Shown here: in pieces, positions 1-64,000 of the stretch
Position numbering within the stretch: position 1 is the first letter of the stretch
Layout of the letters: each line of letters starts with the position of its first letter
Assembly (NCBI GenBank): GCA_003963305.1
Contig: RXJR01000003.1
Coordinates: 177,706-241,705 of the forward strand
Reading direction: 5' to 3'
DNA length: 64,000 nt
DNA from: Candidatus Melainabacteria bacterium
Lineage (GTDB): Bacteria > Cyanobacteriota > Vampirovibrionia > Obscuribacterales > Obscuribacteraceae
The notes under the pieces: generated by a model
Databases searched by the model: none
What the model saw: the letters and a program-made list of their open reading frames with translations, nothing else
Told to the model about the DNA's origin: nothing
Position numbers and translations under genes: made by a program

Positions 1-310
1 CCGCCCATTTTGAGGCTTCCAGAATTATTTCTTTGCTGTCGCCAAATTGTGCTTCGGCCAGTGCCTTACAACCGGGGAAACGCTCGCTGAGCTGGTCGGC
101 TATTTCCTGCGTGAACTCTTTGGCTGCTGCAAGAGCTTTGTTCAGGAAGGCTTCCGCTTCGTCTCGCTGCATTACTGCAAAGATTGGTTGACGCCGTTCG
201 ACTGCGCAGAAGACCTTGAACGTTGCATCTTCGGGCCAGGTACGACTTAGCACGACATCAACTGCCACTTGCGAATGGGGCGAGTTATCGACCGCCAACA
301 GTATGTTCAC
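1..310 (-). CDS. Universal stress protein (UspA family), N-terminal part, cut by window edge
   Basis: The reading frame begins at a GTG at position 310, six bases or so behind a strong AGAGGAAGG ribosome site, and runs off the left edge. The translated start VNILLAVDNSPHSQVAVD is the classic first beta strand and DxS loop of the Usp fold, and the following stretch (KVFCAVERR, then a long helix with AEAFLNKALAAAKEF) continues the pattern. Usp proteins are cytoplasmic, often nucleotide-binding, and respond to stress or starvation. Only about 103 residues are visible, so the C-terminal ATP-binding motif (G-x2-G-x9-G-S/T) cannot be checked. It is divergent from the exported TPR gene at 497, with about 190 bases between them. 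Confidence 0.82.
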   Translation of the reverse strand, partial: MNILLAVDNSPHSQVAVDVVLSRTWPEDATFKVFCAVERRQPIFAVMQRDEAEAFLNKALAAAKEFTQEIADQLSERFPGCKALAEAQFGDSKEIILEASKWA

Positions 311-496
311 GAGCCTTCCTCTGAAGTCCCAATTATTTTACACAGGTTATCGATTCTCAGCTGAGTTTATATTGTGTAATTTTTGGAGAGCTGTACCTTC
401 TTCCCTCAGTCACGAAAGCTGCACGACAAGTCATTAAGATGTTGGTGTTCTGGGAAATCTTATGCTGAAGGCTGTGTCGGAGGCTACGTCTCTGTT

Positions 497-1759
497 ATGA
501 GTTCATTGACCAGATTGAGTCCGCAGACTTCCAAAGCATTCGCCCGTGCGTTGGTCCTTTTTCTGGAAGCTTGTATATTTTCGGGGCTTTCTCAGCTACC
601 TGCTATATCCTTGCCGGTGGTCGATCAAAGAGAACTACAGCTCGGTATACAGAGTTTCAACTCCAAACACTACTCTGATGCGATCTCTCATCTTCAGTTC
701 TATGTCAATGCCAATCAGCATGATGCCGTTGGGCACTACTACATGGCGAATTGCCTCTGCAGTCTTGGCTATCAGCAACCTGCCATCGATGAATATGGTA
801 GGGCATTAAAAGAATCTACCTCGCAAAAATTGACTGACTATTGTCGCGAGGCAATTCGATCGATGCAAGCATCGAAACAGAATTCCGGTTCTTCCAACAC
901 TGTTAGCGCTGTCGCGTCTTCCGTCGGCTCTGCGGCAGCAAGAACTACGGTATCTGCGGGCTCAAGCGGGGGCGTGCAGACGCAGCCTGTAGATGGTGGG
1001 TTTAGACCGATGAAGTTGCCGCTGCCGATGCAAAGCCAATTGTTGCGAGCAGATGCATCTTCAGGATCTATACTCGATGCTGCACCGCCTGTAGTGCCGA
1101 AGCTGACTGTCGACCCTGTTTTGCTGTATCAAAACCGCTCCGGGGTTCCCGACCGGGCTCTCGAGAAGACGTTGACCAGAATGGTTGAGCAAACAAATAG
1201 TGACCTGGACGGTTTGCAAAAGGATAACTCCGCTGAATTGCTAAGCATCAAAGACCATCTGGCGACAACAATCTCCAGATTGAATCGTGATTGCGATCTC
1301 CGTATCCAAGCTGCCATCGACAGCAGCCAGCGGTCCACCACCAGTACGAGCAGTTCTTTGGAAAATTCAATTGACTCTATTAAGAAGGATACTCAGATTA
1401 AGATTGAGAACGCCAAAAGAGCTGCCGAATCTCAGGCGTTGGCACTTCAACAGGACATTTTGTATCGAGCCGGTAAGCTAATTGCCGCTTCGCAGCTTTC
1501 GCAGAGTCAAATTGCCGATGCTAGAAAGATTCCGGGCAGTCCTAACTTGCAACTGGCTGGGTCTGATCTCTACACACGCAATTACTTGCCCAGCCCCGAA
1601 CCGCCTCCGCCAGATCAGTTACTAGCCACGCCCGAGCGCCTGATTCTCGATGCCCACACCAGTCCGGGCAAAATTCTATACCGGGTTGTAAAAGAGACCC
1701 CGCCACCGGTCATAGCGCCAGAGACAGACTTAAAGGTGCACGGCGAACTTGTAAAGTAA
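497..1759 (+). CDS. Exported TPR and coiled-coil protein of unknown function
   Basis: The frame is open from 383, but the ATG at 497 gives a product that starts with a basic stretch and a hydrophobic segment (ALVLFLEACIFSGL), so I prefer it. The product is about 420 residues. Residues ~45-115 form two TPR-like helix pairs (ELQLGIQSFNSKHYSDAISH, then YYMANCLCSLGYQQPAIDEY). A Ser/Ala/Gly-rich linker follows, then a charged helical region (~220-350) likely to be a coiled coil, and a Pro-rich tail. TPRs mediate protein binding. No enzyme motif is visible and no TonB-like end, unlike the related-looking genes at 61612 and 63165. The C-terminus ends KVHGELVK-stop, and diverged copies of exactly that end follow downstream (1733-1877). 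Confidence 0.72.
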   Translation: MSSLTRLSPQTSKAFARALVLFLEACIFSGLSQLPAISLPVVDQRELQLGIQSFNSKHYSDAISHLQFYVNANQHDAVGHYYMANCLCSLGYQQPAIDEYGRALKESTSQKLTDYCREAIRSMQASKQNSGSSNTVSAVASSVGSAAARTTVSAGSSGGVQTQPVDGGFRPMKLPLPMQSQLLRADASSGSILDAAPPVVPKLTVDPVLLYQNRSGVPDRALEKTLTRMVEQTNSDLDGLQKDNSAELLSIKDHLATTISRLNRDCDLRIQAAIDSSQRSTTSTSSSLENSIDSIKKDTQIKIENAKRAAESQALALQQDILYRAGKLIAASQLSQSQIADARKIPGSPNLQLAGSDLYTRNYLPSPEPPPPDQLLATPERLILDAHTSPGKILYRVVKETPPPVIAPETDLKVHGELVK

Positions 1760-1877
1760 GCCGCTGGAAGGTGCACGGTGAGCTGGTCAACAAAGTGATT
1801 TCAAGGTGCACGGCGAACCTATAAAGTATTCGAATTAAGTGTGCCGAAATAAGTGTGCATGGTCAACTTTGCAGTAA
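1733..1877. repeat. Diverged repeats of the gene's 3' end, stop codon included
   Basis: Copy 1 is the coding end itself (1733-1759, AAGGTGCACGGC.. to TAA). Copy 2 at 1768-1798 still encodes K-V-H-G-E-L-V, but with four different third-position bases (GGT, GAG, CTG, GTC), and it lies in another frame. Copy 3 at 1803-1838 reads KVHGEPIKYSN-stop. Copy 4 at 1851-1877 (AAGTGTGCATGG.. to GTAA) aligns with copy 1 over its whole length with small indels. A shorter partial copy lies near 1837-1850. The array fills almost the whole gap before the next gene. Confidence 0.75.
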
Positions 1878-1886
1878 CCAGAGGCG

Positions 1887-2495
1887 GTGTCAGATCTTCA
1901 CAAAATGTCTACACTTCTGTGCTACGGTGCTCGTAATTGTTTTGTTGGAGATACCCATTTGATTAATGGTTCACATCACAAGGTTGTCGAAGTGGCAACG
2001 ACACTTCTTAAGCGAATTCCTCGACTTCATAAGCCACAAAATGTCAATGAGAAGCATGCCCAATCTCTCGGCACCAACGACCGCATAGCGCTCGCCGTAA
2101 CCAATGCTATGGGCACGATGTGGGCCCTTTACTTTATGGCGCTCTTCATGTTGGCGTGGTGCATGTGGCAATTCATTATGCGTGATAAAGCCTTTGATCC
2201 ATATCCATTTGCTTTTCTTCTGTTTCTCGGTAATATCGTGCAGTTGTTGCTTATGCCTTTAATTATGGTCGGGCAGAGTATTCTTTCTAAACACGCTGAG
2301 ATGCGCGCTGATGAGCAGTACAAGACAACGCTCACCAGCTATCAGGATCTCGAGCACATAATGGAGCATCTGGATGCTCAGGACAAAGAACTAATTCGTC
2401 AAACACAGATGCTAATGCAATTGATTCAGGCGCAGAGTGAAGCGCCTGATGCGTCGCACAGCCGAGCAATTGCGCCGGGCGATGGTCTGCAATAA
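1887..2495 (+). CDS. DUF1003 family membrane protein
   Basis: A 202-residue protein. I keep the GTG start at 1887 because GAGG lies just upstream; an in-frame ATG at 1905 is possible. The core matches DUF1003: NDRIALAVTNAMGTMWALYF, a first membrane helix (~73-93), then DPYPFAFLLFLGN leading into a second helix and PLIMVGQSILSKHAEMRADE, followed by a C-terminal helix LIRQTQMLMQLIQ. Members are small two-helix inner-membrane proteins, sometimes linked to divalent cations or antimicrobial resistance, but their role is not settled. The gene lies 127 bases after the TPR gene, with the degenerate repeat array between them. Its own end (GDGLQ-stop) is also duplicated downstream. Confidence 0.82.
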   Translation: MSDLHKMSTLLCYGARNCFVGDTHLINGSHHKVVEVATTLLKRIPRLHKPQNVNEKHAQSLGTNDRIALAVTNAMGTMWALYFMALFMLAWCMWQFIMRDKAFDPYPFAFLLFLGNIVQLLLMPLIMVGQSILSKHAEMRADEQYKTTLTSYQDLEHIMEHLDAQDKELIRQTQMLMQLIQAQSEAPDASHSRAIAPGDGLQ

Positions 2496-2566
2496 CGGTT
2501 GTGTCCCTGGTCAACCTTTGCAGGCGATGGTCTGAGATAGCGCTTGCTTGCTGGTCAACTGCTACA
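2478..2566. repeat. ~45-bp tandem duplication of a gene 3' end with its stop
   Basis: Copy 1 (2478-2522) begins GGCGATGGTCTGCAATAA, the last codons and stop of the DUF1003 gene, and ends CTGGTCAACCTTTGCA. Copy 2 (2523-2566) begins GGCGATGGTCTGAGATAG and ends CTGGTCAACTGCTACA. The first 12 bases and CTGGTCAAC are identical, and TAA has become TAG at the matching place. A third copy seems to begin at 2567 (GGCGAT). Copy 2 overlaps the 3' end of the convergent gene that stops at 2555. Confidence 0.8.
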
Positions 2567-4150
2567 GGCGATTCTCGCATTCGTTTGCTGCGCCTTCTTG
2601 AGCAGTTTAAACGATGACGCCAATACGTCTGCAAGTTGTATTCCGTCTTTGGGCGCTGTCGCCAAACCGCCGGTCAGGGTCATACCATCCATGTCAATCT
2701 TTTCGGATAATTTGTCCAGGAAACTGTTGAGACGAATGGTTGTCTCTTCAACTTTGGACATAGGTAACAAAATCAAAACTCTGTTCGGTTGCCAAAACGT
2801 CATGCATTCATAAGGGCGTTTTATGGTATCAAATGTGGTGGTGACTGCTTTTAATGCTTCATTGGTAATTGCTGCAGCCTGCACGTTGAATTCGAACATG
2901 GCCAGGCAGCACGGAACGCGGCGCGCCAGTTCTTTATCCGCAAAGCTCAAGAATAGACCATAACTGAGCATACCCGAGTCTGGCTGCAACAGACCCCGGT
3001 CGGCGTTCTTGATCAGCTCACCAATGTTTGAGAAAGCGTCTGAGCATTGTTCTTCATCATTGGTCACTCCGCGCGCACCAATAAGCGTGCTGGAGACGAG
3101 AGAATAGATGACCGGTATCCAAATGGTTCTATCCATCGAGAGAGCGTCGATGATTTCAGATAAAGGGCGCGGTTCTCGCAATGCCAGGAAGACTTTCTTC
3201 TGATAGTCAATATGCATTGGCAGTCCATTCGCCAGTTTAGCCTCGAACTGCGACTCTGACAGACTATTCTCTTTGCGATAAATAATCGTGGATGGAATTA
3301 TCCCTTTTTTTTCGATGGAGTTTTTGTAATCGAGAAGAGTTGCGCCTTCCAGAACCAGATTTTGCAAGCGCTTTTCTACCGATCTTTCGGCAGTCTGCCA
3401 ACCGTGCTGAAATTGGAAAGCTCCCTCGTCCCAGGTGAATACTTCAAGCAGAACTTTCTCGCCCCGAACACCCTTGGATATGTCCATTAAGTGACTGGAC
3501 GAAGCGTGAACCAGTTCACCTTGTGTGAAAAAAATCTCGACCTGCTGAGTGGCATCATATACGTTCAGGCGTCCGGTCATTTTGCAGAGGCTTATGGATT
3601 GCAAAATGCTCGCCACGTCAACTTCTTTGAGTTCGCCCGAGAGATTCACGCCCGCACTGCCGCGGTCCGTCTGGAGTGACTGTGACGTGGTCATCTCAGG
3701 CTCCGAAAAGCTCCGAAGCGGTGGCTGTTGAGCACCGCCTGCCGCTCTGTGATATGAATCGCGAGGGTTTGACTGAGTCTCTTGAGCAGTTTCTTCGGTG
3801 AAGGCGGCAGTTTGTGTTTTGGGCAGACGTGTTTCTTCCAGAAGATTCTGAATGATCGCTATGTCGCCCGACGCCATACGCCATAAATCAGCCCTGTCTT
3901 TGCCGTTTTCGCGAATTTCGTACAGAGTCCACTCCGGCGCGACCATCTCTCCGGTCTTGCCTCTTTCCCAGCCGCGGCGCTCTTTCATGGTCGAGCATGT
4001 GACGGTGAGAGTGTAGATCATCTCGTGGTTCGGATGGTCCCAACTCAGCTGGGCGGAACTGTTCTTGTTTGCATCCGCGAGCATTTGACGAAGCCTGGTT
4101 TCGTTCGGAGCACTGCTAAGGCGCGCGGTTGTTTTCTGCCTTCCGATCAA
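2555..4150 (-). CDS. DUF4388 (PATAN) protein with degenerate GGDEF-like C-terminus
   Basis: A 531-residue protein starting at a TTG (4150) behind GAGGG. Residues ~20-110 form an unrecognised N-terminal domain with charged strands. Residues ~167-300 are a DUF4388/PATAN domain: SGELKEVDVASILQSISLCK, GRLNVYDATQQVEIFFTQGE, and the ending GAFQFQHG; this family is known from two-component and gliding or motility regulators. Residues ~390-531 resemble a nucleotide cyclase fold (GMLSYGLFLSFADKELARR, LAMFEFN, TGGLATAPKDGIQLADVLASS, LLKKAQQTNARI), but the GG(D/E)EF catalytic loop is absent. It is therefore probably a sensor or scaffold rather than a diguanylate cyclase. The cyclase comparison is inference from pattern; the PATAN call is firmer. 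Confidence 0.8.
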   Translation of the reverse strand: MIGRQKTTARLSSAPNETRLRQMLADANKNSSAQLSWDHPNHEMIYTLTVTCSTMKERRGWERGKTGEMVAPEWTLYEIRENGKDRADLWRMASGDIAIIQNLLEETRLPKTQTAAFTEETAQETQSNPRDSYHRAAGGAQQPPLRSFSEPEMTTSQSLQTDRGSAGVNLSGELKEVDVASILQSISLCKMTGRLNVYDATQQVEIFFTQGELVHASSSHLMDISKGVRGEKVLLEVFTWDEGAFQFQHGWQTAERSVEKRLQNLVLEGATLLDYKNSIEKKGIIPSTIIYRKENSLSESQFEAKLANGLPMHIDYQKKVFLALREPRPLSEIIDALSMDRTIWIPVIYSLVSSTLIGARGVTNDEEQCSDAFSNIGELIKNADRGLLQPDSGMLSYGLFLSFADKELARRVPCCLAMFEFNVQAAAITNEALKAVTTTFDTIKRPYECMTFWQPNRVLILLPMSKVEETTIRLNSFLDKLSEKIDMDGMTLTGGLATAPKDGIQLADVLASSFKLLKKAQQTNARIACSS

Positions 4151-4317
4151 CGTTAAACCCTCAATGCATAACTAATCTTATATTCCCAGGGCTGGGTGGA
4201 TTATGCGCCGGGCACTATTTACCTTAAGGGACGTTTGTTGTGCGCCGATCCGGTGAACAATTACTGGCGGAAGCCGTTTTAGCTCTTATTTACTAGCCTA
4301 TCGAGTTAATTGTCTGC

Positions 4318-4854
4318 ATGGAAGATGTGTTCAAGCGACTGTCCGAAATCATCGGTGAGGAAATAGATTCTCCTGTCTGCAGAAAATTTGTGCAAGACCT
4401 GAAAGAGGAGCCTCTCAATGCGAAAAGCTTGTATTTCTTCCCTGAGACCGGTTTTTCGTTAGTATCAGCCAGACGTATCTTCGTCAGGGCGTTCTTGAAT
4501 GTTCGAACGCCCAGAGACCCCGGCTACATCAATGCTTTCACCGGCCAACTGCCCTGCGGGGTCAGCCCGTACGACAGTCGTGAGGTGATACAGAGCAAAC
4601 TCGCGGGAAAACTCGTTTCATCATCCGAAACCGAAGACCAGTTTGATTTTGCACCGCTGACGCTGTTCATCAAATATGCGCAAGATGGTTCAGGGGTCTG
4701 TTCGCTTTCGATTGGTTTCAGTGATGACAATTTGCCGGAAGGTTTGACGCCTGAAATAGTTGAGAATAGCGGTGGTTCGGTGCAATACGGAGTTTTACAT
4801 CGTCCTGTAAGAAAGCGCGTTGGACCAAGGCATAAACCTGGGCGAAACCACTGA
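4318..4854 (+). CDS. Hypothetical cytosolic protein, 178 residues
   Basis: Begins at an ATG (4318) without a strong ribosome site. There is no signal peptide or membrane segment. The middle reads FTGQLPCGVSPYDSREVIQSKLAGK, a pattern (short strand, then DSR and a helix) found in several small families of unknown role, some of them immunity-like, but I cannot assign one. The end is rich in Arg and His (RPVRKRVGPRHKPGRNH). It lies alone, divergent from the PATAN gene and convergent with the gene ending at 4898. Coding status is likely from length and ordinary amino-acid makeup. Confidence 0.6.
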   Translation: MEDVFKRLSEIIGEEIDSPVCRKFVQDLKEEPLNAKSLYFFPETGFSLVSARRIFVRAFLNVRTPRDPGYINAFTGQLPCGVSPYDSREVIQSKLAGKLVSSSETEDQFDFAPLTLFIKYAQDGSGVCSLSIGFSDDNLPEGLTPEIVENSGGSVQYGVLHRPVRKRVGPRHKPGRNH

Positions 4855-4877
4855 ATGAATCGTCAAATAGAAACTAC

Positions 4878-4896
4878 GGCGCGAATTTTTCGCACC
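4878..4896. terminator. Hairpin between convergent genes
   Basis: GGCGCGAA-TTT-TTCGCACC can fold into an eight-pair stem with a three-base loop (one G-T pair). It sits between stops at 4854 and 4898, where a bidirectional terminator would be expected. There is no clear T run, so this is only a candidate. Confidence 0.4.
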
Positions 4897-4897
4897 A

Positions 4898-5719
4898 TCA
4901 AGGAAGTAGCTTGAGCGTTCTCAGGTCTTCGATTGGTTCGTCGAATGAGCATGACCCAACTGAGTGTATGAAATTCTTCCGCGCGTCGCGAATTTGGGCA
5001 ACTGACAAAACCTTCTTACGCCATTTTGCTGTTTCAGTAAAGGAAAAATTGGCCGCATCGGTTTCTGCAATTATAGGCTCGATGTCGCGTTCTCCGTGCC
5101 AGGCGAAACACGACGCCATCAAAACATTTATAAATCCGTGCATCACCGCCTGCGGTGCATTGCATTCATAAGTGAGCGGGTGCATGGCGCGAATGGGATG
5201 ATGCAAACCAGCCGTTGCCTTGAATGCAAGCTTGCGCTCGGCGCAATCGGTAATAAATCTAGCCACATCAGCTGTGCTTGGAATAGCCTCTGGGGTCAGA
5301 CCGCCGGTGCGAATTTTTGCAAAGCAGTTTGCTGCTTTTGCGGCATCTAGTTGTTCGTTGTTTCCTGGCAGAATTTCACAATAAACAGGTTTCTGTGCGA
5401 CGACAATCGACTTGGTTTCCAGCGATGCCACACGCTCATCATCTGTTTCCCCGACCATCGCAATCAGTGAGTTAAGCGAGGGGGGTGAATTCTTCGCTTG
5501 ATCCGTTCCGAGTACGAGCCAATGCAGCATCCATGAATATTCGCCATTTCTGTAGGTTTTGTAGTTGTCCAGCGCCGTGTCGAAAGACAACTTTGCAGGA
5601 GGAAAAATGCCTGCGTAATCAATAAAGTTTTCGAGCAGTGCTTTTAAGGAAGGTGCAACTAAGTTCGAATTTGTAGTCTTTTCGCTGGAAGTTTCGTGCA
5701 TTTTGGCTGAATTCCTCAT
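4898..5719 (-). CDS. Conserved hypothetical protein (LENFIDYAGIFPPA family)
   Basis: A 273-residue soluble protein. It carries blocks I recognise from an uncharacterised but widespread bacterial family: LLENFIDYAGIFPPAKLSFD near the start, FAKIRTGGLTPEAIPS in the middle, and KLAFKATAGLHHPIR followed by MHGFINVLMASC. The KATAGLHHP segment suggests a TIM-barrel-like active site, but no reaction is known to me. Starts at 5719 or 5701 are both possible; AGGCGC stands before the first. It lies 35 bases downstream of the TPR gene on the same strand and may be co-transcribed with it. Confidence 0.75.
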   Translation of the reverse strand: MRNSAKMHETSSEKTTNSNLVAPSLKALLENFIDYAGIFPPAKLSFDTALDNYKTYRNGEYSWMLHWLVLGTDQAKNSPPSLNSLIAMVGETDDERVASLETKSIVVAQKPVYCEILPGNNEQLDAAKAANCFAKIRTGGLTPEAIPSTADVARFITDCAERKLAFKATAGLHHPIRAMHPLTYECNAPQAVMHGFINVLMASCFAWHGERDIEPIIAETDAANFSFTETAKWRKKVLSVAQIRDARKNFIHSVGSCSFDEPIEDLRTLKLLP

Positions 5720-5754
5720 GCGCCTGAATTTACTTACTATCGTCTTCTCGCCGC

Positions 5755-6261
5755 TTAATCATAAACTGAAAGACTGGCTTGTTGCTTTCTGATTTGATTT
5801 TTGAGGTCCTCTGCGTCCTTAGTTCGACTGTGTTCTATCAACAAATTGCTGTAATTTTCCAGCACGTTGTTGAGTACTTCCCTCGTCGCTTTGGCAAAGG
5901 CCTGGTTCCCGAGCTTTTGCAATCTATCAAGCTCAGCCTGGATAGGTCCTGCAGAGTCATACTGTTCTTTTGTAATCGGGCTAACTGGATCCATGGCGCA
6001 GTAAGCCATTGCCTTACGGTAATAAGATTCGGCTTCTGCATAAAGCTTCTCTCGGTGCAAACAATAACCTAAACGCTCTGCTGTCTGAGCTGCGCTCGTG
6101 GGTTTTTCGGTCTCCGCTGCCTTTTCCGCCTTTTTCAGGATCGTGATGGCACCGTTAAAATCGTTGCTTTTGATTAGCTTTAAGCTTTCCAAGTACATGT
6201 CTGACCACGAATGATAATTCTCCATTCTGGCGACAAAGTCATCCATAAAGTCGTCGGCCAT
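5755..6261 (-). CDS. Small TPR protein
   Basis: I place the start at the ATG at 6261 because AGGA stands seven bases upstream; an in-frame ATG at 6285 would add eight residues. The ~168-residue product has TPR-like helices: SLKLIKSNDFNGAITILKKA, then TAERLGYCLHREKLYAEAES. A charged helix with LLIEHSRTKDAEDLKNQI follows. No signal peptide is obvious from this start. It probably forms a two-gene unit with the conserved hypothetical gene downstream. No function can be named beyond protein binding. Confidence 0.65.
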   Translation of the reverse strand: MADDFMDDFVARMENYHSWSDMYLESLKLIKSNDFNGAITILKKAEKAAETEKPTSAAQTAERLGYCLHREKLYAEAESYYRKAMAYCAMDPVSPITKEQYDSAGPIQAELDRLQKLGNQAFAKATREVLNNVLENYSNLLIEHSRTKDAEDLKNQIRKQQASLSVYD

Positions 6262-6640
6262 TGCGATTCCTGTTGAAGTCAACATTATTCTACCCAGAGG
6301 CGTAATGTTAGACGCGATTTGCGGAGCTTTACCACGAATCCGTTCAACTACTGCAGACTCTCCTACGGTTCTCGTTCAACAGGATTTATGGCTATATCTT
6401 GAGGATATCCGTGCTAATTCTTCGACCGAATCTGTTCAATTTTTCAATTTAATTATTTGCGAATCAGGAGTGCATGTATTTCGCAGTCGTGATTCGTAAG
6501 CTGGTAACACTTCGAAAAATTGAATAGTGTTTTCGGCTGTATATGTCTTGTGCACCACTGGGCGGTACTTTCCGAAAAATTTTAATGCGTCATAATACCA
6601 GTAGGCGTGAAACGCTGACTACGTGCGGGCTACATATTAT
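6262..6640. other. AT-rich divergent intergenic region
   Basis: Between the TPR gene and the methylase I see no convincing gene. An 11-base inverted pair (TTCAATTTTTC at 6435-6445 and GAAAAATTGAA at 6513-6523) lies here and probably brackets regulatory sequence of the methylase, but in AT-rich DNA this could be chance. Confidence 0.4.
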
Positions 6641-7621
6641 ATGGATATACAAACTGAAATCATTTCGATAAGTCCGCAAGACGTTGAATACGAACGTCCT
6701 GAAGCACCGTCCGCGGTTCAGGTGGTGGCACGCCCGTTCTTAAAGTGGGTTGGTGGCAAAACTCAGATTTTGCCGCATATTGACGCTAACATTCCTATTC
6801 AACTGCGAGACAGCGACATAAGTGCTTATATAGAGCCATTCCTGGGTGGCGGTTCGGTCTTCTTTCATATTGCACAGAGATATAGAGTTAAGCGTTACCT
6901 GATATCTGACAATAATCGTGACTTGATTTGGGCTTACGAAACCGTTAAGTCTCACGTCGAACCAGTTATCGAAGCGCTTGCAAATTACCAACAAGAATTC
7001 TGGCCGCTTACTACCGAAGAACGCTCCAAGATGTATTACGACACGCGTGATGCGTTCAACAACAGTCGTAATGAAGATTCCGATGATATCGAGTTTCGTG
7101 TCGCGCGCACGGCGCAGTTGATATTTTTGAATAAGACTTGCTTCAACGGTTTATATAGAGTCAATGCTGCCGGCGCTTTCAATGTTGCGTTCGGTCGATA
7201 TGATAAGCCACCGATTTGCGATCGGGAGAACCTATTGGCTTGTTCCAGAGTTCTTTCTGTTGCGGAAATTCGCCTCTGTGATTTTGGTGAGGTTCTTCAT
7301 TCCGTCGGCTCTAATGCTTTCATTTATTTAGATCCCCCTTACCGCCCGATCAGCTTGACGGCAAATTTCACTTCCTATTCTCCAACAAACTTTGATGCAA
7401 TTGAGCAGCAGCGCTTAGCGGCTCACTGTCTGGAGTTGGATAAACGCGAAAGCAAGTTGATGATCAGCAATTCCGATCCGAAAAACATCAATCCTGATGA
7501 TCGGTATTTTGAAGAGACTTATCCGCACTTCCGCATCACCACTTTGGCTGCGAATCGAATGGTCAATTGCAAAACTGACCGACGCGGCAAAATCAGTGAA
7601 CTCTTGATTACAAACTACTGA
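6641..7621 (+). CDS. dam: DNA adenine methylase, Dam/DpnM (D12) class
   Basis: Transfers a methyl group from S-adenosylmethionine to N6 of adenine; the class usually recognises GATC. From the ATG at 6641 the product is 326 residues (a GTG at 6623 is in frame). The D12 motifs are in order: FLKWVGGK (motif X, 33-40), YIEPFLGGGSVFFHI (motif I, SAM-binding, 63-77), LYRVNAAGAFNVAFGRY, and the catalytic DPPY (231-234) followed by NFTSY. The ~25-residue N-terminal extension before motif X is longer than in E. coli Dam. Another gene in the same direction 1.7 kb away (9324) looks like a matching restriction enzyme, so this is probably the modification half of a DpnII-like system rather than an orphan Dam. 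Confidence 0.92.
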   Translation: MDIQTEIISISPQDVEYERPEAPSAVQVVARPFLKWVGGKTQILPHIDANIPIQLRDSDISAYIEPFLGGGSVFFHIAQRYRVKRYLISDNNRDLIWAYETVKSHVEPVIEALANYQQEFWPLTTEERSKMYYDTRDAFNNSRNEDSDDIEFRVARTAQLIFLNKTCFNGLYRVNAAGAFNVAFGRYDKPPICDRENLLACSRVLSVAEIRLCDFGEVLHSVGSNAFIYLDPPYRPISLTANFTSYSPTNFDAIEQQRLAAHCLELDKRESKLMISNSDPKNINPDDRYFEETYPHFRITTLAANRMVNCKTDRRGKISELLITNY

Positions 7622-7752
7622 GTATTGATCGCTAATCCTCTGCGCATCTTTGCCGGTTGTAACGAGCTGTTCACCTTGTATTTGGAAAGCACACAATTCC
7701 TTTACATCTGCTGGCTAGAATGACGCCGGATATGTTCTCAAGGAGTCCGCGC

Positions 7753-8268
7753 ATGAACAAATACATTCGAATCGCACTGACGACTGGCATCCTGCTTGCC
7801 CAATTGTCGTCCCAGGCGGGCGCGCAGTCTGGAGGTCAACCCGCGTTGGGCGCTGATCTTAGAGGCCAGATAGGTGGTCAATCGACTGCTCAGTCTTCGC
7901 CAATGCCATTCACTGCCACAAGTCCGTATTCCTATAGCGAGCCAGCCGGCAACAACTATGCTTCTCAGTCTCAGTCAGCTGCGACCGCTCCGATGCAGTC
8001 CAACATGGCTAGTGAAGCACCGGCACCTGGTGCTTCGAAATCTGCCAAGTCATCCAAAGCCTACAAGTCCTCCGGTAAGGCTCAGTCAAAGCATGGATTC
8101 TCGCCCGTTGGTGCTGTGCTTGGCGTGCCAGATAGAGCTGTCAAATCGTCTCTCGGCTTAACTGACCGAACAGCTAAGACAGGCCTCGGTTTAACCGATA
8201 GAACTGCCAAAACTGGACTTGGCATTACAGGCAAGACCACGAAGGAACTTTTCAAAGCGATTTTCTAG
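7753..8268 (+). CDS. Small secreted protein with 11-residue C-terminal repeats
   Basis: The ATG at 7753 has AGGAG eight bases upstream and begins a clear signal peptide (MNKYIRIALTTGILLAQLSS..AGAQ). The mature part is Ser/Gln/Gly/Ala-rich, then a Lys/Ser-rich stretch, and ends in four tandem 11-residue units: VPDRAVKSSLG, LTDRTAKTGLG, LTDRTAKTGLG, ITGKTTKELFK. The units would make an amphipathic helix. No family is recognised. It is the first of two genes lying between the methylase and the probable restriction enzyme. Confidence 0.7.
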   Translation: MNKYIRIALTTGILLAQLSSQAGAQSGGQPALGADLRGQIGGQSTAQSSPMPFTATSPYSYSEPAGNNYASQSQSAATAPMQSNMASEAPAPGASKSAKSSKAYKSSGKAQSKHGFSPVGAVLGVPDRAVKSSLGLTDRTAKTGLGLTDRTAKTGLGITGKTTKELFKAIF

Positions 8269-8294
8269 CCTTTCTCCCTCCGCCTTTATAAATT

Positions 8295-8312
8295 TATCTT
8301 GAAATCAAGATA
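8295..8312. promoter_or_regulatory. 18-bp palindrome, candidate MarR-type operator
   Basis: TATCTTGA-AA-TCAAGATA has perfect eight-base arms. It lies 57 bases before the pirin start, next to possible promoter sequence (TTGATG then TATATT). The size and sequence resemble operators of MarR-family redox or electrophile sensors, which often control pirin and quinone-stress genes. No such regulator is encoded in the window. Confidence 0.6.
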
Positions 8313-8368
8313 CTTGATGTCGAGACAATATGGTATATTGAATTTCGGCAACCTTAATAGGAGGGGCT

Positions 8369-9232
8369 ATGAAAAAGGATATCGTCAGCGTACATAAAGC
8401 TCGGGCGCCTCACATGGTGGGCGATGGACTGCCGGTGCGCAATGTTTTCTCTTATACAGATTTAGGTAAGCGTGAGTTGAGCCCATTCTTAATGCTCGAC
8501 TACGGCATGCCATCACAATTCAAACCAACTGAGGAAATTCTCGGTGTTGGAATGCATCCACATCGTGGTTTCGAAACAGTGACAATTGCATTTCAGGGGC
8601 GTCTGCAGCATCGTGACACCGCAGGCAATCACGGAGAGATTGGTCCCGGTGATGTCCAGTGGATGACCGCAGGCTCTGGGGTCTTGCATGAAGAACTGCA
8701 CGCACCATCATTCAGGAAATCTGGTGGCACATTGCAAATGTTGCAGCTCTGGGTAAACTTGCCTGCTGAATTAAAAATGACAAGTCCGCAGTATCAAACT
8801 CTTGAGAACGATAGTATTCCTGTTGTGAATATCGGCGCAGCCAGGGTTCGAGTTATTGCCGGTGCTCTCGGCGATGTGAAAGGTCCTGCAAAAACCTTCA
8901 CGCCGATCAACCTCTGGGATGTTCAAATCAGCGCGGGAGAAGTGAGTCTAACAGTTCCTCAGGATTACACGACAGCACTTTTTGTTATGGAAGGTACAGT
9001 CACCGTCAACGGTGCGCAAGAAGTGCAGGATCCCACTTTGATTCTTTTAGATAGAGGCGGTTCCGACGTGCATGTATCAGCGAAATCTGATGCTAGATTT
9101 ATAGTGTTGAACGGCGAACCAATCGACGAGCCGGTTGTGGGTTACGGTCCGTTTGTAATGAATTCGCAAGAACAGATCGTCCAGGCAATGAAGGATTATT
9201 CTGCAGGAAGATTTGCGGGAGCCAATCGCTGA
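8369..9232 (+). CDS. Pirin family protein
   Basis: A 287-residue bicupin with a strong AGGAGG-like site before its ATG. The N-terminal cupin has the pirin metal-binding signature: HPHRGFETVTI, LQHRDTAGNHGEIGPGDVQW, and SGVLHEELH supplying His/His/His/Glu ligands. The C-terminal cupin (~180-270) lacks them, as is usual. Family roles include quercetinase activity and redox-sensitive co-regulation; which applies here is not visible. The gene follows the small secreted protein by 100 bases and precedes the restriction gene by 91. The palindrome at 8295 suggests its own regulated promoter. Confidence 0.93.
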   Translation: MKKDIVSVHKARAPHMVGDGLPVRNVFSYTDLGKRELSPFLMLDYGMPSQFKPTEEILGVGMHPHRGFETVTIAFQGRLQHRDTAGNHGEIGPGDVQWMTAGSGVLHEELHAPSFRKSGGTLQMLQLWVNLPAELKMTSPQYQTLENDSIPVVNIGAARVRVIAGALGDVKGPAKTFTPINLWDVQISAGEVSLTVPQDYTTALFVMEGTVTVNGAQEVQDPTLILLDRGGSDVHVSAKSDARFIVLNGEPIDEPVVGYGPFVMNSQEQIVQAMKDYSAGRFAGANR

Positions 9233-9249
9233 CGTAGACTAAGCAAAAT

Positions 9250-9284
9250 GAATAGGCAAATTCCGCACAAGAATTTGTCTATTC
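9250..9284. terminator. Long hairpin between pirin and restriction gene
   Basis: GAATAGGCAAATTC and GAATTTGTCTATTC pair over 14 bases (one G-T) around a seven-base loop. It could end the pirin transcript. Since no T run follows and the next start is 39 bases away, it could instead limit or regulate expression of the restriction gene. Confidence 0.5.
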
Positions 9285-9323
9285 GTGTACTCTGTATAGG
9301 TTATTTCCGAACAGATTTTCAGC

Positions 9324-10613
9324 GTGGCAGATACCAGTCTAAACGATTCAGCGTGGCGAAGAGTTTGTCAGGACAGCTCGCTGATGAGCGATATCAATAC
9401 CAACGGTTATGCTTACATCACGGCTAAATCCTTGAAGTCGATTGGGCAGCGTGAACCGCGTCTGATGGCTAAACTCGACAGCCTATCGGATAGACCCAAG
9501 GTCTTTGAGGAATTCCAATTAAATATCTTGCCTTCTGAGCGCGGCACTTATGTTGTGTTCAAGGATCCGAACAATCGAAGTTATTTTACGTTGCCTTCTC
9601 AGGTGCAGACGGCGCCTCCTGAACAACACATCTCACGAGTTGAGTTGGAGTTGTTTGATTCGATACCGAAAACATCTGCTTACAGTGAGTTTCAAGCGAT
9701 AGATGTGGCGCATCTATCCGGCTTGTTGCAGTCTTTCTGTAATGAAGGCGAACTGCAGTTAACCACTAGAGGCCGAATGAGTTCTGGTGAGATTGATTTG
9801 TGGCTTCCCCAGATCGAACATCTGGTAAAGATCCGCAACGCGCAAATTGAAATTGATTCGGCATACGAGGCACATACTGCTATTCCATTGATTGAGGCTA
9901 AGACTGGTTTCCGTGCGGACTTTAACGTGCGTCAATTGCAATATCCGTACCTCTACTTATCATCTCTATCAAGCAAAAGAGTGGTGCCGATTTTATTGGC
10001 TTATTCAAACGGACAGTATCAGTTGTCTGAATTCAGAATTGGCAAGCAATTCGGTGAACTCGAGATGATCCGGCAACACTACTATGTAATCAACGAACCA
10101 TCAGTGGTGAGTGTTAATCTTGAGCAGTTGATGAGCGATGTTCCGGCTGAGGCTGAACCGACGGACATTCCGCTGCCTCAGGCAAATGATCTCAATAAAG
10201 TTATAGACGTGATTTGTCTTGTTGAGCAGGGCTTATCTGAGCTGCCTGAGTTAACGGAGATGTTGGGCGTTGTAGAAAGACAAGCCTATTACTATGGTGA
10301 TGCGGCAAAATATTTAGGATATCTCTCTGGCAAGAGAATTATTACAAGCGATGGCGTCTCGCTTGCCCATGAGAGATCACGTTTGGGACGTGTGCTCATG
10401 CTGCTAAAGCGGATGTTGGCTCGCCCCGTTTTGCGCGAGAGCATTATTTATTTGGCGTCCAGGGGATTTTCAATTGATGCTGTAGAGTCTAATGATCTGG
10501 CTGGAATTATCAAGTCTTATCGTGCAGATGTCACTGGCGATACAGTGGTCCGGCGCGCCTCTACATTGAAAAATTGGCTTCGCTGGTTGTTGACTTGTTG
10601 CGCCTTTGAGTAA
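9324..10613 (+). CDS. Probable type II restriction endonuclease (PD-(D/E)XK fold) partner of the Dam-type methylase
   Basis: Starts at GTG 9324; 429 residues. The sequence follows a restriction-enzyme family that I recall as usually adjacent to Dam-type methylases (tentatively DUF6996/DUF6997). N-terminal blocks are YITAKSLKSIGQREPRLMAK and LNILPSERGTYVVF; then TTRGRMSSGEIDLW (~147-160). The likely active site is IEIDSAYE (Asp 178) followed by IPLIEAKTGF (Glu 191, Lys 193), a D-x(n)-E-x-K arrangement, with RQLQYPYLYL after it. The last ~150 residues look like winged-helix DNA binding (LNKVIDVICLVEQGLSELPE, AKYLGYLSGKRIITSDG). It would cleave unmodified sites in the cell's DNA-entry pathway. 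The family call is from memory of sequence patterns and needs a search. Confidence 0.65.
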   Translation: MADTSLNDSAWRRVCQDSSLMSDINTNGYAYITAKSLKSIGQREPRLMAKLDSLSDRPKVFEEFQLNILPSERGTYVVFKDPNNRSYFTLPSQVQTAPPEQHISRVELELFDSIPKTSAYSEFQAIDVAHLSGLLQSFCNEGELQLTTRGRMSSGEIDLWLPQIEHLVKIRNAQIEIDSAYEAHTAIPLIEAKTGFRADFNVRQLQYPYLYLSSLSSKRVVPILLAYSNGQYQLSEFRIGKQFGELEMIRQHYYVINEPSVVSVNLEQLMSDVPAEAEPTDIPLPQANDLNKVIDVICLVEQGLSELPELTEMLGVVERQAYYYGDAAKYLGYLSGKRIITSDGVSLAHERSRLGRVLMLLKRMLARPVLRESIIYLASRGFSIDAVESNDLAGIIKSYRADVTGDTVVRRASTLKNWLRWLLTCCAFE

Positions 10614-10655
10614 TTCTTCTGTCGCTATAGCTGCAGCTGTTTTTTGTTGTTGTTA

Positions 10656-10739
<84 letters not shown>

Positions 10740-10745
<6 letters not shown>

Positions 10746-11729
10746 CTGCTGCTGCTGCTGCTCTTGTTGTTCCTGTTGCTCTTGCTCGGCTTGTTGCTCT
10801 TTGGTATCAAGTCTGGTGCCAGCATAGCAAGGTAAATTCAGCGCTCCAGTTCGTTCGGCAGCCAGTTCGAGAGGAATTGACAATAATTCTTCGGAGTGAA
10901 CAGCAACTTCCATCTGTTCTTCGCCTTTGCCTTTATAAATACCCTTGTTCGGCGGAACATCCTGATAGTTTCTTCCAATCGCGACCTTGACGAAGTTCTC
11001 GCCGGCGACGCAATTGTTAGTGGGATCGACTCCTACCCATCCCATCGAAGGAAAATAGATTTCGACCCAGGCGTGCGTCTGGGAATAACCTCGCAGGCGC
11101 TGTCTGTCAGGATGCAGATAGCCGCTCACATAGCGCGCTGGAATATTGAGAGCGCGCGCCAATCCAATCATCAGGTGTGTGAAGTCCTGACAAACGCCGC
11201 GACCGTGTGCAAGTATTTCGGTTATTGAACTTGAGGCATTAGTAACACTTTTCTGGTATGTGAATTTCTCATCTATCAGTTTCAGCAAAGAAGTGACGAC
11301 TGCACCGAGCTTTACGGGCGATCGCGAATTTGCTTTAGGAATGGCTGATTCTGCCAGCTCCCGCAGTTGCGGTGAATCTATAATCTTTCCGCCGAACAAG
11401 AGAAAATCGCACAAGGTGTAATCATAATTCGCATCGCGAATCCAGATGTCTGGAAAATGCTCCAGGCGAATTGGGCGCGCATCGGTTTGTACGATACTGG
11501 TAGCAATGATTTGAATTTGATTGTGCAGCGCGTTGATTGAGAAAGCGTGAACGGTGTTGCCCAGCCAATCGAAATAACTTTTCACTTGAGTCGCGGGACC
11601 GATATCCAGTCCAAAGGAAAGGCGGTGTTGATACTGCTCTTGCAGCGGCGCCATGCGCAGCTCCATAACGGATTCATTGATGTAGTCCGAGTAGTGCAAG
11701 TCAGTTGTGTGAGTTATTGATAAGAGCAT
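10740..11729 (-). CDS. Transglutaminase-like protein of the ATP-grasp/alpha-E cluster
   Basis: A 329-residue cytosolic protein. Residues ~1-80 are the bacterial transglutaminase N-terminal domain (MLLSITHTTDLHYSDYINES). The papain-like core has the full triad: Cys in RGVCQDFTHLMIGLARAL, His in QTHAWVEIYFP, and Asp in WVGVDPTNN. In this conserved cluster it works with the permuted ATP-grasp and alpha-E proteins encoded just upstream; a role in peptide-bond formation or cleavage has been proposed for such clusters, but the substrate is unknown. The C-terminus is a Gln/Glu-rich tail (EQQAEQEQQEQQ..) ending in the CAATAG array, so tail length may vary by slippage. Confidence 0.92.
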
Positions 11730-11741
11730 CTTGTCTTAGAG

Positions 11742-11803
11742 TGTTGTTGTTGTTGTTGGGTTGGACTGTTTGGATTGTTTGACTTTGGGGACTGTTGGAT
11801 TGG
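11742..11803. repeat. Short repeats between alpha-E and transglutaminase genes
   Basis: Contains a (TTG)n run near 11743-11758 and two near copies, GGACTGTTTGGATTG (11763-11777) and GGACTGTTGGATTGG (11789-11803). They fill much of the 100-base gap between alpha-E stop and transglutaminase start on the minus strand. Confidence 0.6.
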
Positions 11804-11829
11804 CTTGTAATTGCGGCTTCTTCTGTTCT

Positions 11830-12951
11830 TTAATGCAGGAAGTACGCATTCTCAATCGCGATTGAGGCTTCGTGAAGACTTGTCTGGATCTTGTTGAGGA
11901 ATACTTTTAGATTGTCTCCTGCCAGTTCGCTCATCTCTGCGTATTCCAGTCGAGCACAGAGTCTGCCCAGTATTCGTTCAGCCGAGTCGGTCTCCTGCGG
12001 ATGTACTGCCGATGCGATTCCAGCAATTGCTTCTTGGGCGGCTTTGACCGAGTATCTGACGTTTCGTGGTGACTCGTCATCGAGCAACAAAAATGCAGCC
12101 AGGTTGAGCGGGTCCAGGTCTCCAATGTACTTGCGTCGATAGGCTTCAATCGAGCAACAGCTTCTCAAAACGCCCATCCACTGAATATTCCGCAGTGGTG
12201 TTTCACAGAAGTCTCCGGAAGATTGCAGAATGTCGAAATTGGTATCAACAATGCGGCAAATCATGTCGGCTCGTTCAAGATACTTTGCTAACTGGATGAA
12301 CTGCCAGCTCTGCGAGTGGGGCAGCGTTTGGTCCGCAACACCTTGAAATAGAAGGGAGCCCATTATGACTGAATGGAAAACTTCCTCTGGACACTCTTCG
12401 AAGCGCTGTTTAACATCGTCTCCCATGAGTGACCAGTAGAGTGTATTCAGCGTTTCCCACATCTCGGTGGAAATATTTTCTCTGATGCTGCGTGCGTTTT
12501 CGCGGGCTTTTGTTAGCGCGGCAATCAAATTGCGATTACTTTCGTTTGCCATGAAGTCAGACACATGCGGTCCCACCAACGGCTTTCCTGACAGCATCAT
12601 CTCGGCACGCTGGTCGAGCCGCAATATTCGCAGAACGCCTAGCCATTGCTTTTCTTGCATGTCCTGTGCAAGTTCACCCAGGTCAATGAGCATGTGCGAA
12701 TTGACCAACACAATTCTGGCAATGTGTTCGGCGCGCTCAACATATCTGCTCATCCAGTACATTGCTTCTGCAACACGCGAGAGCATCGGTCGTGATCTGC
12801 CGGCAGCCGGCTGCACAAGCGAGCTCTGCACTATTCGCTCACCTACGCGTTTAGACGGTTTAGCAACGGCTACGATTTTTGGAATCGGCCGTTCTTCCTC
12901 TTCTCCAGCAATTTCTGATTCAGTAGTCAGCGCACGTCCTCCACTACCCAT
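11830..12951 (-). CDS. Alpha-E domain protein
   Basis: An alpha-helical 'alpha-E' protein (older name DUF403) of 373 residues. The domain begins at MLSRVAEAMYWMSRYVERAE (residue 56) and runs to the end with repeated ERAD/ERAE helices (LAKYLERADMICRIVDTNFD). The ~55-residue N-terminal extension, rich in charged residues, is unusual; an internal start at 12786 would give the standard length. I keep 12951 because that ATG overlaps the end of the ATP-grasp gene by 25 bases, which suggests translational coupling. It is the middle gene of the conserved three-gene unit, usually thought to assist the ATP-grasp enzyme. Confidence 0.88.
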   Translation of the reverse strand: MGSGGRALTTESEIAGEEEERPIPKIVAVAKPSKRVGERIVQSSLVQPAAGRSRPMLSRVAEAMYWMSRYVERAEHIARIVLVNSHMLIDLGELAQDMQEKQWLGVLRILRLDQRAEMMLSGKPLVGPHVSDFMANESNRNLIAALTKARENARSIRENISTEMWETLNTLYWSLMGDDVKQRFEECPEEVFHSVIMGSLLFQGVADQTLPHSQSWQFIQLAKYLERADMICRIVDTNFDILQSSGDFCETPLRNIQWMGVLRSCCSIEAYRRKYIGDLDPLNLAAFLLLDDESPRNVRYSVKAAQEAIAGIASAVHPQETDSAERILGRLCARLEYAEMSELAGDNLKVFLNKIQTSLHEASIAIENAYFLH

Positions 12952-14456
12952 GTGTCTTTGCTGCCGCCGCCTTGCGAGCTGTTTACGACTAAGCTGCCCT
13001 CTTCGAGTGCAACGCGCGTTAGCCCGCCCTGCATAACCATTGGTTTTTTGCCGTACAAAATGTATGGTCGCAAATCGATTCTTCTGCCTTCAAAATGATC
13101 AGAGACAAGACTCGGATGTTGACTCAATTCCACGATCGGTTGGGCAATGAAATTGCGCGGATCGCTTTTGATTTTTGCGGCAAATTCTGCTCTTTCTTCT
13201 TTGGTTGCTTTATGTCCCATTAGCATTCCGTAGCCACCTGAGCCGTTTGTATTTTTGACTACAAGCTGATCGAGATGATCGAGAACATAGGCACAATCGC
13301 TGCTGTCCTGGCAGTTGAAGGTCTGGACATTGTTAAGTATTGGTTCTTGCGACAGATAGAACTTGATCATTGCAGGAACATAAGGATAAACAGCTTTGTC
13401 GTCGCAAACTCCTGTTCCGACTGCATTTGCCAGAGCCACGTTACCGCAGCGATAGACAGTCATCAGTCCCGGCACTCCAAGAATGCTGTCGCCCCGGAAA
13501 CAGAGCGGGTCGAGGAAGTCATCATCTAATCTTCTGTAGATTACGTCGACGCGTCGCAATCCGGCCGTCGTGCGCATGTAGACAAAATTGTTGTCTACGA
13601 TCAAGTCTTTTCCTTCGACGAGTTCAACACCCATTTGTCGCGCCAGGAAGCTGTGTTCATAGTAGGCTGAGTTGTAAATGCCAGGCGTGAGAACGACAAT
13701 GGTCGGATCATCGACTCGGAATTGAGCCAGTTCTTTCAAGCATTGAAGCAAGTTGTAGGGATAGTCTTCGATCGACCTGACTCGATAGCTGGCAAACAAT
13801 GCTGGAAAGACGCGCTTCATGATGGCGCGATTTTCAAGCACGTAACTAACGCCGCTCGGGGTGCGTCCATTGTCTTCGAGAACCAGATAGTTGCCGTTTT
13901 TGTCGCGAATCAAGTCAGTGCCGCAGACATGAATGTAAATATCATTGGGTACGCTAACGTGAATCATTTCACGCCGAAACATCTGGGCTGAATAAATCAG
14001 CTCTGGTGGAACGATTCCCTCGCGCAAAATTCGCTGATCGTGATAGACGTCGTGACAGAACATATTCAGAGCGGTAATGCGTTGCTCCAAGCCACGTTCG
14101 ATCACTTGCCACTCTGAGGCGGGCACAATGCGTGGCACGAGATCGAACGGAAAGATACGTTCGACGCCAGTGTCATCGTTGTACACCGTGAAAGTGATGC
14201 CCTGATTTCTGAATGACAGGTCTGCCATGCGGCGACGCCGTTCAAAGGCAGTGCTGCTGAGTTCGGCCAGTTGCCCGAAAACTGATTCGTAGTGTGGACG
14301 CGGCACGTCTTTAGCTTCGAACATTTCGTCGAAGATGCCGTTCAATTGATACTGGTTGAACATGCCGCCAGCAAATCCCCTATTTAAGCATCCGGCTACT
14401 GCCGTTTCACCTCTCATGATACTGGGATTAGCAGAGCTTGCAAGTGGTCTTGTCAT
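12927..14456 (-). CDS. Circularly permuted type 2 ATP-grasp protein
   Basis: Formerly DUF404/DUF407. Conserved segments in order: YQLNGIFDEMFEAKDVPRPH, GITFTVYNDD, ERIFPFDLVPRIVPASEW, LVLEDNGRTPSGVSYVLENR, VVLTPGIYNSAYYEHSFLAR, LVVKNTNGSGGYGMLMG (phosphate-binding loop) and RRIDLRPYILYG. ATP-grasp enzymes make C-N bonds using acyl phosphates; in this cluster they are thought to act on a peptide or glutamate-like substrate. The frame is open to 14591. I choose ATG 14456 (GGATT eight bases upstream); ATG 14363, right before the conserved domain, is an equally sensible start. It is the first gene of the unit with alpha-E and transglutaminase. Confidence 0.92.
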   Translation of the reverse strand: MTRPLASSANPSIMRGETAVAGCLNRGFAGGMFNQYQLNGIFDEMFEAKDVPRPHYESVFGQLAELSSTAFERRRRMADLSFRNQGITFTVYNDDTGVERIFPFDLVPRIVPASEWQVIERGLEQRITALNMFCHDVYHDQRILREGIVPPELIYSAQMFRREMIHVSVPNDIYIHVCGTDLIRDKNGNYLVLEDNGRTPSGVSYVLENRAIMKRVFPALFASYRVRSIEDYPYNLLQCLKELAQFRVDDPTIVVLTPGIYNSAYYEHSFLARQMGVELVEGKDLIVDNNFVYMRTTAGLRRVDVIYRRLDDDFLDPLCFRGDSILGVPGLMTVYRCGNVALANAVGTGVCDDKAVYPYVPAMIKFYLSQEPILNNVQTFNCQDSSDCAYVLDHLDQLVVKNTNGSGGYGMLMGHKATKEERAEFAAKIKSDPRNFIAQPIVELSQHPSLVSDHFEGRRIDLRPYILYGKKPMVMQGGLTRVALEEGSLVVNSSQGGGSKDTWVVEDVR

Positions 14457-14778
14457 TCTATAAATCCGACTTTCCTTTTGGCATCTCCCCTCGGGGCTTT
14501 GTCTGGCTTGCGTTCCAAGCATCCGCCGCTTGTGGGTGAAGTAGTCATTTGTTCGCGAGACTTTTACCTGAGAAGAAATATTTGGTTTCATCGGGTGAAA
14601 TGTTTGTTTCTTCTAGTCAAGGGAATTTGCGCAGAATGCTTTGTTTATTGACGACCTGGTGTAACAGGAGCACTACATGCAGTACCGCAGAAGGAAGCGA
14701 CAATCTTAATCGTGATTAGTGAATTCTTGTTGGAATTCGACTACAATGCGCAGCGTGAGCAGGTTCAGGAGTGTTGCG
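14457..14778. other. Divergent intergenic region
   Basis: I see no gene here. It contains a small inverted repeat TAATC-GT-GATTA (14707-14718) and two GAATTC hexamers six bases apart shortly before the next start. Divergent promoters for the ATP-grasp cluster and the gene at 14779 must lie here, but I cannot point to clear -10/-35 boxes. Confidence 0.35.
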
Positions 14779-15402
14779 ATGGGTGCTAAAGAGTTAGCAG
14801 CGGGCGAGGCAATCGACAGAAAGGCAAAAGAAGTTGTGAAGCTGGTTAGGAAGTACAGATTTCACGAACTGGCTCCCCATGTGGCTGAACTTAAGAATCT
14901 GATTGAAAAGGCAAATCAGTTGCCTGGTGCTAATCCGGATATCGATGAGATTGATACGGAATATCCATTTGAGCGACAAAGTGCTTATCTGGCAGGTAGT
15001 AAGACAAAGAAGGTTGTCGCGAAGATTGAGGAAGCTGCACCTGCTTATGCCTGTTCTTGTGACCCGGTAAAGTGTCAGTGTGCCGCAGCTGATGAAGGAA
15101 TTGCAGCTGTTGAAGGCATACAGTGTCATTTCTGCGAGCAAAATGTTCCAGTTGGTTCCCCTTTGTTCACCGGGCTGAAAAGTGGCGAAAAGATGTGCCC
15201 GGTCTGTTCCCGCATTTTGAACGAGAAAGTTCGGCTGAAAGAAAGTGTTGCTTATGCCGTCATAAACCTTGTTGAGGACGCATCTACAGAGTCGAATCAG
15301 CCATATTTTCAGTTTGCAGCTGCGCTGAAATTGGTTGAGGAGTCACAGCAACGTCTGGAAGAATATCGCAAGGTACAGCGCGCAAAAGTCGGCGTTCGTT
15401 AA
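14779..15402 (+). CDS. Hypothetical protein with two cysteine clusters (zinc-ribbon-like)
   Basis: The ATG at 14779 follows AGGAG by eight bases. The ~207-residue product begins with two charged helices (AIDRKAKEVVKLVRKYRFHE, HVAELKNLIEKAN). A CxCx5CxC cluster (YACSCDPVKCQC) follows, then a CxxC...CxxC ribbon (IQCHFCEQ ... EKMCPVCSRIL), and a C-terminal helix. The ribbon probably binds one zinc. No signal peptide is present. Function unknown; nucleic-acid or protein binding would fit the ribbon but nothing shows it directly. Confidence 0.62.
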   Translation: MGAKELAAGEAIDRKAKEVVKLVRKYRFHELAPHVAELKNLIEKANQLPGANPDIDEIDTEYPFERQSAYLAGSKTKKVVAKIEEAAPAYACSCDPVKCQCAAADEGIAAVEGIQCHFCEQNVPVGSPLFTGLKSGEKMCPVCSRILNEKVRLKESVAYAVINLVEDASTESNQPYFQFAAALKLVEESQQRLEEYRKVQRAKVGVR

Positions 15403-15520
15403 GCGGTTGCCTTTGCGCACTGAATATGGTGCCTATCCCGAACATCTGGTCGGCAATCACACTCAGACCCGTCCTCCTCGGCGGCAGTACCTGCACGGAT
15501 TAATAATTGGGCCCGGTCAA

Positions 15521-15624
15521 GGTACAAATTGGTCACAAGGTTTGATTAGACTTAACTCACTCGAATAAGCTTTGCCGTTCCCCCCCCCAATTCGAGTTTT
15601 CAAATCCCCTTACTAAATAAAGGC
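15521..15624. promoter_or_regulatory. Shared upstream boxes of the first large membrane protein gene
   Basis: GGTACAAATTGGTCACA (15521-15537) and CCCTTACTAAATAAAGGC (15607-15624) also occur, the first without change and the second with two or three differences, in the same order before the paralogous gene at 18002. Spacing to the ATG is 39 bases from the second box here. They are candidate binding sites or promoter parts controlling both genes. Confidence 0.65.
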
Positions 15625-15662
15625 AGAAGGGCAGCGAGATATCGCTGTTACCTCTGAATGCG

Positions 15663-17663
15663 ATGAAAAATAACACCCCTCTGATTTCATCCATCGCCGC
15701 AACGATTCTGTTTTGCGGATTAAGTACTGCGGTTCAAGCCTCGTACAGCGGCACGATGAACACTCCCAACATGCGGAGTTATCGAGACAAGCAGTCACAG
15801 GCGTACACTGGTCAGCAGAAGAAGGATCAGTCCGAGTCGCTCGAGCCTGCTAACCAGCCTGGTGCCGCGTCGCAATTGGGCGGCTACCAGCAAGGCGGCA
15901 CCGAAGGCGGTGATGGCAAAGACGCAGTCACTACTCAGGCTGGCGAGCCACAGGCACAGAAAGAGAAACCATCCAGTTCCGGACGAGACATCGACGAGGT
16001 GGCCCCGCCTGGATATACAGAAGTTCCGAAGTATCAGGGCAAAGACCACCTCGGTCCGCCTGCCGGCGACCCGCCTGGCTCGACATACCATCCTCCGATT
16101 CGTGTGAACGTCAAACTGGGTAGTGAGCAGGAAGATAAATCGGCTGACGATCACATGCCTGATTTCGGACCCGGCGCCGGCACAATAGCAAGCGTAGGAA
16201 CTGACCTGGTAACAAAGCAAGCCAGCGCCAACAAGCTTGCAGATCAACTCAGCTCACCCAACAACTTCGTGCAGACCTCCAAGGTAATGCAGGAAGCACA
16301 GGCACAGCAAGCATCCAGCGCGTCTGCCGAGGCGGCTGAGAACGCCATGGAGTCAGATATTGTCGTCATGCGTGAGACGCTCATCAACGTAGCCAACGAG
16401 GGGGCGGCTATCCCCACTACGACGTATGCGCCAGTGCGCCTGCTCTCCCAGGCGATCTGGATGGTTCAGCAGATGTTGAAAAACGTCTATGTGCCTATGG
16501 CGATTTTGCTAGTGCTACCGGGAGCGGTCCTGACGCAAGTTAAGTGTGTCGCTGCGTCAGGCATGATCGACCTCGAAGATGAAGACACGATGAGCCCTTT
16601 CACCGGCATCTTGCGCAGTGTCATTGCCATATTCTTGATTCCCGCTACGCAGTTGATAGTCAGTTTCGCCATCGACATTGGTAATTCGATGACTTTCGAA
16701 GTGCAAAAGTATCTGATTCCTGCGCAGATTCTCCAGTGGGCGAAGGAGCAGACATTTAACCCTCCGCCGACAAATGAGAAGAACAGCCTGGGCGGCGGCA
16801 CCTTGCAAAAATTGGCTGGAAAGATGACCGATTCTGCAGAAGGAGCGTCAGGTGTCGAGTCGCAGTCGTCTGCTACCAACATGATGCAGATGGGCTTCAA
16901 TTTCATGAACATGGCGCTGGGATTTGGCATGACTATCCTGCTGGCTTTTCAGATTGTGATGATGTGCTACCTGATGCTCATGGGGCCAATCGCTGCGGCG
17001 CTGTTCGCCTGGCCAACCAACGCAGGCAGTCTGTTCAGTAAGGTTTTCGCCAACTGGGTAGATGCCGTTACTAATCTTGCCCTCTGGCGGTTCTGGTGGT
17101 GTGTTGTGTTGCTGTGCATGTGCACGCGCATCTCCTGGTTGACGGAGCTAGGAGAATACAATCCCAACACACAGTGGGAGATGCTTGTCTTTACGGCATT
17201 CATGGTAATCCTGACGTACGTGCCTTTTATGCCTTTTGACTACAAACCAGGTGAAATGGTCGCTAAAGTTCTAGAAAAAGCATCGCAGGCTCAGCAGGGC
17301 GCAGGCGGTGGTGGAGGCGGCGGCGGTGGTGGCTGCGGTGGCGGTGCTGGTGGTGGCGAAGGGGCTGCTGCCGGTGGTGGAGCTGCTGCAGGCGGCGGTG
17401 GAATGCCGGAGGGTGGTTCCACACCGAGCAGCAACGGCGGCGGTACAAGCATGCAGCCGACTGACGTTCCGGCACCTCCGTCTGAGAACGGCAACGGTGG
17501 TGACGAGAGTCGGGGCGAGAAGGACAACAACGAAGGACCGCGCCGATCTGGACCGTCCGTTCTTGTGGCCAACCCACCAACTATGTCAGCGGAAAATGAG
17601 GTCAAAGTCGCGGATGCTTTTCCGCCGCCTCCGATGACGCGTCCAGAGCCACAGATGGCGTGA
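15663..17663 (+). CDS. Large polytopic membrane protein, paralogue 1 (VirB6/TrbL-like topology)
   Basis: A 666-residue protein with a signal-like N-terminus (ATILFCGLSTAVQAS). A ~230-residue Gln/Pro/Gly-rich soluble part follows, then hydrophobic segments: VYVPMAILLVLPGAVLTQVK, LRSVIAIFLIPATQLIVSFA, FGMTILLAFQIVMMCYLM, a Trp-rich helix near LALWRFWWCVV, and VFTAFMVILTYVPFM. A poly-Gly stretch (~545-580, with GGGG runs and one CGGG) and a Pro/Ser-rich tail complete it. The next gene repeats this plan and the VPM-ILL-LPGA-LTQV block. Five or more helices, large soluble ends and adjacent helices rich in Trp recall VirB6/TrbL channel proteins of type IV secretion, but no other secretion gene is nearby, so that is only a hypothesis. 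Confidence 0.72.
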   Translation: MKNNTPLISSIAATILFCGLSTAVQASYSGTMNTPNMRSYRDKQSQAYTGQQKKDQSESLEPANQPGAASQLGGYQQGGTEGGDGKDAVTTQAGEPQAQKEKPSSSGRDIDEVAPPGYTEVPKYQGKDHLGPPAGDPPGSTYHPPIRVNVKLGSEQEDKSADDHMPDFGPGAGTIASVGTDLVTKQASANKLADQLSSPNNFVQTSKVMQEAQAQQASSASAEAAENAMESDIVVMRETLINVANEGAAIPTTTYAPVRLLSQAIWMVQQMLKNVYVPMAILLVLPGAVLTQVKCVAASGMIDLEDEDTMSPFTGILRSVIAIFLIPATQLIVSFAIDIGNSMTFEVQKYLIPAQILQWAKEQTFNPPPTNEKNSLGGGTLQKLAGKMTDSAEGASGVESQSSATNMMQMGFNFMNMALGFGMTILLAFQIVMMCYLMLMGPIAAALFAWPTNAGSLFSKVFANWVDAVTNLALWRFWWCVVLLCMCTRISWLTELGEYNPNTQWEMLVFTAFMVILTYVPFMPFDYKPGEMVAKVLEKASQAQQGAGGGGGGGGGGCGGGAGGGEGAAAGGGAAAGGGGMPEGGSTPSSNGGGTSMQPTDVPAPPSENGNGGDESRGEKDNNEGPRRSGPSVLVANPPTMSAENEVKVADAFPPPPMTRPEPQMA

Positions 17664-18001
17664 TACAGGTAATTTCTGTGTTTTTAAACTGATATCAGTT
17701 TAAAATCGCCCCTGGGTAGCAAAAAGCAATACTGGTGAGGCATTCAGCAATTGAAACTGGGTGCCGACAGCTCCAGCAATTCGGCAGTCCGATTTAATGA
17801 ACAAAACGCTGAAATTTCGGGGTTTTCGACATTTGTGACCTTACAGGTACAAATTGGTCACACTCTTTCATTAGTATGAATTCACTCGGACCCCACCCAT
17901 CACTTCACCGAGTTTAAGTCCCTTACTAAATTCAAGGCGAAAGCAACGATTGATTCGTTGTCTCTTTTTTGCGCCACCCGATTCTAAAGCTGAGGATTCA
18001 G
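17664..18001. promoter_or_regulatory. Regulatory gap between the two paralogues
   Basis: No gene. From left to right it holds a 24-bp palindrome (17682-17705), TGTGACC at 17834-17840 facing GGTCACA at 17856-17862 (inverted seven-base arms around a 15-base middle), and the boxes GGTACAAATTGGTCACA (17846-17862) and CCCTTACTAAATTCAAGGCG (17920-17939), which match those before 15663. The first box to ATG distance is 156 bases here and 142 bases before the first gene. Confidence 0.65.
17682..17705. promoter_or_regulatory. Perfect 24-bp palindrome
   Basis: The half-site TTTTAAACTGAT is followed directly by its exact reverse complement. It lies 19 bases after the stop of the first paralogue. As RNA it would form a stem without loop bases and no T run follows, so a protein-binding site is at least as likely as a terminator. 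Confidence 0.75.
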
Positions 18002-21000
18002 ATGACCCCTTCTAAAACATTCTGGTTAACGACAGCTCTTGCAGTTTCACTTTTTGCTGGAGCCGCAGCTAATGCGAGTCCTAGCTCCGGAAACGGAATG
18101 AATCGTTATGAGATTAGCGCAAAGAATCAAGACACCGCTAACTCCCATATCTACCCTCGACAAATGGGTGGCGACAACAATGTCCAAGACCAGAAGGCTC
18201 AGGTAGACGAAGACTTCGGCTCTGATCTTGCTAAGCAAGGCACCCCGATGCTGACGGATATCATTCCGTCCTCTTCGGTGAAAGTTAAGATGGAGACTGG
18301 TGCAAAGAAGCAGGCTGAAGCCGATTTCCCTTGGAAGGGCAAAGCAGCGACTGAAAGATTGACAGCAGCTGCGGCTCTCGTTAATCAGCAGATCGCTGAC
18401 AAGGAATTGGTCGGTAAGTTGAGCGAGCCCGGCAGATGGGTAAAGCCTGCTCAGGCTGCTGCACAAGCTCAAGCGACCAATGCCGGTAATGCTGCCGCAG
18501 AAGTTTCTCGAGATCAAGCATCCAGTGCCATTGACTTTTGTGCTCACTACCTCCATAACTTCACTGTAGATGGTGGCAACAAGTGGAATCTGCTGCGCAA
18601 CAACATCTTCGTACCGATGGGCATCTTGTTGCTGCTTCCTGGTGCATTGTTGACTCAAGTGCGCGCCATCATGGCTGCCGGCAATCCTGTGCTGGGCAAC
18701 ATCAACCCGCTCGAAGGCATCATGCGTTCAGTGATCGCCATATTTTTGATCCCTGGAACTTATCTGGTCGTCAACTACAGTATCGATTTGTCCAACTCGA
18801 TCACATTTACCATCAATTCTGAGTACTTCCGCCTTTTCGGTTCGGATATGTATAAAGATGCAATTTGCGCCGAAATCCGCGCCTTCCCAGTGCGTGGTGA
18901 GCAAGAGAATCGTAACGCTCTCGACTTGCCTGTTCCTGCGATGACTCCGCTCGTAAATCCAGGTGGATTGTTCGCGCAATTTGAAGGCATGATGGAGAAC
19001 AAAATCGAAGATCCTTGCTCGGGTCTCTATCAAGCACCAGGTGGACGTGCCGATGAAGCGATGTCGTCCAGCAGTGTTGCCGCTCGTCTCGGTTTGAACG
19101 GAAGTAACGCAGCTCTCACAGCTTCATGGAACATTCTCTGTGCTTTCCAAATGGCTTACCTCTATTACCTCTGGTTTGTTGGACCAGTAGCAGCTGGGCT
19201 CTGGGTATGGCCGATGAAGCAGCTGCGCGGTGCTCTGCCAAGCTGGGTTGAAGGTGTCATCACCCTTGCTTTCTGGAGCTTGTTCTGGAATACAGCTATT
19301 CTCCTCATTGCCTGCTTCAAGGGCGTCGGCGAAACCGGATGCGTGCTTATGACTGCATTGCACTTCCTGGCTACCGCTTCCGTTAAACATGCATTCGATT
19401 TTGCTGGTCTCGTCCGCGCCGCAGGTCAGGAAGCTGCCAATATGGCCGAGAAAGCCATGAAGAGCGGCGGTGCCGGTGGCGGTGCTGGTGGTGGTGGCGG
19501 CGGAAGCTGCGGTGCTAAGGGTGGTGGTGCTGAGGGCGGTCAAGCTCCAGCCACCGCAGACGGTATCGGTGCTCTTTCGAGCAATTCGACTGCCCATGGT
19601 GGAAACGTCAGTGTAGCTTCCAACAGCCCAGTCGCCGCTGGTGGTGATTCGAGAGGGCTCGGTAGTAACGGACCAGTAGATAAGGCTGGGCTCAACGAAG
19701 CGCTGGCAATGCGCTCACTAGGCAAGGGTGAAGGAATGGGTGCACCTCTGGGCTCATCATTCGATGACAAGTCTTCGACAGACAAGTCTCTTGATAGATT
19801 GGCCGAAAGTGCCATGATTCCTCCTTCTGAGAAGAAGTTTGACGGCGACGTGTTCAGTCAAGAATCTCAGTACGCCTCCATGTTCTGCTCCGCTGAAATT
19901 GCCGACCAGTTGGCTGACATTCCTATGGATGGAGTCTACGACGCTACAGCTGATCTCGATGCTGAAGCCGCTGCTCAGTCAACAGTTGCAAACGAACTCT
20001 CCAGTTTGAAAGCTGCGGAAGCGTCGGGCTACGATGCGGCTGCTCTGGCTGCAGAAACTTCGCCTCCGCCGTCTGAACTTACCGCTGCAATGTTGGCTCA
20101 AGACGCCAAAAATGCTGAAGACGCCAAATTGGCTCAAGACCAAGCCAAACATGCAGGAACTGAGATGGCTCTAGCTCAAGCTGGCGCAAGAGCTCAGGAA
20201 GCAGCTGATGCTCGTCGCAGTGAACTTGAATCGAAGCGCGCAGAGAAGCTGGCAGAAAGCATCAGCACGCACATGAGCAATCTCAGCATGGCCGCCGCCG
20301 GTGCCGAACATGGTGCCCCGTTGGCTGGTGCTTCAGGCAGCGCCGGAGAGAACGGATCGCACGGCTCACACGGTGCTTACGTCGCCGCTCTATCTGCAGA
20401 ACTGCTGCGCGATGATGTCGCAAAATTCGACTTCACTAACTCACTGACAGACATCGACGTTGATTCCACTAGTCTGGCATCCAGCAACATGTCGAGCAGC
20501 TGGGTCTCCAACGAATCCCTCACATCCGCTGACCTTTCCAGAATCGAGTTTTCAGATATCGATAATATGGATGTTCTAGCCTCCTCCGGTTGGGTTGACG
20601 CCCTTGACGCTGTCGATGCATCGTCCGTTGTTAACAACTCGCTTTCCGCGAACGTAGACAGCTCAATCGTTGCCAACCCTTCGCTCTCTGCACCGGCAGT
20701 CGGCAATGTCACTCAATATGGCGATGTCACCACATATGGAGGCGTAGTGCCTTCAGATATGATCGACCGCAGCGACCGCTCACTGGTTAATGCAAACGCC
20801 TACAACTCGGCAAATTCATATAACTCAGCTAATGCATATGTCGCGAACGACTCATACAGTGCGCCGCTTGTTACCAATGCTTCAGCTGTGCCTGCAATTT
20901 CCGGAACACAGGTGGACGCCAACTCAGTAGTATCGAATGCAGTTTACTCAGCCCAGGCTGTATCTGGTAATGTCGTAGCCGCTGTAGAGAACTACAACAC

Positions 21001-22339
21001 CATCCCGACTGGTGCTCACGCATCGCTGGGCGGACAATCTACGTCAAATGAATACTATTCTGCTCCGAGCGGACAGACAGCATCAAGTGAGTACTATGCC
21101 GCACCAGCTGTAGCTGGAAACGTGGTTGGTTCCGCTCAGGCTAATGCCTACGCCGTTGACTATTCGAGTCAGTCAACAAGCAGCGCTCAAAATTCATACG
21201 CTGTTGATTATTCGAATCAGTCTAACAATGCTGCTTCGAGCTCTTACGTGGTCGATAATTCTTCGCAATCATCGGCGAACGTACAGCAGGGTACCCCAGT
21301 GTTTGCTTCGGTCTTGCCATCATCAACTCCGATTGACTACAGCGCTCCCGCTCAAACAATTACTGGTGGCACACAACCTGCAAGCAACGCCGAGTACTAC
21401 TCCGCTCAGGCAAACCCAGCACCGTCGATGGTATCGAGCACAAGCTCATATGCTGCCGATTACTCATCTTCGAATTCAGCACAAGCTCAATACGTTGCCG
21501 ATTACTCGTCTTCGAATTCGGCACAAGCTCAATACGTTGCACAGCAGAATTCGTCTTCTGAATATGCTCAGACTACCCAGTATGCGCCGGTTCAGGGACA
21601 GCCAAGCAGCTTCATCCAGCCAGGCGCTCCCGCCAATGAGTACTATGCTGCTCCTTCACAGTCTGCACCGCTGGTAGCTGCTCTGATTACTCCTAACCAG
21701 CCGATCGCAATCGACGCCGGTTCCGTACAAGCTCAACAAGCTTACTCTAGCCCGGTCCAATACTACCTGGCGAATGCAAGTGCACACGCAGAGAGCCGCT
21801 CTGTTGAGAACATTGCACCAGTTGAACGCACTCCAGTGCAGCAATCTTCTGATGTAGTCTATGCACGCTCCAACAGTGAAGCGTATACAACAGTTGCTCC
21901 ATACCAACATGTTGAGGGCACAGAGTCGCGAGCTGTAAGCTTTGCACCTGTAACTGCGCACAACGTTCAGCATGGACCGCAAACAGTGACTCAATCGGAG
22001 CAGTCCGAAGCGTATCTCTCCCAGCAGCAAGTGCACAGCAAGGTGCAGCAAGCTAATGGATTGATCAGCCGTATGAACACGATTCTGGCTGGATTCGATG
22101 CACCGCATGCAGTTTCTAGCAGCAACGCCACTACTCCAGCTGCCAACACCGCCGGCAATGCTAAAGTCGTTGCTAGAGCTGAAAACGCAGAGATGAATGC
22201 TCAGCCTGTTGCACAACAGCCACAAGCTAAGAAGTCCCTGCATGACCTGCTCCCAGTGCAGAGAAAAGCTAAAACTCCTCCGAAAGAAGAGATGGTAGTT
22301 ACTCCACCACCAATGTCTAACTCTTGGTTCGATGCATAA
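18002..22339 (+). CDS. Very large polytopic membrane protein with long repetitive tail, paralogue 2
   Basis: ATG 18002 has GAGG seven bases upstream and opens a signal peptide (TTALAVSLFAGAAANA). The product is ~1445 residues. The membrane part (~190-480) repeats the plan of the upstream gene: NIFVPMGILLLLPGALLTQV, MRSVIAIFLIPGTYLVVNYS, FQMAYLYYLWFVGPVAAGLW, FWSLFWNTAILLIACF. A Gly-rich hinge (~490-530) follows, then about 900 residues of Ala/Ser/Tyr/Val-rich sequence. Within it are repeats such as YAVDYSSQS / YAVDYSNQS / YVVDNSSQS, YAADYSSSNSAQAQ / YVADYSSSNSAQAQ, and EYYSAP / EYYAAP. The paralogue's tail is only ~120 residues. A membrane channel or anchor with a long disordered surface or periplasmic tail would fit; function unknown. 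Confidence 0.72.
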   Translation: MTPSKTFWLTTALAVSLFAGAAANASPSSGNGMNRYEISAKNQDTANSHIYPRQMGGDNNVQDQKAQVDEDFGSDLAKQGTPMLTDIIPSSSVKVKMETGAKKQAEADFPWKGKAATERLTAAAALVNQQIADKELVGKLSEPGRWVKPAQAAAQAQATNAGNAAAEVSRDQASSAIDFCAHYLHNFTVDGGNKWNLLRNNIFVPMGILLLLPGALLTQVRAIMAAGNPVLGNINPLEGIMRSVIAIFLIPGTYLVVNYSIDLSNSITFTINSEYFRLFGSDMYKDAICAEIRAFPVRGEQENRNALDLPVPAMTPLVNPGGLFAQFEGMMENKIEDPCSGLYQAPGGRADEAMSSSSVAARLGLNGSNAALTASWNILCAFQMAYLYYLWFVGPVAAGLWVWPMKQLRGALPSWVEGVITLAFWSLFWNTAILLIACFKGVGETGCVLMTALHFLATASVKHAFDFAGLVRAAGQEAANMAEKAMKSGGAGGGAGGGGGGSCGAKGGGAEGGQAPATADGIGALSSNSTAHGGNVSVASNSPVAAGGDSRGLGSNGPVDKAGLNEALAMRSLGKGEGMGAPLGSSFDDKSSTDKSLDRLAESAMIPPSEKKFDGDVFSQESQYASMFCSAEIADQLADIPMDGVYDATADLDAEAAAQSTVANELSSLKAAEASGYDAAALAAETSPPPSELTAAMLAQDAKNAEDAKLAQDQAKHAGTEMALAQAGARAQEAADARRSELESKRAEKLAESISTHMSNLSMAAAGAEHGAPLAGASGSAGENGSHGSHGAYVAALSAELLRDDVAKFDFTNSLTDIDVDSTSLASSNMSSSWVSNESLTSADLSRIEFSDIDNMDVLASSGWVDALDAVDASSVVNNSLSANVDSSIVANPSLSAPAVGNVTQYGDVTTYGGVVPSDMIDRSDRSLVNANAYNSANSYNSANAYVANDSYSAPLVTNASAVPAISGTQVDANSVVSNAVYSAQAVSGNVVAAVENYNTIPTGAHASLGGQSTSNEYYSAPSGQTASSEYYAAPAVAGNVVGSAQANAYAVDYSSQSTSSAQNSYAVDYSNQSNNAASSSYVVDNSSQSSANVQQGTPVFASVLPSSTPIDYSAPAQTITGGTQPASNAEYYSAQANPAPSMVSSTSSYAADYSSSNSAQAQYVADYSSSNSAQAQYVAQQNSSSEYAQTTQYAPVQGQPSSFIQPGAPANEYYAAPSQSAPLVAALITPNQPIAIDAGSVQAQQAYSSPVQYYLANASAHAESRSVENIAPVERTPVQQSSDVVYARSNSEAYTTVAPYQHVEGTESRAVSFAPVTAHNVQHGPQTVTQSEQSEAYLSQQQVHSKVQQANGLISRMNTILAGFDAPHAVSSSNATTPAANTAGNAKVVARAENAEMNAQPVAQQPQAKKSLHDLLPVQRKAKTPPKEEMVVTPPPMSNSWFDA

Positions 22340-22376
22340 TGGGTTTTACCTGGTTCGACACATAACTGGTTTTACC
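22325..22376. repeat. 26-bp tandem copy of gene 3' end with stop codon
   Basis: Copy 1 (22325-22350) codes W-F-D-A-stop plus TGGGTTTTACC. Copy 2 (22351-22376) reads W-F-D-T-stop plus CTGGTTTTACC, with 22 of 26 bases equal and GAT changed to the synonymous GAC. The copies abut exactly. Confidence 0.85.
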
Positions 22377-22392
22377 AGGACCTGAAGACAAG

Positions 22393-22428
22393 TAGCCGTC
22401 CCACTGCCAGGGGATGGCTATTTTGTTT
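22393..22428 (+). terminator. Rho-independent terminator after paralogue 2
   Basis: TAGCCGTCCC pairs with GGGATGGCTA (one G-T) around a short loop and is followed by TTTTGTTTG. The stem overlaps the stop codon of the convergent gene ending at 22418, so it may act on both strands. Confidence 0.7.
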
Positions 22429-23221
22429 GGGGCGCGTTGTTTTTAGTTTGGGCGGCATTCTTGTTTGGCTCGTCCACATTCAGGTTCTCATTGGACGAGT
22501 TCTTTTCGCTACTTTTGGGCGTATCGCCAGTAGTATTGCTGGGAGTATTGCCAGGTGTATTGCTGGAAGTATTGTTCTTCTGAGCATTGCTGCTATCTCC
22601 GGCATCTTTGTCTATGACCGATTGAATAGCTGCTGCCAGCATTTGATTGTATGCCTGCTTGGGGCAAATTTTGAATGTCGCTTGTTCCAAAGCGTTGTTG
22701 GACTCGTCCTTAACCTCAATAGTGAGAGCGTCTCCGAAATCGAGTTTCTTCGATAATTCGGGCGGAATCGTGATTGTCGCTTCAACATTGTCAGGCTTGG
22801 AATGCTTTGCGTCGCGCTTGCAGGCTGATTTCAAAGTTTCATTCTTTGCCTTCAACGATAAATTGGGCATTGATGTCAATTTGGACGGATAGAAGATAAG
22901 AACTTCGGCGGCGGTTGAGTTAAAGCCGAGCTGCTTATTTACGTTTACTTGGAGACCTAAACCAACTCTGTGCCCAAGCGGTGTGCCGTCCATACCTATC
23001 TTTTGACCGGCAGCAGTAACGGAAACACTTCCTGCCACCAGCTTTGGGGTTAGGAAAGCTTCTTTCACCGCCACTTTCCCATTTACGACTTTTCCAGAAA
23101 GTTTTAACAGATACTCTGGATGTTTTTCAGAGGGATAGTAGGCGTATCCTGTCGTTGTTTCGGCATGAGCCGCATTAACACACAAAGACGCTGTCGCCGC
23201 TAACCCCAATAGAAAACGCAT
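22418..23221 (-). CDS. Exported hypothetical protein with Asn/Thr-rich tail
   Basis: ATG 23221 has GGAG six bases upstream and begins a signal peptide (LLGLAATASLCVNAAHA). The ~267-residue product has a beta-rich middle (GKVVNGKVAVKEAF, VGLGLQVNVNKQLGF, EVLIFYPSKL) and two or three cysteines (ACKRDAKH, FKICPKQ) that may pair in the periplasm. It ends in a low-complexity tail with NTPGNTPSNTTGD-type repeats. The final residues are themselves a near repeat (NAAQTK / NNAPQTK), like the post-stop repeats of other genes but still in frame. No family recognised. Confidence 0.65.
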   Translation of the reverse strand: MRFLLGLAATASLCVNAAHAETTTGYAYYPSEKHPEYLLKLSGKVVNGKVAVKEAFLTPKLVAGSVSVTAAGQKIGMDGTPLGHRVGLGLQVNVNKQLGFNSTAAEVLIFYPSKLTSMPNLSLKAKNETLKSACKRDAKHSKPDNVEATITIPPELSKKLDFGDALTIEVKDESNNALEQATFKICPKQAYNQMLAAAIQSVIDKDAGDSSNAQKNNTSSNTPGNTPSNTTGDTPKSSEKNSSNENLNVDEPNKNAAQTKNNAPQTK

Positions 23222-23289
23222 CAAATGCTCCGCTTCGCTGGTAAACTAAATTGCCAAAGATGATAGCAGATGCCGCAAATGCTTTACAT

Positions 23290-23580
23290 ATGAAGAAAAA
23301 TTTTAGTGCCATTTTTTCCGCCGCTGTGGTTGTCTCCGCTATTTGTACAGCGGCATTAGCACCTGTGTCGGCTTTTCGCCAGTCCAGTCATACGGCTCAG
23401 ATTACTGCTCAGATTGCCCGCGACTCTGACATAGTTGCCTTCAATACTTCGAATTACAAATTTCACGCTCTCAGTTGTATATGGGCAGAGCGATGTACCG
23501 TGCACTGCATTCAGATTACGAGAAAGGAAGCTCACAAGCGAGGCGGCATTCCATGCAAGGTGTGCGGCGGCGGTGAGTAG
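23290..23580 (+). CDS. Small secreted protein with Ada-like metal-binding domain
   Basis: I choose ATG 23290 because it opens a signal peptide (MKKNFSAIFSAAVVVSAICT). The ~96-residue product's second half reads FNTSNYKFHALSCIWAERCT..CIQITRKEAHKRGGIPCKVCGG. This resembles the Cys-rich metal-binding element found at the end of many secreted nucleases and in Ada (Cys..Cys..EA..G..PCxxC), so one zinc is expected. Here it stands alone without a nuclease domain. Its role outside the cytoplasm is unknown. It is convergent with the RND pump, with only three bases between stops. Confidence 0.68.
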   Translation: MKKNFSAIFSAAVVVSAICTAALAPVSAFRQSSHTAQITAQIARDSDIVAFNTSNYKFHALSCIWAERCTVHCIQITRKEAHKRGGIPCKVCGGGE

Positions 23581-23583
23581 GGC

Positions 23584-26500
23584 TTACTGCATTGTTGAAT
23601 TCTGCAGTTCGCTTGTTTCGGGCGCATCTTCATCTGGTGGCAACACTGTAGGCGGTTCTTTAATGAATATGCCTTTGATAGATTTGAATACGAGGTACAA
23701 AACCGGTACCACATACAAGCTCAGTACCGTGGACAGAACCATCCCTCCGAGCACTGTCGTGCCAAGCGAATGCCTGCTGTTCGCACCCGCGCCTTCTGCG
23801 ATCGCCATCGGCAGAATACCGAAGACGAACGCCAGCGATGTCATCAGAATCGGGCGCAGTCTCGTTAATGCTGCTTCGAAAACCGCACGATGGTAGGACA
23901 GTCCTTTCTTGTGCAGTTGATTGGCAAATTCGACGATGAGAATCGAGTTCTTGCTGGCTAAGCCAATCAGCATAACGAGACCGATCTGGCAGAAGACGTC
24001 GTTCTGCAGCCCTCGCAACATTTGTGCCGAAATAGCACCAAGCACTGCCAGTGGTACTGCAAACAAGATTACCAGCGGGTCGATTAAGCTCTCATATTGA
24101 GCCGCCAGAACCAGGAATACAAATAACAGACCAAGAGCGAAGATTAAGATCGCCAGATTGCCGGACTGAATTTCTTCAAGCGAAATACCGGTCCACTCGT
24201 AGTTTGTACCTCGCGGCAGAACGCGTTTGGCGATTGCTTCCATCTCATTGATTGCTTGACCGGAGCTTACGCCGGGGACTGGTGCGCCGTTGATTTCGAT
24301 TGATTTGAAAAGATTGTAGTGCGATATCGTCGGTGGCGACGTTGTTCGCGTCATCGTCACGAGATTACTGAGCGGAGTCATTTTCCCTTCAGCCGTGCGC
24401 ACGTAGAGCTGGTCTATGTCTTGCGGATTGCTTCTAAACTGCTTGTCTGCCTGCACATAAGTTCGGTAACTTCTGTCCAGGTAGTCGAAGTCGTTCACAT
24501 AGAGTGAGCCAATGAACGTCTGGAGCGTATTGAAGATTTCGCCGACTTTCACGCCAATCGATTCAGCTTTGTCACGGTTCACGTCGATGACAATTTGCGG
24601 CGAGTTCATCCGGAATGTTGTCTGAATGCCGGTCAGCAGTGGGCTTTTGCGTGCCTCTGCCAGGAACTTGTCGGAAATTGCAGAGAAGTCTTCAAGCGGA
24701 AGTCTCTGAGTGTTTTCCAATTCATAGGCGAAACCACCGAAGTTACCGAGTCCTTGAATCGGAGGCGGATTGAATGGAATGCAGAAGGCATCGTCAATTG
24801 CAAACAGCGGTCCGCGCAGTTTATTGATGATGGCGCTGGCTGATTGATCAGGGCGGGGGCGCTCGCTCCAGGGCTTCAATGTGCAGAAAACAATGGCGTT
24901 GCTCGAATTGTTGCCTGAAAAGCTGAATCCTCCCACGGCAAAGACGCCGAGCAAATCCTTTTCATTGCTGACGACTTTTTCGACTTTGGCTACGACTTTC
25001 GATGTGTAGTCGAGCGACACTCCTTCCGGACCCTGAACAATGATCATGAAGTAACCCACGTCTTCGTCGGGCAAAAAGCCAGTCGGCATTTTGGTATACA
25101 GGTAACCGGTCAGGACTAGCGATGCAATGAATGCCGGAACGACAATTACTTTGTATCTGAGCACGACGCTGAGCGCCTGATCGAAGAACCTGCGAATCAT
25201 GTCGAGCACCCAGTTGATCTGGGCGAAAAACCAATTGGTGTTGCCTGCTTCGTGTTTCAGAATCAGCACGGAAAGTGCAGGTGTGAGCGTCAACGCGTTG
25301 AACGCGGAGATGCCTACTGAGATAGCCAGAGTCAGTGCGAATTGCCTGTACAATTGCCCGGTCGTTCCCGGAAAGAAGGCAACGGGGATGAAAACTGCCG
25401 CCAGTACGAGCGCCGTTGCAATAACTGCTCCGGTCACTTCTTTCATACTCTCGCGAGCTGCGTCGAAGGCAGATAGATGCCGCTCTTCCATTAGACGAAC
25501 AATGTTTTCTATAACGACGATGGCATCGTCTACGACCAGCCCGGTGGCAAGCGTGATACCAAACAATGTCAGCGTGTTGATGGAGAAATTCATTGCCTTC
25601 ATGGCCGCAAATGTTCCAATCAACGAAACAGGAATCGTAATCGCTGGAATGATGGTGGTTCGCCAGCTCTGCAAAAACAGAAAGATAACGAGAATGACGA
25701 GGAAGATCGCCTCGGTGAGAGTCTTTATGACTTCCTGAATAGATTCGTCGACAGCTCTTGTCGTATCGAATGCAATCTCGCAATTTATATCGGGCGGAAG
25801 GTTCTTGGTCAGCTTAGCGAGCTCGGCTTTGCACTCGCGAGCGACGTCGAGCGCATTGGCACCGGGAAACTGATAGATTGCAATACCGACGGCATTTGCA
25901 CCTTTGTATCGCAAGAACGTTCCGTAATTCTCAGCTCCCAGTTCCACTCGACCAACATCTTTCAATTTGACGACCGAACCATTCGGTCCTCTTTTGATGA
26001 CGATGTTGGAAAATTCTTCAGGCGTTCTCAATCGCCCCAGAACCCGCGTATTGATTTCGAATGCCTGCCCTTCCGGATAAGGCGCCTTACCAATTGATCC
26101 GCTGGCGACCTGCACACTCTGATTGCTCAGCGCGTTTGTGACATCACTGGTCGTGATTTGTCTGTTGTTGAGTTTCGATGGGTCCAACCAGATACGCATC
26201 GAGTATTTGCGCTCACCAAATATGGTTACGTCGCCAACGCCTCGAACCCGCTTCAAGTTGTCTTTTATATACAGATCTGCGTAGTTACTTAAGTAGAGAG
26301 CATCATGTGTTTTTGATGAAAGCGCTGCTGCGAAAATAATTGTCGTCGAGACTTTGTCGACTGTGACTCCGGTCTTTTTCACTTCTTCAGGCAAGCGACC
26401 TTGCACCGAACCGACTCTGTTTTGCACGTCGACGGCAGCAGCATCAACATCTCTCTCCAGATCGAATGTGACGTTGATCGTGCTGGTGCCATCATTGCCG

Positions 26501-26748
26501 CTTGTCGAGGTGATGTACTTCATCCCTCTGACGCCGTTGATCTGCTGTTCCAGGACGTTCGTCACACTCGCTTCTACCGCGGCAGCGCTGGCGCCTGTGT
26601 AGACCGAAGTGACTTTGACCTGTGGTGGAACAATGGCCGGATACTGTGAAATAGGCAAGTTTGGAATGGAAACCAGACCCGCGATAACAATGAAGAGCGA
26701 GCAGACCGAGGCAAAGATTGGGCGACTAATGAAGAAATTGACGAACAT
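23584..26748 (-). CDS. RND efflux transporter, HAE1 (AcrB) family
   Basis: Full length (1054 residues) for a hydrophobe/amphiphile proton-antiporter of the inner membrane. It starts MFVNFFISRPIFASVCSLF (first membrane helix) and has the porter region with SQYPAIVPPQVKVTSVYTGA. The membrane helix 4 motif GLVVDDAIVVIEN carries the two aspartates of the proton relay. The second half repeats the arrangement (LVFVFLVLAAQYESLIDPLV, GLASKNSILIVEF). AAAGGAAA precedes the start. It lies 47 bases after the adaptor gene, an operon opposite the TetR gene. No TolC-type outer-membrane channel is in the window, so one must be recruited from elsewhere. Confidence 0.96.
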   Translation of the reverse strand: MFVNFFISRPIFASVCSLFIVIAGLVSIPNLPISQYPAIVPPQVKVTSVYTGASAAAVEASVTNVLEQQINGVRGMKYITSTSGNDGTSTINVTFDLERDVDAAAVDVQNRVGSVQGRLPEEVKKTGVTVDKVSTTIIFAAALSSKTHDALYLSNYADLYIKDNLKRVRGVGDVTIFGERKYSMRIWLDPSKLNNRQITTSDVTNALSNQSVQVASGSIGKAPYPEGQAFEINTRVLGRLRTPEEFSNIVIKRGPNGSVVKLKDVGRVELGAENYGTFLRYKGANAVGIAIYQFPGANALDVARECKAELAKLTKNLPPDINCEIAFDTTRAVDESIQEVIKTLTEAIFLVILVIFLFLQSWRTTIIPAITIPVSLIGTFAAMKAMNFSINTLTLFGITLATGLVVDDAIVVIENIVRLMEERHLSAFDAARESMKEVTGAVIATALVLAAVFIPVAFFPGTTGQLYRQFALTLAISVGISAFNALTLTPALSVLILKHEAGNTNWFFAQINWVLDMIRRFFDQALSVVLRYKVIVVPAFIASLVLTGYLYTKMPTGFLPDEDVGYFMIIVQGPEGVSLDYTSKVVAKVEKVVSNEKDLLGVFAVGGFSFSGNNSSNAIVFCTLKPWSERPRPDQSASAIINKLRGPLFAIDDAFCIPFNPPPIQGLGNFGGFAYELENTQRLPLEDFSAISDKFLAEARKSPLLTGIQTTFRMNSPQIVIDVNRDKAESIGVKVGEIFNTLQTFIGSLYVNDFDYLDRSYRTYVQADKQFRSNPQDIDQLYVRTAEGKMTPLSNLVTMTRTTSPPTISHYNLFKSIEINGAPVPGVSSGQAINEMEAIAKRVLPRGTNYEWTGISLEEIQSGNLAILIFALGLLFVFLVLAAQYESLIDPLVILFAVPLAVLGAISAQMLRGLQNDVFCQIGLVMLIGLASKNSILIVEFANQLHKKGLSYHRAVFEAALTRLRPILMTSLAFVFGILPMAIAEGAGANSRHSLGTTVLGGMVLSTVLSLYVVPVLYLVFKSIKGIFIKEPPTVLPPDEDAPETSELQNSTMQ

Positions 26749-26795
26749 GGTCTATGGTTTCCTTTGAAGTTCGCGACTGGTGCACTGTTCAGTCA

Positions 26796-28046
26796 TTAGT
26801 GAGTGCTCTTTGTCGATCCTGGTGGGTTCGCTTCCGCCTTCTCTGCCATTTCTACTTTGTCTGTAATTGGCGCTCCATCAGCCAATCGTTGAATACCTGT
26901 TGTTATGATGCGGTCAGTTGCTTTCAATCCGCTTCTAACGTAATAAGACGCACCTTCAATTTCGCCGACTTCAATCTCGGTCTGTTTTGCAAATAGTTTG
27001 TCTCCGTCTCTTTGAGCCAGGAAGACGAAATACTTGCCACCAATCTGGCTTACAGCTTTGGTCGGGACAGAAATGCCTGCCGTCGTTTCCCAGATGAATT
27101 GAGCTCGCACAGCCTGATCGGCTCGAAGTTCGTTTTTGGAATTAGGAAAGATAGTTTTGACAAGTACTGTCTGGCTGCTGGAGTCGACTGTTGGCGAGAT
27201 AAACATGACTTTGCTGTTGCCGAAATCCTGTCCTTCAGTCGAAACCAATTCGACGTCCATGCCCATGTGCATAAGGCTGGCTTTCTCTGCTGGAATAGCG
27301 ATGTAGCATTCCAGCGGGTGATTCTCTGTCAGCGTCGTCAGTGCGGTCGATGAGGTGACGTGGTCTCCGACTTTAACTGGGATGTCTCCGATCATTCCGG
27401 CGAATGGTGCCGTAATGCTGTAATACTTGAGTTGTTCTTTCTGTGCTTGCCACGAAGAAATTGCCTGTTTGTGGCTGCGATCGATCTTCTGAATCGTCAT
27501 CTTCTGTGCTTCTATCTGCTCGAGCGTGGAATCGCGATCGGCGATTGCGGCGAGCATGTTGTTTTTCCAGTTGTCCAGATCAGACTGGGAGACCGCACCT
27601 TCCGCGCATAACTTGACGTAGCGATCGTGCTGAGTCTTTGTGTATTCGACTTGAGACTGTTTGCTATGCAGTGTGCTGTTCAGCGATTTCAATGTAGCTT
27701 TTGCCGTCTCCAGATCAGATTCCACTGAATCAGCCTGTGCTGCCACAGCATTGGTCTGCGCTGTCTGCATGAGCGAATCAATTTTCATGATTTTCTGGCC
27801 GGTTGTGACTAATTGACCGGCTGTGACATTGATCTCCGTAATGTTGCCTTCGATATTCGGAGACAACGTCACTGATTTTCTTGATTTGATCGTGCCGAGA
27901 TAAAGGGTTTTGTCGTGGTGCGCACCGACTGTCACAGGTTCGATTGCTACCGCTGAAGGCGGCATGGCGTGCGGCTTCGGAGCTTCGGTACAAGCTGAGA
28001 GAAACAGTGAAAGGGCGACTATTAGAATCGACGTGAGTATGTTCAT
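26796..28046 (-). CDS. Membrane fusion protein (periplasmic adaptor) of the RND pump
   Basis: A 416-residue lipoprotein-like adaptor: lipobox LSAC after a short signal sequence, then the lipoyl half-motifs (VTLSPNIEGNITEINVTAGQ and YYSITAPFAGMIGDIPVKVG) flanking a helical hairpin (~95-190). A beta barrel (LECYIAIPAEKASLMHMGMD) and a membrane-proximal domain (ISVPTKAVSQIGGKYFVFLA) follow. It bridges the AcrB-like pump to an outer-membrane exit duct. First gene of the pump operon; its promoter region faces that of the TetR regulator with the operator between them. Confidence 0.95.
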   Translation of the reverse strand: MNILTSILIVALSLFLSACTEAPKPHAMPPSAVAIEPVTVGAHHDKTLYLGTIKSRKSVTLSPNIEGNITEINVTAGQLVTTGQKIMKIDSLMQTAQTNAVAAQADSVESDLETAKATLKSLNSTLHSKQSQVEYTKTQHDRYVKLCAEGAVSQSDLDNWKNNMLAAIADRDSTLEQIEAQKMTIQKIDRSHKQAISSWQAQKEQLKYYSITAPFAGMIGDIPVKVGDHVTSSTALTTLTENHPLECYIAIPAEKASLMHMGMDVELVSTEGQDFGNSKVMFISPTVDSSSQTVLVKTIFPNSKNELRADQAVRAQFIWETTAGISVPTKAVSQIGGKYFVFLAQRDGDKLFAKQTEIEVGEIEGASYYVRSGLKATDRIITTGIQRLADGAPITDKVEMAEKAEANPPGSTKSTH

Positions 28047-28170
28047 TGATGCCGTTGGGTACTTGAGTTTTGAATGCTACAAGTCACAATTATGACGCAT
28101 AGCGCCTGTCTGTGCGGTCTGTCTGATATAGTCTTCCCAAATCGCGCTTGTGCACTGGATTTCAAGAAAC

Positions 28171-28204
28171 CATACTATAGTATGTTTCCATACTGTGTTA
28201 TGCT
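28171..28204. promoter_or_regulatory. TetR-type operator between pump operon and regulator
   Basis: CATACTATAGTATG (28171-28184) is a perfect 14-bp palindrome, flanked by GAAAC and GTTTC. A second half-like site CATACTGTGTTATG follows at 28189-28202. It lies in the divergent spacer, so binding of the TetR protein could repress both directions, as is usual for such pumps. Confidence 0.78.
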
Positions 28205-28210
28205 TGTCAA

Positions 28211-28825
28211 ATGAATACGACTGAATCCTCTCGGAAAGAGCGCAAGAAAGAACAGCGTCGGCAGACTTTGATCGACGCTGCAACTCATCTGTTTGCGACA
28301 CGCGGATACGCTGGTACAACGATCGACGATATTGTCTCAGAAGCTGACGTAGCAAAGGTTACGTTTTACTCCTACTTCAAATCCAAAGAGGAAATTGCGC
28401 TCGAAATCAAGCGTATTGGGCGTGAAGAAGCGCGCCAATATATCGAAGCATTAAGCGCGAAGCAGTTGCCTGTCGATGAGATGATCGAAGCCTTCATCAA
28501 TGACGTTGCCGAATGGACTGAGAAAAATTACCGCTTGCTTGACGTTTTCTGCGACCAGCGCTTCAGTCCGATGATGGAACGAGAGAGTACCAATACAGAG
28601 TGTAAGCCTGAACCAATCACAATTTGTCTCGATGTGATACTAAGGCGCGGTCAGGATACCGGCAGATTTCGCAAAGATATCGATCGATTGAGAATTGCTC
28701 ATCTTCTCGATCTCGCCATTCTTTGCGAGCAATATCATTGGGTGCGGTCCGGTCGAATCAAAGGGCAGTTGAAAGAACATCTCGCCGGTTATTTTGATTT
28801 TGCTTTGCGCGGGCTCAACGCTTAA
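28211..28825 (+). CDS. TetR/AcrR family transcriptional regulator
   Basis: A 204-residue repressor-type protein. The N-terminal helix-turn-helix reads LIDAATHLFATRGYAGTTID..VAKVTFYSYFKSKEEIALEI, a textbook TetR DNA-binding domain. The remainder is an all-helical ligand and dimer domain. It is divergent from the adaptor gene and sits 7 bases after the second half-site of the operator, so autoregulation and control of the RND pump are expected. The ligand cannot be told from sequence. No clear ribosome site is seen, and translation may begin near the transcript start. Confidence 0.95.
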   Translation: MNTTESSRKERKKEQRRQTLIDAATHLFATRGYAGTTIDDIVSEADVAKVTFYSYFKSKEEIALEIKRIGREEARQYIEALSAKQLPVDEMIEAFINDVAEWTEKNYRLLDVFCDQRFSPMMERESTNTECKPEPITICLDVILRRGQDTGRFRKDIDRLRIAHLLDLAILCEQYHWVRSGRIKGQLKEHLAGYFDFALRGLNA

Positions 28826-29572
28826 TTAATCGGCTTTTCTCCACTCAGCTGGTGCATCGCTCTTGTAGCCATCGAAGAGAAATCCGCCCTTGTCCTTCAA
28901 GATTCTTTCCGCCAGTTCGATGCACGGAGCTGAGTTTGCTTCTGCCAGTAACTCAGAGAAAGCGAATTCGAATTCCTTTTGCATTTTTACGTCAATTGCT
29001 GCGAGTTTTCGGAAAATCGTTTTGCCTGACGCCGACCAGTGACCGTTCACGCGAAAGTAAAAATCTGCCATTAAGTCGAGCAGAACGGCGCCGCTTCCCA
29101 TCAGCTCTGCGCGAGAGCGGGGCTCGCGTATGTCATCGATCAAATCGGTGATCTGATAGCGACGTTTGTCGACTTCAGTCTGCTCGAGCGGTGGTGGTCC
29201 GTCATCGATTATTGATTGAGCCAGTTCCTTGAGCTCAGCAGACAGCTGGTTCGGCTCACTGATCACTTTTGCTTCCTGCACCATTTGTGGTAGCGAGGCA
29301 AAACCTGACTTGCCGTCAACTTCCGTGAAGAAGTACTTCAGCGTTTGAGGGTCATGAACGAAAACTTCTACCGGCCAACCTCGGTAGAAAAACGACTGAC
29401 GGTGAGCTTTCTCTACATGTTCGAAGACAACTACCAGATCTAAATCCGAAAAGCGAGTTGCTTCCCCTCTCACGAGAGAGCCTGCCAGGTACATGACCAT
29501 GGCATTGGGAAATCTGTCGTCTAGAATCTCTTTCGCGGCTGATTCCGGGGTAAGGGTTGATTGCTTTTCCAT
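28826..29572 (-). CDS. Nucleotidyltransferase-domain protein
   Basis: A 248-residue protein with GAGG six bases before its ATG. The polymerase-beta-like signature is complete at the active site: YLAGSLVRGEATRFSDLDLVVVF (G-S-x9-D-x-D, residues ~29-50), followed by PVEVFVHDP providing the third acidic strand. Proteins of this kind include aminoglycoside nucleotidyltransferases and MNT-type antitoxins; its C-terminal helical part (RRYQITDLIDDIREPRSRAE) fits a substrate-binding domain. No HEPN partner is adjacent, so a toxin-antitoxin role is not supported. Convergent with the TetR gene, stops directly abutting. Confidence 0.85.
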   Translation of the reverse strand: MEKQSTLTPESAAKEILDDRFPNAMVMYLAGSLVRGEATRFSDLDLVVVFEHVEKAHRQSFFYRGWPVEVFVHDPQTLKYFFTEVDGKSGFASLPQMVQEAKVISEPNQLSAELKELAQSIIDDGPPPLEQTEVDKRRYQITDLIDDIREPRSRAELMGSGAVLLDLMADFYFRVNGHWSASGKTIFRKLAAIDVKMQKEFEFAFSELLAEANSAPCIELAERILKDKGGFLFDGYKSDAPAEWRKAD

Positions 29573-29808
29573 TGTGGACCTCGAAGCTCGGCAGCCTATT
29601 ATTAAAACAGGTTTTCTAGCATTTCGGTGATCTCGACTATGTCTCGTATCGCCGCGCTGCGCCTAATTTCCAGATTTAAGAAAAGACTTGGGGAGGGGCG
29701 TAATTTCCCCATTTAAAGCGACCGCATAGATAGATAACATACTGGCATCGTCTCGGCAGTCATAGATACCCGTGGGGTCTTCCTTTGGGAGACGTGGAGG
29801 TTTGCGCG

Positions 29809-32800
29809 TTGGTCGGAGATCGGTTAGACATAACCGCAGCTAACAAACCGGCAGAGGCTGCCTCTTCGACTCAGCATGATTCGAGCAGTTGGTTTGCTAG
29901 CAATGTGCTCGACCCGTTCATCCACGGCACTGGCGTAGTTCAGGTTTATAACACTTTTGCCGACAAGAAAGACCAGATTGCTTTGCCTGAAACACACCAG
30001 GCAAAGATGTTTTCGGTCGATTGGGCGGTTCAAAGTCTCTCTGGAGCCGCCGGCGCCATCATTCCCTACGTAGTCGCGGGAAAGGTTATGGGGTCAGGCA
30101 TGCGAGCCCTGGGTGGCGAGCTCGGACTGCAGGGTGGAGCCGCCCGTTTCATGGCCAACGAAAGTGCCGCCCAGATTCTGGGCGCTGGTGCCTACGATTT
30201 TGTCAAAGCCCCAAATCAGGGTGAGACGAGAATCGGCAATGCTGTTGGAACTATGGCTGGTTTTGCGGTATTCGAGGGCGGCAACCACTTTATCTCAAAG
30301 GCTGTTCCGACGGCAGCGACCACTCAAATTGCTCGGTTGGGCTTGACCGGGGCTGGACGCTTCGGAGTAGGCGCTGTGGGTGGTTTGACTAGTTACGATG
30401 CGGCTAATTTGACTACCAGTCTCGTTACCGGGCGCGAGAACCAGTCGAACATGGAAGGTCGCCTCAACGCCATGGCCAATGGTGGTTTCATCAACGTTGC
30501 TCTTCCCGCTGTGCAGAAAGGATTTACTAAAGCCGCTGACTTTGCCATTAATGGTCGCTCTTTTGGCGGGGGCATCCCGGTCGAACGATATCTTCAGAAC
30601 AATGGCATCAGTGATCCTGAGTTGAGCAAGCTTTCTTACGAGAATCGTTTGGCTCGAGTGAAAGAACTGACTGGAAAAGACTCTGGTACAGGTTCGGTTG
30701 CTGATACTCGTAACAATGTCGTTGTGCTTGATGCTTCTCAGGATATCGGCAAGCTGGCTCATGAGTTGACGCACCTTCGCCTTGCCAATCAGTATGAAGG
30801 CGGCTATAGAACAGTTGCCAAAAATTTGAAATCTGATCCGGTCAAAGCAGAGCAACAGTTCATGCAAATTAGAGCCGAGATGGAGTCACAGGCTCGCCAG
30901 GCAGAAGTGCGTGTTCAGACACGCAAGACTGGCGCTGCACCAGATGTGGTGACTGATGTGGCCAGGATTGGTCAGGAAGTGGCTGCAAACGGCAAGACCT
31001 ACAACGACATTTGGAAATCGGAATTTGCTCGCTTCCAGGCTGATCCGACTTACAGACCAGCCAAAGAATATTCAGGCGCACCGGAATCCGGCAATGCGGA
31101 TGCGAAGGCAACAAAGCCAGGCGAAAACCAGGCGGGCGAAAACAATCCCGGTGACAATAAGCCTGGTCAGGTAGTTCCAATTGATAAAGCTACCTTTGGT
31201 TCGCCCGAGCACTTCGGGGCAACACTTACTGAAAAGGGCGTCAACTTTGCCGTCGACTCGCATGGCGCGAAGGCGATGGACTTATTGATCTTCGATAGTG
31301 CCGATGCCCGCGAGCCGAGTCAAGTTTTACCGATGTATGAGACCAATGGTGTCTGGCACCGCGAAGTTCCCGGCATGAAAGCTGGCGATTTTTATTTGTT
31401 CAAGGCCCATGGTGACTACACCCCTGCCCAGGATGGCAGTCGGTTCAACTCTCAAAAAGCTTTGCTGGATCCATACGGTAAGGCAGTTACGGGCGATGTG
31501 CATCCAACAGGCAAGGGCGAAGAGCTTGGTTACGACAACACTGTTCCAAATGATGCCAGCCGTCAGTTGAGACCGAGCACCGTAGATAATACCGCTGTGA
31601 TGCCGAAGAATGTTGTTGTCGACACGAAGGATTTCAAATGGGATGGCGATAAGCCCCTGGAAACTCCCATGTCGGATACCATCATCTATGAAATGAATTT
31701 GCGCGGATTTACCGCAGATGATGCCAGTATCGCTCCGCAGTTGCGTGGAACTTACCGCGGCATGATCGAGAAAATACCTTACCTGAAAGATCTTGGTATC
31801 ACTGCCGTTGAACTGATGCCTATCATGAAATTCCATGCTGAAGATTCGACTCGAACAAATCCGCAAACCGGTGAAAAGCTGCAGAATGCATGGGGCTACA
31901 ACACCATGTCCTTTCAGGCGCCCGAAGGTCGTTTCGCTGCCGATGGCACGCATGGTCAACAGGTAAATGAATTCAAATCACTCGTTAAGGCATTGCACGA
32001 TAACAACATCGAAGTCATTATGGACGTCGTCTTCAATCACACTGCGGAAGGGGATCCCTTCGGTCCTACTTTCAGCTTCAAAGGATTAGACAATAATCAA
32101 TACTATTTGCTCGTGCCAAATCGGCCTGAGCTTTATTTTGATGCTACCGGATGCGGTAACACTGTCAACGCAAATAACCCGAAAGTTCAGAAATTCATTC
32201 TCGATACTCTCAAATACTGGCACGAAGACTACCATATCGACGGTTTCCGTTTTGACCTCGCCACCGCATTCAATTTCGATGCGACTGGCAAGTTCCAGGA
32301 AAAGACGCCAATTATGCAGGCAATCGAGAACGAACCTGCATTTGCCAAAGTTAAGTTCATTGCTGAGCCCTGGGATATCATGAATTATCGATTGGGTCAC
32401 TTCTCGGACCGCATGTGGTCCGAGTGGAATGGCAGCTTCAGAGATGTTACCCGCGGGTTCGTTCGCGGCGAGAGTGGACAAACAGGAGTACTTGCAGACC
32501 GAATTGCAGGCTCACCAGGATGGTTCGATGAATCGACCGGGCGTCATTCTATTAATTTTGCCACTGCCCATGATGGCTTTACTTTGCGCGACCTCGTCTC
32601 TTACGACAGCAAGCACAATGAAGCTAACGGTGAGCAGAATCGTGACGGAAGCAATGATAACAAGAGCTGGAACTCCGGATATGAAGGTCCTGTTGAACAT
32701 GCCAACATTCCTGAATGGCAGAAGATTCAGATTGAGCAATTGCGCGATCGGCAGATGAAGAACATGCTCTCGTTGCTTTACTTGTCGCGCGGAACACCAA

Positions 32801-33267
32801 TGATGTTGATGGGTGACGAGATCAGACGCACTCAAAACGGCAATAACAATGCCTACAACCAGCTGCGCCTGAATAACATGCCGTGGTCGCAATTGCCGCA
32901 GAATGCTGATATGTTGCGGTTCACGCAGATGATGATTGATTTGAGAAAATCGCATGAGATTGGTCGTACTCGGCCATCTGATATCAGCTGGCATGGTGTT
33001 GAGCCATTCAAGCCTGACTTCTCTGAGGGCGCTCGCTTCATAGCCTGGCAAACAACTCCGAAGGCACCAGGTGTTAAACCGCTGTATCAGGCGTTCAACG
33101 CGTACTGGGAGCCAATCAAGATCCAGTTGCCGCCCGGAGAATGGTCGCGCCTGGTCGATACAAATCTGCCCACTGGTCAAGATATTGTCACCAGCGATAA
33201 GGCTACACCTCTTGCCCACGAGTATATTATTCAGCCAAGATCGGGCATCGTATTGGAAGGCAAGTAA
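29809..33267 (+). CDS. glgX: Glycogen debranching enzyme (GlgX type, GH13) fused to an N-terminal HELTH-bearing region
   Basis: The frame is open from 29785, but TTG 29809 has GGAGG eight bases upstream; ~1152 residues. Residues ~458-1152 are an isoamylase-type debranching enzyme with a CBM48-like start. The four GH13 regions are MDVVFNHT (739-744), GFRFDLA (nucleophile Asp 816), FIAEPWD (acid Glu 853) and ATAHDGF (Asp 922). It would cleave alpha-1,6 branches of glycogen. GlgX proteins are normally ~650-700 residues, so the first ~450 are extra. That part has Gly/Ala-rich zipper-like segments (~85-200) and an HExxH motif (LAHELTHLRL, HELTH at 318-322), then a helical region and a Pro/Gly/Asn linker (~425-455). 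The extra part is unrecognised. Confidence 0.9.
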   Translation: MVGDRLDITAANKPAEAASSTQHDSSSWFASNVLDPFIHGTGVVQVYNTFADKKDQIALPETHQAKMFSVDWAVQSLSGAAGAIIPYVVAGKVMGSGMRALGGELGLQGGAARFMANESAAQILGAGAYDFVKAPNQGETRIGNAVGTMAGFAVFEGGNHFISKAVPTAATTQIARLGLTGAGRFGVGAVGGLTSYDAANLTTSLVTGRENQSNMEGRLNAMANGGFINVALPAVQKGFTKAADFAINGRSFGGGIPVERYLQNNGISDPELSKLSYENRLARVKELTGKDSGTGSVADTRNNVVVLDASQDIGKLAHELTHLRLANQYEGGYRTVAKNLKSDPVKAEQQFMQIRAEMESQARQAEVRVQTRKTGAAPDVVTDVARIGQEVAANGKTYNDIWKSEFARFQADPTYRPAKEYSGAPESGNADAKATKPGENQAGENNPGDNKPGQVVPIDKATFGSPEHFGATLTEKGVNFAVDSHGAKAMDLLIFDSADAREPSQVLPMYETNGVWHREVPGMKAGDFYLFKAHGDYTPAQDGSRFNSQKALLDPYGKAVTGDVHPTGKGEELGYDNTVPNDASRQLRPSTVDNTAVMPKNVVVDTKDFKWDGDKPLETPMSDTIIYEMNLRGFTADDASIAPQLRGTYRGMIEKIPYLKDLGITAVELMPIMKFHAEDSTRTNPQTGEKLQNAWGYNTMSFQAPEGRFAADGTHGQQVNEFKSLVKALHDNNIEVIMDVVFNHTAEGDPFGPTFSFKGLDNNQYYLLVPNRPELYFDATGCGNTVNANNPKVQKFILDTLKYWHEDYHIDGFRFDLATAFNFDATGKFQEKTPIMQAIENEPAFAKVKFIAEPWDIMNYRLGHFSDRMWSEWNGSFRDVTRGFVRGESGQTGVLADRIAGSPGWFDESTGRHSINFATAHDGFTLRDLVSYDSKHNEANGEQNRDGSNDNKSWNSGYEGPVEHANIPEWQKIQIEQLRDRQMKNMLSLLYLSRGTPMMLMGDEIRRTQNGNNNAYNQLRLNNMPWSQLPQNADMLRFTQMMIDLRKSHEIGRTRPSDISWHGVEPFKPDFSEGARFIAWQTTPKAPGVKPLYQAFNAYWEPIKIQLPPGEWSRLVDTNLPTGQDIVTSDKATPLAHEYIIQPRSGIVLEGK

Positions 33268-33311
33268 TCGTAGGGCTGCCAACGCAATAAAACAGAAAGC
33301 ATGTGTGTGCA

Positions 33312-33791
33312 ATGACAATCTTACTGATCAGAAAATATTGCGAGAAGATCGTCATCCCGATAAAGCTGCTTTATTTGGGCTTTTCGGCAATTTTAGCAAA
33401 CATTATCTGTTTGAGTATTTTGAATATGGTCTTTGGCGCTTCACTAAACATCGGTCAGTTAGTGAATAGTGGTTTCGCCTGGGGGGAGACCACTATCTTT
33501 TGGTTTGGCATTCCCTGGTTTTTTATTTCACTGATTGCATCACTCTGGTTATTCTGGCACCCAGGAGTAAATTCACGCTCAAATGACAATTACGCCTCTT
33601 TTTGCGCGCTTAGTTATTGCGGATACTGGCTGGTGCTTGGATTCTCCTGCTTTTTAGCGGGAAATATTGAAGCCAGTTTAACTATGACGACATTGGTATG
33701 GATCTGTTTTGTATATTTTGCAGGGTGGGGGTCGTTCAATATATGGCTTTTTGTTCGTTACCTGGTCGATGTGCACAAGAGTTCGCACTAA
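33312..33791 (+). CDS. Small four-helix membrane protein
   Basis: Starts at ATG 33312 (a GTG at 33303 is in frame). The ~159-residue product has four hydrophobic stretches: LLYLGFSAILANIICLSILN, IFWFGIPWFFISLIASLWLF, YCGYWLVLGFSCFLAG, and LVWICFVYFAGWGSFNIWLF. Both short ends are polar. Codon use is AT-richer than that of the debranching gene just upstream (44 bases away). No family recognised; a stand-alone inner-membrane protein. Confidence 0.6.
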   Translation: MTILLIRKYCEKIVIPIKLLYLGFSAILANIICLSILNMVFGASLNIGQLVNSGFAWGETTIFWFGIPWFFISLIASLWLFWHPGVNSRSNDNYASFCALSYCGYWLVLGFSCFLAGNIEASLTMTTLVWICFVYFAGWGSFNIWLFVRYLVDVHKSSH

Positions 33792-33906
33792 TTCTAAACG
33801 TGAGTGGCAATAAACGTCTGCAGTTGTGCGCTGTCGTGCTGATATGCATCGACTGCGCCGAATTTGTCAGATAGCCTTGAAGCAGCGAATTGGATACCAT
33901 GTTCGA

Positions 33907-35757
33907 CTAGAAATGAATTTTAGACAAACCTTGATAGAGTGTACGGTTTACAGCACCGTTGACGCCTACATTTATAGCGCGTCGTGTTGCGCCTTCAGTG
34001 ACTTTACTGGCGTAGTTCGCAGTGCGTTTTACAACGTTCGGACCGTTGCCACCGCCTTTATTGTAGAAGACTTGACCGCCTCCACCGCCACCAGGTGTTG
34101 GGAAGCCTCCCTTGAAGCCGCCTAGCCCGCCGCCGCCAGAGCCTGGAGACGGCATGATTTGCATGAGGAATTGCATGGCGCCTGCTGCTACTGTCGGGTC
34201 AATTGGTGGCAATCCAGGCAGTTGGATCGGGGCACCACCAGTGCTGGCACCCAATGCACCGCCGATGACACCAGCCGGAGTCATCGGTGCTGCTGCGCCA
34301 GTTGTACCTGTGCCCATCGGAGCCATCGTGTTTGCTGGTGGCGGTGTGCCACCACGTTGTTCTTGTTGTAAGACTTCACCCAGAAGCGGAGTGGATCCAC
34401 TGCTAGTGCTCGCACCGGTACTTCCCGGCTGTTGCCAGTCAGACTGTCCCGTCGTGCTTGTTTGTGGTGTTTGCCATCCTGACTGAGTCGGTGAACTCTG
34501 AGCAGGTTGTTGCTGGGCTGGTTGTTGCCAGGCTGATTGGCTTGGCTGTGCGCTCTGAGCTGGTTGTTGCCAGGCTGATTGGCTTGGCTGTGCGCTCTGT
34601 CCCGGCTGTTGCCATCCAGATTGTGTTGGCGACGATTGAGCCGCTGGAGTCTGCCAGCCAGACTGTGTCGGCGACGATTGAGCTGCTGGAGTCTGCCAAT
34701 CAGATTGTGTAGGTGTCGACTGTTGCGTCTGTCCGGGGAGCTGCCAATCTGATTGCGTTACTTTTGGTGATTGTAGAGTCGACCAATTGTTTCCTACTCC
34801 AACGTTGCCTATCGGGCCACTGGCGGTGTTGTCTTTAGAATGCTTGCTGCTCTTCGATTTTTTGCCGGAATTAGCCAAATTGCTGGTATCTATGTTCGGT
34901 GTTTGCCAATTCGACTGATTTATGCCGCTACCACTACCGGTGCTTGTTGGGGTTTGCCAGTCCGATTGGTGTATGCCTCCACCACTGCTGGTACCGGCTG
35001 GAGTTTGCCATTCGGATTGATGGATACCGCCACCACCACCAGAGCTGGTTGAAGTGGGCGTCTGCCATCCTGATTGGCTGGGCTGACTGATGGTTGTAGT
35101 TTGCGGAGTTTGCCAGCCTGATTGCGTTGGTGCTGGTTGTGCAGAAAAGGCGTTTGGCTGCTGCTGCCAATCTGATTGACCCTGTTGAGGTGTCATTGAG
35201 CCCTGGGGCATCGCTGCTTGCTGGGGCATGCCGCCTTGTTGCGGCATCGCAGCTTGTTGCGGTTGTTGCCAGCCGGACTGCTGAGGTTGTCCTTGAGGGG
35301 CTTGAGCCGGCCACTGAGCTTGTTGAGGTTGCTGCCCTTGAGCCGGCCATTGGTTCTGTCCCTGATAGGCCGGATAGGTCATGGGAGCTTGAGACTGCGG
35401 AGTTTCAGATTTGAGAGTTGGTGCACCGGGTTTGCCTGTGGCTGTCGGTTTTGCTGCCGCTGTTTTGGCTGTTGCAGCAGGTTTCGATGCTGCTGCCGGG
35501 GCTGGTTTAGCCGCAGGCTTTGCTGCTGTTGTGGTGGTGGTCGTCTTTGGTTTTGCGTTTGCTGCTGATTTTGCAGGAAGAAATGACCCCGGAGGTGCCG
35601 ACTTCCAGTCGGGCTGACCAGGACCGCCACGGGTTCCCGGTAATTCGAGTGGCGTTAAACCTTCGAGAGCCTGTGCTTGCGAAAAGGCTGGTAAGCAAAC
35701 ATTCGAGAGTGCTAGCAGACTGCAAAGAACAGACCATTTTTTATCGTAAAACATCAT
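33907..35757 (-). CDS. Exported Gln/Trp/Pro repeat protein (QSxWQ repeats)
   Basis: A 616-residue protein with a signal peptide (SVLCSLLALSNVCLPAFSQAQA) behind AAAGG. After a conserved-looking LEGLTPLELPGTRGGPGQPD and a Lys/Ala/Pro-rich segment, most of the protein (~120-440) is built from about 15 units centred on QS(G/D/A/E/N)WQ(T/Q)P with Ser/Thr/Gln spacers. The last ~120 residues turn Gly-rich (GSGGGGLGGFKGG) and finish with a basic, helix-forming end (NVVKRTANYASKVTEGATRR). One Trp per unit suggests a regular sticky or binding surface, perhaps cell-wall or matrix associated; this is inference. Adjacent to another secreted low-complexity gene that shares a single QSGWP element. Confidence 0.7.
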   Translation of the reverse strand: MMFYDKKWSVLCSLLALSNVCLPAFSQAQALEGLTPLELPGTRGGPGQPDWKSAPPGSFLPAKSAANAKPKTTTTTTAAKPAAKPAPAAASKPAATAKTAAAKPTATGKPGAPTLKSETPQSQAPMTYPAYQGQNQWPAQGQQPQQAQWPAQAPQGQPQQSGWQQPQQAAMPQQGGMPQQAAMPQGSMTPQQGQSDWQQQPNAFSAQPAPTQSGWQTPQTTTISQPSQSGWQTPTSTSSGGGGGIHQSEWQTPAGTSSGGGIHQSDWQTPTSTGSGSGINQSNWQTPNIDTSNLANSGKKSKSSKHSKDNTASGPIGNVGVGNNWSTLQSPKVTQSDWQLPGQTQQSTPTQSDWQTPAAQSSPTQSGWQTPAAQSSPTQSGWQQPGQSAQPSQSAWQQPAQSAQPSQSAWQQPAQQQPAQSSPTQSGWQTPQTSTTGQSDWQQPGSTGASTSSGSTPLLGEVLQQEQRGGTPPPANTMAPMGTGTTGAAAPMTPAGVIGGALGASTGGAPIQLPGLPPIDPTVAAGAMQFLMQIMPSPGSGGGGLGGFKGGFPTPGGGGGGQVFYNKGGGNGPNVVKRTANYASKVTEGATRRAINVGVNGAVNRTLYQGLSKIHF

Positions 35758-35815
35758 CGAAACCTTTATGCCGTAATCCTTTTAACGCTACCTTCCAAAC
35801 ATTCTAACTAACGCA

Positions 35816-36763
35816 CTAACGTTGCAACATCCTCAGTCCTTGATTGAGTACGGAATTCATCATCATGTTCTGACCCATGCCCATGCCCATGCCGCCCATT
35901 GGCATGCCGTAGCCACCCATGCCCATTCCCATAGGCATCCCGTAACCACCCATGCCCATGCCACCCATGCCCATGCCGCCCATACCCATGCCGCCCATAG
36001 GCATGCCGTAACCGCCCATGCCCATGCCGCCCATCATCATGTTGCCCATGCTGGCTGCAGCCATGCCGGCCATTCCCATGCCTGCCATCGGTCCCGCCAT
36101 TTTAGCGACGCCTCCGAGCGCCTTTCCGAGTTTACTGCCGATACCCGCCTTCTGAGGCTGGGCTGTATCCATCGGAACCTGGGACGCAGTGTTGTTTACA
36201 TCGTTCGGGTTGGGATAATCTGCTTGCCAGCCGGGTGGAGAAGCAGGTGCCGAAGCCTGCTGGCTCTGCGGCGGATACTGCGGTTGTTGCTGCTGTGCAT
36301 AACCCTGCTGAGGATACTGGGGCGGTGCGCCGCCGTATCCCTGCGGTGGCAGTTGACCTGGAGCTTGCTGACTGACCGGGTATCCTTGCAATTGCCCGGG
36401 TTGAATCTGCGGTTGTTGCTGCTGAAACTGTGTATAACCCTGCATAGTTTGTGCCGGAACTGATGTCCCATATGGATTTGGGTCATTTGATGGCAGGATA
36501 GGTTGTGGTTGGTAAGAAGGATTTTGCGGAGGTGGCGCCGGCATCGAGGAAGTGTTGCCGGGGTTCGACTGCCATTGCGGTGGAGTATTCGGCCATCCGC
36601 TCTGCTGGGCAATCACCGGACCGCCCTGATAGACGCCCGGTAAGATTTGAGAGCCTGGTGGTGCGTTGGAATCAGCCAGGGCAAGCTGTGTGCTGCCAAC
36701 CAGAGCCATTACGGCGAGGGAAAGACAGTTGCGCAACGATTCCAACTTGGGAAAACGTTCCAT
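35816..36763 (-). CDS. Exported Pro/Gln-rich protein with Met/Gly repeat C-terminus
   Basis: ATG 36763 has GGAG five bases upstream and leads into a signal peptide (LSLAVMALVGSTQLALA). Residues ~35-200 are Pro/Gln/Asn/Tyr-rich. After a helical GIGSKLGKALGGVAKM segment the last ~100 residues consist of GMGMGGYGMPMG-type repeats, with roughly one residue in three methionine. Exported Met-rich segments often bind copper(I) or silver, but there is no neighbouring copper gene, so this remains a guess. The nucleotide repeats (CCCATGCC-type on the plus strand) are nearly perfect and likely unstable. Confidence 0.68.
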   Translation of the reverse strand: MERFPKLESLRNCLSLAVMALVGSTQLALADSNAPPGSQILPGVYQGGPVIAQQSGWPNTPPQWQSNPGNTSSMPAPPPQNPSYQPQPILPSNDPNPYGTSVPAQTMQGYTQFQQQQPQIQPGQLQGYPVSQQAPGQLPPQGYGGAPPQYPQQGYAQQQQPQYPPQSQQASAPASPPGWQADYPNPNDVNNTASQVPMDTAQPQKAGIGSKLGKALGGVAKMAGPMAGMGMAGMAAASMGNMMMGGMGMGGYGMPMGGMGMGGMGMGGMGMGGYGMPMGMGMGGYGMPMGGMGMGMGQNMMMNSVLNQGLRMLQR

Positions 36764-36932
36764 TATATCTCCAAACAAATGTAATCCTCATTATGTGGCC
36801 GATTTTAGTTTTCAAGCAACTAAATTCTTCGGAAATGCGCAATTTTGCAAGGATTTTGGCAAAAAACTGGAATCGCACTCCGAAATCACTCTTTAACGGT
36901 CTTCAGGAGAGGCAATGGACAGGTGTGAAAGT

Positions 36933-36962
36933 CAAAAGAGCGCCGGTTTCGACCCGACGCCC
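36933..36962 (-). terminator. Terminator after ctpA
   Basis: On the minus strand GCGTCGG and CCGGCGC pair (one G-T) around a seven-base loop and are followed by TCTTTTG, 20 bases or so beyond the ctpA stop. Confidence 0.6.
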
Positions 36963-36982
36963 TTAACGAAACTGTCCTTCAG

Positions 36983-38221
36983 TTATTTGCCTGCGATAGC
37001 CGCACCCTGAGCCACGCTGCTTGTGCGCACTTGTTTCTGAGACATGCGGTTTGGCTTCAGGCTGGCGATCTTTTCTTTCAAGAAGCTCATTGCAGTTTTG
37101 ATCTGTTCTTCTTTGTTGGGGACATTGATGTCTGGAATGACGCCGACTTTATTGATGTCTGAACCACCGGGAGTGAGGTATCTTGAAACGGTGATGTGTA
37201 CAGCAGCTCCACCGGGCAAGCGGTTGATTTCCTGCACCAGACCTTTGCCGTAAGTGTGTGTGCCGATCAATGTTCCGCGTCCGTTGTCTTGCAGAGCAGC
37301 CGCGAGAATTTCGCTGGCAGAAGCGCTTTCGTCATCGACAAGGACTACGATTGGCTGATGAGTAACGGGGTCACCTGAAGCCAGGTCGGTGTGACGTCCA
37401 TGTCTGCTTATGGTGCTTACGATTGCTCCGCTTTCGAGCAGCATGTCCGCGATTTCGAGGGCATTCGAAAGCAATCCGCCTGGGTTGTCGCGCAGGTCGA
37501 GAATGAGACCATCAGCGTTCTGCAGCTTTTGCAGAGCTGTTCTGAATTCTCTGGAAGCGTCATTCGAAATGAAGGTTGAAAGGGCTATGTAGCCGATGCC
37601 GTTGTCCAGAACTTTGGATGTCACCGCATGAATAGCGATTTCCTGTCTTGTAATGTTGACAGTCTTCGTTGCATCACCGTGACGAACACCGATGTTGACC
37701 ACGGTGCCGGCTTTGCCGCGAATGTGTTCGGCGGCTTGTTCAGGTGTCATGCCGACTGCTGAGATGTTATCGATAGCGATGATTTCGTCGCCCGAGCGAA
37801 CACCCGCTGTTTCTGCCGGTCCTTCTTCGATGGTTCTGGTGACGATAAGTTTTTTCTGGTCTTTCGACTGTTGGAGATTTATGCCGATGCCGACGATGCG
37901 GGCGTCGATAGCGTCGTTCTCATCCTGGAATGCACGAGGATCGAGGAAACGTGTGTAGGGATCGTTGAGAGTCTCGAGCATTGCTTTGATGTACCTATGA
38001 GCATCAGCAGTCGTTTTGATTTGACTGTCGTACTTGTGCTCGAGGTCATTCCAGTTCTGGTTGTGAAAGCTCGATTCGTAATAGTTGTCGCGAACAAGCT
38101 GCCATGCTCTGTGATAGACCTCTTGCGGCTGCGAGCGGTGACCCTGCGCAGGCTGGTACATCATTGATGAGCAAACTAAAAAAGCCAAGGCCAAAGAGCC
38201 GATGCGCTTGAGACGTTTCAT
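36983..38221 (-). CDS. ctpA: C-terminal processing peptidase (S41, CtpA/Prc type)
   Basis: A ~412-residue exported serine protease starting at ATG 38221 with a signal segment (RIGSLALAFLVCSSMMYQPA). Residues ~85-115 carry LNDPYTRFLDP, the family's cap region; a PDZ domain follows (VGIGINLQQS .. GPAETAGVRSGDEIIAIDNI). The protease core has DLRDNPGGLLSNALEIADM and the catalytic DDESASASEILAAALQDNGR (Ser within SAS-ASE) with the Lys base in THTYGKGLVQ. Such proteases cut C-termini of periplasmic or secreted proteins. It stands alone, with a terminator downstream. Confidence 0.95.
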   Translation of the reverse strand: MKRLKRIGSLALAFLVCSSMMYQPAQGHRSQPQEVYHRAWQLVRDNYYESSFHNQNWNDLEHKYDSQIKTTADAHRYIKAMLETLNDPYTRFLDPRAFQDENDAIDARIVGIGINLQQSKDQKKLIVTRTIEEGPAETAGVRSGDEIIAIDNISAVGMTPEQAAEHIRGKAGTVVNIGVRHGDATKTVNITRQEIAIHAVTSKVLDNGIGYIALSTFISNDASREFRTALQKLQNADGLILDLRDNPGGLLSNALEIADMLLESGAIVSTISRHGRHTDLASGDPVTHQPIVVLVDDESASASEILAAALQDNGRGTLIGTHTYGKGLVQEINRLPGGAAVHITVSRYLTPGGSDINKVGVIPDINVPNKEEQIKTAMSFLKEKIASLKPNRMSQKQVRTSSVAQGAAIAGK

Positions 38222-38401
38222 TAGGCACACTCAGTGAAATATAGGTATTTAACGACCCGCTCTTAAAGCGGCTTTCAATCTGAAACCGAAAAGTCTGGGT
38301 TCGTATTTCTTTTATTCCCGACAAAACTCAGTTTCAACATCGCTAGATTAAATAGTGGCGCTTGACATCCAGGAATTTTTAGCGGTCGACAGTATTTTTT
38401 A

Positions 38402-39961
38402 CTAAGAGCTTGATTTAAAGCCGTAGGAAGTCCATTTAGAGCTAACCAGATCTCTTATCTCTGAAGTCATTGTCAGAGGCTGGGGCCAATCGCGTGTGAA
38501 GCCCTCGGACCGCCACTTGCGGGTGGCATCGATACCCACTTTTGAGCCGTAGCCCAGCATCGGGCTGCTGTGGTCGAGAATGTCCAGCGGTCCTTCGGCG
38601 AACATCATGTCGCGTTTGGGGTCTGTGTTGCCGAAGACATGCAGTGCTACCTCTGACAGGTTCTGTACGTCGATGTCTCTGTCTACAACGATGACGAACT
38701 TGGTGAACATCAGTTGCCCCAGCCCCCATACGGCACTCATCACCTTGCGAGCATGGCCCGGGTAACGTTTGTCTATGCTGATGATGGCACAGTTGTGGAA
38801 CACTCCCTCCCACGGCAGGTTCATATCCACGATCTCAGGGACCAGCATCTGCACCATGGGCAGGAAGATACGTTCTGTCGCTTTGCCGAGGTAGCAGTCT
38901 TCCTGCGGCGGCTTGCCGACGATGATGGTCTGATAGATTGGGTCACGCCTGTGGGTCACGGCAGTGACGTGCAGCACTGGGAACATGCCGGCCAGACTGT
39001 AGAAGCCTGTGTGGTCGCCGAACGGACCTTCTTCCTTCAGCTCAGACTGGTTCACATAGCCTTCGATGACGATCTCAGCTGTTGCCGGCACCTCAAGGTC
39101 GACTGTTTTGCACTTCACCAGTTTTACGGGGCTCTGCTTGAGAAAACCAGCGAAGAGCAGCTCGTCTATATCTGGCGGCAGCGGTGCTGTCGCAGCGTAA
39201 GTGATGGCAGGATCGCAGCCAAGCGCGATAGCCACCTGCACTCGCTTATCATCAGGTTTCGCTTCTGACGGCGAAAAAACGGTGCCATAGTTTGGTGGTT
39301 CAACATCGGTTTGCGATGTGTTGTCGAACTTGTGCTTAGTTCTTCGGTGATCTTCGAAGTGCTGAGCACCACCATGATGTTTATGCCAGTGCATTCCGGT
39401 TGAAGAATTGTCGTAGCGCTGCAATCTGTACATGCCGAGGTTTCGAATGCCGGTTTTGGGATCGCGAGTGATCACAACTCCCATCGTGATGAATGGTGCA
39501 GCATCTTCCGGCCAGCATTTGATAATCGGCAGTTTGTCCAGCATGGGCTGCGTCGGATCTGTGATTACGACTTCCTGACACGGAGCAGGTTGGTTTGATA
39601 ACTTTGGCGGAAATTTACCCACCTCAATCAAAGTGGGCAGCAAAGCCAGTTTATCCATAAAACTTTCAGGAACTTTGGGTTTGATCAAATGTCTGATTCG
39701 CGCCGCTATCTCGTCGAGATTGTTTACCTCCAACGCCATGCATGTTCTTTTCAAACTGCCGAAAGCATTGATTAAGACAGGCATGCTGTAGCCTTGCACA
39801 TTGGTAAACAAGAGAGCTTTGTTTGCACCATCACGGCTCTTGCAAGCGCGATCTGTGATCTCCGCGATTTCCAGTTCAGTCGATACCGGAACATCGATGC
39901 GCAGAAGTTCACCGGCTTGTTCAAGCGCTGCAATGAATGCCCGCAAATCTGTGAATGACAT
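38402..39961 (-). CDS. ubiD: UbiD family (de)carboxylase
   Basis: A 519-residue prenylated-FMN enzyme, full length for the family, with AAGGAAAA before its ATG. Key segments: N-terminal SFTDLRAFIAALEQAGELLR, the prFMN site NLGMYRLQRYDNSSTGMHWH with HKHHGGAQH, and the catalytic EEGPFGDHTGFYSL. It removes a carboxyl group from an aromatic ring in quinone synthesis. Since the futalosine-route gene mqnA is also in the window (56582), it more likely serves the late steps of menaquinone made by that route than ubiquinone, but this is inference. No ubiX or ubiA is adjacent. Confidence 0.94.
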   Translation of the reverse strand: MSFTDLRAFIAALEQAGELLRIDVPVSTELEIAEITDRACKSRDGANKALLFTNVQGYSMPVLINAFGSLKRTCMALEVNNLDEIAARIRHLIKPKVPESFMDKLALLPTLIEVGKFPPKLSNQPAPCQEVVITDPTQPMLDKLPIIKCWPEDAAPFITMGVVITRDPKTGIRNLGMYRLQRYDNSSTGMHWHKHHGGAQHFEDHRRTKHKFDNTSQTDVEPPNYGTVFSPSEAKPDDKRVQVAIALGCDPAITYAATAPLPPDIDELLFAGFLKQSPVKLVKCKTVDLEVPATAEIVIEGYVNQSELKEEGPFGDHTGFYSLAGMFPVLHVTAVTHRRDPIYQTIIVGKPPQEDCYLGKATERIFLPMVQMLVPEIVDMNLPWEGVFHNCAIISIDKRYPGHARKVMSAVWGLGQLMFTKFVIVVDRDIDVQNLSEVALHVFGNTDPKRDMMFAEGPLDILDHSSPMLGYGSKVGIDATRKWRSEGFTRDWPQPLTMTSEIRDLVSSKWTSYGFKSSS

Positions 39962-40159
39962 GATAGTTTTCCTTGTTTCCGTTTGCTAAAAAAAGTATGT
40001 CATTAGTCTGACGAAAGTGACAAAGGACGAGGACCTAGCATAATAATTTGAAATGGAATTGTGTACACTGGGTGAATACGGTTGCCAAGCTGCGTGAGCA
40101 AAAGCCTCTTTACGTCTGACAGCCACCATTTTGAGTAGTTTCCGGAAAGTTTATCGTCG

Positions 40160-41125
40160 ATGATCAGGCAGTTTAACTTCGCACTAGTTATCGCGCTTAT
40201 GGTTGCGATAGCGTGCATTTCCTTACTTGGTTATGCTGGTGAATATCTTGACGTGGCAGAGCTTGTCAGTCATTTCAGATTTCTCTACTTTTTAGCAACA
40301 TTGCTGCTCGTGGTTCCTGTGGCATTTTTGCGCAAGCGCAATATCATCGTGGCGTGGATCCTCTTGCTTGTTCTTACGATACTGCCCATGATGCCGCTGA
40401 TGATTCAAGTGGACCATAGTTTTACTGCGCCGAACACGCCGCACATCAAAATTCTTCAGATGAATTTATGGGGAGGACGCAACACTAATACCGATGCCGT
40501 CCTGGAAAACGTGCGGAAATTCGACCCTGACATTCTCGTCTTTTCAGAAATAACAGGAAAGTGGGAGAAGATATTTGATACCGCATTGAGTGATTATTCA
40601 TTTCGTGTAGTGGAAACAAAGTTTGGTGGCATTGCTGTTTATAGTAAACATCCGCTTCTTGCTGCAAAGGTGTTTTACTATGGTCAGGTGAAGAGACCAC
40701 GCATTGAGACTGTGGTTCACCTGAAGAGTAATGAGTTGTTTCTGATTGCCGCTCATCCCGTCATTCCAAAGTATATGTCGGTTAGAAATGGCGAGATGGA
40801 TGAGATTGCTAAGGTTGCAGCTAAATCGAGTCGGCCGGTGGTGCTAGCCGGTGACTTGAATTGCTCTCCCTGGTCGTACTATTTTGCTCGGCTGCAACGT
40901 GATAGTAATCTCGTAGATACTGAACCAGGCTTCGGATTGCAGTGCAGTTGGCCTACCGCCATTCTTGAAAAACGCTTACAGACTCCAACGTTTATACCGA
41001 TCGATCACTTTTTGGTCAGCGATAGTTTTAACGTAATCAATCGTGCGCTTGGTACTAAGGATGGTTCCGACCATCTGCCTGTATTTATTGATCTCACTTT
41101 GAGAGAGGATGCCCTCAAAGAGTAA
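40160..41125 (+). CDS. Membrane-anchored endonuclease/exonuclease/phosphatase (EEP) family protein
   Basis: A 321-residue protein. Three hydrophobic segments at residues ~5-95 (FALVIALMVAIACISLLGYA, LATLLLVVPVAFL, IVAWILLLVLTILPMMPLMI) anchor a C-terminal EEP hydrolase whose active-site strands are present: ILQMNLWGG, ILVFSEI, VLAGDLNCSPW, IPIDHFLVS and SDHLPVFIDL. Metal-dependent phosphodiester or phosphomonoester cleavage outside the cytoplasmic face is likely. Proteins with this architecture vary from nucleases to lipid phosphatases; the substrate cannot be told. Convergent with cytidine deaminase. Confidence 0.88.
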   Translation: MIRQFNFALVIALMVAIACISLLGYAGEYLDVAELVSHFRFLYFLATLLLVVPVAFLRKRNIIVAWILLLVLTILPMMPLMIQVDHSFTAPNTPHIKILQMNLWGGRNTNTDAVLENVRKFDPDILVFSEITGKWEKIFDTALSDYSFRVVETKFGGIAVYSKHPLLAAKVFYYGQVKRPRIETVVHLKSNELFLIAAHPVIPKYMSVRNGEMDEIAKVAAKSSRPVVLAGDLNCSPWSYYFARLQRDSNLVDTEPGFGLQCSWPTAILEKRLQTPTFIPIDHFLVSDSFNVINRALGTKDGSDHLPVFIDLTLREDALKE

Positions 41126-41152
41126 AAATACAGAGTTCAAAGTGCGACTTGA

Positions 41153-41548
41153 TCAAGTTGAAGTCAGATTTTGAGGTCCAAAATTGAACGGCAGCAAGTC
41201 CTGCAAGGCAATCACTTTTGCGGAGCCGTTTTCCTCAATCACTACTTCGACATCGATCCCGAATTCCACAAGCATTTGTCTGCAAATGCCACACGGATAT
41301 GCCGGTGGGTTCAAAGCAATCGCTTTGATACGACGTTGATTTGCCGCCACCGCTGCTGATACTGCAGACATCTCGGCGCAAAGCGATCCTCCGAAGCTGG
41401 CGATTTCAACGTTGCAGCCCCGAAAAATTTCGCCTGACTCCGTCAAAACGGCAGCGCCTCGATTCAACTTCGAGTACGGGGCATAGGCACGAGTAGAAGC
41501 GTCTGATGCCGCTTGCAGTAAATCTGTTTTTTCTTTCTCTGTAATCAA
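41153..41548 (-). CDS. cdd: Cytidine deaminase
   Basis: A 131-residue small (tetrameric-class) cytidine deaminase; TTG start at 41548. It deaminates cytidine and deoxycytidine to uridine forms in pyrimidine salvage. Motifs: AYAPYSKLNRGAAVLTESG, GCNVEIASFGGSLCAEMSAV (zinc ligand Cys and catalytic Glu in CAE) and YPCGICRQMLVEF (the two further zinc Cys). Thymidine phosphorylase, another salvage enzyme, is encoded at 55015 but not in the same unit. A 12-bp palindrome ACTTGATCAAGT overlaps the stop region. Confidence 0.94.
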   Translation of the reverse strand: MITEKEKTDLLQAASDASTRAYAPYSKLNRGAAVLTESGEIFRGCNVEIASFGGSLCAEMSAVSAAVAANQRRIKAIALNPPAYPCGICRQMLVEFGIDVEVVIEENGSAKVIALQDLLPFNFGPQNLTST

Positions 41549-41630
41549 AGCAGTTTGCGTCCGAACCAGCTGTTCGAGTTAAGTCCGATGGGTTTTAGCT
41601 ATCTCTTCAACCAACCCGATTGGATTTTAC

Positions 41631-41936
41631 CTAACCCGGCTGGGGATCGCTGCCATAGTTACCGAGACGAGGCTCTAAATTCAACAACCAAAGGAGCAGG
41701 TCGAAGCGTCGTTCGCGTATGGCCAGACGATCTTCGTTGTGAAGTTGCTCTTCTTCCGGACCCAACAACCATTCCAGGCTTTCTTTGACGTCAAATGTGC
41801 GCTGTGTCAGAGAAAGATTGCTGACCGCAGCCGCCATGTTGGTGATGGCTGTGTCTTCGCCGTGCAATGGGGTCGGATTTTGCGGTCCCACGTAGAAGCC
41901 GTTGCCGTTGCTTCTCACTACAAATGAATCTGTCAC
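41631..41936 (-). CDS. Small hypothetical protein
   Basis: A 101-residue frame from GTG 41936. It has a Gly/Asn/Pro N-terminus (SNGNGFYVGPQNPTPLHGED) and then two plausible helices (AITNMAAAVSNLSLTQRTF, EEEQLHNEDRLAIRERRFDL), ending LGNYGSDPQPG. Soluble, no signal. Composition looks coding and it fills the gap between rdgB and cdd on their strand. Its 3' end is followed by loosely repeated CGGGTT..TAAAA(T/C)CCAAT sequence (41581-41642). Confidence 0.5.
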   Translation of the reverse strand: MTDSFVVRSNGNGFYVGPQNPTPLHGEDTAITNMAAAVSNLSLTQRTFDVKESLEWLLGPEEEQLHNEDRLAIRERRFDLLLWLLNLEPRLGNYGSDPQPG

Positions 41937-42137
41937 TGGGTTCTCGCTTTCTGGCCGCGTCTTTGATTAGATGCAGCACATACGGGCTGGGGTTTCGGAG
42001 GACAAGCTTATCCCTTGTGAACTGAATTTGTATATGTGGCTCGTCTCATGCTGGGATGATATTTTTTTATGGAGCCGTAATCGCCGTGTGCTGGCACCGG
42101 GGCGCCGTATGCGCTTCTGTTTCAATTGGAAAAGTGC

Positions 42138-42758
42138 TCATTTCGACACTTTTTGGTGTAGGGAATCGAGAAATTCCAGCATCGCCCGCCAAGCCTGCCC
42201 ACGGTGGGATCTCGCGTTTTTTTCTGCGGGGCTTATTTGGGCGGAAGTTTGATTGAGATCTGGAAGATAGAAGATCGGGTCGTATCCGAAACCGTTTTCG
42301 CCTCGTTCGTCTCGGGCGATAACTCCTCTCCATTCTCGTAAAGTTGTATGCAGAACGTTGCCGGTGTCATCGCAAAGCGCCATTGCGCAAACGAATGCAC
42401 CGCCTCTTTGATCGTCTGGAATTGAATGCAGATCATCCAGCAGTTTGCGGCGGCGGTCGGTGTCACTGCCGGGGCAATAACGGGCTGAGCGAATGCCTGG
42501 CGCGCCATTGAGAGCATCTACAGCGATGCCGGAATCATCTGCTATGGAAAGTTTGCCGGTCATTTCCGCGGCAGCTTTCGCTTTGATAATTGCATTCTCT
42601 ATAAAGGTATTACCGGTTTCTTCCGGGTCAAATTGGTCCGGCGCCAGTTCCAGCTCCAGCCAGTCGAAACCTTGCGCCAGTTCCTTCAGCTCTCTTAGCT
42701 TGCCGGGATTTTTTGTCGCCAGGACGAGATTCATTTTGCCGTTTGGCACAAGCTTCAT
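42138..42758 (-). CDS. rdgB: XTP/dITP pyrophosphatase (RdgB/HAM1)
   Basis: Hydrolyses non-canonical purine triphosphates, clearing inosine and xanthosine nucleotides from the pool. Motifs: NLVLATKNPGKLRELKEL, NTFIENAIIKAKAAAEM, LSIADDSGIAVDALNGAPG and ENGFGYDPIF. It begins at ATG 42758, overlapping the stop of rel by four bases (ATGA); a start at 42734 would give the usual N-terminus and drop eight extra residues. The overlap implies translational coupling with the (p)ppGpp enzyme. Confidence 0.95.
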   Translation of the reverse strand: MKLVPNGKMNLVLATKNPGKLRELKELAQGFDWLELELAPDQFDPEETGNTFIENAIIKAKAAAEMTGKLSIADDSGIAVDALNGAPGIRSARYCPGSDTDRRRKLLDDLHSIPDDQRGGAFVCAMALCDDTGNVLHTTLREWRGVIARDERGENGFGYDPIFYLPDLNQTSAQISPAEKNARSHRGQAWRAMLEFLDSLHQKVSK

Positions 42759-45118
42759 TCTGCTGTCTGACTACGCTTCTTCGAGGTTCTCAGGGTCGCG
42801 TTCTTGACGGGCGCTGGAGTCGGATTTGGATTTATATTGACGTTCTTTTTTTTGCCAGTCGGTTTCAACGGCGTCACATTGCTCCCACCCGAAGAGGAAG
42901 GTGTGGTCTTTTGCGTTGTTTTCTTTCTGTGATCGCGACGTTGCACGCGTAAAACATCGCTAATCTGACTGATAGATTGTGAGACTTTTGTTAGCTGGTC
43001 CACATCTATTACATCCAAAATGATGTTGATGGTGGCTGTCTTTTTGTCGCGGTGAGTTTCAACTCGCAAATCGCGCAGGTTTATTTTGTTGTCTGAAACT
43101 TTCTTGAGGATATCGCCGGCGATACCAACTCTGTCGAGGCATTCTACTTGCAAGGCGGCTGGATATGCGCTGCTTCGCTCCTGGGACCAATCGACTGCCA
43201 TTCTTCTGTCGGCATCTACTTTTAGTAAGTTGTTGCAATCGGTTCGATGTACTGCTATGCCAGATCCACGGGTGACGACGCCTAGAATGTCTTCTCCGGG
43301 AACTGGCTGGCAACACTTTGCCAGGTGGTGCATCAGCCCACCAAGACTGCCGATATGACTTGGTTTGCTGGGTTGACTGGTTGGTGTTGGAGCAACGTAT
43401 CCTTTTTTCGCGATTGCTTCTGCTTGTTCCTGTTCGCGAATTTTGTTGGCGACCTGAGATACAGAGAGATCTCCGTATCCAACCGCTGCAAGAATGTCGT
43501 TTGGATCCGAGATATTGAGCTTGCGACCGACTTCTTTCAAGGCCGGCGACTTCAAAAATTCTTCCAGGTTGGAGCGACCGAGTTCGGCTTCCAACATCTG
43601 TTTTCCCTGTTGAATGTGCTCTTCTCGATGGTGTTTCTTGAACCACTGGCGAATGCGATTTTTTGCCTGATGTGTCTTGGCGAAATTCAACCAGTCCATG
43701 GTCGGATGCGCATTCTTACTGGTTATGATTTCGACGATATCGCCGTTCTTCATGTTCGTGTTCAGCGGCACGATGCGGTCGTTGATGCGAGCACCGACGC
43801 AGCGGTGACCAACATCTGTGTGAACGCGATAAGCGAAGTCGATAGGGGTAGAGCCGGTCGGGAGGTCGAAAACATCTCCACGCGGGCTGAAGACGAACAC
43901 CTCGTCTTCGAACAAATCCATTTTTACTGTGTCGAGGTACTCTTGCGCATCGACGAGATCTTGCTGCCAATCAACTAGCTGGCGCAGCCACGAAAGTTTG
44001 CGATCAACATCTGTGTCTGCTTGGGCAGCATCGCCCGCTTCCTTGTACTTCCAGTGAGCGGCGATACCATATTCGGCAATATGGTGCATTTTGCGAGTGC
44101 GGATCTGCATTTCCACAGGGCGACCTTTAGGTCCGACTATGGCAGTATGCAAAGACTGATAGCTGTTGAATTTCGGCATGGCGATGTAGTCTTTGAACCG
44201 ACCTGGAATCGGACGGAACAGTGCATGCACCAGCCCCATAACTTCATAGCATTTTTGCGTATCCGGATCGGCGTTCAACTCGCAGAAGTTCTTATCACCA
44301 TTTGATTCAATGATGATGCGAATCGCCAGCACGTCGTAAAGTTCTTCGAAGGTCTTTTCCTGACGCTTCATTTTTTTCCAGATGCCGAAGAGATGTTTCG
44401 GCCGTCCGACAATTTCTGCTTCGATTTTGCGCGCAACCAGCTCTCCACGCAGCTTTTCGACAACCTGCGTGATCAGATATTCTCTCTCGGAGCGGCTGTC
44501 TGCAACGAGTTGAAGAATTTCTGCGTACTCTTCCGGATGCAGATACTTCAGACCGAGATCCTCCAGTTCCCACTTCATTTGTCCGAGACCGAAGCGGTTG
44601 GCTAGAGGTGCGTAGATTTCCAGGGTTTCTTTGGCAATATCTGCTTGCTTGCGTGCCACCATGTGGTCCAGGGTGCGCATGTTATGCAGTCGGTCAGCCA
44701 GCTTTACCAGCACAACTCGCACATCTTCAGCGATTGCCACGATCAGCTTGCGGAAATTCTCCGCCTGTCGTTCTTCTTTTGAACTGAAACTGAACTTTCC
44801 GAGCTTTGTAACACCTTCGACGATCTGGCGAACATCTTTGCCAAACGCCTCTTCCATCTCTTTGGGTTTGACATCGCAATCTTCTAAGACGTCATGAAGC
44901 AGACCGGCGCTGATCGTCTGAGCGTCGCTGTTCAGCTCTGCCAGAATGCAGGCGACTTCGACCGGGTGAATGATGTACGGTTCTTCCGATTTCCTGTATT
45001 GCCCGTCATGAGCCTTGTAGGCGAATTCATAGGCACGACGAATGAAAGCGATATCTTCAGCCCGTCGTTGTTGACGGGTGAGAATCTCAAACAGCCCCTG
45101 TTCGATCGGCTGGGACAT
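42755..45118 (-). CDS. rel: Bifunctional (p)ppGpp synthetase/hydrolase (Rel/SpoT family)
   Basis: A 787-residue stringent-response enzyme; GGAAG precedes its ATG. Order of domains: HD hydrolase (~20-170; HPVEVACILAEL, GLLHDVLEDCD, KLADRLHNMRTLD), synthetase (~230-360; LYDVLAIRIII, GRFKDYIAMPKFNSYQSLHT), TGS (~415-475; DEVFVFSPRGDVFDLPTGS), a helical/zinc-finger-like region (GLMHHLAKCCQPVPGEDILG) and a C-terminal ACT domain (ALQVECLDRVGIAGDILKKV). Both active sites look intact, so it should make and degrade (p)ppGpp. A basic Pro/Lys/Thr-rich tail of ~55 residues beyond ACT is an addition to the usual length. First gene of a two-gene unit with rdgB. Confidence 0.95.
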   Translation of the reverse strand: MSQPIEQGLFEILTRQQRRAEDIAFIRRAYEFAYKAHDGQYRKSEEPYIIHPVEVACILAELNSDAQTISAGLLHDVLEDCDVKPKEMEEAFGKDVRQIVEGVTKLGKFSFSSKEERQAENFRKLIVAIAEDVRVVLVKLADRLHNMRTLDHMVARKQADIAKETLEIYAPLANRFGLGQMKWELEDLGLKYLHPEEYAEILQLVADSRSEREYLITQVVEKLRGELVARKIEAEIVGRPKHLFGIWKKMKRQEKTFEELYDVLAIRIIIESNGDKNFCELNADPDTQKCYEVMGLVHALFRPIPGRFKDYIAMPKFNSYQSLHTAIVGPKGRPVEMQIRTRKMHHIAEYGIAAHWKYKEAGDAAQADTDVDRKLSWLRQLVDWQQDLVDAQEYLDTVKMDLFEDEVFVFSPRGDVFDLPTGSTPIDFAYRVHTDVGHRCVGARINDRIVPLNTNMKNGDIVEIITSKNAHPTMDWLNFAKTHQAKNRIRQWFKKHHREEHIQQGKQMLEAELGRSNLEEFLKSPALKEVGRKLNISDPNDILAAVGYGDLSVSQVANKIREQEQAEAIAKKGYVAPTPTSQPSKPSHIGSLGGLMHHLAKCCQPVPGEDILGVVTRGSGIAVHRTDCNNLLKVDADRRMAVDWSQERSSAYPAALQVECLDRVGIAGDILKKVSDNKINLRDLRVETHRDKKTATINIILDVIDVDQLTKVSQSISQISDVLRVQRRDHRKKTTQKTTPSSSGGSNVTPLKPTGKKKNVNINPNPTPAPVKNATLRTSKKRSQTAE

Positions 45119-45298
45119 CTACACTTCCATGTGTTTGAAGAGGGAAGGAAAAACCTTCGAAATTAATGAAGATTATACAATTCCCGAAACCTTGTTCCCA
45201 GCGTTGATTAAGCAGCGTGACGACAAAATGCAATCCTTTCACAGGTTTAATGCATTTGTCTTCGCCTTCAGCCGGGTTTGCAAGTGGTCACAGGGGCG

Positions 45299-46192
45299 CT
45301 ATTTTGCCCAGGGAACGCTGTTTATGTCTTTTGGCAGCGGGCTGCCACTAGCTCCCCAATTATTGTCGGAGCCGTAACTGTCGTAATAATTTCTCGGTTG
45401 ATTTTTGGTCGGAGGAGCCGCCGGCGCTGTGACCGCGGTGGAACCGGAGGCGTAGTAACCTCCAGAGGCGGTGGGATCAGCTGTCGCCGGCTGATAATAA
45501 TTTCCTGAGGATGGGCTGGGTCCTGTCTGGATGACACGATTGGGTACTGTGCCATGAAACGAACCACCGAATCCGGTTCCCATAAAAGCCGGATTTCCTA
45601 TGCCACCAAATCCGAAGCCGCCATAATTGACGGAAGAGAAGGCTGACCAGCCGCGCCCCCATCCTCCTCCCCAGGCACCACCGCCCCAGCCGCCGCCCCA
45701 ACCTCCAAGCGACCTGCCGACGAATGGTAATCCGAACGATCCAACATAAGGAACAGCTGGAATTCCAAAACCGCCTAAACCAAAACCACCTAAACCAAAA
45801 CCGCCTGCGTAAGGGATTCTTCCGAGTGCCGCAGAACCGATGCCTGTTCCCCAGCCACCATAAGTTGGCAGAAATGGAGAGCCCCACAACGGTCTCGGCG
45901 CTCCGTAAAGAGCGGGAGTTGAAAGGAAGTTCGGATTCAATCCGGCGTTGGCAACGGATGCGGGATTCAGCACGTTGAGCGGGTTAGTGGTATCACTCGT
46001 GGTACCCGGTGTGAATATTTGGGCAGGAACTACAGTAGGAGCGACATAAGGCCAACCTTGTGAAGCACCGGGAACGCTAAAGTGACCTACCTGAACGCTG
46101 TCGGTCGCCTCGGCGTTGGAAGAGAAAGCCAGAGTCATAAGCCCTGCGGCGGTGACAGCGACCGTGTTCAGCTTCAACAGACCTTTGTGCAT
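45299..46192 (-). CDS. Exported Gly/aromatic-rich protein
   Basis: ATG 46192 follows AGGGAG by six bases and opens a signal peptide (LKLNTVAVTAAGLMTLAFSS..AEA). The ~297-residue product is rich in Gly, Phe, Trp, Tyr and Pro, with repeats such as GFGLGGFGLGGFGIP and GGWGGGWGGGAWGGGWGRG in the middle and a Tyr/Pro/Thr-rich end. Such sequences are typical of secreted structural or surface proteins. No family recognised. Confidence 0.66.
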   Translation of the reverse strand: MHKGLLKLNTVAVTAAGLMTLAFSSNAEATDSVQVGHFSVPGASQGWPYVAPTVVPAQIFTPGTTSDTTNPLNVLNPASVANAGLNPNFLSTPALYGAPRPLWGSPFLPTYGGWGTGIGSAALGRIPYAGGFGLGGFGLGGFGIPAVPYVGSFGLPFVGRSLGGWGGGWGGGAWGGGWGRGWSAFSSVNYGGFGFGGIGNPAFMGTGFGGSFHGTVPNRVIQTGPSPSSGNYYQPATADPTASGGYYASGSTAVTAPAAPPTKNQPRNYYDSYGSDNNWGASGSPLPKDINSVPWAK

Positions 46193-46432
46193 GCGCAACT
46201 CCCTGGTTACTTTCGGCCAGACTTTTGATTTATCGATCATACTGCGCACGGCAGAAAATTAGACTTTCTTTTCGCGGAACATGATTATGGGGTTGCGCGT
46301 CTTAACCGTTATTGAAGGTTCTGATGCGAAGGCCCAGACCCTGGGGTATTCGCGCGCGCTGGTGGGTTACGAAATGGTGCTCAGGACTACATCTTCAATG
46401 CATATTCCTGTACGGATCTGGAGTCTTAGCCA

Positions 46433-47029
46433 ATGATTCGACCATTAATCACCGCCTGCAGTGTGCTCGCCATCTTTTCGGCCGTAGTGGTTTCTTCGTC
46501 GCCGCCGGCTGTAGCAGCTTCTCCTCAAGCACCTACTGTTGAATCATATTCGGCGTGCGAAGAACAGATTGGTCCGCGTATTTATCAAGTCAGCAGAGTT
46601 GTCATCGACGCAGCACCGAATCAGGTGCAAGATGTTATCACCGACTACGATCACACCGATAAGGTTTTCGACAACGTCTCTAAGTGCAAAGTTGTGAAAG
46701 AGTCTGGTGATTTGAAGCATGTTGCATTCACCGTCAAGACACTTGGAAGTTTGATCACGTGTGATTACGTGCTTGAAATAAAGTCGACTCCCGGACGAAT
46801 CGAATGGAAGCGAGTCAGTGGAGCGTTTAAGGCTAACGAAGGTTTCTGGAAATTCGAACCTACCAATGGCGGACGGTCGACTCTAGTAACCTACGCGAAA
46901 TATGTGGATGGTGGTCTTCTGGCCCCTAAGTTCATCGTCAATCGCGAAATTCGTAATTCAATGCCTGTGATTATGGCTAATCTGAAAAGCACCGCTGAAC
47001 ATGACAATGCTGTAGCTGCGAAGCCCTGA
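46433..47029 (+). CDS. Exported SRPBCC (START-like) fold protein
   Basis: A 198-residue protein behind GGAG, with signal peptide (LITACSVLAIFSAVVVSSSP). The mature part is an SRPBCC/polyketide-cyclase-like hydrophobic-ligand domain: VSRVVIDAAPNQVQDVITDY, FDNVSKCKVVKESGD, RIEWKRVSGAFKANEGFWKF, LVTYAKYVDGG, and a long C-terminal helix (VNREIRNSMPVIMANLKSTA). Exported members probably bind lipids or other hydrophobic molecules. It ends AAKP-stop, and that end is repeated at least five times directly downstream. Confidence 0.82.
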   Translation: MIRPLITACSVLAIFSAVVVSSSPPAVAASPQAPTVESYSACEEQIGPRIYQVSRVVIDAAPNQVQDVITDYDHTDKVFDNVSKCKVVKESGDLKHVAFTVKTLGSLITCDYVLEIKSTPGRIEWKRVSGAFKANEGFWKFEPTNGGRSTLVTYAKYVDGGLLAPKFIVNREIRNSMPVIMANLKSTAEHDNAVAAKP

Positions 47030-47187
47030 GTTTAGCTGCGAAGCCCTGAGTTTAACTGCGAAGCCTTGAGTTAACTGCGAAGCCTTGAGTTAACTGCGAA
47101 GCCTTGAGTTAGCTGCGAACTTTGACCTACGAATCTAGAATCTTACTGCGCAATCTTGCGTTAACCGAGGCATTGAGTTTAGCCGAC
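47014..47187. repeat. Tandem array of a gene's last codons and stop
   Basis: Unit AGCTGCGAAGCCCTGAGTTT (A-A-K-P-stop plus spacer): copies at 47014-47033 and 47034-47053 are identical. Three 19-base variants AACTGCGAAGCCTTGAGTT follow at 47054, 47073 and 47092, and a shorter one at 47111. More diverged copies occur near 47143 and 47163-47180. The stop codon (TTA read in reverse) of the convergent DUF2071 gene lies inside the last copy (47179-47181). Confidence 0.92.
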
Positions 47188-47928
47188 TGGCACCACTGAC
47201 AGTGGCCACTCAATAGTGTCTATTCTTTCCGAGTAATGTAAAAGCGGCTTGCAATCCGGAAGTTCGAAACCTAGCGGTCTCGTCATGGAGTTGATTTCGA
47301 ACTCGGCTTCGGCTGGTTGGAGCGGCCAGACGTCGTGATGTATAACGCCGCGATGAAGTTGACGTGTTGAATCAGTCGTGTACAGGCAGTAACGTTCAGT
47401 CAAGAAACGATCGATCGAACCGTTGCCCGCATTGATCACATCACCTGTGGGTCTATAGGACAGGATAATTGCGGCTTCCTCGCTGGCACGTTCGCTCGTA
47501 TAGTCAACAATTCCATCTTTCTTTTCATGCATTGACATTTTCGCTCTGAAATAGGGGAGATGGTAAAACTTTCTTGCTATCAAAACTGCGATTGTATTTG
47601 AACAATCGAGGCTGAAGAAATAGACGCCTGGAATTCCATCTCGGACAACATACGTGCGTACGTTCAACTCTAAAAAGTTGGAGAGACGACTCTTTGTTTT
47701 CGGCGTATAGCGAGGATAGACGTCGTTCATCACGAACGGAACAATGCCGACCCATGCGTAACCATCGAATAAGTCGAGTTCAAGCGAATTGGGAACGAGA
47801 TCTCGAATGATTTCTGCTTTGATTGGCCAGTGGGCAAAAAGTAGCTTAGCCCAGGTCTGGCTCATCACCCAGAGGGATGTGGGCACCGGAAACGGTCGAT
47901 GCTCGACTTTTGACAATAACGGATGCAT
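47179..47928 (-). CDS. DUF2071 (YqjF-like) family protein
   Basis: A 249-residue soluble protein with AGGA eight bases before its ATG. It follows the DUF2071 pattern: WAKLLFAHWPIKAEIIRDLV, LELDLFDGYAWVGIVPFVM, LNVRTYVVRDGIPGVYFFSL, FYHLPYFRAKM, and the C-terminal block DRFLTERYCLYT. The fold is related to acetoacetate decarboxylase; biochemical function is not established. Its stop codon lies inside the repeat array belonging to the convergent gene, so its C-terminal end has probably been reset by the array. Confidence 0.86.
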   Translation of the reverse strand: MHPLLSKVEHRPFPVPTSLWVMSQTWAKLLFAHWPIKAEIIRDLVPNSLELDLFDGYAWVGIVPFVMNDVYPRYTPKTKSRLSNFLELNVRTYVVRDGIPGVYFFSLDCSNTIAVLIARKFYHLPYFRAKMSMHEKKDGIVDYTSERASEEAAIILSYRPTGDVINAGNGSIDRFLTERYCLYTTDSTRQLHRGVIHHDVWPLQPAEAEFEINSMTRPLGFELPDCKPLLHYSERIDTIEWPLSVVPVG

Positions 47929-48157
47929 ACATCAAATCCTTTCCTGACGCCTTCGCTGATTCGGTGTGAATCATACCCGATGAGCCAAATCATTTATAAA
48001 TTCTGTGGACGTTGTATCTGCATGTTATCGCGGCTCTTTTACAACGTGTACCCTGCCTGTATCATTTAGATCTACTGAATGGATGCTCTTGTTTCGATTA
48101 CACAGGGCATCGAAACACTCAGTCAGGCAATCAACGGTTGAGTTCGGGTGAATTGGA

Positions 48158-48652
48158 ATGAAAAGTGCTGATGGGTGGATGAAAGACGGTAACCCTGAGC
48201 AATACGAGATCGGTATTGACGACAGTACTGTGCACAATGCCTCTCCCAGTTTGGCGATTCGCTTTAATTCAGATGATGAGCCCGCTGGTTTCGCAGCCGC
48301 ATTTCAGAATCTTGAGGCGCGGAAGTTTCTGGACAAACGCCTTAGAATGACGGCTTTTGTCAAAACTGAGCAGGTCGATGGCGCTGGATTGTGGATGCGT
48401 GTGGATGGTCCAAACGAGGACCAGCCCCTAGCATTCGACAATATGTTCACGCGGCAAATTAAGAACACCACGGACTGGAAGCGCTATGAAGTTGTTCTAG
48501 ATATTCCAGCGCGAGCGACAGGAATCTCCTATGGCGCTCTGCTGAATGGAAAAGGACAGGTTTGGGTTGCGGATTTCAACTTTGAAGAGGTTGGCAATGA
48601 TGTTGCCACAACAGTCAAGAAACCGCGGAAAACGGCGACACGAAGCGCCTAG
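48158..48652 (+). CDS. Conserved hypothetical protein (beta-sandwich-like)
   Basis: A 164-residue protein starting at ATG 48158. It contains the block VKTEQVDGAGLWMRVDG..LAFDNM and then TDWKRYEVVLDIPARATGIS and YGALLNGKGQVWVADFNFEE. I recognise this pattern from stand-alone proteins and from C-terminal domains of some AraC/MerR-type regulators, where it resembles a ligand-binding jelly-roll. No DNA-binding part is present here and no signal peptide. Basic tail (KKPRKTATRSA). Confidence 0.68.
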   Translation: MKSADGWMKDGNPEQYEIGIDDSTVHNASPSLAIRFNSDDEPAGFAAAFQNLEARKFLDKRLRMTAFVKTEQVDGAGLWMRVDGPNEDQPLAFDNMFTRQIKNTTDWKRYEVVLDIPARATGISYGALLNGKGQVWVADFNFEEVGNDVATTVKKPRKTATRSA

Positions 48653-48670
48653 CGATTTTGGCTGGTCGCG

Positions 48671-48817
48671 TTAGTTCCTGTGGCTGAGACTCACAGGTGC
48701 GTCTTCGCGGGGAGTTTCTTCCAGGCCTTCGCAGCATTTGCTCAGATCGATGGTGATTGAGAATACTCGGATGATCTCTAACGTTTTAACAATCGAACTG
48801 GATTCGGTGTTGTTCAT
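48671..48817 (-). CDS. Possible small protein, 48 residues
   Basis: ATG 48817 has GAGGG eight bases upstream. The product reads MNNTESSSIVKTLEIIRVFS and then ITIDLSKCCEGLEETPRED, a hydrophobic-strand pattern with a vicinal Cys pair. It fills a gap otherwise without a gene. The ribosome site is the main support; length gives little. Confidence 0.35.
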   Translation of the reverse strand: MNNTESSSIVKTLEIIRVFSITIDLSKCCEGLEETPREDAPVSLSHRN

Positions 48818-48918
48818 TAAATAGCCCTCGCCTCGTTGTCGGTAAGATACATCAACCATCGTGACGATGTCGTGACTAAACTGAATCTACTAATGCGATG
48901 AGAATGACGCTATCTTTT

Positions 48919-49641
48919 CTATTCCTTCTTTGCTTTGCCTACCTGGCTGAGCATCATTACGCCAACAAGGACCAGCACCAGATAGAATTTCTGCTGGCTA
49001 AAGAGGGTGTAGCCGATCTTGATTAAATTGAGCGGCACGTTGAGCTGATAAGCCACAGCCATAGATGTGTCCCACAGCAGTGCGTTCAGTGGCTCGACGA
49101 ACCACATCAGGCCGAAAACCAGCCAGATTCCATACCTTCCGAAATTGTTCATTGCTATACGTACAGGACGTGGCAGAAAGGGTTCAATCACTCCGTAACC
49201 GTCCAGGGGAGGAATTGGCAACGAATTCAGAAAAAATGCCACGATTTGCAAAAGCACGAGAAACGCCATGGCTGGAGCTAGCCAGGCAAGATTGTCCGGC
49301 GGCTGAATGTTCAATAAAAATGGAAGTGCGTAGACGAAAATCATAATCGCGCTTCCCAGTGGTCCGGCCGCTGAAACAGCTGAATGCCAGAATCGATTCT
49401 TAAGGGCGCTTCGATCGATATAGACTGCTGCACCTGGTAATGCGATTCCACCAATCATGAGCATGACAATCGGCACCACCAGTGTGAGTCCTGGATCCGT
49501 ATATTTGAGAGGGTTTAAGGTGAGGTAACCTTTCTCTTTAACTGATTTGTCGCCACCGATGTAGGCTACCAGCGCATGACAAAATTCGTGCACGCAAAGT
49601 GCTAATATCCAGCCGAAGCAAACTGTGAGTGCTAGAAACAT
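48919..49641 (-). CDS. Site-2 protease family (M50) intramembrane metalloprotease
   Basis: A 240-residue polytopic protein with GGGA before its ATG. The zinc motif HExxH is HEFCHALVAYIGG in the first helix; the third ligand is in FLNSLPIPPLDGYGVIEPFL (N-x-x-P-x-P-x-LDG). It has five or six membrane helices and no PDZ domain, so it belongs to the minimal group rather than the RseP group. Such proteases cut membrane-bound regulators or signal-peptide remnants. The KDKSVKEKGYLTLNP segment matches the family's conserved strand. Stand-alone; the substrate is unknown. Confidence 0.9.
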   Translation of the reverse strand: MFLALTVCFGWILALCVHEFCHALVAYIGGDKSVKEKGYLTLNPLKYTDPGLTLVVPIVMLMIGGIALPGAAVYIDRSALKNRFWHSAVSAAGPLGSAIMIFVYALPFLLNIQPPDNLAWLAPAMAFLVLLQIVAFFLNSLPIPPLDGYGVIEPFLPRPVRIAMNNFGRYGIWLVFGLMWFVEPLNALLWDTSMAVAYQLNVPLNLIKIGYTLFSQQKFYLVLVLVGVMMLSQVGKAKKE

Positions 49642-49712
49642 TTTGGTCCCGCGAAGCTAAGTTAAGGGTAACACAGCGCGATCAAGCGCGATTATGCATG
49701 TTCCATGCATCA

Positions 49713-49765
49713 GTATCAGATGCGTTCCCCTGCGTGTCGATAGGGGCGGGTGCGTATCAAATGCG
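49713..49765. repeat. Copied gene end after panE
   Basis: GTATCAAATGCG (49754-49765) spans the last codons and stop of the panE gene on the minus strand (CGC ATT TGA TAC). GTATCAGATGCG (49713-49724) repeats it 41 bases downstream with one synonymous change (ATT to ATC). Confidence 0.55.
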
Positions 49766-50677
49766 GTGGCGCCGTTGCTCGTACGCTTTGACGTTGCAAT
49801 AAGCCATTCTCAGTGCGGGCACTTCCACGTCTTTTTTCTCAGCTCTGGCGATAAGGTCGCCCAGGATTTGGTCACCTTCGACGTTGTTTCCTTTTTCCAG
49901 ATCGCGCAGCATTGATGCGGCGAGCGTTGATTTCTCATCGATAGATCTTGCTAATGTGTCACGCACGAATTGTTCGCCTGGTTCGTGCCCGTGTGCTTTC
50001 ATGACGGCAAGACACTCATTCAACATCTGTTCTGCGATTTCTTTGCCGCCGGGCGAGCGCGCAATCTCGCCAATGTTGGCTCGCATCAAGCAGTTCAGAC
50101 CGGCAAGAGTGGCTAACATTACCCACTTTTCCCACATGTCCTTCTGTATGTTCGTGCTGGCAATCGATTTGTTTTTCGCTTCTGCGGTCATTTCCTTGAT
50201 CGCTTTGATGCGTGGAGACATATCGCCGTTTAGTTCACCGAATTTGAGTGTATGCGCATCGTTCAAGTGTACGATACGTCCGCGTTCGTCTACAGTCGCG
50301 GAAATAATGCACATTCCGCCTATGACGCGTTCCTTGCCGAAAGACTTCTGCAGCTCATCTATATGTCGCAGTCCGTTTAGTAATGGAAAAATTGTTGTGT
50401 TGCTGCCCACTCCAGGCTTGATTGCAGCTATTGCGCTGGGTAGATCAAACGCTTTGCAAGAGAGAATTATAAGTTCGAATGGTTCTTGAACCTTCTCGAT
50501 CAGCTTGACGTCCGGCCGCGTTATGTCACCAGTGGCACTCTTTACTATAAGTCCAGTTTCGCGGAGTTGTTCTGCCTTCTTTGGTCTTACTAGAAAAGTG
50601 ACGTCTGCCCCGGCTTCTAACAGTCTCGCTCCAAAATAGCCGCCGGTGGCACCTGCACCTAATATAAGTGTCTGCAC
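49757..50677 (-). CDS. panE: 2-dehydropantoate 2-reductase family protein
   Basis: A 306-residue NADPH-dependent ketopantoate reductase-like enzyme, GTG start behind GAGGGG. The Rossmann motif LILGAGATGGYFGARLLEAG begins at residue 3; later come SCKAFDLPSAI, LLNGLRHIDEL, and the C-terminal helical domain with KWVMLATLAGLNCLMRANIG, followed by SMLRDLEKGNNVEGDQILGD. Pantoate made here feeds coenzyme A. Paralogues in this family can have other ketoacid substrates, so the exact role is not certain. A GGTT tetranucleotide tract lies 100-130 bases upstream. Confidence 0.88.
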   Translation of the reverse strand: MQTLILGAGATGGYFGARLLEAGADVTFLVRPKKAEQLRETGLIVKSATGDITRPDVKLIEKVQEPFELIILSCKAFDLPSAIAAIKPGVGSNTTIFPLLNGLRHIDELQKSFGKERVIGGMCIISATVDERGRIVHLNDAHTLKFGELNGDMSPRIKAIKEMTAEAKNKSIASTNIQKDMWEKWVMLATLAGLNCLMRANIGEIARSPGGKEIAEQMLNECLAVMKAHGHEPGEQFVRDTLARSIDEKSTLAASMLRDLEKGNNVEGDQILGDLIARAEKKDVEVPALRMAYCNVKAYEQRRHRI

Positions 50678-50776
50678 TTGAATCCCCTCTCAGTCCCATA
50701 AATTATTGCACGCGAGATAAGTGGAATTGCAACGGATGGAGATCAGACCTATGTAACACTAACGCTATTGAGCGTC

Positions 50777-50808
50777 GGTTGGTTGGTTGGTTGGTTGGTT
50801 GATTGGTT
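50777..50808. repeat. GGTT tetranucleotide tract
   Basis: Six perfect GGTT units (50777-50800), then GATT and a further GGTT. It lies between the deacylase stop (50819) and the panE start (50677) on the minus strand, where slippage could alter promoter spacing. Confidence 0.9.
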
Positions 50809-50818
50809 GTGAATTGAG

Positions 50819-51340
50819 CTAGCAAAAGTAATTGCTCAAATCTCTAACGATATTTACTGATGATTCTTTGTCTGTGAGATTGGCAATAATCGCGTTCGTT
50901 GCTTTCACGAGGTCGTGTGGTGTAATCATGATTTCTTCGCCCCACTGACCAGCGCCGACTCCAAGTATTTCTTGCTTTGCCAGAGATTCGTCTAGAACAG
51001 TGCGAAAGCCCTCGGGCTGCCAGTGAAAGGGGGGAATCGATCCGATTACATAGCCTGTCACTTTCTGCACTACATCTGGTGCAGCCATTTTTATATTGCG
51101 CGAACCGAGAGCCTTTTTGAGATGACCAGAGACGACGTTTTGATCTGCGCCAACCATGATCAGCGCATGTTCAGGTTTGTCGGTTTCAAAAATCAGCGTC
51201 TTCACCATCTGGCGTTCGCTGAACCCGAGCGCCTCCGCCACATTTGCGGCGCCCTTCTCTGTTGTCGGCGGAAAGGAGAGGCGCTTGTAGTGTATACCGT
51301 GGCGATCTAAATATTCGTGAGCCGGAAGAATTATCGTCAT
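50819..51340 (-). CDS. YbaK/ProX-type aminoacyl-tRNA deacylase family protein
   Basis: I use ATG 51340; a GTG at 51349 is in frame. The ~173-residue single-domain product follows the YbaK fold: YLDRHGIHYKRLSFPPTTEK, VAEALGFSERQMVKTLIFET, EHALIMVGADQNV, and VTGYVIGSIPPFHW (the conserved GY-x-G-x-x-P-F loop). Members clear mischarged Cys-, Ala- or Pro-tRNA in trans. It is divergent from the alcohol dehydrogenase gene. Confidence 0.88.
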   Translation of the reverse strand: MTIILPAHEYLDRHGIHYKRLSFPPTTEKGAANVAEALGFSERQMVKTLIFETDKPEHALIMVGADQNVVSGHLKKALGSRNIKMAAPDVVQKVTGYVIGSIPPFHWQPEGFRTVLDESLAKQEILGVGAGQWGEEIMITPHDLVKATNAIIANLTDKESSVNIVRDLSNYFC

Positions 51341-51454
51341 GCAATGCACATTTCATAACTGAAAGCAGCAAGAGTTATACCATATGGAAGCAGCTGACTA
51401 AGTGTTGGCAAGTGGCTTTGCGCCAGCGGTGTCATAGGGAATGAGGTGCAGTAC

Positions 51455-52474
51455 ATGGCAAAGATGCGTGCGGTTCAGGTTTCGAAGGCTGGTGGACCTC
51501 TCGAGTTGGTTGAAAGAGAGATTCCAAAACCTGCATCCGGTCAGGTATTGGTTAAGGTACAAGCCTGTGGCATTTGCCACAGTGATTCTCTGGTCAAGGA
51601 AGGTCACTGGCCAGGCATTCAGTACCCTCGCGTACCTGGTCATGAAGTTGCCGGCGTAATTGCTGAGGTTGGTGCCAACGTATCGGCGTGGAAAGTCGGG
51701 CAGCGCGTTGGCGTTGGTTGGTACGGTGGCCACTGCACCGAGTGTGAGTCTTGCCGTCGTGGCGATTTCATTACATGTCAGAAAGGGTTGATCGCCGGTA
51801 TCTCTTATGACGGCGGCTACGCGGATTATATGATTGCCCCAGCGCAAGCGCTGGCATTGATTCCGGACGACTTGAACGCGGTTGAAGCTGGACCGCTTCT
51901 CTGTGCCGGTATCACCACATTTAACGCGCTTCGCAATAGCATTGCCAGACCTGGAGATCTCGTTGCGATTCTAGGTATAGGTGGGCTTGGACATTTAGGC
52001 GTGCAATTCGCTCGGCGAATGGGATTCAATACAGTTGCCATTGCCCGAGGCAAGGACAAAGAAGAACTGGCTCGCAAGTTAGGAGCGCATCATTACATTG
52101 ATAGTAAGGCCTCAAATGTAGCCGATGAGCTCAAGAAACTCGGCGGTGCTAAAGTCGTGCTTGCCACTGTCACCAATAGTGATGCCATGGCTGCCACCAT
52201 CGGTGGTTTGGCTGTCGATGGTACGCTGCTTATCGTTGGTGCGTCATTCGAGCCACTTTCTTTCAACGTGCTGCAAATGATTGGTCCTCGTCTGGCTATT
52301 AAGGCATGGGCATCAGGTACGGCTATTGACTCCGAGGATACTTTGAAGTTCAGCGTTCTTACCGATGTGCGCTCGATGAACGAAGAGTACACACTGGACA
52401 AGGCGACTGAAGCGTATGAACGAATGATGAGCGGGGCTGCAAAGTTCAGAGTCGTTATAAAAACTGGAAATTGA
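51455..52474 (+). CDS. Zinc-dependent alcohol dehydrogenase
   Basis: ATG 51455 has GAGG eight bases upstream; ~339 residues. Medium-chain dehydrogenase: catalytic zinc site GICHSDSLVKEGHWPG and PRVPGHEVAGVIAEVG, structural zinc lobe HCTECESCRRGDFITCQ (four Cys), and NAD(P) fold AILGIGGLGHLGVQFARRMG. The length and the WYGGHCTECE segment resemble the AdhA/YahK-like group active on primary alcohols or aldehydes; direction and substrate are not visible. Its stop overlaps the next gene's ATG (TGATG), so the two are translationally coupled. Confidence 0.93.
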   Translation: MAKMRAVQVSKAGGPLELVEREIPKPASGQVLVKVQACGICHSDSLVKEGHWPGIQYPRVPGHEVAGVIAEVGANVSAWKVGQRVGVGWYGGHCTECESCRRGDFITCQKGLIAGISYDGGYADYMIAPAQALALIPDDLNAVEAGPLLCAGITTFNALRNSIARPGDLVAILGIGGLGHLGVQFARRMGFNTVAIARGKDKEELARKLGAHHYIDSKASNVADELKKLGGAKVVLATVTNSDAMAATIGGLAVDGTLLIVGASFEPLSFNVLQMIGPRLAIKAWASGTAIDSEDTLKFSVLTDVRSMNEEYTLDKATEAYERMMSGAAKFRVVIKTGN

Positions 52475-53232
52475 TGGAATTTCCTTCTGCTCTTAGTGAT
52501 GCCGTACTGAAGCACAAATATCCGCTGGTGTTTGCTACGGTCAGTGGCGCACATCTGTATGGATTTCCATCACCCGATTCTGATTTCGATTTGCGGGGCG
52601 TGCATGTTTTTCCGGTGCGCGATCTGCTTGGTTTAGACGAGCCCGACGACACCATCGAGCTCTCGAGCCTTGAGGGTGGAATTGAATTAGATCTGGTCAC
52701 ACACGATCTGAAGAAATTTATCTTGTTGATGTTGCGACCGAACGGTTATGTGTTGGAACAGCTCCTGTCTCCACTAGTGGTGCACACAACACCCGAACAT
52801 GAAGAGTTAAAGGCTTTGGCTTCTGATTGCATAACGCGCCATCATGTTAATCACTACGTTGGCTTTGCCAATTCTCAATGGCGATTGTTTGCTGGTGAGA
52901 AAGTACATCGCGTTAAGCCGCTGCTGTATGTTTTTCGTATTTTGTTGACCGGAATTCACTTGATGAAAACCGGGATAATCGAAGCCAATTTGAACATCTT
53001 AAACGAACAATTCAAACTGGAGTATTTGCCTGAGTTGATTGAACAAAAACAAACCAGTAACGAGCAAAGCACACTTGATTCCTTTCGGCTGCATTTTTAC
53101 GAGAGCGAATTTCAGCGGCTGCTGGAGGAGCTAAAACAAGCTTCCATTGATAGCAGTTTGCCTGAGCATTCTTCTGCCAGACCGGCATTGAATGATCTGC
53201 TTAGACGGGTTCGATTACAAACTCTGTCATGA
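52474..53232 (+). CDS. Predicted nucleotidyltransferase (YcgL/COG3541-like)
   Basis: ATG 52474 overlaps the stop of the dehydrogenase gene by one base. The ~252-residue product has the nucleotidyltransferase signature SGAHLYGFPSPDSDFDLRGV (G-x9-D-x-D) near residue 25, a third acidic strand in GIELDLVTHDLKKFI, and a helical C-terminal half (HHVNHYVGFANSQWRLF, VKPLLYVFRILLTGIHLM). Proteins of this type are predicted to move a nucleotide onto an unknown target. Coupling to an alcohol dehydrogenase is unexpected and gives no clear hint. Confidence 0.85.
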   Translation: MEFPSALSDAVLKHKYPLVFATVSGAHLYGFPSPDSDFDLRGVHVFPVRDLLGLDEPDDTIELSSLEGGIELDLVTHDLKKFILLMLRPNGYVLEQLLSPLVVHTTPEHEELKALASDCITRHHVNHYVGFANSQWRLFAGEKVHRVKPLLYVFRILLTGIHLMKTGIIEANLNILNEQFKLEYLPELIEQKQTSNEQSTLDSFRLHFYESEFQRLLEELKQASIDSSLPEHSSARPALNDLLRRVRLQTLS

Positions 53233-53248
53233 CTTACTGCCGCTCAGA

Positions 53249-54010
53249 CTATTTGACTTTACCGGCTTTGTTCGGACCCGTACGGTTTACGCGTGTCAGC
53301 TTTTCCATCGCTTCTTTAATTTCGACATCGTCATCTGAACCAGCCAAACCGAACTGCTTGAGCATCTGCCTTGCTTCGGAGTAGGTATGAATTGCTTGCT
53401 GTTTTTGCCCAAGGTTGGCTTGAGCTGCGCCGAGGTCGGCATATACATCCCACAAGGCTTTCTGGTTGATTGTGGGATGTTTTTTTCGTATGGCTAACTC
53501 TTCCAGGCAAACTTCTAAAATTTGTTCATTGGTTGAGAAAACCTTAGAGCGGCAATGTTCGTCTACGTCGGCAAGGAAATAGCTATCTTTGCCAGCCAGG
53601 CGTCGGATGGAATTTCGCATGTCGCCATATAACCTTTTGGGTTCTGTTCTTTCCGTAATGTAGCTCGGTGATTCATCAAACGCATTGTGCTGCGAGATCT
53701 TGAGAAAGAGCGGATAGAAGTTTGTATCACCGCGAGTTTTATTCACGATTGTTTTGAGATACGCTTCTGCTTGCTCATCTTTCCCTCGTAAGTAGGCTAT
53801 CCTCCAATCGTCCAGCAGACTGGAGCCATAGACTTTAGTAACGCCCGGGGAATTTTTAAAGTCCAATTTCATCATGCCGTCTGCAACGTGCACGATTGTC
53901 GGATCTGACAGCAGCATCTGGTTGCTGTCTGCAAAGCAAGCTGAAGTTGCTTGAAATGCAAGAATGCTCAAAGTACAGAGATAGCTTTGGATCAAACGGT
54001 CTAGCGGCAA
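53249..54010 (-). CDS. Exported hypothetical protein with TPR-like end
   Basis: Starts at TTG 54010 without a strong ribosome site; a signal peptide (LIQSYLCTLSILAFQATSAC) follows. The 253-residue product has a central all-alpha region with two or three Cys (DEHCRSKVF, LEVCLEELA) and one TPR-like pair near the end (ALWDVYADLGAAQANLGQKQ, AIHTYSEARQML). The last residues are basic. Convergent with the nucleotidyltransferase gene. No family recognised. Confidence 0.6.
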   Translation of the reverse strand: MPLDRLIQSYLCTLSILAFQATSACFADSNQMLLSDPTIVHVADGMMKLDFKNSPGVTKVYGSSLLDDWRIAYLRGKDEQAEAYLKTIVNKTRGDTNFYPLFLKISQHNAFDESPSYITERTEPKRLYGDMRNSIRRLAGKDSYFLADVDEHCRSKVFSTNEQILEVCLEELAIRKKHPTINQKALWDVYADLGAAQANLGQKQQAIHTYSEARQMLKQFGLAGSDDDVEIKEAMEKLTRVNRTGPNKAGKVK

Positions 54011-54107
54011 GGGATCTCGTTGAACTCGTTAGTACTGAATGTAATTGTAAATGGTCGCTTCGGTAGTGTCGAGATAAAACTTCGAATCGCATTGATTCGA
54101 GCGTGTC

Positions 54108-54935
54108 TTAGAGCTTGTATTTCGAGGTCAAGCTAGCGATGGTGTTTGCTTCATTCTCTGTCAGAGGGGCGTGTTCGAATTCGACGTTAAATGCTTTTGC
54201 AAAGCCAATTTTCATCGCTTGTTCGAGTTCTTGCATGCTTACGCTTCTATTTAATACTTCGAACAGATTGGCGTGCCTATCTCCAGTATTTTCAGCGTTG
54301 GCTGCGAGGGAGTCAGCTCCGAAGACCTCACTGATTTTATTTTGCTCCTGGTTGAGCAGAATCGAGCCATGCTGTAAAACTGCAGTTTTGCGTCGCAGTT
54401 GCGCGCTGCCGATCATTTTTTTGCCTTCATACTGGAGATCCGCGTTAGTAGTCGCTCTAAAGCAATCGTAGTTTGCCCGGTAATCTGATTTTGACGAACC
54501 GAGAGTCAGTGTAATACCAAACTGTTCAAGCGCATAAATCAGACCCTGACAGATTTCTTTGTAGGCGGCGACGACGCTGGTGCTCAAAAGGCTGCCCGCA
54601 CCTGAAACGAGTTGGTCTTCCAAGTTCGCTGCGGCAGTCGATCCGACAGCGGTACTCGATGCGACAAATGAATAAGTCAAGTCGCCCAGGTGTAGAACCG
54701 CGCGTCCGCCTGTCGTTCTGCGAACTACATCCAGTCCGTGGCTTTTGATTGAGCGAATCTCCTGGTCGGAAATTTTCTGGGAATAGCCAATCGAAATCGC
54801 GGCGGGATCCCAGCCATAAAGTCGAAGCGTTGGTGGCACTTCGCCCGCCAGATGCGCTTCAAGAATAGCCTCGTCTGCAGCCATGTTGAAGGCTGGTTCG
54901 AATTCTCCATAAGTGATTAGCCGCCAGGTTACCAT
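54108..54935 (-). CDS. Lipoate-protein ligase A family protein
   Basis: A 275-residue member of the biotin/lipoate ligase fold. Motifs: NMAADEAILEA, LRLYGWDPAAISIGYSQ, the cofactor loop VVRRTTGGRAVLHLGDLTYS, and GKKMIGSAQLRRKTAVLQHG with the Lys and His expected in LplA/LipM-type enzymes. It would attach lipoate or octanoate to E2/GcvH lysines. Ligase versus octanoyltransferase cannot be decided by eye. It lies 79 bases downstream of thymidine phosphorylase on the same strand. Confidence 0.9.
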   Translation of the reverse strand: MVTWRLITYGEFEPAFNMAADEAILEAHLAGEVPPTLRLYGWDPAAISIGYSQKISDQEIRSIKSHGLDVVRRTTGGRAVLHLGDLTYSFVASSTAVGSTAAANLEDQLVSGAGSLLSTSVVAAYKEICQGLIYALEQFGITLTLGSSKSDYRANYDCFRATTNADLQYEGKKMIGSAQLRRKTAVLQHGSILLNQEQNKISEVFGADSLAANAENTGDRHANLFEVLNRSVSMQELEQAMKIGFAKAFNVEFEHAPLTENEANTIASLTSKYKL

Positions 54936-54984
54936 TTCGAGGTGATCATCACTTATTGATTTGCTGTGCTGTCATAAGGGCTTC

Positions 54985-55035
54985 AGAATCACTTGCTTTG
55001 ATGGATGCCGTTTATCAAGAAACACTTGCTTTGAT
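54985..55035. repeat. Copied gene end after thymidine phosphorylase
   Basis: AGAAACACTTGCTTTGAT (55018-55035), just before the stop on the minus strand, recurs as AGAATCACTTGCTTTGAT at 54985-55002, 33 bases downstream, 17 of 18 bases equal. The copy carries TGA next to the same TTC as the gene. Confidence 0.8.
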
Positions 55036-56325
55036 TATGGCAGGAGCCTTAACCGGTTTATCGCTGAAGGTAAAAGCTTCTGTTAGTTTGGCTTTTGCAG
55101 CTTCAAACTGCTCCGGTGTGTCGGCGTAAACATCAGCAATTGCCGTCCCGCCTTCCACCTTCGCGCCGACCTTGTCGCGAAGAACGACACCAACTGCAAG
55201 ATTGATTGGATCGCCTTTCTTTTCCCGTCCCGCACCCATCAACTTGCAGGCTTCGGCGACTTTGCGTCCGTCGAGATGTTCAACCCACTTTGTGCCATTG
55301 CCCGGCACCAGAAATTCGTACTTATGTTTGGCCGTGGGCATGAGTGAATGATTTTCGATCACTGCGTCATTTCCGCCTTGTGCTTTCAGCAATGTGCGGA
55401 AACTTTCCAGCGCTTTGCCGCTTTCCATCAGGCCCTTGAGAATTTTGTGAGCCGATTCTTTGTCTTTGCATTTGCCTGCACTGATCAGTGCCAATGAGCC
55501 AAGTTCCATGCAGAGCTCTTGAAGATCCGCAGGTCCACTGCCTTTGAGCGTCTCGATGGCTTCGATCACTTCAAGGGTATGACCAACTGCTAATCCGAGT
55601 GGCTGCTCCATGTCTGTGACTACGGCTGTCACAGGGCGATTCAGCCTGTGACCAACTTCCACCATGGTCTTTGCTAATTCGACAGCCTTTGCCTCTGTCT
55701 CCATAAAGGCACCGCGTCCGCACTTCACATCCAGGATGATCAAGTTGGCGCCAGCTGCGATCTTTTTCGACACGACTGATGCGGCTATGAGCGGTATCGA
55801 TTCGACTGTTCCAGTGACATCGCGCATGGCGTAAATTTTTCCGTCTGCCGGCGCCAATTCGCTGGTTTGACCTCCTATCGCCATGCCGATTTCCTTCACC
55901 TGTTTGATGAAGTGGTCAATTGATAGGTCGCTTTTGAAGCCTGGAATTGCATCCAACTTGTCAATTGTGCCGCCTGTATGTCCGAGCCCGCGCCCGGAGA
56001 GTTTAGCCATCGGAATGCCGGCTGCTGCCAGCAATGGCACGAAAACGAGAGTTGTTTTATCGCCGACTCCTCCCGTGCTGTGCTTATCGGCAACGAGCGG
56101 TCCTATCGATGAAAGGTCGAGAACAGAGCCAGAGTGGCACATGGCATCAGTCAGCCAGGCAGTTTCGTCGGCTGTCATTCCCTGCCAGCACACTGCCATC
56201 AGCCAGGCCGAAAGTTGATAGTCAGGAATCGAAGCGTCGGTGACGCCTTTGATAAGGAAATCAATTTCTGCTTTTGTATGTGCACGTCCTGAGCGCTTAG
56301 CTAGGATGAGGTCTACCATTCTCAC
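55015..56325 (-). CDS. deoA: Thymidine/pyrimidine-nucleoside phosphorylase
   Basis: I choose GTG 56325, eight bases behind GGGAG; ~436 residues, right for the family (the open frame extends further up). It reversibly cleaves thymidine or uridine to base and sugar 1-phosphate. Signature: VADKHSTGGVGDKTTLVFVP, then KLSGRGLGHTGGTIDKLDAI, with SDLSIDHFIKQVKEIGMAIG and KCGRGAFMETEAKA further on. The C-terminal domain holds GTKWVEHLDGRKVAEACKLM. Works in nucleoside salvage, as does the cytidine deaminase at 41153. Its 3' end is duplicated downstream. Confidence 0.94.
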   Translation of the reverse strand: MRMVDLILAKRSGRAHTKAEIDFLIKGVTDASIPDYQLSAWLMAVCWQGMTADETAWLTDAMCHSGSVLDLSSIGPLVADKHSTGGVGDKTTLVFVPLLAAAGIPMAKLSGRGLGHTGGTIDKLDAIPGFKSDLSIDHFIKQVKEIGMAIGGQTSELAPADGKIYAMRDVTGTVESIPLIAASVVSKKIAAGANLIILDVKCGRGAFMETEAKAVELAKTMVEVGHRLNRPVTAVVTDMEQPLGLAVGHTLEVIEAIETLKGSGPADLQELCMELGSLALISAGKCKDKESAHKILKGLMESGKALESFRTLLKAQGGNDAVIENHSLMPTAKHKYEFLVPGNGTKWVEHLDGRKVAEACKLMGAGREKKGDPINLAVGVVLRDKVGAKVEGGTAIADVYADTPEQFEAAKAKLTEAFTFSDKPVKAPAIIKASVS

Positions 56326-56581
56326 TGGGCTGTCTCCCTCAAAAATGTCTCTTGTCGCCCCGCTTTTCCTGTAGCCTCTTGACGACTTGGCTCTCACCTG
56401 GATAATGGTGATCAGGGAGCGAGACCCACGAAGCATACATGAAGTCTTAGCGGTCTCCTCCCGTTTTATTGGGAATTTTCTGTGAAGAATTGGCGTTCTT
56501 AACGCCGTAGCCTAAAACACTTTGCTTGCAGGTGTTATCCTTTCCTTGCCCGGGTGGATGGGCCCGGTCTAAGGAATCAAA

Positions 56582-57433
56582 ATGCAGACTCTTCCGAACG
56601 TCAAAGAAGACCAGAACATAAGAGCGCTTGCCCGGCTCGGTCAGATCAACTTCATCAATTCTTTGCCTGTAGTGGTGCCGATGTTGCGCCATTGCGATGA
56701 GATAAAGGCGCGAATAGTTTTCGGCACTCCTTCCGAACTGAACAGCCAGTACGCTAAAAAGAAGCTAGATCTCGGAGCGATGAGCTCTTTCTTCTATCTC
56801 GAAAGTTCTGACATGCAACTGCTGCCCGATCTTTCCATCTCAAGCATTGGCGCTGTCGGCAGCGTGCTGTTCTTCAGTAAGAAGGATTTAAAAGACCTGG
56901 GAAATTGCAAAATAGCTGTTCCAATGTCATCAGCCACTTCAATCAATTTGCTGCGTGTTTTGCTCCAGGAACATCATGGTGTTGAGCCGTGTTTGGTGCC
57001 GGCCGAGTCGCCCGACCTCGATTGCAGCGACCTTGATGCGGCTCTGGTTATAGGTGATCGAGCTTTGCTCGTAGACCCTGACTGGACCAGCAAATTTCAG
57101 CGTTGGGATATGGGTGCCTGGTGGCATCAAACTTATAATTTGCCGATGACATTTGGTGTTTGGGCCGCTAAAAATAGTTGGGTTGAGTCTAATAAAGAGA
57201 CTTTCAGCGAGATTAGTGCAGCACTTGTGAGAGCCAGGCAGGAGGGTCTGTCGACTGCGCTGGACGAGGTTATCGCTGAATCTATGGAGCGCTTGCCGTT
57301 GAGCCGTGAACGCCTGCGTAAGTATTTTATAGAGGAATTGAATTTCGAATTTACACCTGCGCATCGGAAGGGACTTGATCTTTACCGCAGTCTTTGCCGG
57401 AAGCACCAACTTTTCACATCGAACCTTGCATGA
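56582..57433 (+). CDS. mqnA: Chorismate dehydratase, futalosine pathway (MqnA)
   Basis: A 283-residue periplasmic-binding-protein-fold enzyme acting in the cytoplasm, behind AAGGA. It converts chorismate to 3-enolpyruvylbenzoate, the first step of futalosine-dependent menaquinone synthesis. Motifs: RLGQINFINSLPVVVPML, FGTPSELNSQYAKKKLDLGA, then SSFFYLESSD, VAVP-like IAVPMSSATSINLLRVLL, ALVIGDRALLV and NLPMTFGVWAAKNSW. Start overlaps nothing; its stop overlaps the ATG of the following lipoprotein gene (ATGA). Confidence 0.92.
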   Translation: MQTLPNVKEDQNIRALARLGQINFINSLPVVVPMLRHCDEIKARIVFGTPSELNSQYAKKKLDLGAMSSFFYLESSDMQLLPDLSISSIGAVGSVLFFSKKDLKDLGNCKIAVPMSSATSINLLRVLLQEHHGVEPCLVPAESPDLDCSDLDAALVIGDRALLVDPDWTSKFQRWDMGAWWHQTYNLPMTFGVWAAKNSWVESNKETFSEISAALVRARQEGLSTALDEVIAESMERLPLSRERLRKYFIEELNFEFTPAHRKGLDLYRSLCRKHQLFTSNLA

Positions 57434-58017
57434 ATTCGTTTCTTCGTAGAGTGGCACTTTTAAGTGTTTGTGTGATGGCAATGGCTGGTTGTTCGGAACA
57501 GCCGGTGACGCCACGAGCAATGCCAAAAGTGCCTGAAGATCAGATGCATAAGTCAATTGTCGAGCAGGCTCATCAGGTCGACCAGACTGTCGTTGACGGA
57601 TGGTTTTTTGGGCAGGAACCCAGGCTTTTTAAAAGCGGTTACCGGAAAACGACACCAGAGCAAAAGGCTGACTTCGCCATGGATTACGCAAAAATGGTCG
57701 CGGATTCCGGTCAGCAGATGGATGTGAAATGGGATAGTTACATTCCCTATTCGAAGCGCAGAGAGTTTGCTATTGCCTGGTGGAGTGACCCTGCTCATGA
57801 CACTGAGTACGTGAAACAGGATCCGAAGTATAAGGTGCTCTGGATTCACGAGGCGCTTCTGGACGGAAGTGAATTGTGGTGGCGGTCTTATGAGAAATTG
57901 GGCAGCGGTAAAGTGCCTCCCCCTGCTGTTCTCGCACATGATGCTGAGCAGAGTCTGGTCTCTAAGTATTCCGAAAGCGATCATAATCCGGGTAGTTTCA
58001 GCACTCAGCCGCGCTGA
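57430..58017 (+). CDS. Predicted lipoprotein of unknown function
   Basis: ATG 57430 overlaps the mqnA stop by four bases. The ~195-residue product opens with a lipoprotein signal (ALLSVCVMAMAGC, Cys +1 of the mature form). The mature part is rich in Trp and Tyr (VVDGWFFGQEPRLF, IAWWSDPAHDTEY, LDGSELWWRSYEKL) and soluble. No family recognised. Tight coupling to mqnA could be accidental, or a hint of a role in quinone-linked respiration at the membrane. Confidence 0.68.
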   Translation: MNSFLRRVALLSVCVMAMAGCSEQPVTPRAMPKVPEDQMHKSIVEQAHQVDQTVVDGWFFGQEPRLFKSGYRKTTPEQKADFAMDYAKMVADSGQQMDVKWDSYIPYSKRREFAIAWWSDPAHDTEYVKQDPKYKVLWIHEALLDGSELWWRSYEKLGSGKVPPPAVLAHDAEQSLVSKYSESDHNPGSFSTQPR

Positions 58018-58303
58018 TTATTGATACTAAATATGGTGCCTGCGGGCGTATGGCGATGATTGTTTTTCATCAGGTCGGACGTATGGTAATAATCGTGGCT
58101 TACTGCGCTGATTAAACGCAATAAATTCTGGCTGTACGTTTTTGCTAAACATTGGGGTTGTACATTCATCTTGTGTAACGCGTGAGCCCATTCTCCGTTC
58201 CAGTTCACAATCTGGCGCAGGGGCGAGGGCAAATTGGCTGCTGTGCAAAGCTTAAACGTTGTTATACTTAAAGTTGTTCCTTCGGGTGAGCGATTTAAGG
58301 AAT

Positions 58304-59593
58304 ATGCCAGGGCCGAACAATTCAGGGTCTTTTGACGGAATGACCAGGGCCAGTCAGCCGCGTGAGGTCCACTTTGTCCTGCAAAAGCGGTACGAAGTTG
58401 TCAGCCACCTGGGGCAGGGCGGCATGGGAACGGTTTACATGGCGAGAGATATGCGGCTCGCTAATCGCTATTGTGTCGTCAAGAAACTGCGAGATGATTT
58501 CTTTCGCGAGGAAGACAAGCAAAAGGCGCTCGAATTTTTCAAGCGGGAAGCAGATGTTCTCAGCCCGCTTAAGCATCAGAATATTGTCAGCATTCTCGAC
58601 ACCTTCGAGGAAGATGAAAATTACTATCTCGTCATGGAGTATGTCGAGGGCGAGAACCTGCACCAGATGCTTAATCAGCGTGGTGAGCCGTTTCCGGAGG
58701 AACAGGTTCTTCAGTGGGCAATCCAGATTGCCGATGTGCTTCATTTCTTGCACAGTAACGAGCCTAAGGTCATCTATCGTGATTTGAAGCCGAGCAACGT
58801 CATGATCGACACCAAAGATCGGGTGAAGCTGGTCGATTTTGGTATCGCTCGTCCTTATGCCGAAGACTCTGATAATACTCACGTGGTTTCGGCAGGCTAT
58901 TCACCGCCTGAGCAATACTGGGGCGCTGCTGACCCCCGGTCAGATATCTACGCGCTGGGCGCCACCATGCACTTTTTGCTCACCGGGCAAGAGCCGTTGG
59001 CATTGCAGGTTTGCTCGCCAAAACGCATCAATCCAAAGATATCGGACCATACAGACGAGATTGTGCAGCGGGCGACAGCGCAAGATGTCTGGCTGCGCTA
59101 TCAAAGTGCGCCTGAAATGCAGCAAGAACTCGAGTTCGTGCCCAAGCAGAAGCAACCGCTTAAACTGGTGCAAGCAGCTGTGATTGGCGTCGGAGTGATG
59201 ATGCTTGCCGGGATTTGCGTCTTCTTTTATTCCAAGGCAACCGCACCCGGCAATTCTGGAAAGCCTGTTATTGGCGATGGTGCGCTTAAACAGAAGGATG
59301 ACGAAATTCGCAGACTGCGCGAAGAGAAGAACAAAGCGCTTGCCACTATAAGAGCCTATCAAACGAAAGACGACACTGAGTCTCAGACCGAACCCTCGTC
59401 TCAGCCACCTTCGCTGGTGCCGCCAACACTTGTACCTCCGTCGCCTCAGGCTATAGCTCAGAACCAGCCGCCAACCGGTTCCGCTCAACAGTCAGCGAAG
59501 TCGAAAGCGGTGGTATTCAAAGAGATGGATGAGGCTTCTTTGACAGACCCTGAGGGGTTGGCACCACTTGAAGAAGACAGCGGCAAGCGTTAA
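58304..59593 (+). CDS. Membrane-anchored serine/threonine protein kinase
   Basis: ATG 58304 (AAGGA very close) gives ~429 residues; the frame is open further up. Kinase domain ~30-280: Gly-loop LGQGGMGTVYMARD, Lys in YCVVKKLRDDF, helix-C Glu in FFKREADVLSPL, catalytic IYRDLKPSNVMID (Tyr for the usual His of HRD), metal site LVDFGIARPY, and activation segment AGYSPPEQYWG. One membrane helix (VGVMMLAGICVFFYS) separates it from a ~120-residue tail: a short coiled coil (EIRRLREEKNKALATI), a Pro/Ser/Gln-rich stretch and an acidic end. All catalytic residues are present. No PASTA or other known sensor domain, so the signal is unknown. Confidence 0.93.
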   Translation: MPGPNNSGSFDGMTRASQPREVHFVLQKRYEVVSHLGQGGMGTVYMARDMRLANRYCVVKKLRDDFFREEDKQKALEFFKREADVLSPLKHQNIVSILDTFEEDENYYLVMEYVEGENLHQMLNQRGEPFPEEQVLQWAIQIADVLHFLHSNEPKVIYRDLKPSNVMIDTKDRVKLVDFGIARPYAEDSDNTHVVSAGYSPPEQYWGAADPRSDIYALGATMHFLLTGQEPLALQVCSPKRINPKISDHTDEIVQRATAQDVWLRYQSAPEMQQELEFVPKQKQPLKLVQAAVIGVGVMMLAGICVFFYSKATAPGNSGKPVIGDGALKQKDDEIRRLREEKNKALATIRAYQTKDDTESQTEPSSQPPSLVPPTLVPPSPQAIAQNQPPTGSAQQSAKSKAVVFKEMDEASLTDPEGLAPLEEDSGKR

Positions 59594-59645
59594 TTAGTGT
59601 GGATTAGCGTTGATTATTGGCGTTGATTACTGGATTCGCGTCGAC
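59586..59645. repeat. Repeat array carrying stop codons for both convergent genes
   Basis: AGCGTTAATTAGTGTGGATT (59586-59605), AGCGTTGATTATTGG (59606-59620) and CGTTGATTACTGGATT (59621-59636), then CGCGTCGAC. The first copy holds the kinase's CGT-TAA end; later copies have CGT-TGA. Read on the minus strand the same units contain TAATCA, and the uppP stop (59627-59629) is one of them. Confidence 0.78.
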
Positions 59646-60454
59646 AGATAAATGACAGCGATACCAAACAAGATTCGATAAGCAACAAAAACGTATGTGT
59701 TATGTTTTCGCAAGTACTTGATGAACCAGGCAATTGCGGCGTAGCTGGAGATTGTTGAAACAATCAAACCGACTGCGAGATTGATCGTTTGTTCGCCATT
59801 CATCCCCGCGCTCATCATTTCTTTCAGCTCAAGCAATCCGCTCAGAATCAATGCTGGGATGCCGAGCAAGAAGCTAAATCTTGCAGCATCTTCGCGTTTG
59901 AGGTCTAGAAACATGGCTACGGTCAATGTTGAACCGCTGCGCGAGCAGCCTGGGATCAAAGCCATAGCCTGACCGAGACCGACGAGAAACCCATCTTTGC
60001 CGGTGATGCTGTCGATGCCGCGCACGTGTTTTGCAAGTTTTTCGGCAATCATAAGCAAGCAACCCATCACAAGCGAAGCTACGCCGATAACTATCATCGC
60101 TCTCAGTGGCCCTTCAATCATTTTTTTGAGCAGCAAGCCGATGATGCAGATTGGCAGAGTTCCGACTGCAATCGCGCCGGCGATTCTGAAATCTTGATCG
60201 CTGAAATTCTTTTCTCTAATTGCTCGAAAGGCACCAGATGCGATACTAAGTATGTCTTTCCAGAAATAAGTTAGTACCGCGACAACTGAGCCAATCTGAA
60301 TCACTGCCGAGTAGGCGGCTCCGGGATCACCCCAACCCAACACGGTAGGCACCACGCGCAAATGTGCCGTGCTGCTGATGGGGAGAAACTCAGTCAGACC
60401 TTGAACAACCCCCAGTACAACTGCTTCTACCAGGGTCATCGGGCTATCCGTCAT
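59627..60454 (-). CDS. uppP: Undecaprenyl-diphosphatase UppP (BacA)
   Basis: A 275-residue integral membrane enzyme that dephosphorylates undecaprenyl diphosphate to recycle the carrier lipid for peptidoglycan and other surface polymers. Motifs: VVQGLTEFLPISSTAHL (Glu and Ser/His region, residues ~15-32) and ALIPGCSRSGSTLTVAMF (the PGxSRSxxT phosphate loop). Seven or eight hydrophobic helices. Its ATG lies inside the 3' end of the PilZ gene (11-base overlap), so it is coupled to it. The stop codon lies in the shared repeat array. Confidence 0.95.
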   Translation of the reverse strand: MTDSPMTLVEAVVLGVVQGLTEFLPISSTAHLRVVPTVLGWGDPGAAYSAVIQIGSVVAVLTYFWKDILSIASGAFRAIREKNFSDQDFRIAGAIAVGTLPICIIGLLLKKMIEGPLRAMIVIGVASLVMGCLLMIAEKLAKHVRGIDSITGKDGFLVGLGQAMALIPGCSRSGSTLTVAMFLDLKREDAARFSFLLGIPALILSGLLELKEMMSAGMNGEQTINLAVGLIVSTISSYAAIAWFIKYLRKHNTYVFVAYRILFGIAVIYLSTRIQ

Positions 60455-61265
60455 TTGTATTTTCGTCCGTTGTTTGTTCTACTTTTTGTTCTTCGGCAAA
60501 ATTGCTGCCTATAAATCGCTTATCTGTTGCTGGTGCCGAACCGCCTGATCCGTGAATCCAGCTGGAGAGTCCTTGCTTTGCGCGTTTTGGTTTGTCGTCG
60601 CTCTGGTCTGCACCAGCATCTGCATTCCGAGTCTTTCCGCCCAGCAGCAACAGTAGTTTGTCCAGAGTCGCAACGTCGTCTGGTTTCATATCAGTGAATT
60701 CCAGTCCGATGACAGTCTTATTTGCGAGCCAGTTACGTTCCACCCGAATGACGCGGCTTGCGGTTGCGATTTCGCCGACGGAAGATTCAATGACTATGTT
60801 TACACTCAAACCAATATCATCAGGAAGTGGTTGCAGTGTCTCCAGCGCCACTCCTGATCGGGAAATGTCTTTTGTTCGGATTTCTGAGCCCAATCGCTGA
60901 CCATCTGTGCTTGACATTCGCACTGGTACGTCGACGGCTACACGTGGTTGTCTGCGTCGCTGTATGACGGGATCGAGCTTTGGCGTTGAGCAAAGCATGC
61001 CCGTTTTCCCGCCAGTGTGCTGGGCTCCCATCACCGAGCTTGACCAGAGCCCATTGAAAGTATTGTCAGCGGAATCGCTGACAAACCATATTTTTGTACC
61101 TTTCGGTAGAACTTTGTTGGACTCTTTACTGGTCTTGATTTGAACGCACAGTTGATTGCCTGATTTTTCGACAATGGTGGCACGGCCGAAACCTATTTCG
61201 CCGGGTGCGACCTCTACCTTTACTTTATATACTTTGCCGGTTTCGAACATTCGTGCGGTTTCCAT
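60444..61265 (-). CDS. PilZ-domain protein (possible c-di-GMP receptor)
   Basis: I choose ATG 61265 (the frame is open to 61352; ATG 61250 is another choice). The ~273-residue product has a YcgR-like N-terminal beta domain (GKVYKVKVEVAPGEIGFGRA) and a PilZ domain (~105-220) with the c-di-GMP motif: IQRRRQPRVAVDVPVRM (RxxxR) and RTKDISRSGVAL (D-x-S-x-x-G). A flexible Lys/Ser/Gly tail follows. Both motif parts are intact, so c-di-GMP binding is likely. Overlap with uppP suggests coordinated expression with envelope lipid recycling. Confidence 0.85.
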   Translation of the reverse strand: METARMFETGKVYKVKVEVAPGEIGFGRATIVEKSGNQLCVQIKTSKESNKVLPKGTKIWFVSDSADNTFNGLWSSSVMGAQHTGGKTGMLCSTPKLDPVIQRRRQPRVAVDVPVRMSSTDGQRLGSEIRTKDISRSGVALETLQPLPDDIGLSVNIVIESSVGEIATASRVIRVERNWLANKTVIGLEFTDMKPDDVATLDKLLLLLGGKTRNADAGADQSDDKPKRAKQGLSSWIHGSGGSAPATDKRFIGSNFAEEQKVEQTTDENTNDG

Positions 61266-61611
61266 ACTTACACGGGGTTTGGCATTCACTTTGCATCGAC
61301 GCCACCGTCTTGTAATTATTACATTCTTCTGCTCCCTGCGATGGCTTTTCAAAGTAAGTTAACTGCAACTGAGCCTCGAGTTTTCTGTTGATTGCTTTGA
61401 CTGCAAGCTGAAGTGATACTGCCTGTGGAGGCACATTCCTGAGCATGTGCCAGATCATATGATCGACTTGAGTTGTTTCCTTTTTCGATTTGGCTAATTT
61501 GTTGAGCCTTTCGATGCGGTGTCTGGTGGCTCAGAACTGCCGGAACATCGTTTGTCTTGACAAAGAGAGCCTCAGATGTCACTTTAGTCTCCTTAGCTGG
61601 AAAGTATTTGC
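61266..61611. other. Divergent intergenic region
   Basis: Between the PilZ gene and the exported repeat gene at 61612. Minus-strand frames here (61349-61654) lack a ribosome site and have poor composition. I see no hairpin with a T run and no RNA gene; promoters for both flanking genes should lie here. Confidence 0.35.
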
Positions 61612-63096
61612 ATGCAGTCGAGATTGACTTTATCAATTGTTCTTGCCGCAACAATCATGACTAATAGTCGTGTTTGGGCACATGCTGATGAGCAAGATGC
61701 TGTCATACCTTCACTGAATCAAATTGAAGGCGATCAGAAAGATATCCCCCCTTCGTCGCTTCAGGGTGGAGTTGAGCAGAAAGATAACGCACCGCTTCAA
61801 GGCGGAGTTGATACGAAGGTGACTACTGCTCCGCCATTGCAAGGCGGTGTTGATACGAAAGTGACTACCGCTCCGCCATTGCAAGGCGGCGTCGAGCAGA
61901 AAGCGACTACCGCTCCGCCCTTACAAGGCGGCGTTGAGCAGAAAGTCGCTGCTCCGACTCTTCAGCCTGGAGTTGGTAAATTCGCGAGTGAACCATTGCG
62001 CGGTGCGGTGGATCAAACCGGTCGACCTCCGCTTAAGGGGAGCGTGCAAGATTCACAGCGTAATGCTCTGCAAGGGCAGGTGAGCGATCAGGGTATTTCT
62101 CTTGGCGCACGTACACCGAGTTATTCAGCGGTGATGCGAATCATTCAAATCAAAAAAACGGATGCGGTGCCCGTGGCTAAGCCGCCGCCAATCACCGAAG
62201 CTGAGATTCAGAGGGCACGATTTCGAGATAATCCCGATTTGGACCGAGCTCCGGTTCGTGCAGATGATACTCCTCAGGGGCGTCCAATTCGTGGTCAAAC
62301 CAATGGTGGAGCGCCTCGACCGGTAGTTTCGGATGGACGTCCGCAACGTACAGCTCTTGGAGTGCCGCAGCGTTCCGAACCAGAAGGGGCTCCGACTCGG
62401 ACATTGTTGTCTGTAGATGCGCCGCCGATCAGACCTGACGGTGGATGGTTCACGCCTCCCTCGCGGTTGCCGCTGGACAATCAAGCTCCGTCCAGTCGGG
62501 TGGAGTTGAATCCAATGCTTTTTACGAGACCTGCTGATGGTGCAAATATCGCACCAGGTCAGGATAATTCTCGAATTTTGCAGCCGCCACCGGGCCGTGA
62601 CATCGCAGCGATACCTAAGCGCGCTAACCCAGATGGTTTTCAAGATGTGGCGAAAAAGAAAAAACGGGATAAAAAAACAAATTTGGACGTCAAGCCAAAC
62701 GCTGGTGCCCAGGCTGTTCCCGAGCTGGCAGCTTGTGCCGATGAGATGCTGCTGTGGGATCGCTGGTATCAGCATGTAAACGATTTAGTATGCGCGGCGT
62801 TGCGCACGACAATGCCAAAACACGGAAATCCAGCTGGCACAAATCGAGTGCACATCACGGTCTGGGCGGATCATCGTCTTGAACCTCGGTTGGTGGAAAG
62901 CAACAATCCGAATTTCGATCAGGCGATTATTGAGGCTTATAAATCGTTAAATGGTAGCGCTGAGCTTGAATTCCCGAAAGGAACGCATCGAAAACAAAAT
63001 GATTATGAGACGGCGCATATACAGGAAATTCCCGCAGCCACAGCCGCGTTTGAGTCTCGGACGGTTCGTGGAGATCTGGAGACTTTGGTTAAATAA
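61612..63096 (+). CDS. Exported LQGGV-repeat protein with TonB-like C-terminal domain
   Basis: A 494-residue protein with signal peptide (LSIVLAATIMTNSRVWAHA). Residues ~45-165 contain about nine units ending LQGGV or variants (LQPGV, LRGAV, LKGSV, LQGQV), four of them nearly identical (VTTAPPLQGGVDTK / KATTAPPLQGGVEQK). A Pro/Arg-rich disordered middle follows. The last ~115 residues (LLWDRWYQHVNDLVCAALRT, HITVWADHRLEPRLVESNNP, NFDQAIIEAYKSLNGSAELE) match the TonB/TolA C-terminal fold. There is no N-terminal ExbB-docking helix beyond the signal sequence, so it is not an ordinary energy transducer. The next gene also has a TPR-plus-TonB plan. Confidence 0.75.
   Translation: MQSRLTLSIVLAATIMTNSRVWAHADEQDAVIPSLNQIEGDQKDIPPSSLQGGVEQKDNAPLQGGVDTKVTTAPPLQGGVDTKVTTAPPLQGGVEQKATTAPPLQGGVEQKVAAPTLQPGVGKFASEPLRGAVDQTGRPPLKGSVQDSQRNALQGQVSDQGISLGARTPSYSAVMRIIQIKKTDAVPVAKPPPITEAEIQRARFRDNPDLDRAPVRADDTPQGRPIRGQTNGGAPRPVVSDGRPQRTALGVPQRSEPEGAPTRTLLSVDAPPIRPDGGWFTPPSRLPLDNQAPSSRVELNPMLFTRPADGANIAPGQDNSRILQPPPGRDIAAIPKRANPDGFQDVAKKKKRDKKTNLDVKPNAGAQAVPELAACADEMLLWDRWYQHVNDLVCAALRTTMPKHGNPAGTNRVHITVWADHRLEPRLVESNNPNFDQAIIEAYKSLNGSAELEFPKGTHRKQNDYETAHIQEIPAATAAFESRTVRGDLETLVK
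61750..61975. repeat. ~42-45-bp coding repeats (LQGGV units)
   Basis: The motif TTGCAAGGCGG(C/T)GT(C/T)GA and its surroundings recur about every 42-45 bases, with the best copies at 61838, 61880 and neighbours. Differences are mostly third-position changes, which points to selection on the protein after duplication. Confidence 0.8.
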
Positions 63097-63164
63097 CCTG
63101 TCAAACACGCCTTCTCGGAGCAAATTTTCATATACCAAAATTAGTTGGAGTATATGATCTTGCC

Positions 63165-64000
63165 ATGAGATCGAAGAATTTCTTCCCGTCAAATACCATT
63201 TTAGCGGCGCTGCCGACGTTTACTTGCTGCTTGCTTTCGACGCAATCAGCGTTCTGTCAGGAATTGAAGCCATTGCGTCCGATGCGGAGTCCGACCACAA
63301 GTGGTGTCACTTCGTCCGAAGAGCAGTTGCGTGTGCCTCGCGTGCAATCGGCTGCTTCGATGCCATCCAAAACCGCCTCTGCAGCGAGCGCGAAGCCTGC
63401 TGCAAATGCATCGCCCCTGGAACGGGGAAAGTATTTTTCCAGACATGGTGCTTATAGCGATGCGTTCAATTTTTTCACTAAAGCTGCCGATGCTGATCCG
63501 AAAAACCCGGAGCCGTATAATCGTCGCGCCCGCGTAGAATGGCAACTTGAGAAGAACGACGAAGCCCTGGAAGACGTGCGCTATGCAATCAAGTTGAACC
63601 CTGATTATGCAGAGGCTTTTTGTACGCGAGCTCAAATACTAAATTCAATGGGCAAATACCACGATGCAATCGTCGATACCGCCCTTGCCATGGAATTGAA
63701 ACCGCGTCTTAAAGAGGCTTACACGATTCAAGCGAGTGCCTATCGCAATTTGAAGCAATATCATGAAGCCGATGAATTGATGCAGAAACTGGCAGCTATT
63801 CCTGACCCCATCTCTGCTTTCGATGAATGGTCGCCGAACATAGACTATACGCAATACATTGCCGACCTGCAGTCACGTGTTCGTCAGCACTTCCAGCCCC
63901 CGATGGGAGCCGTGTACCCGCCGATTGTCGTTCTGTTCAAGATGCATCGAAACGGTCAGGTTTCTGACGTTCGCGTTAATACTGCCGGTGTTGCCACCGC
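63165..64000 (+). CDS. Exported TPR protein with TonB-like C-terminus, cut by window edge
   Basis: ATG 63165 opens MRSKNFFPSNTILAALPTFT, a signal-type start (LPTFTCCLLSTQSAFC), and the frame stays open to the right edge (278 codons seen). After a Ser/Ala linker come at least three TPR units: YFSRHGAYSDAFNFFTKAAD, PEPYNRRARVEWQLEKNDEA, AFCTRAQILNSMGKYHDAIV. From ~250 the sequence HFQPPMGAVYPPIVVLFKMH and GQVSDVRVNTAG enters a TonB-like domain. It is 68 bases after the LQGGV-repeat gene and may be in the same transcript. TPR plus TonB-C proteins of this type occur in many copies in Vampirovibrionia as I recall; their function is unknown. Confidence 0.75.
   Translation, partial: MRSKNFFPSNTILAALPTFTCCLLSTQSAFCQELKPLRPMRSPTTSGVTSSEEQLRVPRVQSAASMPSKTASAASAKPAANASPLERGKYFSRHGAYSDAFNFFTKAADADPKNPEPYNRRARVEWQLEKNDEALEDVRYAIKLNPDYAEAFCTRAQILNSMGKYHDAIVDTALAMELKPRLKEAYTIQASAYRNLKQYHEADELMQKLAAIPDPISAFDEWSPNIDYTQYIADLQSRVRQHFQPPMGAVYPPIVVLFKMHRNGQVSDVRVNTAGVAT

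Follow-up and report, generated by a model that had tools for sequence, protein, structure and literature searches.

Extended VirB6 proteins of type IV secretion systems (T4SS) have been described in the Rickettsiales and in F-type systems. In the Rickettsiales a bacterium carries several VirB6 paralogues, arranged in tandem within a single operon that includes virB3 and virB4, and some of these paralogues end in very long, hydrophilic tails that vary between strains; in Anaplasma, which has VirB6-1 to VirB6-4, the tails of VirB6-3 and VirB6-4 were reported to be surface exposed (PMC7648143). TraG of F-type systems is an extended VirB6 whose C-terminal domain takes part in mating-pair formation and entry exclusion (summarised in PMC7648143), and there is one such protein per system, encoded on conjugative elements. 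The VirB6 of R388 (TrwI; PDB 7O3V, 8RTD) is a 342-aa protein without a long tail, encoded by a single gene, and it sits as a pentamer at the stalk base (PMC9259494). The VirB4 of Vampirovibrio chlorellavorus was reported to be of T-type, closest to that of Nitrosomonas eutropha, and the T4SS of this species is carried on plasmids and one contig (PMC4451040).

We have found two adjacent genes, one for a short and one for a long protein, in the window, the whole stretch of 64,000 nucleotides analysed here from a Candidatus Melainabacteria bacterium of the order Obscuribacterales. On balance we favor the reading that this pair is one of several satellite VirB6-type modules, two-subunit, extended and exchangeable, of an order-wide T4SS. 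Like the Rickettsiales proteins, these occur as several paralogues per bacterium, some with very long, variable hydrophilic tails; unlike them, they come as short and long pairs, one in a core cluster and up to seven as satellites, belong to another phylum and lack a TrbL/VirB6 profile match. They share with R388 VirB6 the register of a GP...W motif and may resemble it in the fold predicted for the membrane part, but consist of two diverged VirB6-like subunits, each with a putative signal peptide, and with large extensions at the N- and C-termini. As in TraG, a VirB6-like part would be followed by an extended hydrophilic C-terminal domain, and the core VirB4 matches F-type TraC, whereas F-type systems are without dispersed paired paralogues.

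The gene pair and its leaders

The features of the pair are listed below by position in the window.

15519..15662, + strand: leader of the short gene, with a AGGTACAAATTGGTCAC block, a CCCTTACTAAA block and a short hairpin
15663..17663, + strand: gene of the short, putatively VirB6-like protein (open reading frame, 666 aa)
15663..15740, + strand: predicted signal peptide of the short protein, MKNNTPLISSIAATILFCGLSTAVQA, hydrophobic at residues 6-24
16413..17342, + strand: polytopic domain of the short protein, predicted to be VirB6-like (residues 251-560; alignment A2, 36 sequences)
17298..17402, + strand: Gly-rich hinge of the short protein, imperfect tandem GGN repeats
17844..18001, + strand: leader of the long gene, matching that of the short gene by local alignment and shared pattern
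18002..22339, + strand: gene of the long, putatively VirB6-like protein with tail (open reading frame, 1445 aa from ATG)
18524..19468, + strand: polytopic domain of the long protein, predicted to be VirB6-like (residues 186-500 in the TTG frame; alignment A1, 51 sequences)
18866..19018, + strand: loop of the long protein that joins predicted helix 2 to helix 3, bounded by a co-varying Cys pair at domain positions 115/165
19181..19246, + strand: VirB6 signature GP...P...W of the long protein (from G220-P221 to W241 in domain numbering), taken from the alignment
19466..19540, + strand: Gly-rich hinge of the long protein, GGCGGT repeats
19469..22336, + strand: low-complexity Ser/Ala-rich tail of the long protein, fast-evolving, without a transmembrane segment
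22307..22336, + strand: conserved C-terminal Trp motif PPMSNSWFDA, from the tail comparison

An earlier sequence-only reading took the stretch 15663-22339 to encode two paralogues with exported N-termini. Both open reading frames are real, and their products are related at 35% identity over 249 aa (BLASTP) and, domain against domain, at E 1.2e-48 over 265 columns in a profile-profile comparison (hhalign), a paralogy beyond chance as judged from the sequences. A signal peptide is predicted on each protein, and the VPM-ILL-LPGA-LTQV block, the SVIAIFLIP helix, the Trp-rich helices and the Gly-rich hinge that were singled out are all present. Although the long frame starts mechanically at an in-frame TTG at 17969 (17969-22339), the ATG at 18002 is the likelier start, with MTPSKTFWLTTALAVSLFAGAAANA resembling the beginning of a signal peptide.

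When the two leaders were aligned locally the score was 54, against 25 for the best of 2000 shuffles. The pattern CCCTTACTA-N0-14-AAGGC has two sites in the 7.5 Mb genome, one upstream of each gene of the pair, and two relatives (L073, L074) have kept matching leaders 5' of each gene. A genome-wide regulon was rejected, as the combined pattern precedes these two genes only, and searches of the leaders against Rfam gave chance matches only.

Probable likeness of the membrane parts to VirB6

The plan of the two proteins had been likened to VirB6/TrbL channel proteins. Pfam, NCBIfam, PHROGs and PADLOC gave no meaningful match for either of them, and the TrbL profile PF04610, a check of the kind proposed, found nothing in the genome at E 0.001 and matched neither protein. 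This result lowers the case for membership of TrbL as drawn; it was not counted against a VirB6-type protein, because a divergent VirB6 may escape the profile. In hhalign comparisons the short family matched the VirB6 of a second, canonical T4SS of the same genome (on C15) at E 3.3e-6, and comparisons with plasmid VirB6 gave E 0.0034 and 0.041, both sub-threshold. The weak matches place the GP...W of the pair in register with the GPIFI...W of plasmid VirB6. As expected of VirB6, this conserved motif stands ahead of the following helix: G220, P221, P230 and W241 are invariant across the 51 long proteins, and G191, P192, P201 and W215 are invariant or nearly so across the 36 short ones.

Structure prediction of the membrane part had also been proposed beforehand. 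The model of the long protein (pLDDT 81.8, pTM 0.74) was searched with Foldseek against 350,542 PDB chains, and the best three were R388 TrwI/VirB6 (probability 0.63-0.85), though at weak E values of 0.16-0.46. VIA-align placed R388 VirB6 at Z 7.9, 7.1 and 7.0 over as many as 233 aligned residues and the next row at 6.0, where a Z below 8 can reflect a common helical arrangement. The best fold matches, the motif register and the presence of a paralogous pair in a VirB4/VirB8 cluster (below) support a VirB6-like channel plan. Among solved structures the short-family profile found nothing, and the long-domain profile retrieved eukaryotic WRB (E 4.7e-5), which was rejected because the alignment covers a variable loop and keeps only scattered residues of the invariant motif; the match is attributed to hydrophobic and coiled segments by chance. 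At domain positions 115 and 165 both cysteines occur in 34 of 51 long sequences and a single one in 1/51, a co-variation that suggests a disulfide and, therefore, an enclosed loop that would be periplasmic.

The core cluster and the satellite pairs

As the sequence-only reading had remarked, no other T4SS gene lies beside the pair in the window. Its guess that the pair might be an outlier belonging to a type IV system dispersed over the genome gained support from the rest of the genome, which holds seven short and long pairs, one within the only core cluster of this kind (C1) and six satellites, including that of the window, with no other T4SS gene adjoining. The core cluster runs 305 aa, 233 aa, lipoprotein, short VirB6, long VirB6, DUF2225 protein, VirB3-like, VirB4, 118 aa and VirB8-like, with TPR and TrbI-like genes divergent, and its order is conserved throughout the family. 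Like R388 VirB6, the core pair is encoded with VirB4, VirB8 and a putative VirB3, and the window pair is not.

The core VirB4 belongs to the VirB4 ATPase family, with profile matches to NCBIfam NF045971 (E 6.9e-59), F-type TraC (4.6e-49) and the TraG P-loop (8.6e-14), and to the VirB4 structure 4ag5 (3.7e-12). The type IV ATPase whose absence would have told against the earlier reading is therefore present. The VirB8-like protein (202 aa; an N-terminal helix and an NTF2-like domain) is assigned by fold search, with Foldseek probability 1.00 to VirB8/TraE/DotI/TraM chains and a best E of 9.8e-4; its profile found nothing among solved structures, and hhalign of the VirB8-like and VirB3-like families against the single R388 VirB8 and VirB3 sequences gave no signal. 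VirB3 is the weakest of these three assignments: the protein (130 aa) is encoded directly 5' of virB4, and one orthologue matches PrgI at E 0.0019, under the cut-off. In the divergent arm, four of five members of the TrbI-like family match PF03743 at E 4e-7 to 3e-4, all under the cut-off. No core protein was assigned to VirB2, VirB5, VirB7 or VirB9, for which the exported 233-aa, 305-aa and 625-aa proteins may include candidates. The genome scan found no VirD4 within the C1 cluster and VirD4-type proteins on C15, C9 and C26.

All 27 Obscuribacterales genomes examined have the core VirB4. Sampling of 13 class members from outside the order turned up neither it nor the pair, the long domain was absent from 385 other genomes sampled across the phylum, and orthologues and paralogues of the short protein were found in 25 of 40 genomes. 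A T4SS with this core is apparently undescribed. The suggested likeness to the system of Vampirovibrio was not supported, as the core VirB4, which a Vampirovibrio-type (MPF_T) system would share with the rest of the class, is missing from those 13; V. chlorellavorus belongs to the same class with a different VirB4 lineage, and CagE_TrbE_VirB has only a sub-threshold match (E 0.75) in the present genome.

The short and long halves diverge together. Over 44 pairs the Mantel r is 0.85, against at most 0.224 in 5000 permutations, and for the pairs of this genome alone it is 0.91 (p 0.002); such joint divergence is also expected from duplication as one unit and is no proof of contact. Satellites form derived clades whose short proteins are shorter and whose tails differ from those of the core, the C-terminal Trp being frequent in satellite long proteins and rare in core ones. 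Together with the lack of adjoining T4SS genes, this would fit autonomous inner-membrane complexes, two-subunit channels or surface-display devices derived from VirB6 and no longer linked to a T4SS. We regard such autonomy as unlikely, as the core VirB4 is present in every genome having a pair, and the satellites travel without an independent energy source or outer-membrane part. In addition, one relative (G007, locus L174) has an otherwise intact core that reads lipoprotein, VirB3-like, VirB4, 115 aa, VirB8-like; only a few nucleotides stand at the place expected for the pair, and the only pairs of this relative are satellites on another contig; G007 is a 90%-complete metagenome-assembled genome, with one satellite short gene split. 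Because satellites alone are left beside a core lacking its pair, they probably plug into the core machine.

Variable tails and proposed exchange of modules

The tails, put beforehand at about 120 and 900 residues, measure about 110 and 950. The description of the longer one as a Ser/Ala/Tyr repeat tail stood in part: it is low in complexity and rich in Ala (18%) and Ser (15%), but is not built of regular repeats, the best-defined tandem repeat being 42 nt x 2.5 copies (21437-21540), and Tyr makes up 4.2%, densest at about residues 960-1320. Its highest 19-residue Kyte-Doolittle mean is 1.11, hence no transmembrane segment. Tails diverge about tenfold faster than membrane parts (dN 0.34-0.59 against about 0.05, with dS near saturation), and the sequence comparison places the membrane domain under strong purifying selection. 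A Trp falls within the last 8 residues in 20 of 41 complete long tails, where 0.94 were expected and at most 7 were reached in 100,000 simulations.

A fast-evolving tail with a constrained C-terminus could also mean that the long proteins are themselves cargo of the T4SS, the tail being exported as effector or adhesin with the Trp motif as signal and the VirB6-like part as anchor. Other elements in some tails would agree with this, namely a TPR at the C-terminus of C11, weakly matched (PF13424, E 1.6e-4), and RHS repeats in C22, matched below threshold. It is nevertheless the membrane domain that is conserved, nearly always paired with a short protein, and the tails examined gave no recognisable domain of an enzyme or toxin, which makes cargo a decidedly improbable explanation. 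Integrative conjugative elements often carry VirB6 genes, and pairs vary from one to about eight per genome, but decaying remnants of such elements are scarcely credible and were rejected because no gene for transfer, whether relaxase, integrase or other, was seen adjoining satellites and because selection is purifying, both genes being intact in nearly all pairs and the window pair syntenic in the sister genome G001 beside the same RND pump and regulator.

If the window pair is a satellite VirB6-type module, short and long proteins may form a mixed VirB6 assembly on a common VirB3/B4/B8 platform, a position that alternative pairs, each with its own promoter, would occupy by turns. The long tail would reach outward and offer a variable surface for contact or adhesion, or be itself the delivered part, and the C-terminal Trp motif may be its recognition or docking signal. 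The six satellite pairs beside the one built-in pair suggest that the front parts of a cell-to-cell injector could be exchanged. We advance tentatively the fuller scheme of a fixed VirB3/VirB4/VirB8 platform served by dispersed, separately promoted VirB6 cassettes with fast-evolving tails and a Trp docking signal.

The arrangement, with VirB6 paired, duplicated, scattered and variable in its tails, would be new, and the T4SS is apparently fixed across the Obscuribacterales, non-photosynthetic relatives of the cyanobacteria. A recent review states that it is not yet known what the long domains of extended VirB6 proteins do (PMC12857230); with dozens of tail variants on one platform, their role becomes testable through comparison. 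If the scheme is true, switching cassettes would let a cell give its T4SS another contact surface or another specificity.

Paired VirB6-like genes and their leaders

The window spans positions 177706-241705 of contig C3. The source genome (7.48 Mb, 44 contigs) has as its closest named relatives the MAGs SZAS-4 and palsa_1080, which puts it with the Obscuribacterales within the non-photosynthetic class of cyanobacteria. The sequence-only reading proposed that two open reading frames of the window encode paralogous channel-like proteins, and both are present as it described:

15663-17663, short gene, 666 aa
18002-22339, long gene, 1445 aa from its ATG

From N- to C-terminus, both products comprise a signal-peptide-like stretch, a hydrophilic N-terminal region, a polytopic domain, a Gly-rich hinge and a tail, and their polytopic domains are homologous (35% over 249 aa by BLASTP; E 1.2e-48 by hhalign). 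The long tail, which had been read as a repeat, is indeed Ser/Ala-rich and has no transmembrane segments, but it is low-complexity sequence and not a regular repeat.

Each gene has its own leader built from the same blocks, AGGTACAAATTGGTCAC, CCCTTACTAAA and a short hairpin; the local alignment score of the two leaders was 54, against a best of 25 in 2000 shuffles, and the leaders are kept before both genes in two sister genomes. Elsewhere in the genome the combined CCCTTACTA...AAGGC pattern is absent, some other outlying pairs ("satellites") are preceded by similar but divergent leaders, and no Rfam family matched the leaders. An OmpR-type response regulator gene lies close to three satellites of this genome (L021:13324-14070, L022:3618-4376 and L024:16137-16895), and two of these three are 88-98% conserved beside the orthologous pairs of sister genomes (L076, L077, L083). 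Separate, matched promoters would be consistent with a switchable cassette. Two further genes of the window encode exported proteins that carry numerous QSGWQTP/QSDWQTP-type repeats as well as Gly/Met-rich ones:

33907-35757 (-), likely surface or matrix protein
35816-36778 (-), likely surface or matrix protein

The core cluster and the VirB6 assignment

A search of the genome with the domain of the long protein returned seven long proteins, all on different contigs and each adjoined by a short partner, and only the pair on contig C1 is surrounded by secretion genes. It had been suggested that the window pair might be an outlying piece of a dispersed type IV system; scanning the genome for a type IV ATPase revealed one beside the paralogous pair on C1, in a cluster (the core) that contains:

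ATPase, 932 aa, VirB4/TraC family (NF045971, E 6.9e-59; TraC-F-type, 4.6e-49; PDB VirB4 4ag5, 3.7e-12)
protein in the VirB3 position, 130 aa, one orthologue of which weakly matches PrgI
protein of 202 aa with a VirB8 fold in its model (pLDDT 82.7; Foldseek probability 1.00 to VirB8, TraE, TraM and DotI)
membrane-anchored protein, 118 aa
DUF2225 protein
lipoprotein, 625 aa
two exported proteins
divergent arm: two TPR proteins, a small membrane protein and a TrbI-like protein

Gene order in this cluster is conserved across the family. The core VirB4 was found as one copy, at 74-96% identity, in 27/27 Obscuribacterales genomes examined (the source genome included) and in none of 13 sampled class members outside the order. 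No VirD4 is encoded within the core, though VirD4-type proteins are encoded elsewhere in the genome. On the 131-kb contig C26 (L113, L114, L115) lie three VirD4-type genes, each beside genes for a probable relaxase and for an accessory protein that binds DNA; these loci probably serve the mobilisation of a plasmid or of elements.

For the long-domain model (pLDDT 81.8, pTM 0.74) the best three Foldseek matches were chains of TrwI, the VirB6 of plasmid R388, and R388 VirB6 chains also took the top three places in VIA-align (Z 7.9, 7.1 and 7.0; next 6.0). Such fold scores alone would not suffice for a VirB6 identity, yet VirB6 ranked first in an unbiased search. In profile comparison the short family matched the VirB6 family of a second secretion cluster on contig C15 (E 3.3e-6). 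PF04610 gave no match to the window pair. The short and long families align with ten plasmid VirB6 proteins at the GP...W signature of VirB6 (E 0.0034 and 0.041; an unrelated membrane family used as control, E 0.39). The third line of evidence is context, a paralogous pair lying within the core cluster. Two Cys residues of the loop following helix 2 vary together almost perfectly (34/51 sequences have both, 1/51 has a single one), which suggests a periplasmic disulfide; the N-terminus would therefore be exported, with two membrane passes ahead of the loop, the same topology as in R388 VirB6 (PMC9259494).

Satellite pairs and a second secretion system

In every adjacent pair gathered from the source genome and its relatives, the short gene is found 5' of the long gene; two pairs, the one on C24 and its relative L090, are divergent in orientation. 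Distances among long domains closely parallel those among short domains (44 pairs, Mantel r 0.85, maximum of 5000 permutations 0.224; r 0.91 within the source genome alone), and the pairs therefore duplicate and diverge as units. This co-divergence fits an obligate partnership of the two proteins and is no proof of contact. In a sample of 385 other genomes from the phylum, the short and long pair was not found.

In the related genome G007 the core (L174) is otherwise complete, but its lipoprotein gene directly adjoins the VirB3-like gene, the pair and the DUF2225 gene both being missing from that place, and all pairs of G007 sit on another contig. In that genome the satellites must serve the core, provided that the core works at all. 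Satellites are maintained: when the window genes were compared with their orthologues in two sister genomes, dN was about 0.05 in the long protein's membrane domain, with dS near saturation, and 0.34-0.59 in its tail, which has many indels. Some copies can do without the tail, as tandem arrays show: L068 (G022, C17:94000-113999) has a single short gene and, after it, three long proteins almost devoid of a tail (684-790 aa), and L067 and L071 (G024, G026) have a short, a tail-less long and a tailed long gene. Tails of other satellites (L020:7002-11798, L022:4421-9787, L023:4795-8946) look different, with stretches of YD/RHS-like beta-repeats and, at the C-terminus, a TPR-like helical hairpin; most of these matches fall below Pfam thresholds.

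Tails of about 550-1550 residues contain just 0-14 Trp, and Trp occurs among the last eight residues in 20 of the 41 complete long proteins, mostly at -3 or -4. The expectation was 0.94 cases and the simulation maximum 7; the 41 proteins are related, so the count is no probability, yet tails of distant paralogues are mostly unalignable. One other window gene has a product with Trp at -3, which may be chance:

45299-46249 (-), Gly-rich, probably exported protein ending ...NSVPWAK

A second VirB4, about 31% identical to that of the core, is present in 25/27 Obscuribacterales genomes, and VirB6 or VirB4 of its system was found almost throughout the order. Its cluster (C15:203000-250000; L116, L121, L122) is apparently a canonical type IV system:

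VirB2-like, 143 aa
long VirB6-like, 1785 aa
DUF2225-like
VirB3-like, 112 aa
VirB4, 942 aa
protein of 224 aa
VirD4, 1024 aa

This system likewise has orphan VirB6 satellites, on a smaller scale: an extra copy on C11 (L167:4664-8605) has no secretion genes around it, and copies without VirB4 nearby occur in G001 (L168:6605-10975) and G002 (L169:6151-9801). At L170 (G002, C137) a short and long pair lies directly 3' of a C15-type virB6.

A probable VirB6, split and dispersed

A full-text search of the open-access literature returned Rickettsiales papers and one review on extended VirB6, and no description of this system in Obscuribacterales. Long VirB6 tails of Anaplasma were reported to be surface-exposed (PMC7648143), and a review describes the role of extended VirB6 domains as not yet established (PMC12857230). 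The tails described here may reach the surface, be delivered, or be retained in the periplasm or cytoplasm, and the core system may carry protein or DNA. Extended VirB6 is already known; its division here into two subunits, duplicated and scattered over the genome, is an apparently new form of it. The likeliest arrangement is that the short and long proteins jointly make the VirB6 layer of the stalk on a common VirB3/VirB4/VirB8 platform, with different pairs presenting different tails.

Follow-up and report, generated by a model that had tools for sequence, protein, structure and literature searches.

The MIRU elements of mycobacteria form a dispersed family whose tandem units sit at gene junctions and overlap stop codons. 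The tandem repeats of Borgs are described, in the available part of the source, as perfect, A-rich copies on an archaeal extrachromosomal element (PMC9879509), while the TAACTGA repeats of Beggiatoaceae and cyanobacteria are, in the available part of theirs, a fixed heptamer that, in the genome on which that study centred, mostly lies directly before start codons (PMC4679880). In a literature search that left subscription journals and preprints mostly outside its scope, we found no description in Obscuribacterales of arrays such as the one analyzed here. This array lies in a window, by which we mean the whole 64,000-nucleotide stretch of DNA that was analyzed, of a Candidatus Melainabacteria genome of 7.48 Mb (draft in 44 contigs, about 50% GC). 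It is a lineage-specific minisatellite, a kind of repeat often found downstream of genes in this bacterium.

A Tandem Array at the Junction of Two Converging Genes

The array is located between an SRPBCC-fold gene on the + strand (46433–47029; an open reading frame with the Pfam domain Polyketide_cyc2, PF10604, E = 5.6e-11), whose protein ends in NAVAAKP, and a convergent DUF2071 gene on the − strand (47179–47928; PF09844, E = 3.3e-68, at residues 24–236 of 249), and the stops of the two genes are separated by 149 nt. On the + strand, two identical 20-base copies at 47014–47053 (47014–47033 and 47034–47053) are followed by three identical 19-base copies at 47054–47110 (47054–47072, 47073–47091 and 47092–47110). 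The copies repeat GCT GCG AAG CCC TGA, which is the end of the SRPBCC gene (AAKP-stop), and that gene's own stop codon, TGA at 47027–47029, is inside the first 20-mer. The stretch 47111–47158 consists of a partial copy (to about 47119) and then of strongly decayed similarity, and the last copy, at 47159–47186, is also decayed, ends in GAGTTTAGC like the first copy and contains the TAA stop codon of the DUF2071 gene (47181–47179 on the − strand). The two 20-base and three 19-base copies, as well as the DUF2071 stop inside the last decayed copy, had been given in a preliminary description of the window and are borne out by the sequence and the copy listing. Of the decayed copies named there, that at 47159–47186 is genuine, with a local score of 16 that was reached by none of 2000 shuffles and none of 62,900 28-mers sampled from the window, while those at 47112–47135 and 47136–47158 are marginal, their scores being reached by 91 and 86 of 2000 shuffles, respectively.

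TRF reports 47016–47119 as a repeat of period 19 with 5.4 copies and 95% matches. With up to three mismatches the array unit has five matches in the window, where 0.03 are expected from shuffles; without mismatches it has five in the 7.48-Mb genome, all at the 47014–47110 locus, and none was found in 50,697 phage records. The array is therefore a set of head-to-tail copies well above chance with a locus-specific unit, as in a minisatellite. A dispersed repeat family was rejected because the exact unit is present at one locus only; the array also lies outside the genome's own family of REP-like dispersed palindromes and resembles none of the other 117 non-coding arrays in the surveyed set. In SZAS-4, which belongs to the same genus, the same converging gene pair is separated by a 19-nt gap in which the array is absent, and the SRPBCC protein ends in AVASKP, one residue changed from the AVAAKP found here. 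The genus is represented by a third genome, G033, in which the two genes share a contig at a distance of about 900 bp; there, too, the SRPBCC gene is not followed by a visible array. These comparisons use one genome per species, and presence or absence of the array is judged against SZAS-4 only.

Other Repeats in the Window and the Genome

Other gene-end duplications that include a stop codon are found in the same window at 2478–2572, 22325–22376 and about 54985–55035, with periods of 45, 26 and 33, respectively. A hexanucleotide array, (GCTATT)n at 10697–10747, lies between the converging genes 9384–10613 (+) and 10740–11729 (−) and enters the polyglutamine C-terminus of the latter, whose SZAS-4 counterpart has kept the QQQQQQ end and has no hexamer array. 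A REP-like palindrome, ATGGA[G/C/A]CGCACGCG-TCC-CGCGTGC, occurs 124 times in the source genome, 25 times in G033 and not at all in SZAS-4 or in G013, a genome of another genus, and its variants preserve the stem through paired changes. The Y1 transposase domain (PF01797) is present in the source genome and G033 and was not found in SZAS-4 or G013; in the source genome it is encoded at 63319–63549 of contig C24, between inverted palindrome copies (G000:C24:63080-63956). Palindrome and transposase together look like a REP/RAYT system.

Distribution of Arrays Along the Genome

Arrays were surveyed in 1.616 Mb of the source genome (1271 called genes), 0.727 Mb of SZAS-4 and 0.400 Mb of G013, with tandem duplications called by an autocorrelation score (period 8–60, overlapping periods merged) and genes called by our own hexamer model, which is not benchmarked against curated annotation. 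The source genome contains 118 non-coding arrays in this sample, 4% of which is the window, itself chosen for its arrays. Their density is highest in converging gaps (39 arrays in 213 gaps and 26.5 kb, or 1.47/kb), lower in same-strand gaps (62 in 698 gaps and 130.4 kb, 0.48/kb) and lowest in diverging gaps (11 in 242 gaps and 76.7 kb, 0.14/kb); the densities by TRF are 1.32, 0.42 and 0.18/kb in the same order. The corresponding values are 0.42, 0.27 and 0.09/kb in SZAS-4 and 0.25, 0.22 and 0.10/kb in G013. E. coli K-12 served as a yardstick: in 0.3 Mb of its genome, the same scripts found no non-coding array in 46 kb of intergenic DNA and TRF found four (0.08, 0.06 and 0.14/kb in converging, same-strand and diverging gaps, respectively). 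We rejected a loss of mismatch repair as the reason why arrays are more frequent here than in SZAS-4: MutS_I was found in four of four genomes searched and MutL_C in three of four, including the source genome, being missed only in the SZAS-4 genome, which is 87% complete.

As many as 103 of the 118 non-coding arrays, that of the window among them, resemble no other in the set. A period that is a multiple of three is found in each of the 124 arrays within genes and in 55 of the 118 non-coding ones (p = 0.003); the latter is an excess that plain neutrality does not predict, and some of these arrays may lie in uncalled genes.

A stop codon is overlapped by 24 of the non-coding arrays (one of which sits at the end of contig C1) and a start codon by one; the stop listing holds 26 array-stop rows, since three arrays extend over the stops of both genes in a converging pair. 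The preliminary description had treated the stop codon as the object that is repeated. In an anchored duplication test of the first 0.86 Mb (score of at least 13, downstream points taken only in gaps of at least 140 nt), duplications run through 11 of 416 stops and through 12 of 192 generic points that lie some 40 nt past the stop, through none of 534 starts and through none of 416 stops followed by shuffled DNA. Stops are accordingly arrayed less often than generic flank positions, which argues against that view. Of the 62 arrays in same-strand gaps, 47 are closer to the stop than to the next start (p = 6e-5), and 14 lie within 0–20 nt of the stop where uniform placement gives 7.7. Together, these placement counts show that arrays do prefer 3′ flanks, with a modest surplus close to the stop, and that they are not stop-codon arrays as such. 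Coverage of stops by adjoining arrays is 14.6% in converging and 4.9% in same-strand gaps of at least 120 nt, a comparison not relied on because arrays themselves lengthen the gaps and so bias it.

Turnover Between Species and Protein Ends

In the sampled parts of the source genome and SZAS-4, 416 reciprocal-best orthologous pairs with at least 60% identity were identified. Among their 3′ flanks, in which an array between two converging genes counts for both genes, 37 carry an array in the source genome alone and 14 in SZAS-4 alone, two in both species and 363 in neither. Most arrays are thus lineage-specific; chance alone would give 1.5 shared ones. Where only the source genome has an array, its gap exceeds that of SZAS-4 in length in 31 of 37 cases and falls short of it in five. 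Arrays in general lack an effect on C-termini, as the same C-terminal residue is found in 39 of the 51 pairs in which one of the two species alone has an array and in 275 of the 363 in which neither has (Fisher p = 1). Three sampled arrays extend across the two stops of converging genes, and in each of them both genes keep a stop of their own; such a single duplication over both stops is seen at joined C1 coordinates 468255/468295 and at two other converging pairs. A repeat that crosses a stop codon need not change any protein.

Origin of the Array

We propose that the array is a minisatellite of an ordinary sort, born locally in 3′-flank DNA that tolerates it, a reading to which we give a probability of roughly 0.8. 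A small piece of the junction that held the final codons and the stop of the SRPBCC gene would have been tandemly duplicated several times by slippage or template-switch duplication, most simply after the split from SZAS-4, and the outer copies would have decayed afterwards. The first copy would thereby retain the upstream gene's own stop, and the last copy would retain that of the convergent gene if the duplicated block spanned both stops, which may have been only a few bases apart at the pre-array junction. When the array is collapsed in register, both protein ends stay unchanged, because a junction-spanning duplication would provide each gene with its own copy of a stop. Aligned to SZAS-4, the in-register collapse scores 43 and other joins up to 51; many joins score alike, and the pre-array junction is therefore a model. 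The array seems to leave both proteins essentially unharmed. More generally, this genome carries many independent arrays of the kind, which may be subject to fast birth and decay, and their 3′ bias would reflect tolerance, duplications being tolerated because they are located in 3′-flank DNA.

According to the preliminary description, growth of the array had probably changed the C-terminus of the DUF2071 protein. On this rival reading, the old stop of that gene would have been lost and the ribosome would now stop in array DNA three residues later. The protein does end in EWPLSVVPVG here and in EWPLAVV in SZAS-4, and its stop is in array-derived DNA, three residues later than in SZAS-4; that much of the claim stands, but growth of the array is doubtful as the cause. 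The tail beyond the conserved EW, 8 residues long in the window protein, ranges from 3 to 10 residues in 29 relatives, none of which has an array beside its DUF2071 stop (L173 has one 139 nt beyond the stop). L164 (EWAPDVVPGQ) and L165 (EWPPEVVPTG), both of another genus, end at the alignment column of the window protein with no adjoining array. Homologues with such an end and no array are what the preliminary description had named as evidence against its reading, although it had asked for unrelated genomes and these two belong to the same family. G033 of the same genus carries a third tail, EWPLSLISSRE, so that any of these states may be the ancestral one. As arrays elsewhere shift no C-termini either, we consider such a displacement unlikely; an alteration of the DUF2071 C-terminus by three residues relative to SZAS-4 is possible but unproven.

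The surplus beside the stop in same-strand gaps and a density in converging gaps about three times that in same-strand gaps indicate that a factor beyond mere tolerance may act at 3′ ends. In this lineage, duplication might be actively directed to the 3′ ends of genes, and above all to head-on junctions, through a coupling to transcription termination or collision. We regard this as somewhat less likely still than a displaced C-terminus; if it were true, converging junctions would be hot spots that breed minisatellites able to shift the stops of neighbouring genes.

It is very improbable that the array serves as a set of fail-safe stops that catch ribosomes reading through the first one. The sequence TGA GTT TAG does place a second in-frame stop two codons on, and an in-frame second stop within five codons is found in six of 22 stop-covering cases and in 133 of 860 genes without an array, but this difference is not significant (p = 0.14), the periods of 20 and 19 shift the frame between copies, SZAS-4 manages the same gene pair without an array, and stops are not preferentially included in duplications over generic flank positions. 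The position between converging genes could also suit a transcription terminator or a structured RNA element. However, on neither strand does the RNA fold better than shuffles do (z = −0.21 and +0.31), no terminator-like site is present within 47000–47230, and the terminator and fold scans gave no GC-rich hairpin with a T run and a stable fold as in an intrinsic terminator, so that this function is just as improbable. An assembly artefact is the least credible explanation, for although the genome is a 44-contig draft, the copies are unequal in both length and sequence and pass gradually into decayed ones, and arrays of the same kind occur at more than 100 places.

Taken as a locally born minisatellite, the single locus is ordinary, and the genome-wide pattern is more useful. 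The tenfold gradient in density from converging to diverging gaps and the near-complete turnover between two species of the genus provide a natural data set for asking whether transcription, in addition to selection, shapes the short tandem duplications of bacteria.

Comparison with Known Tandem Repeats

The arrays described here are most like bacterial minisatellites or VNTR loci, which are used for strain typing: both consist of head-to-tail intergenic units of 10–60 bp, and in both the copies are imperfect and lineage-specific. Unlike VNTR loci, they are strongly concentrated in 3′ flanks and converging gaps, in a comparison that covered one genome per species. The window array shares with MIRU the tandem units at a gene junction that overlap a stop, but its unit occurs at one place only. 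Like the TAACTGA repeats, the arrays are intergenic direct repeats with stop-like triplets; their units differ from locus to locus and sit after stops, and the fixed heptamer placed mostly before starts, as the available part of the source has it, is thus different (PMC4679880). With the Borg repeats, as far as the available part of their description goes, they have in common an independent origin at each locus, rapid evolution and an intergenic position, whereas the arrays reported here are imperfect and belong to a bacterial genome of about 50% GC (PMC9879509).
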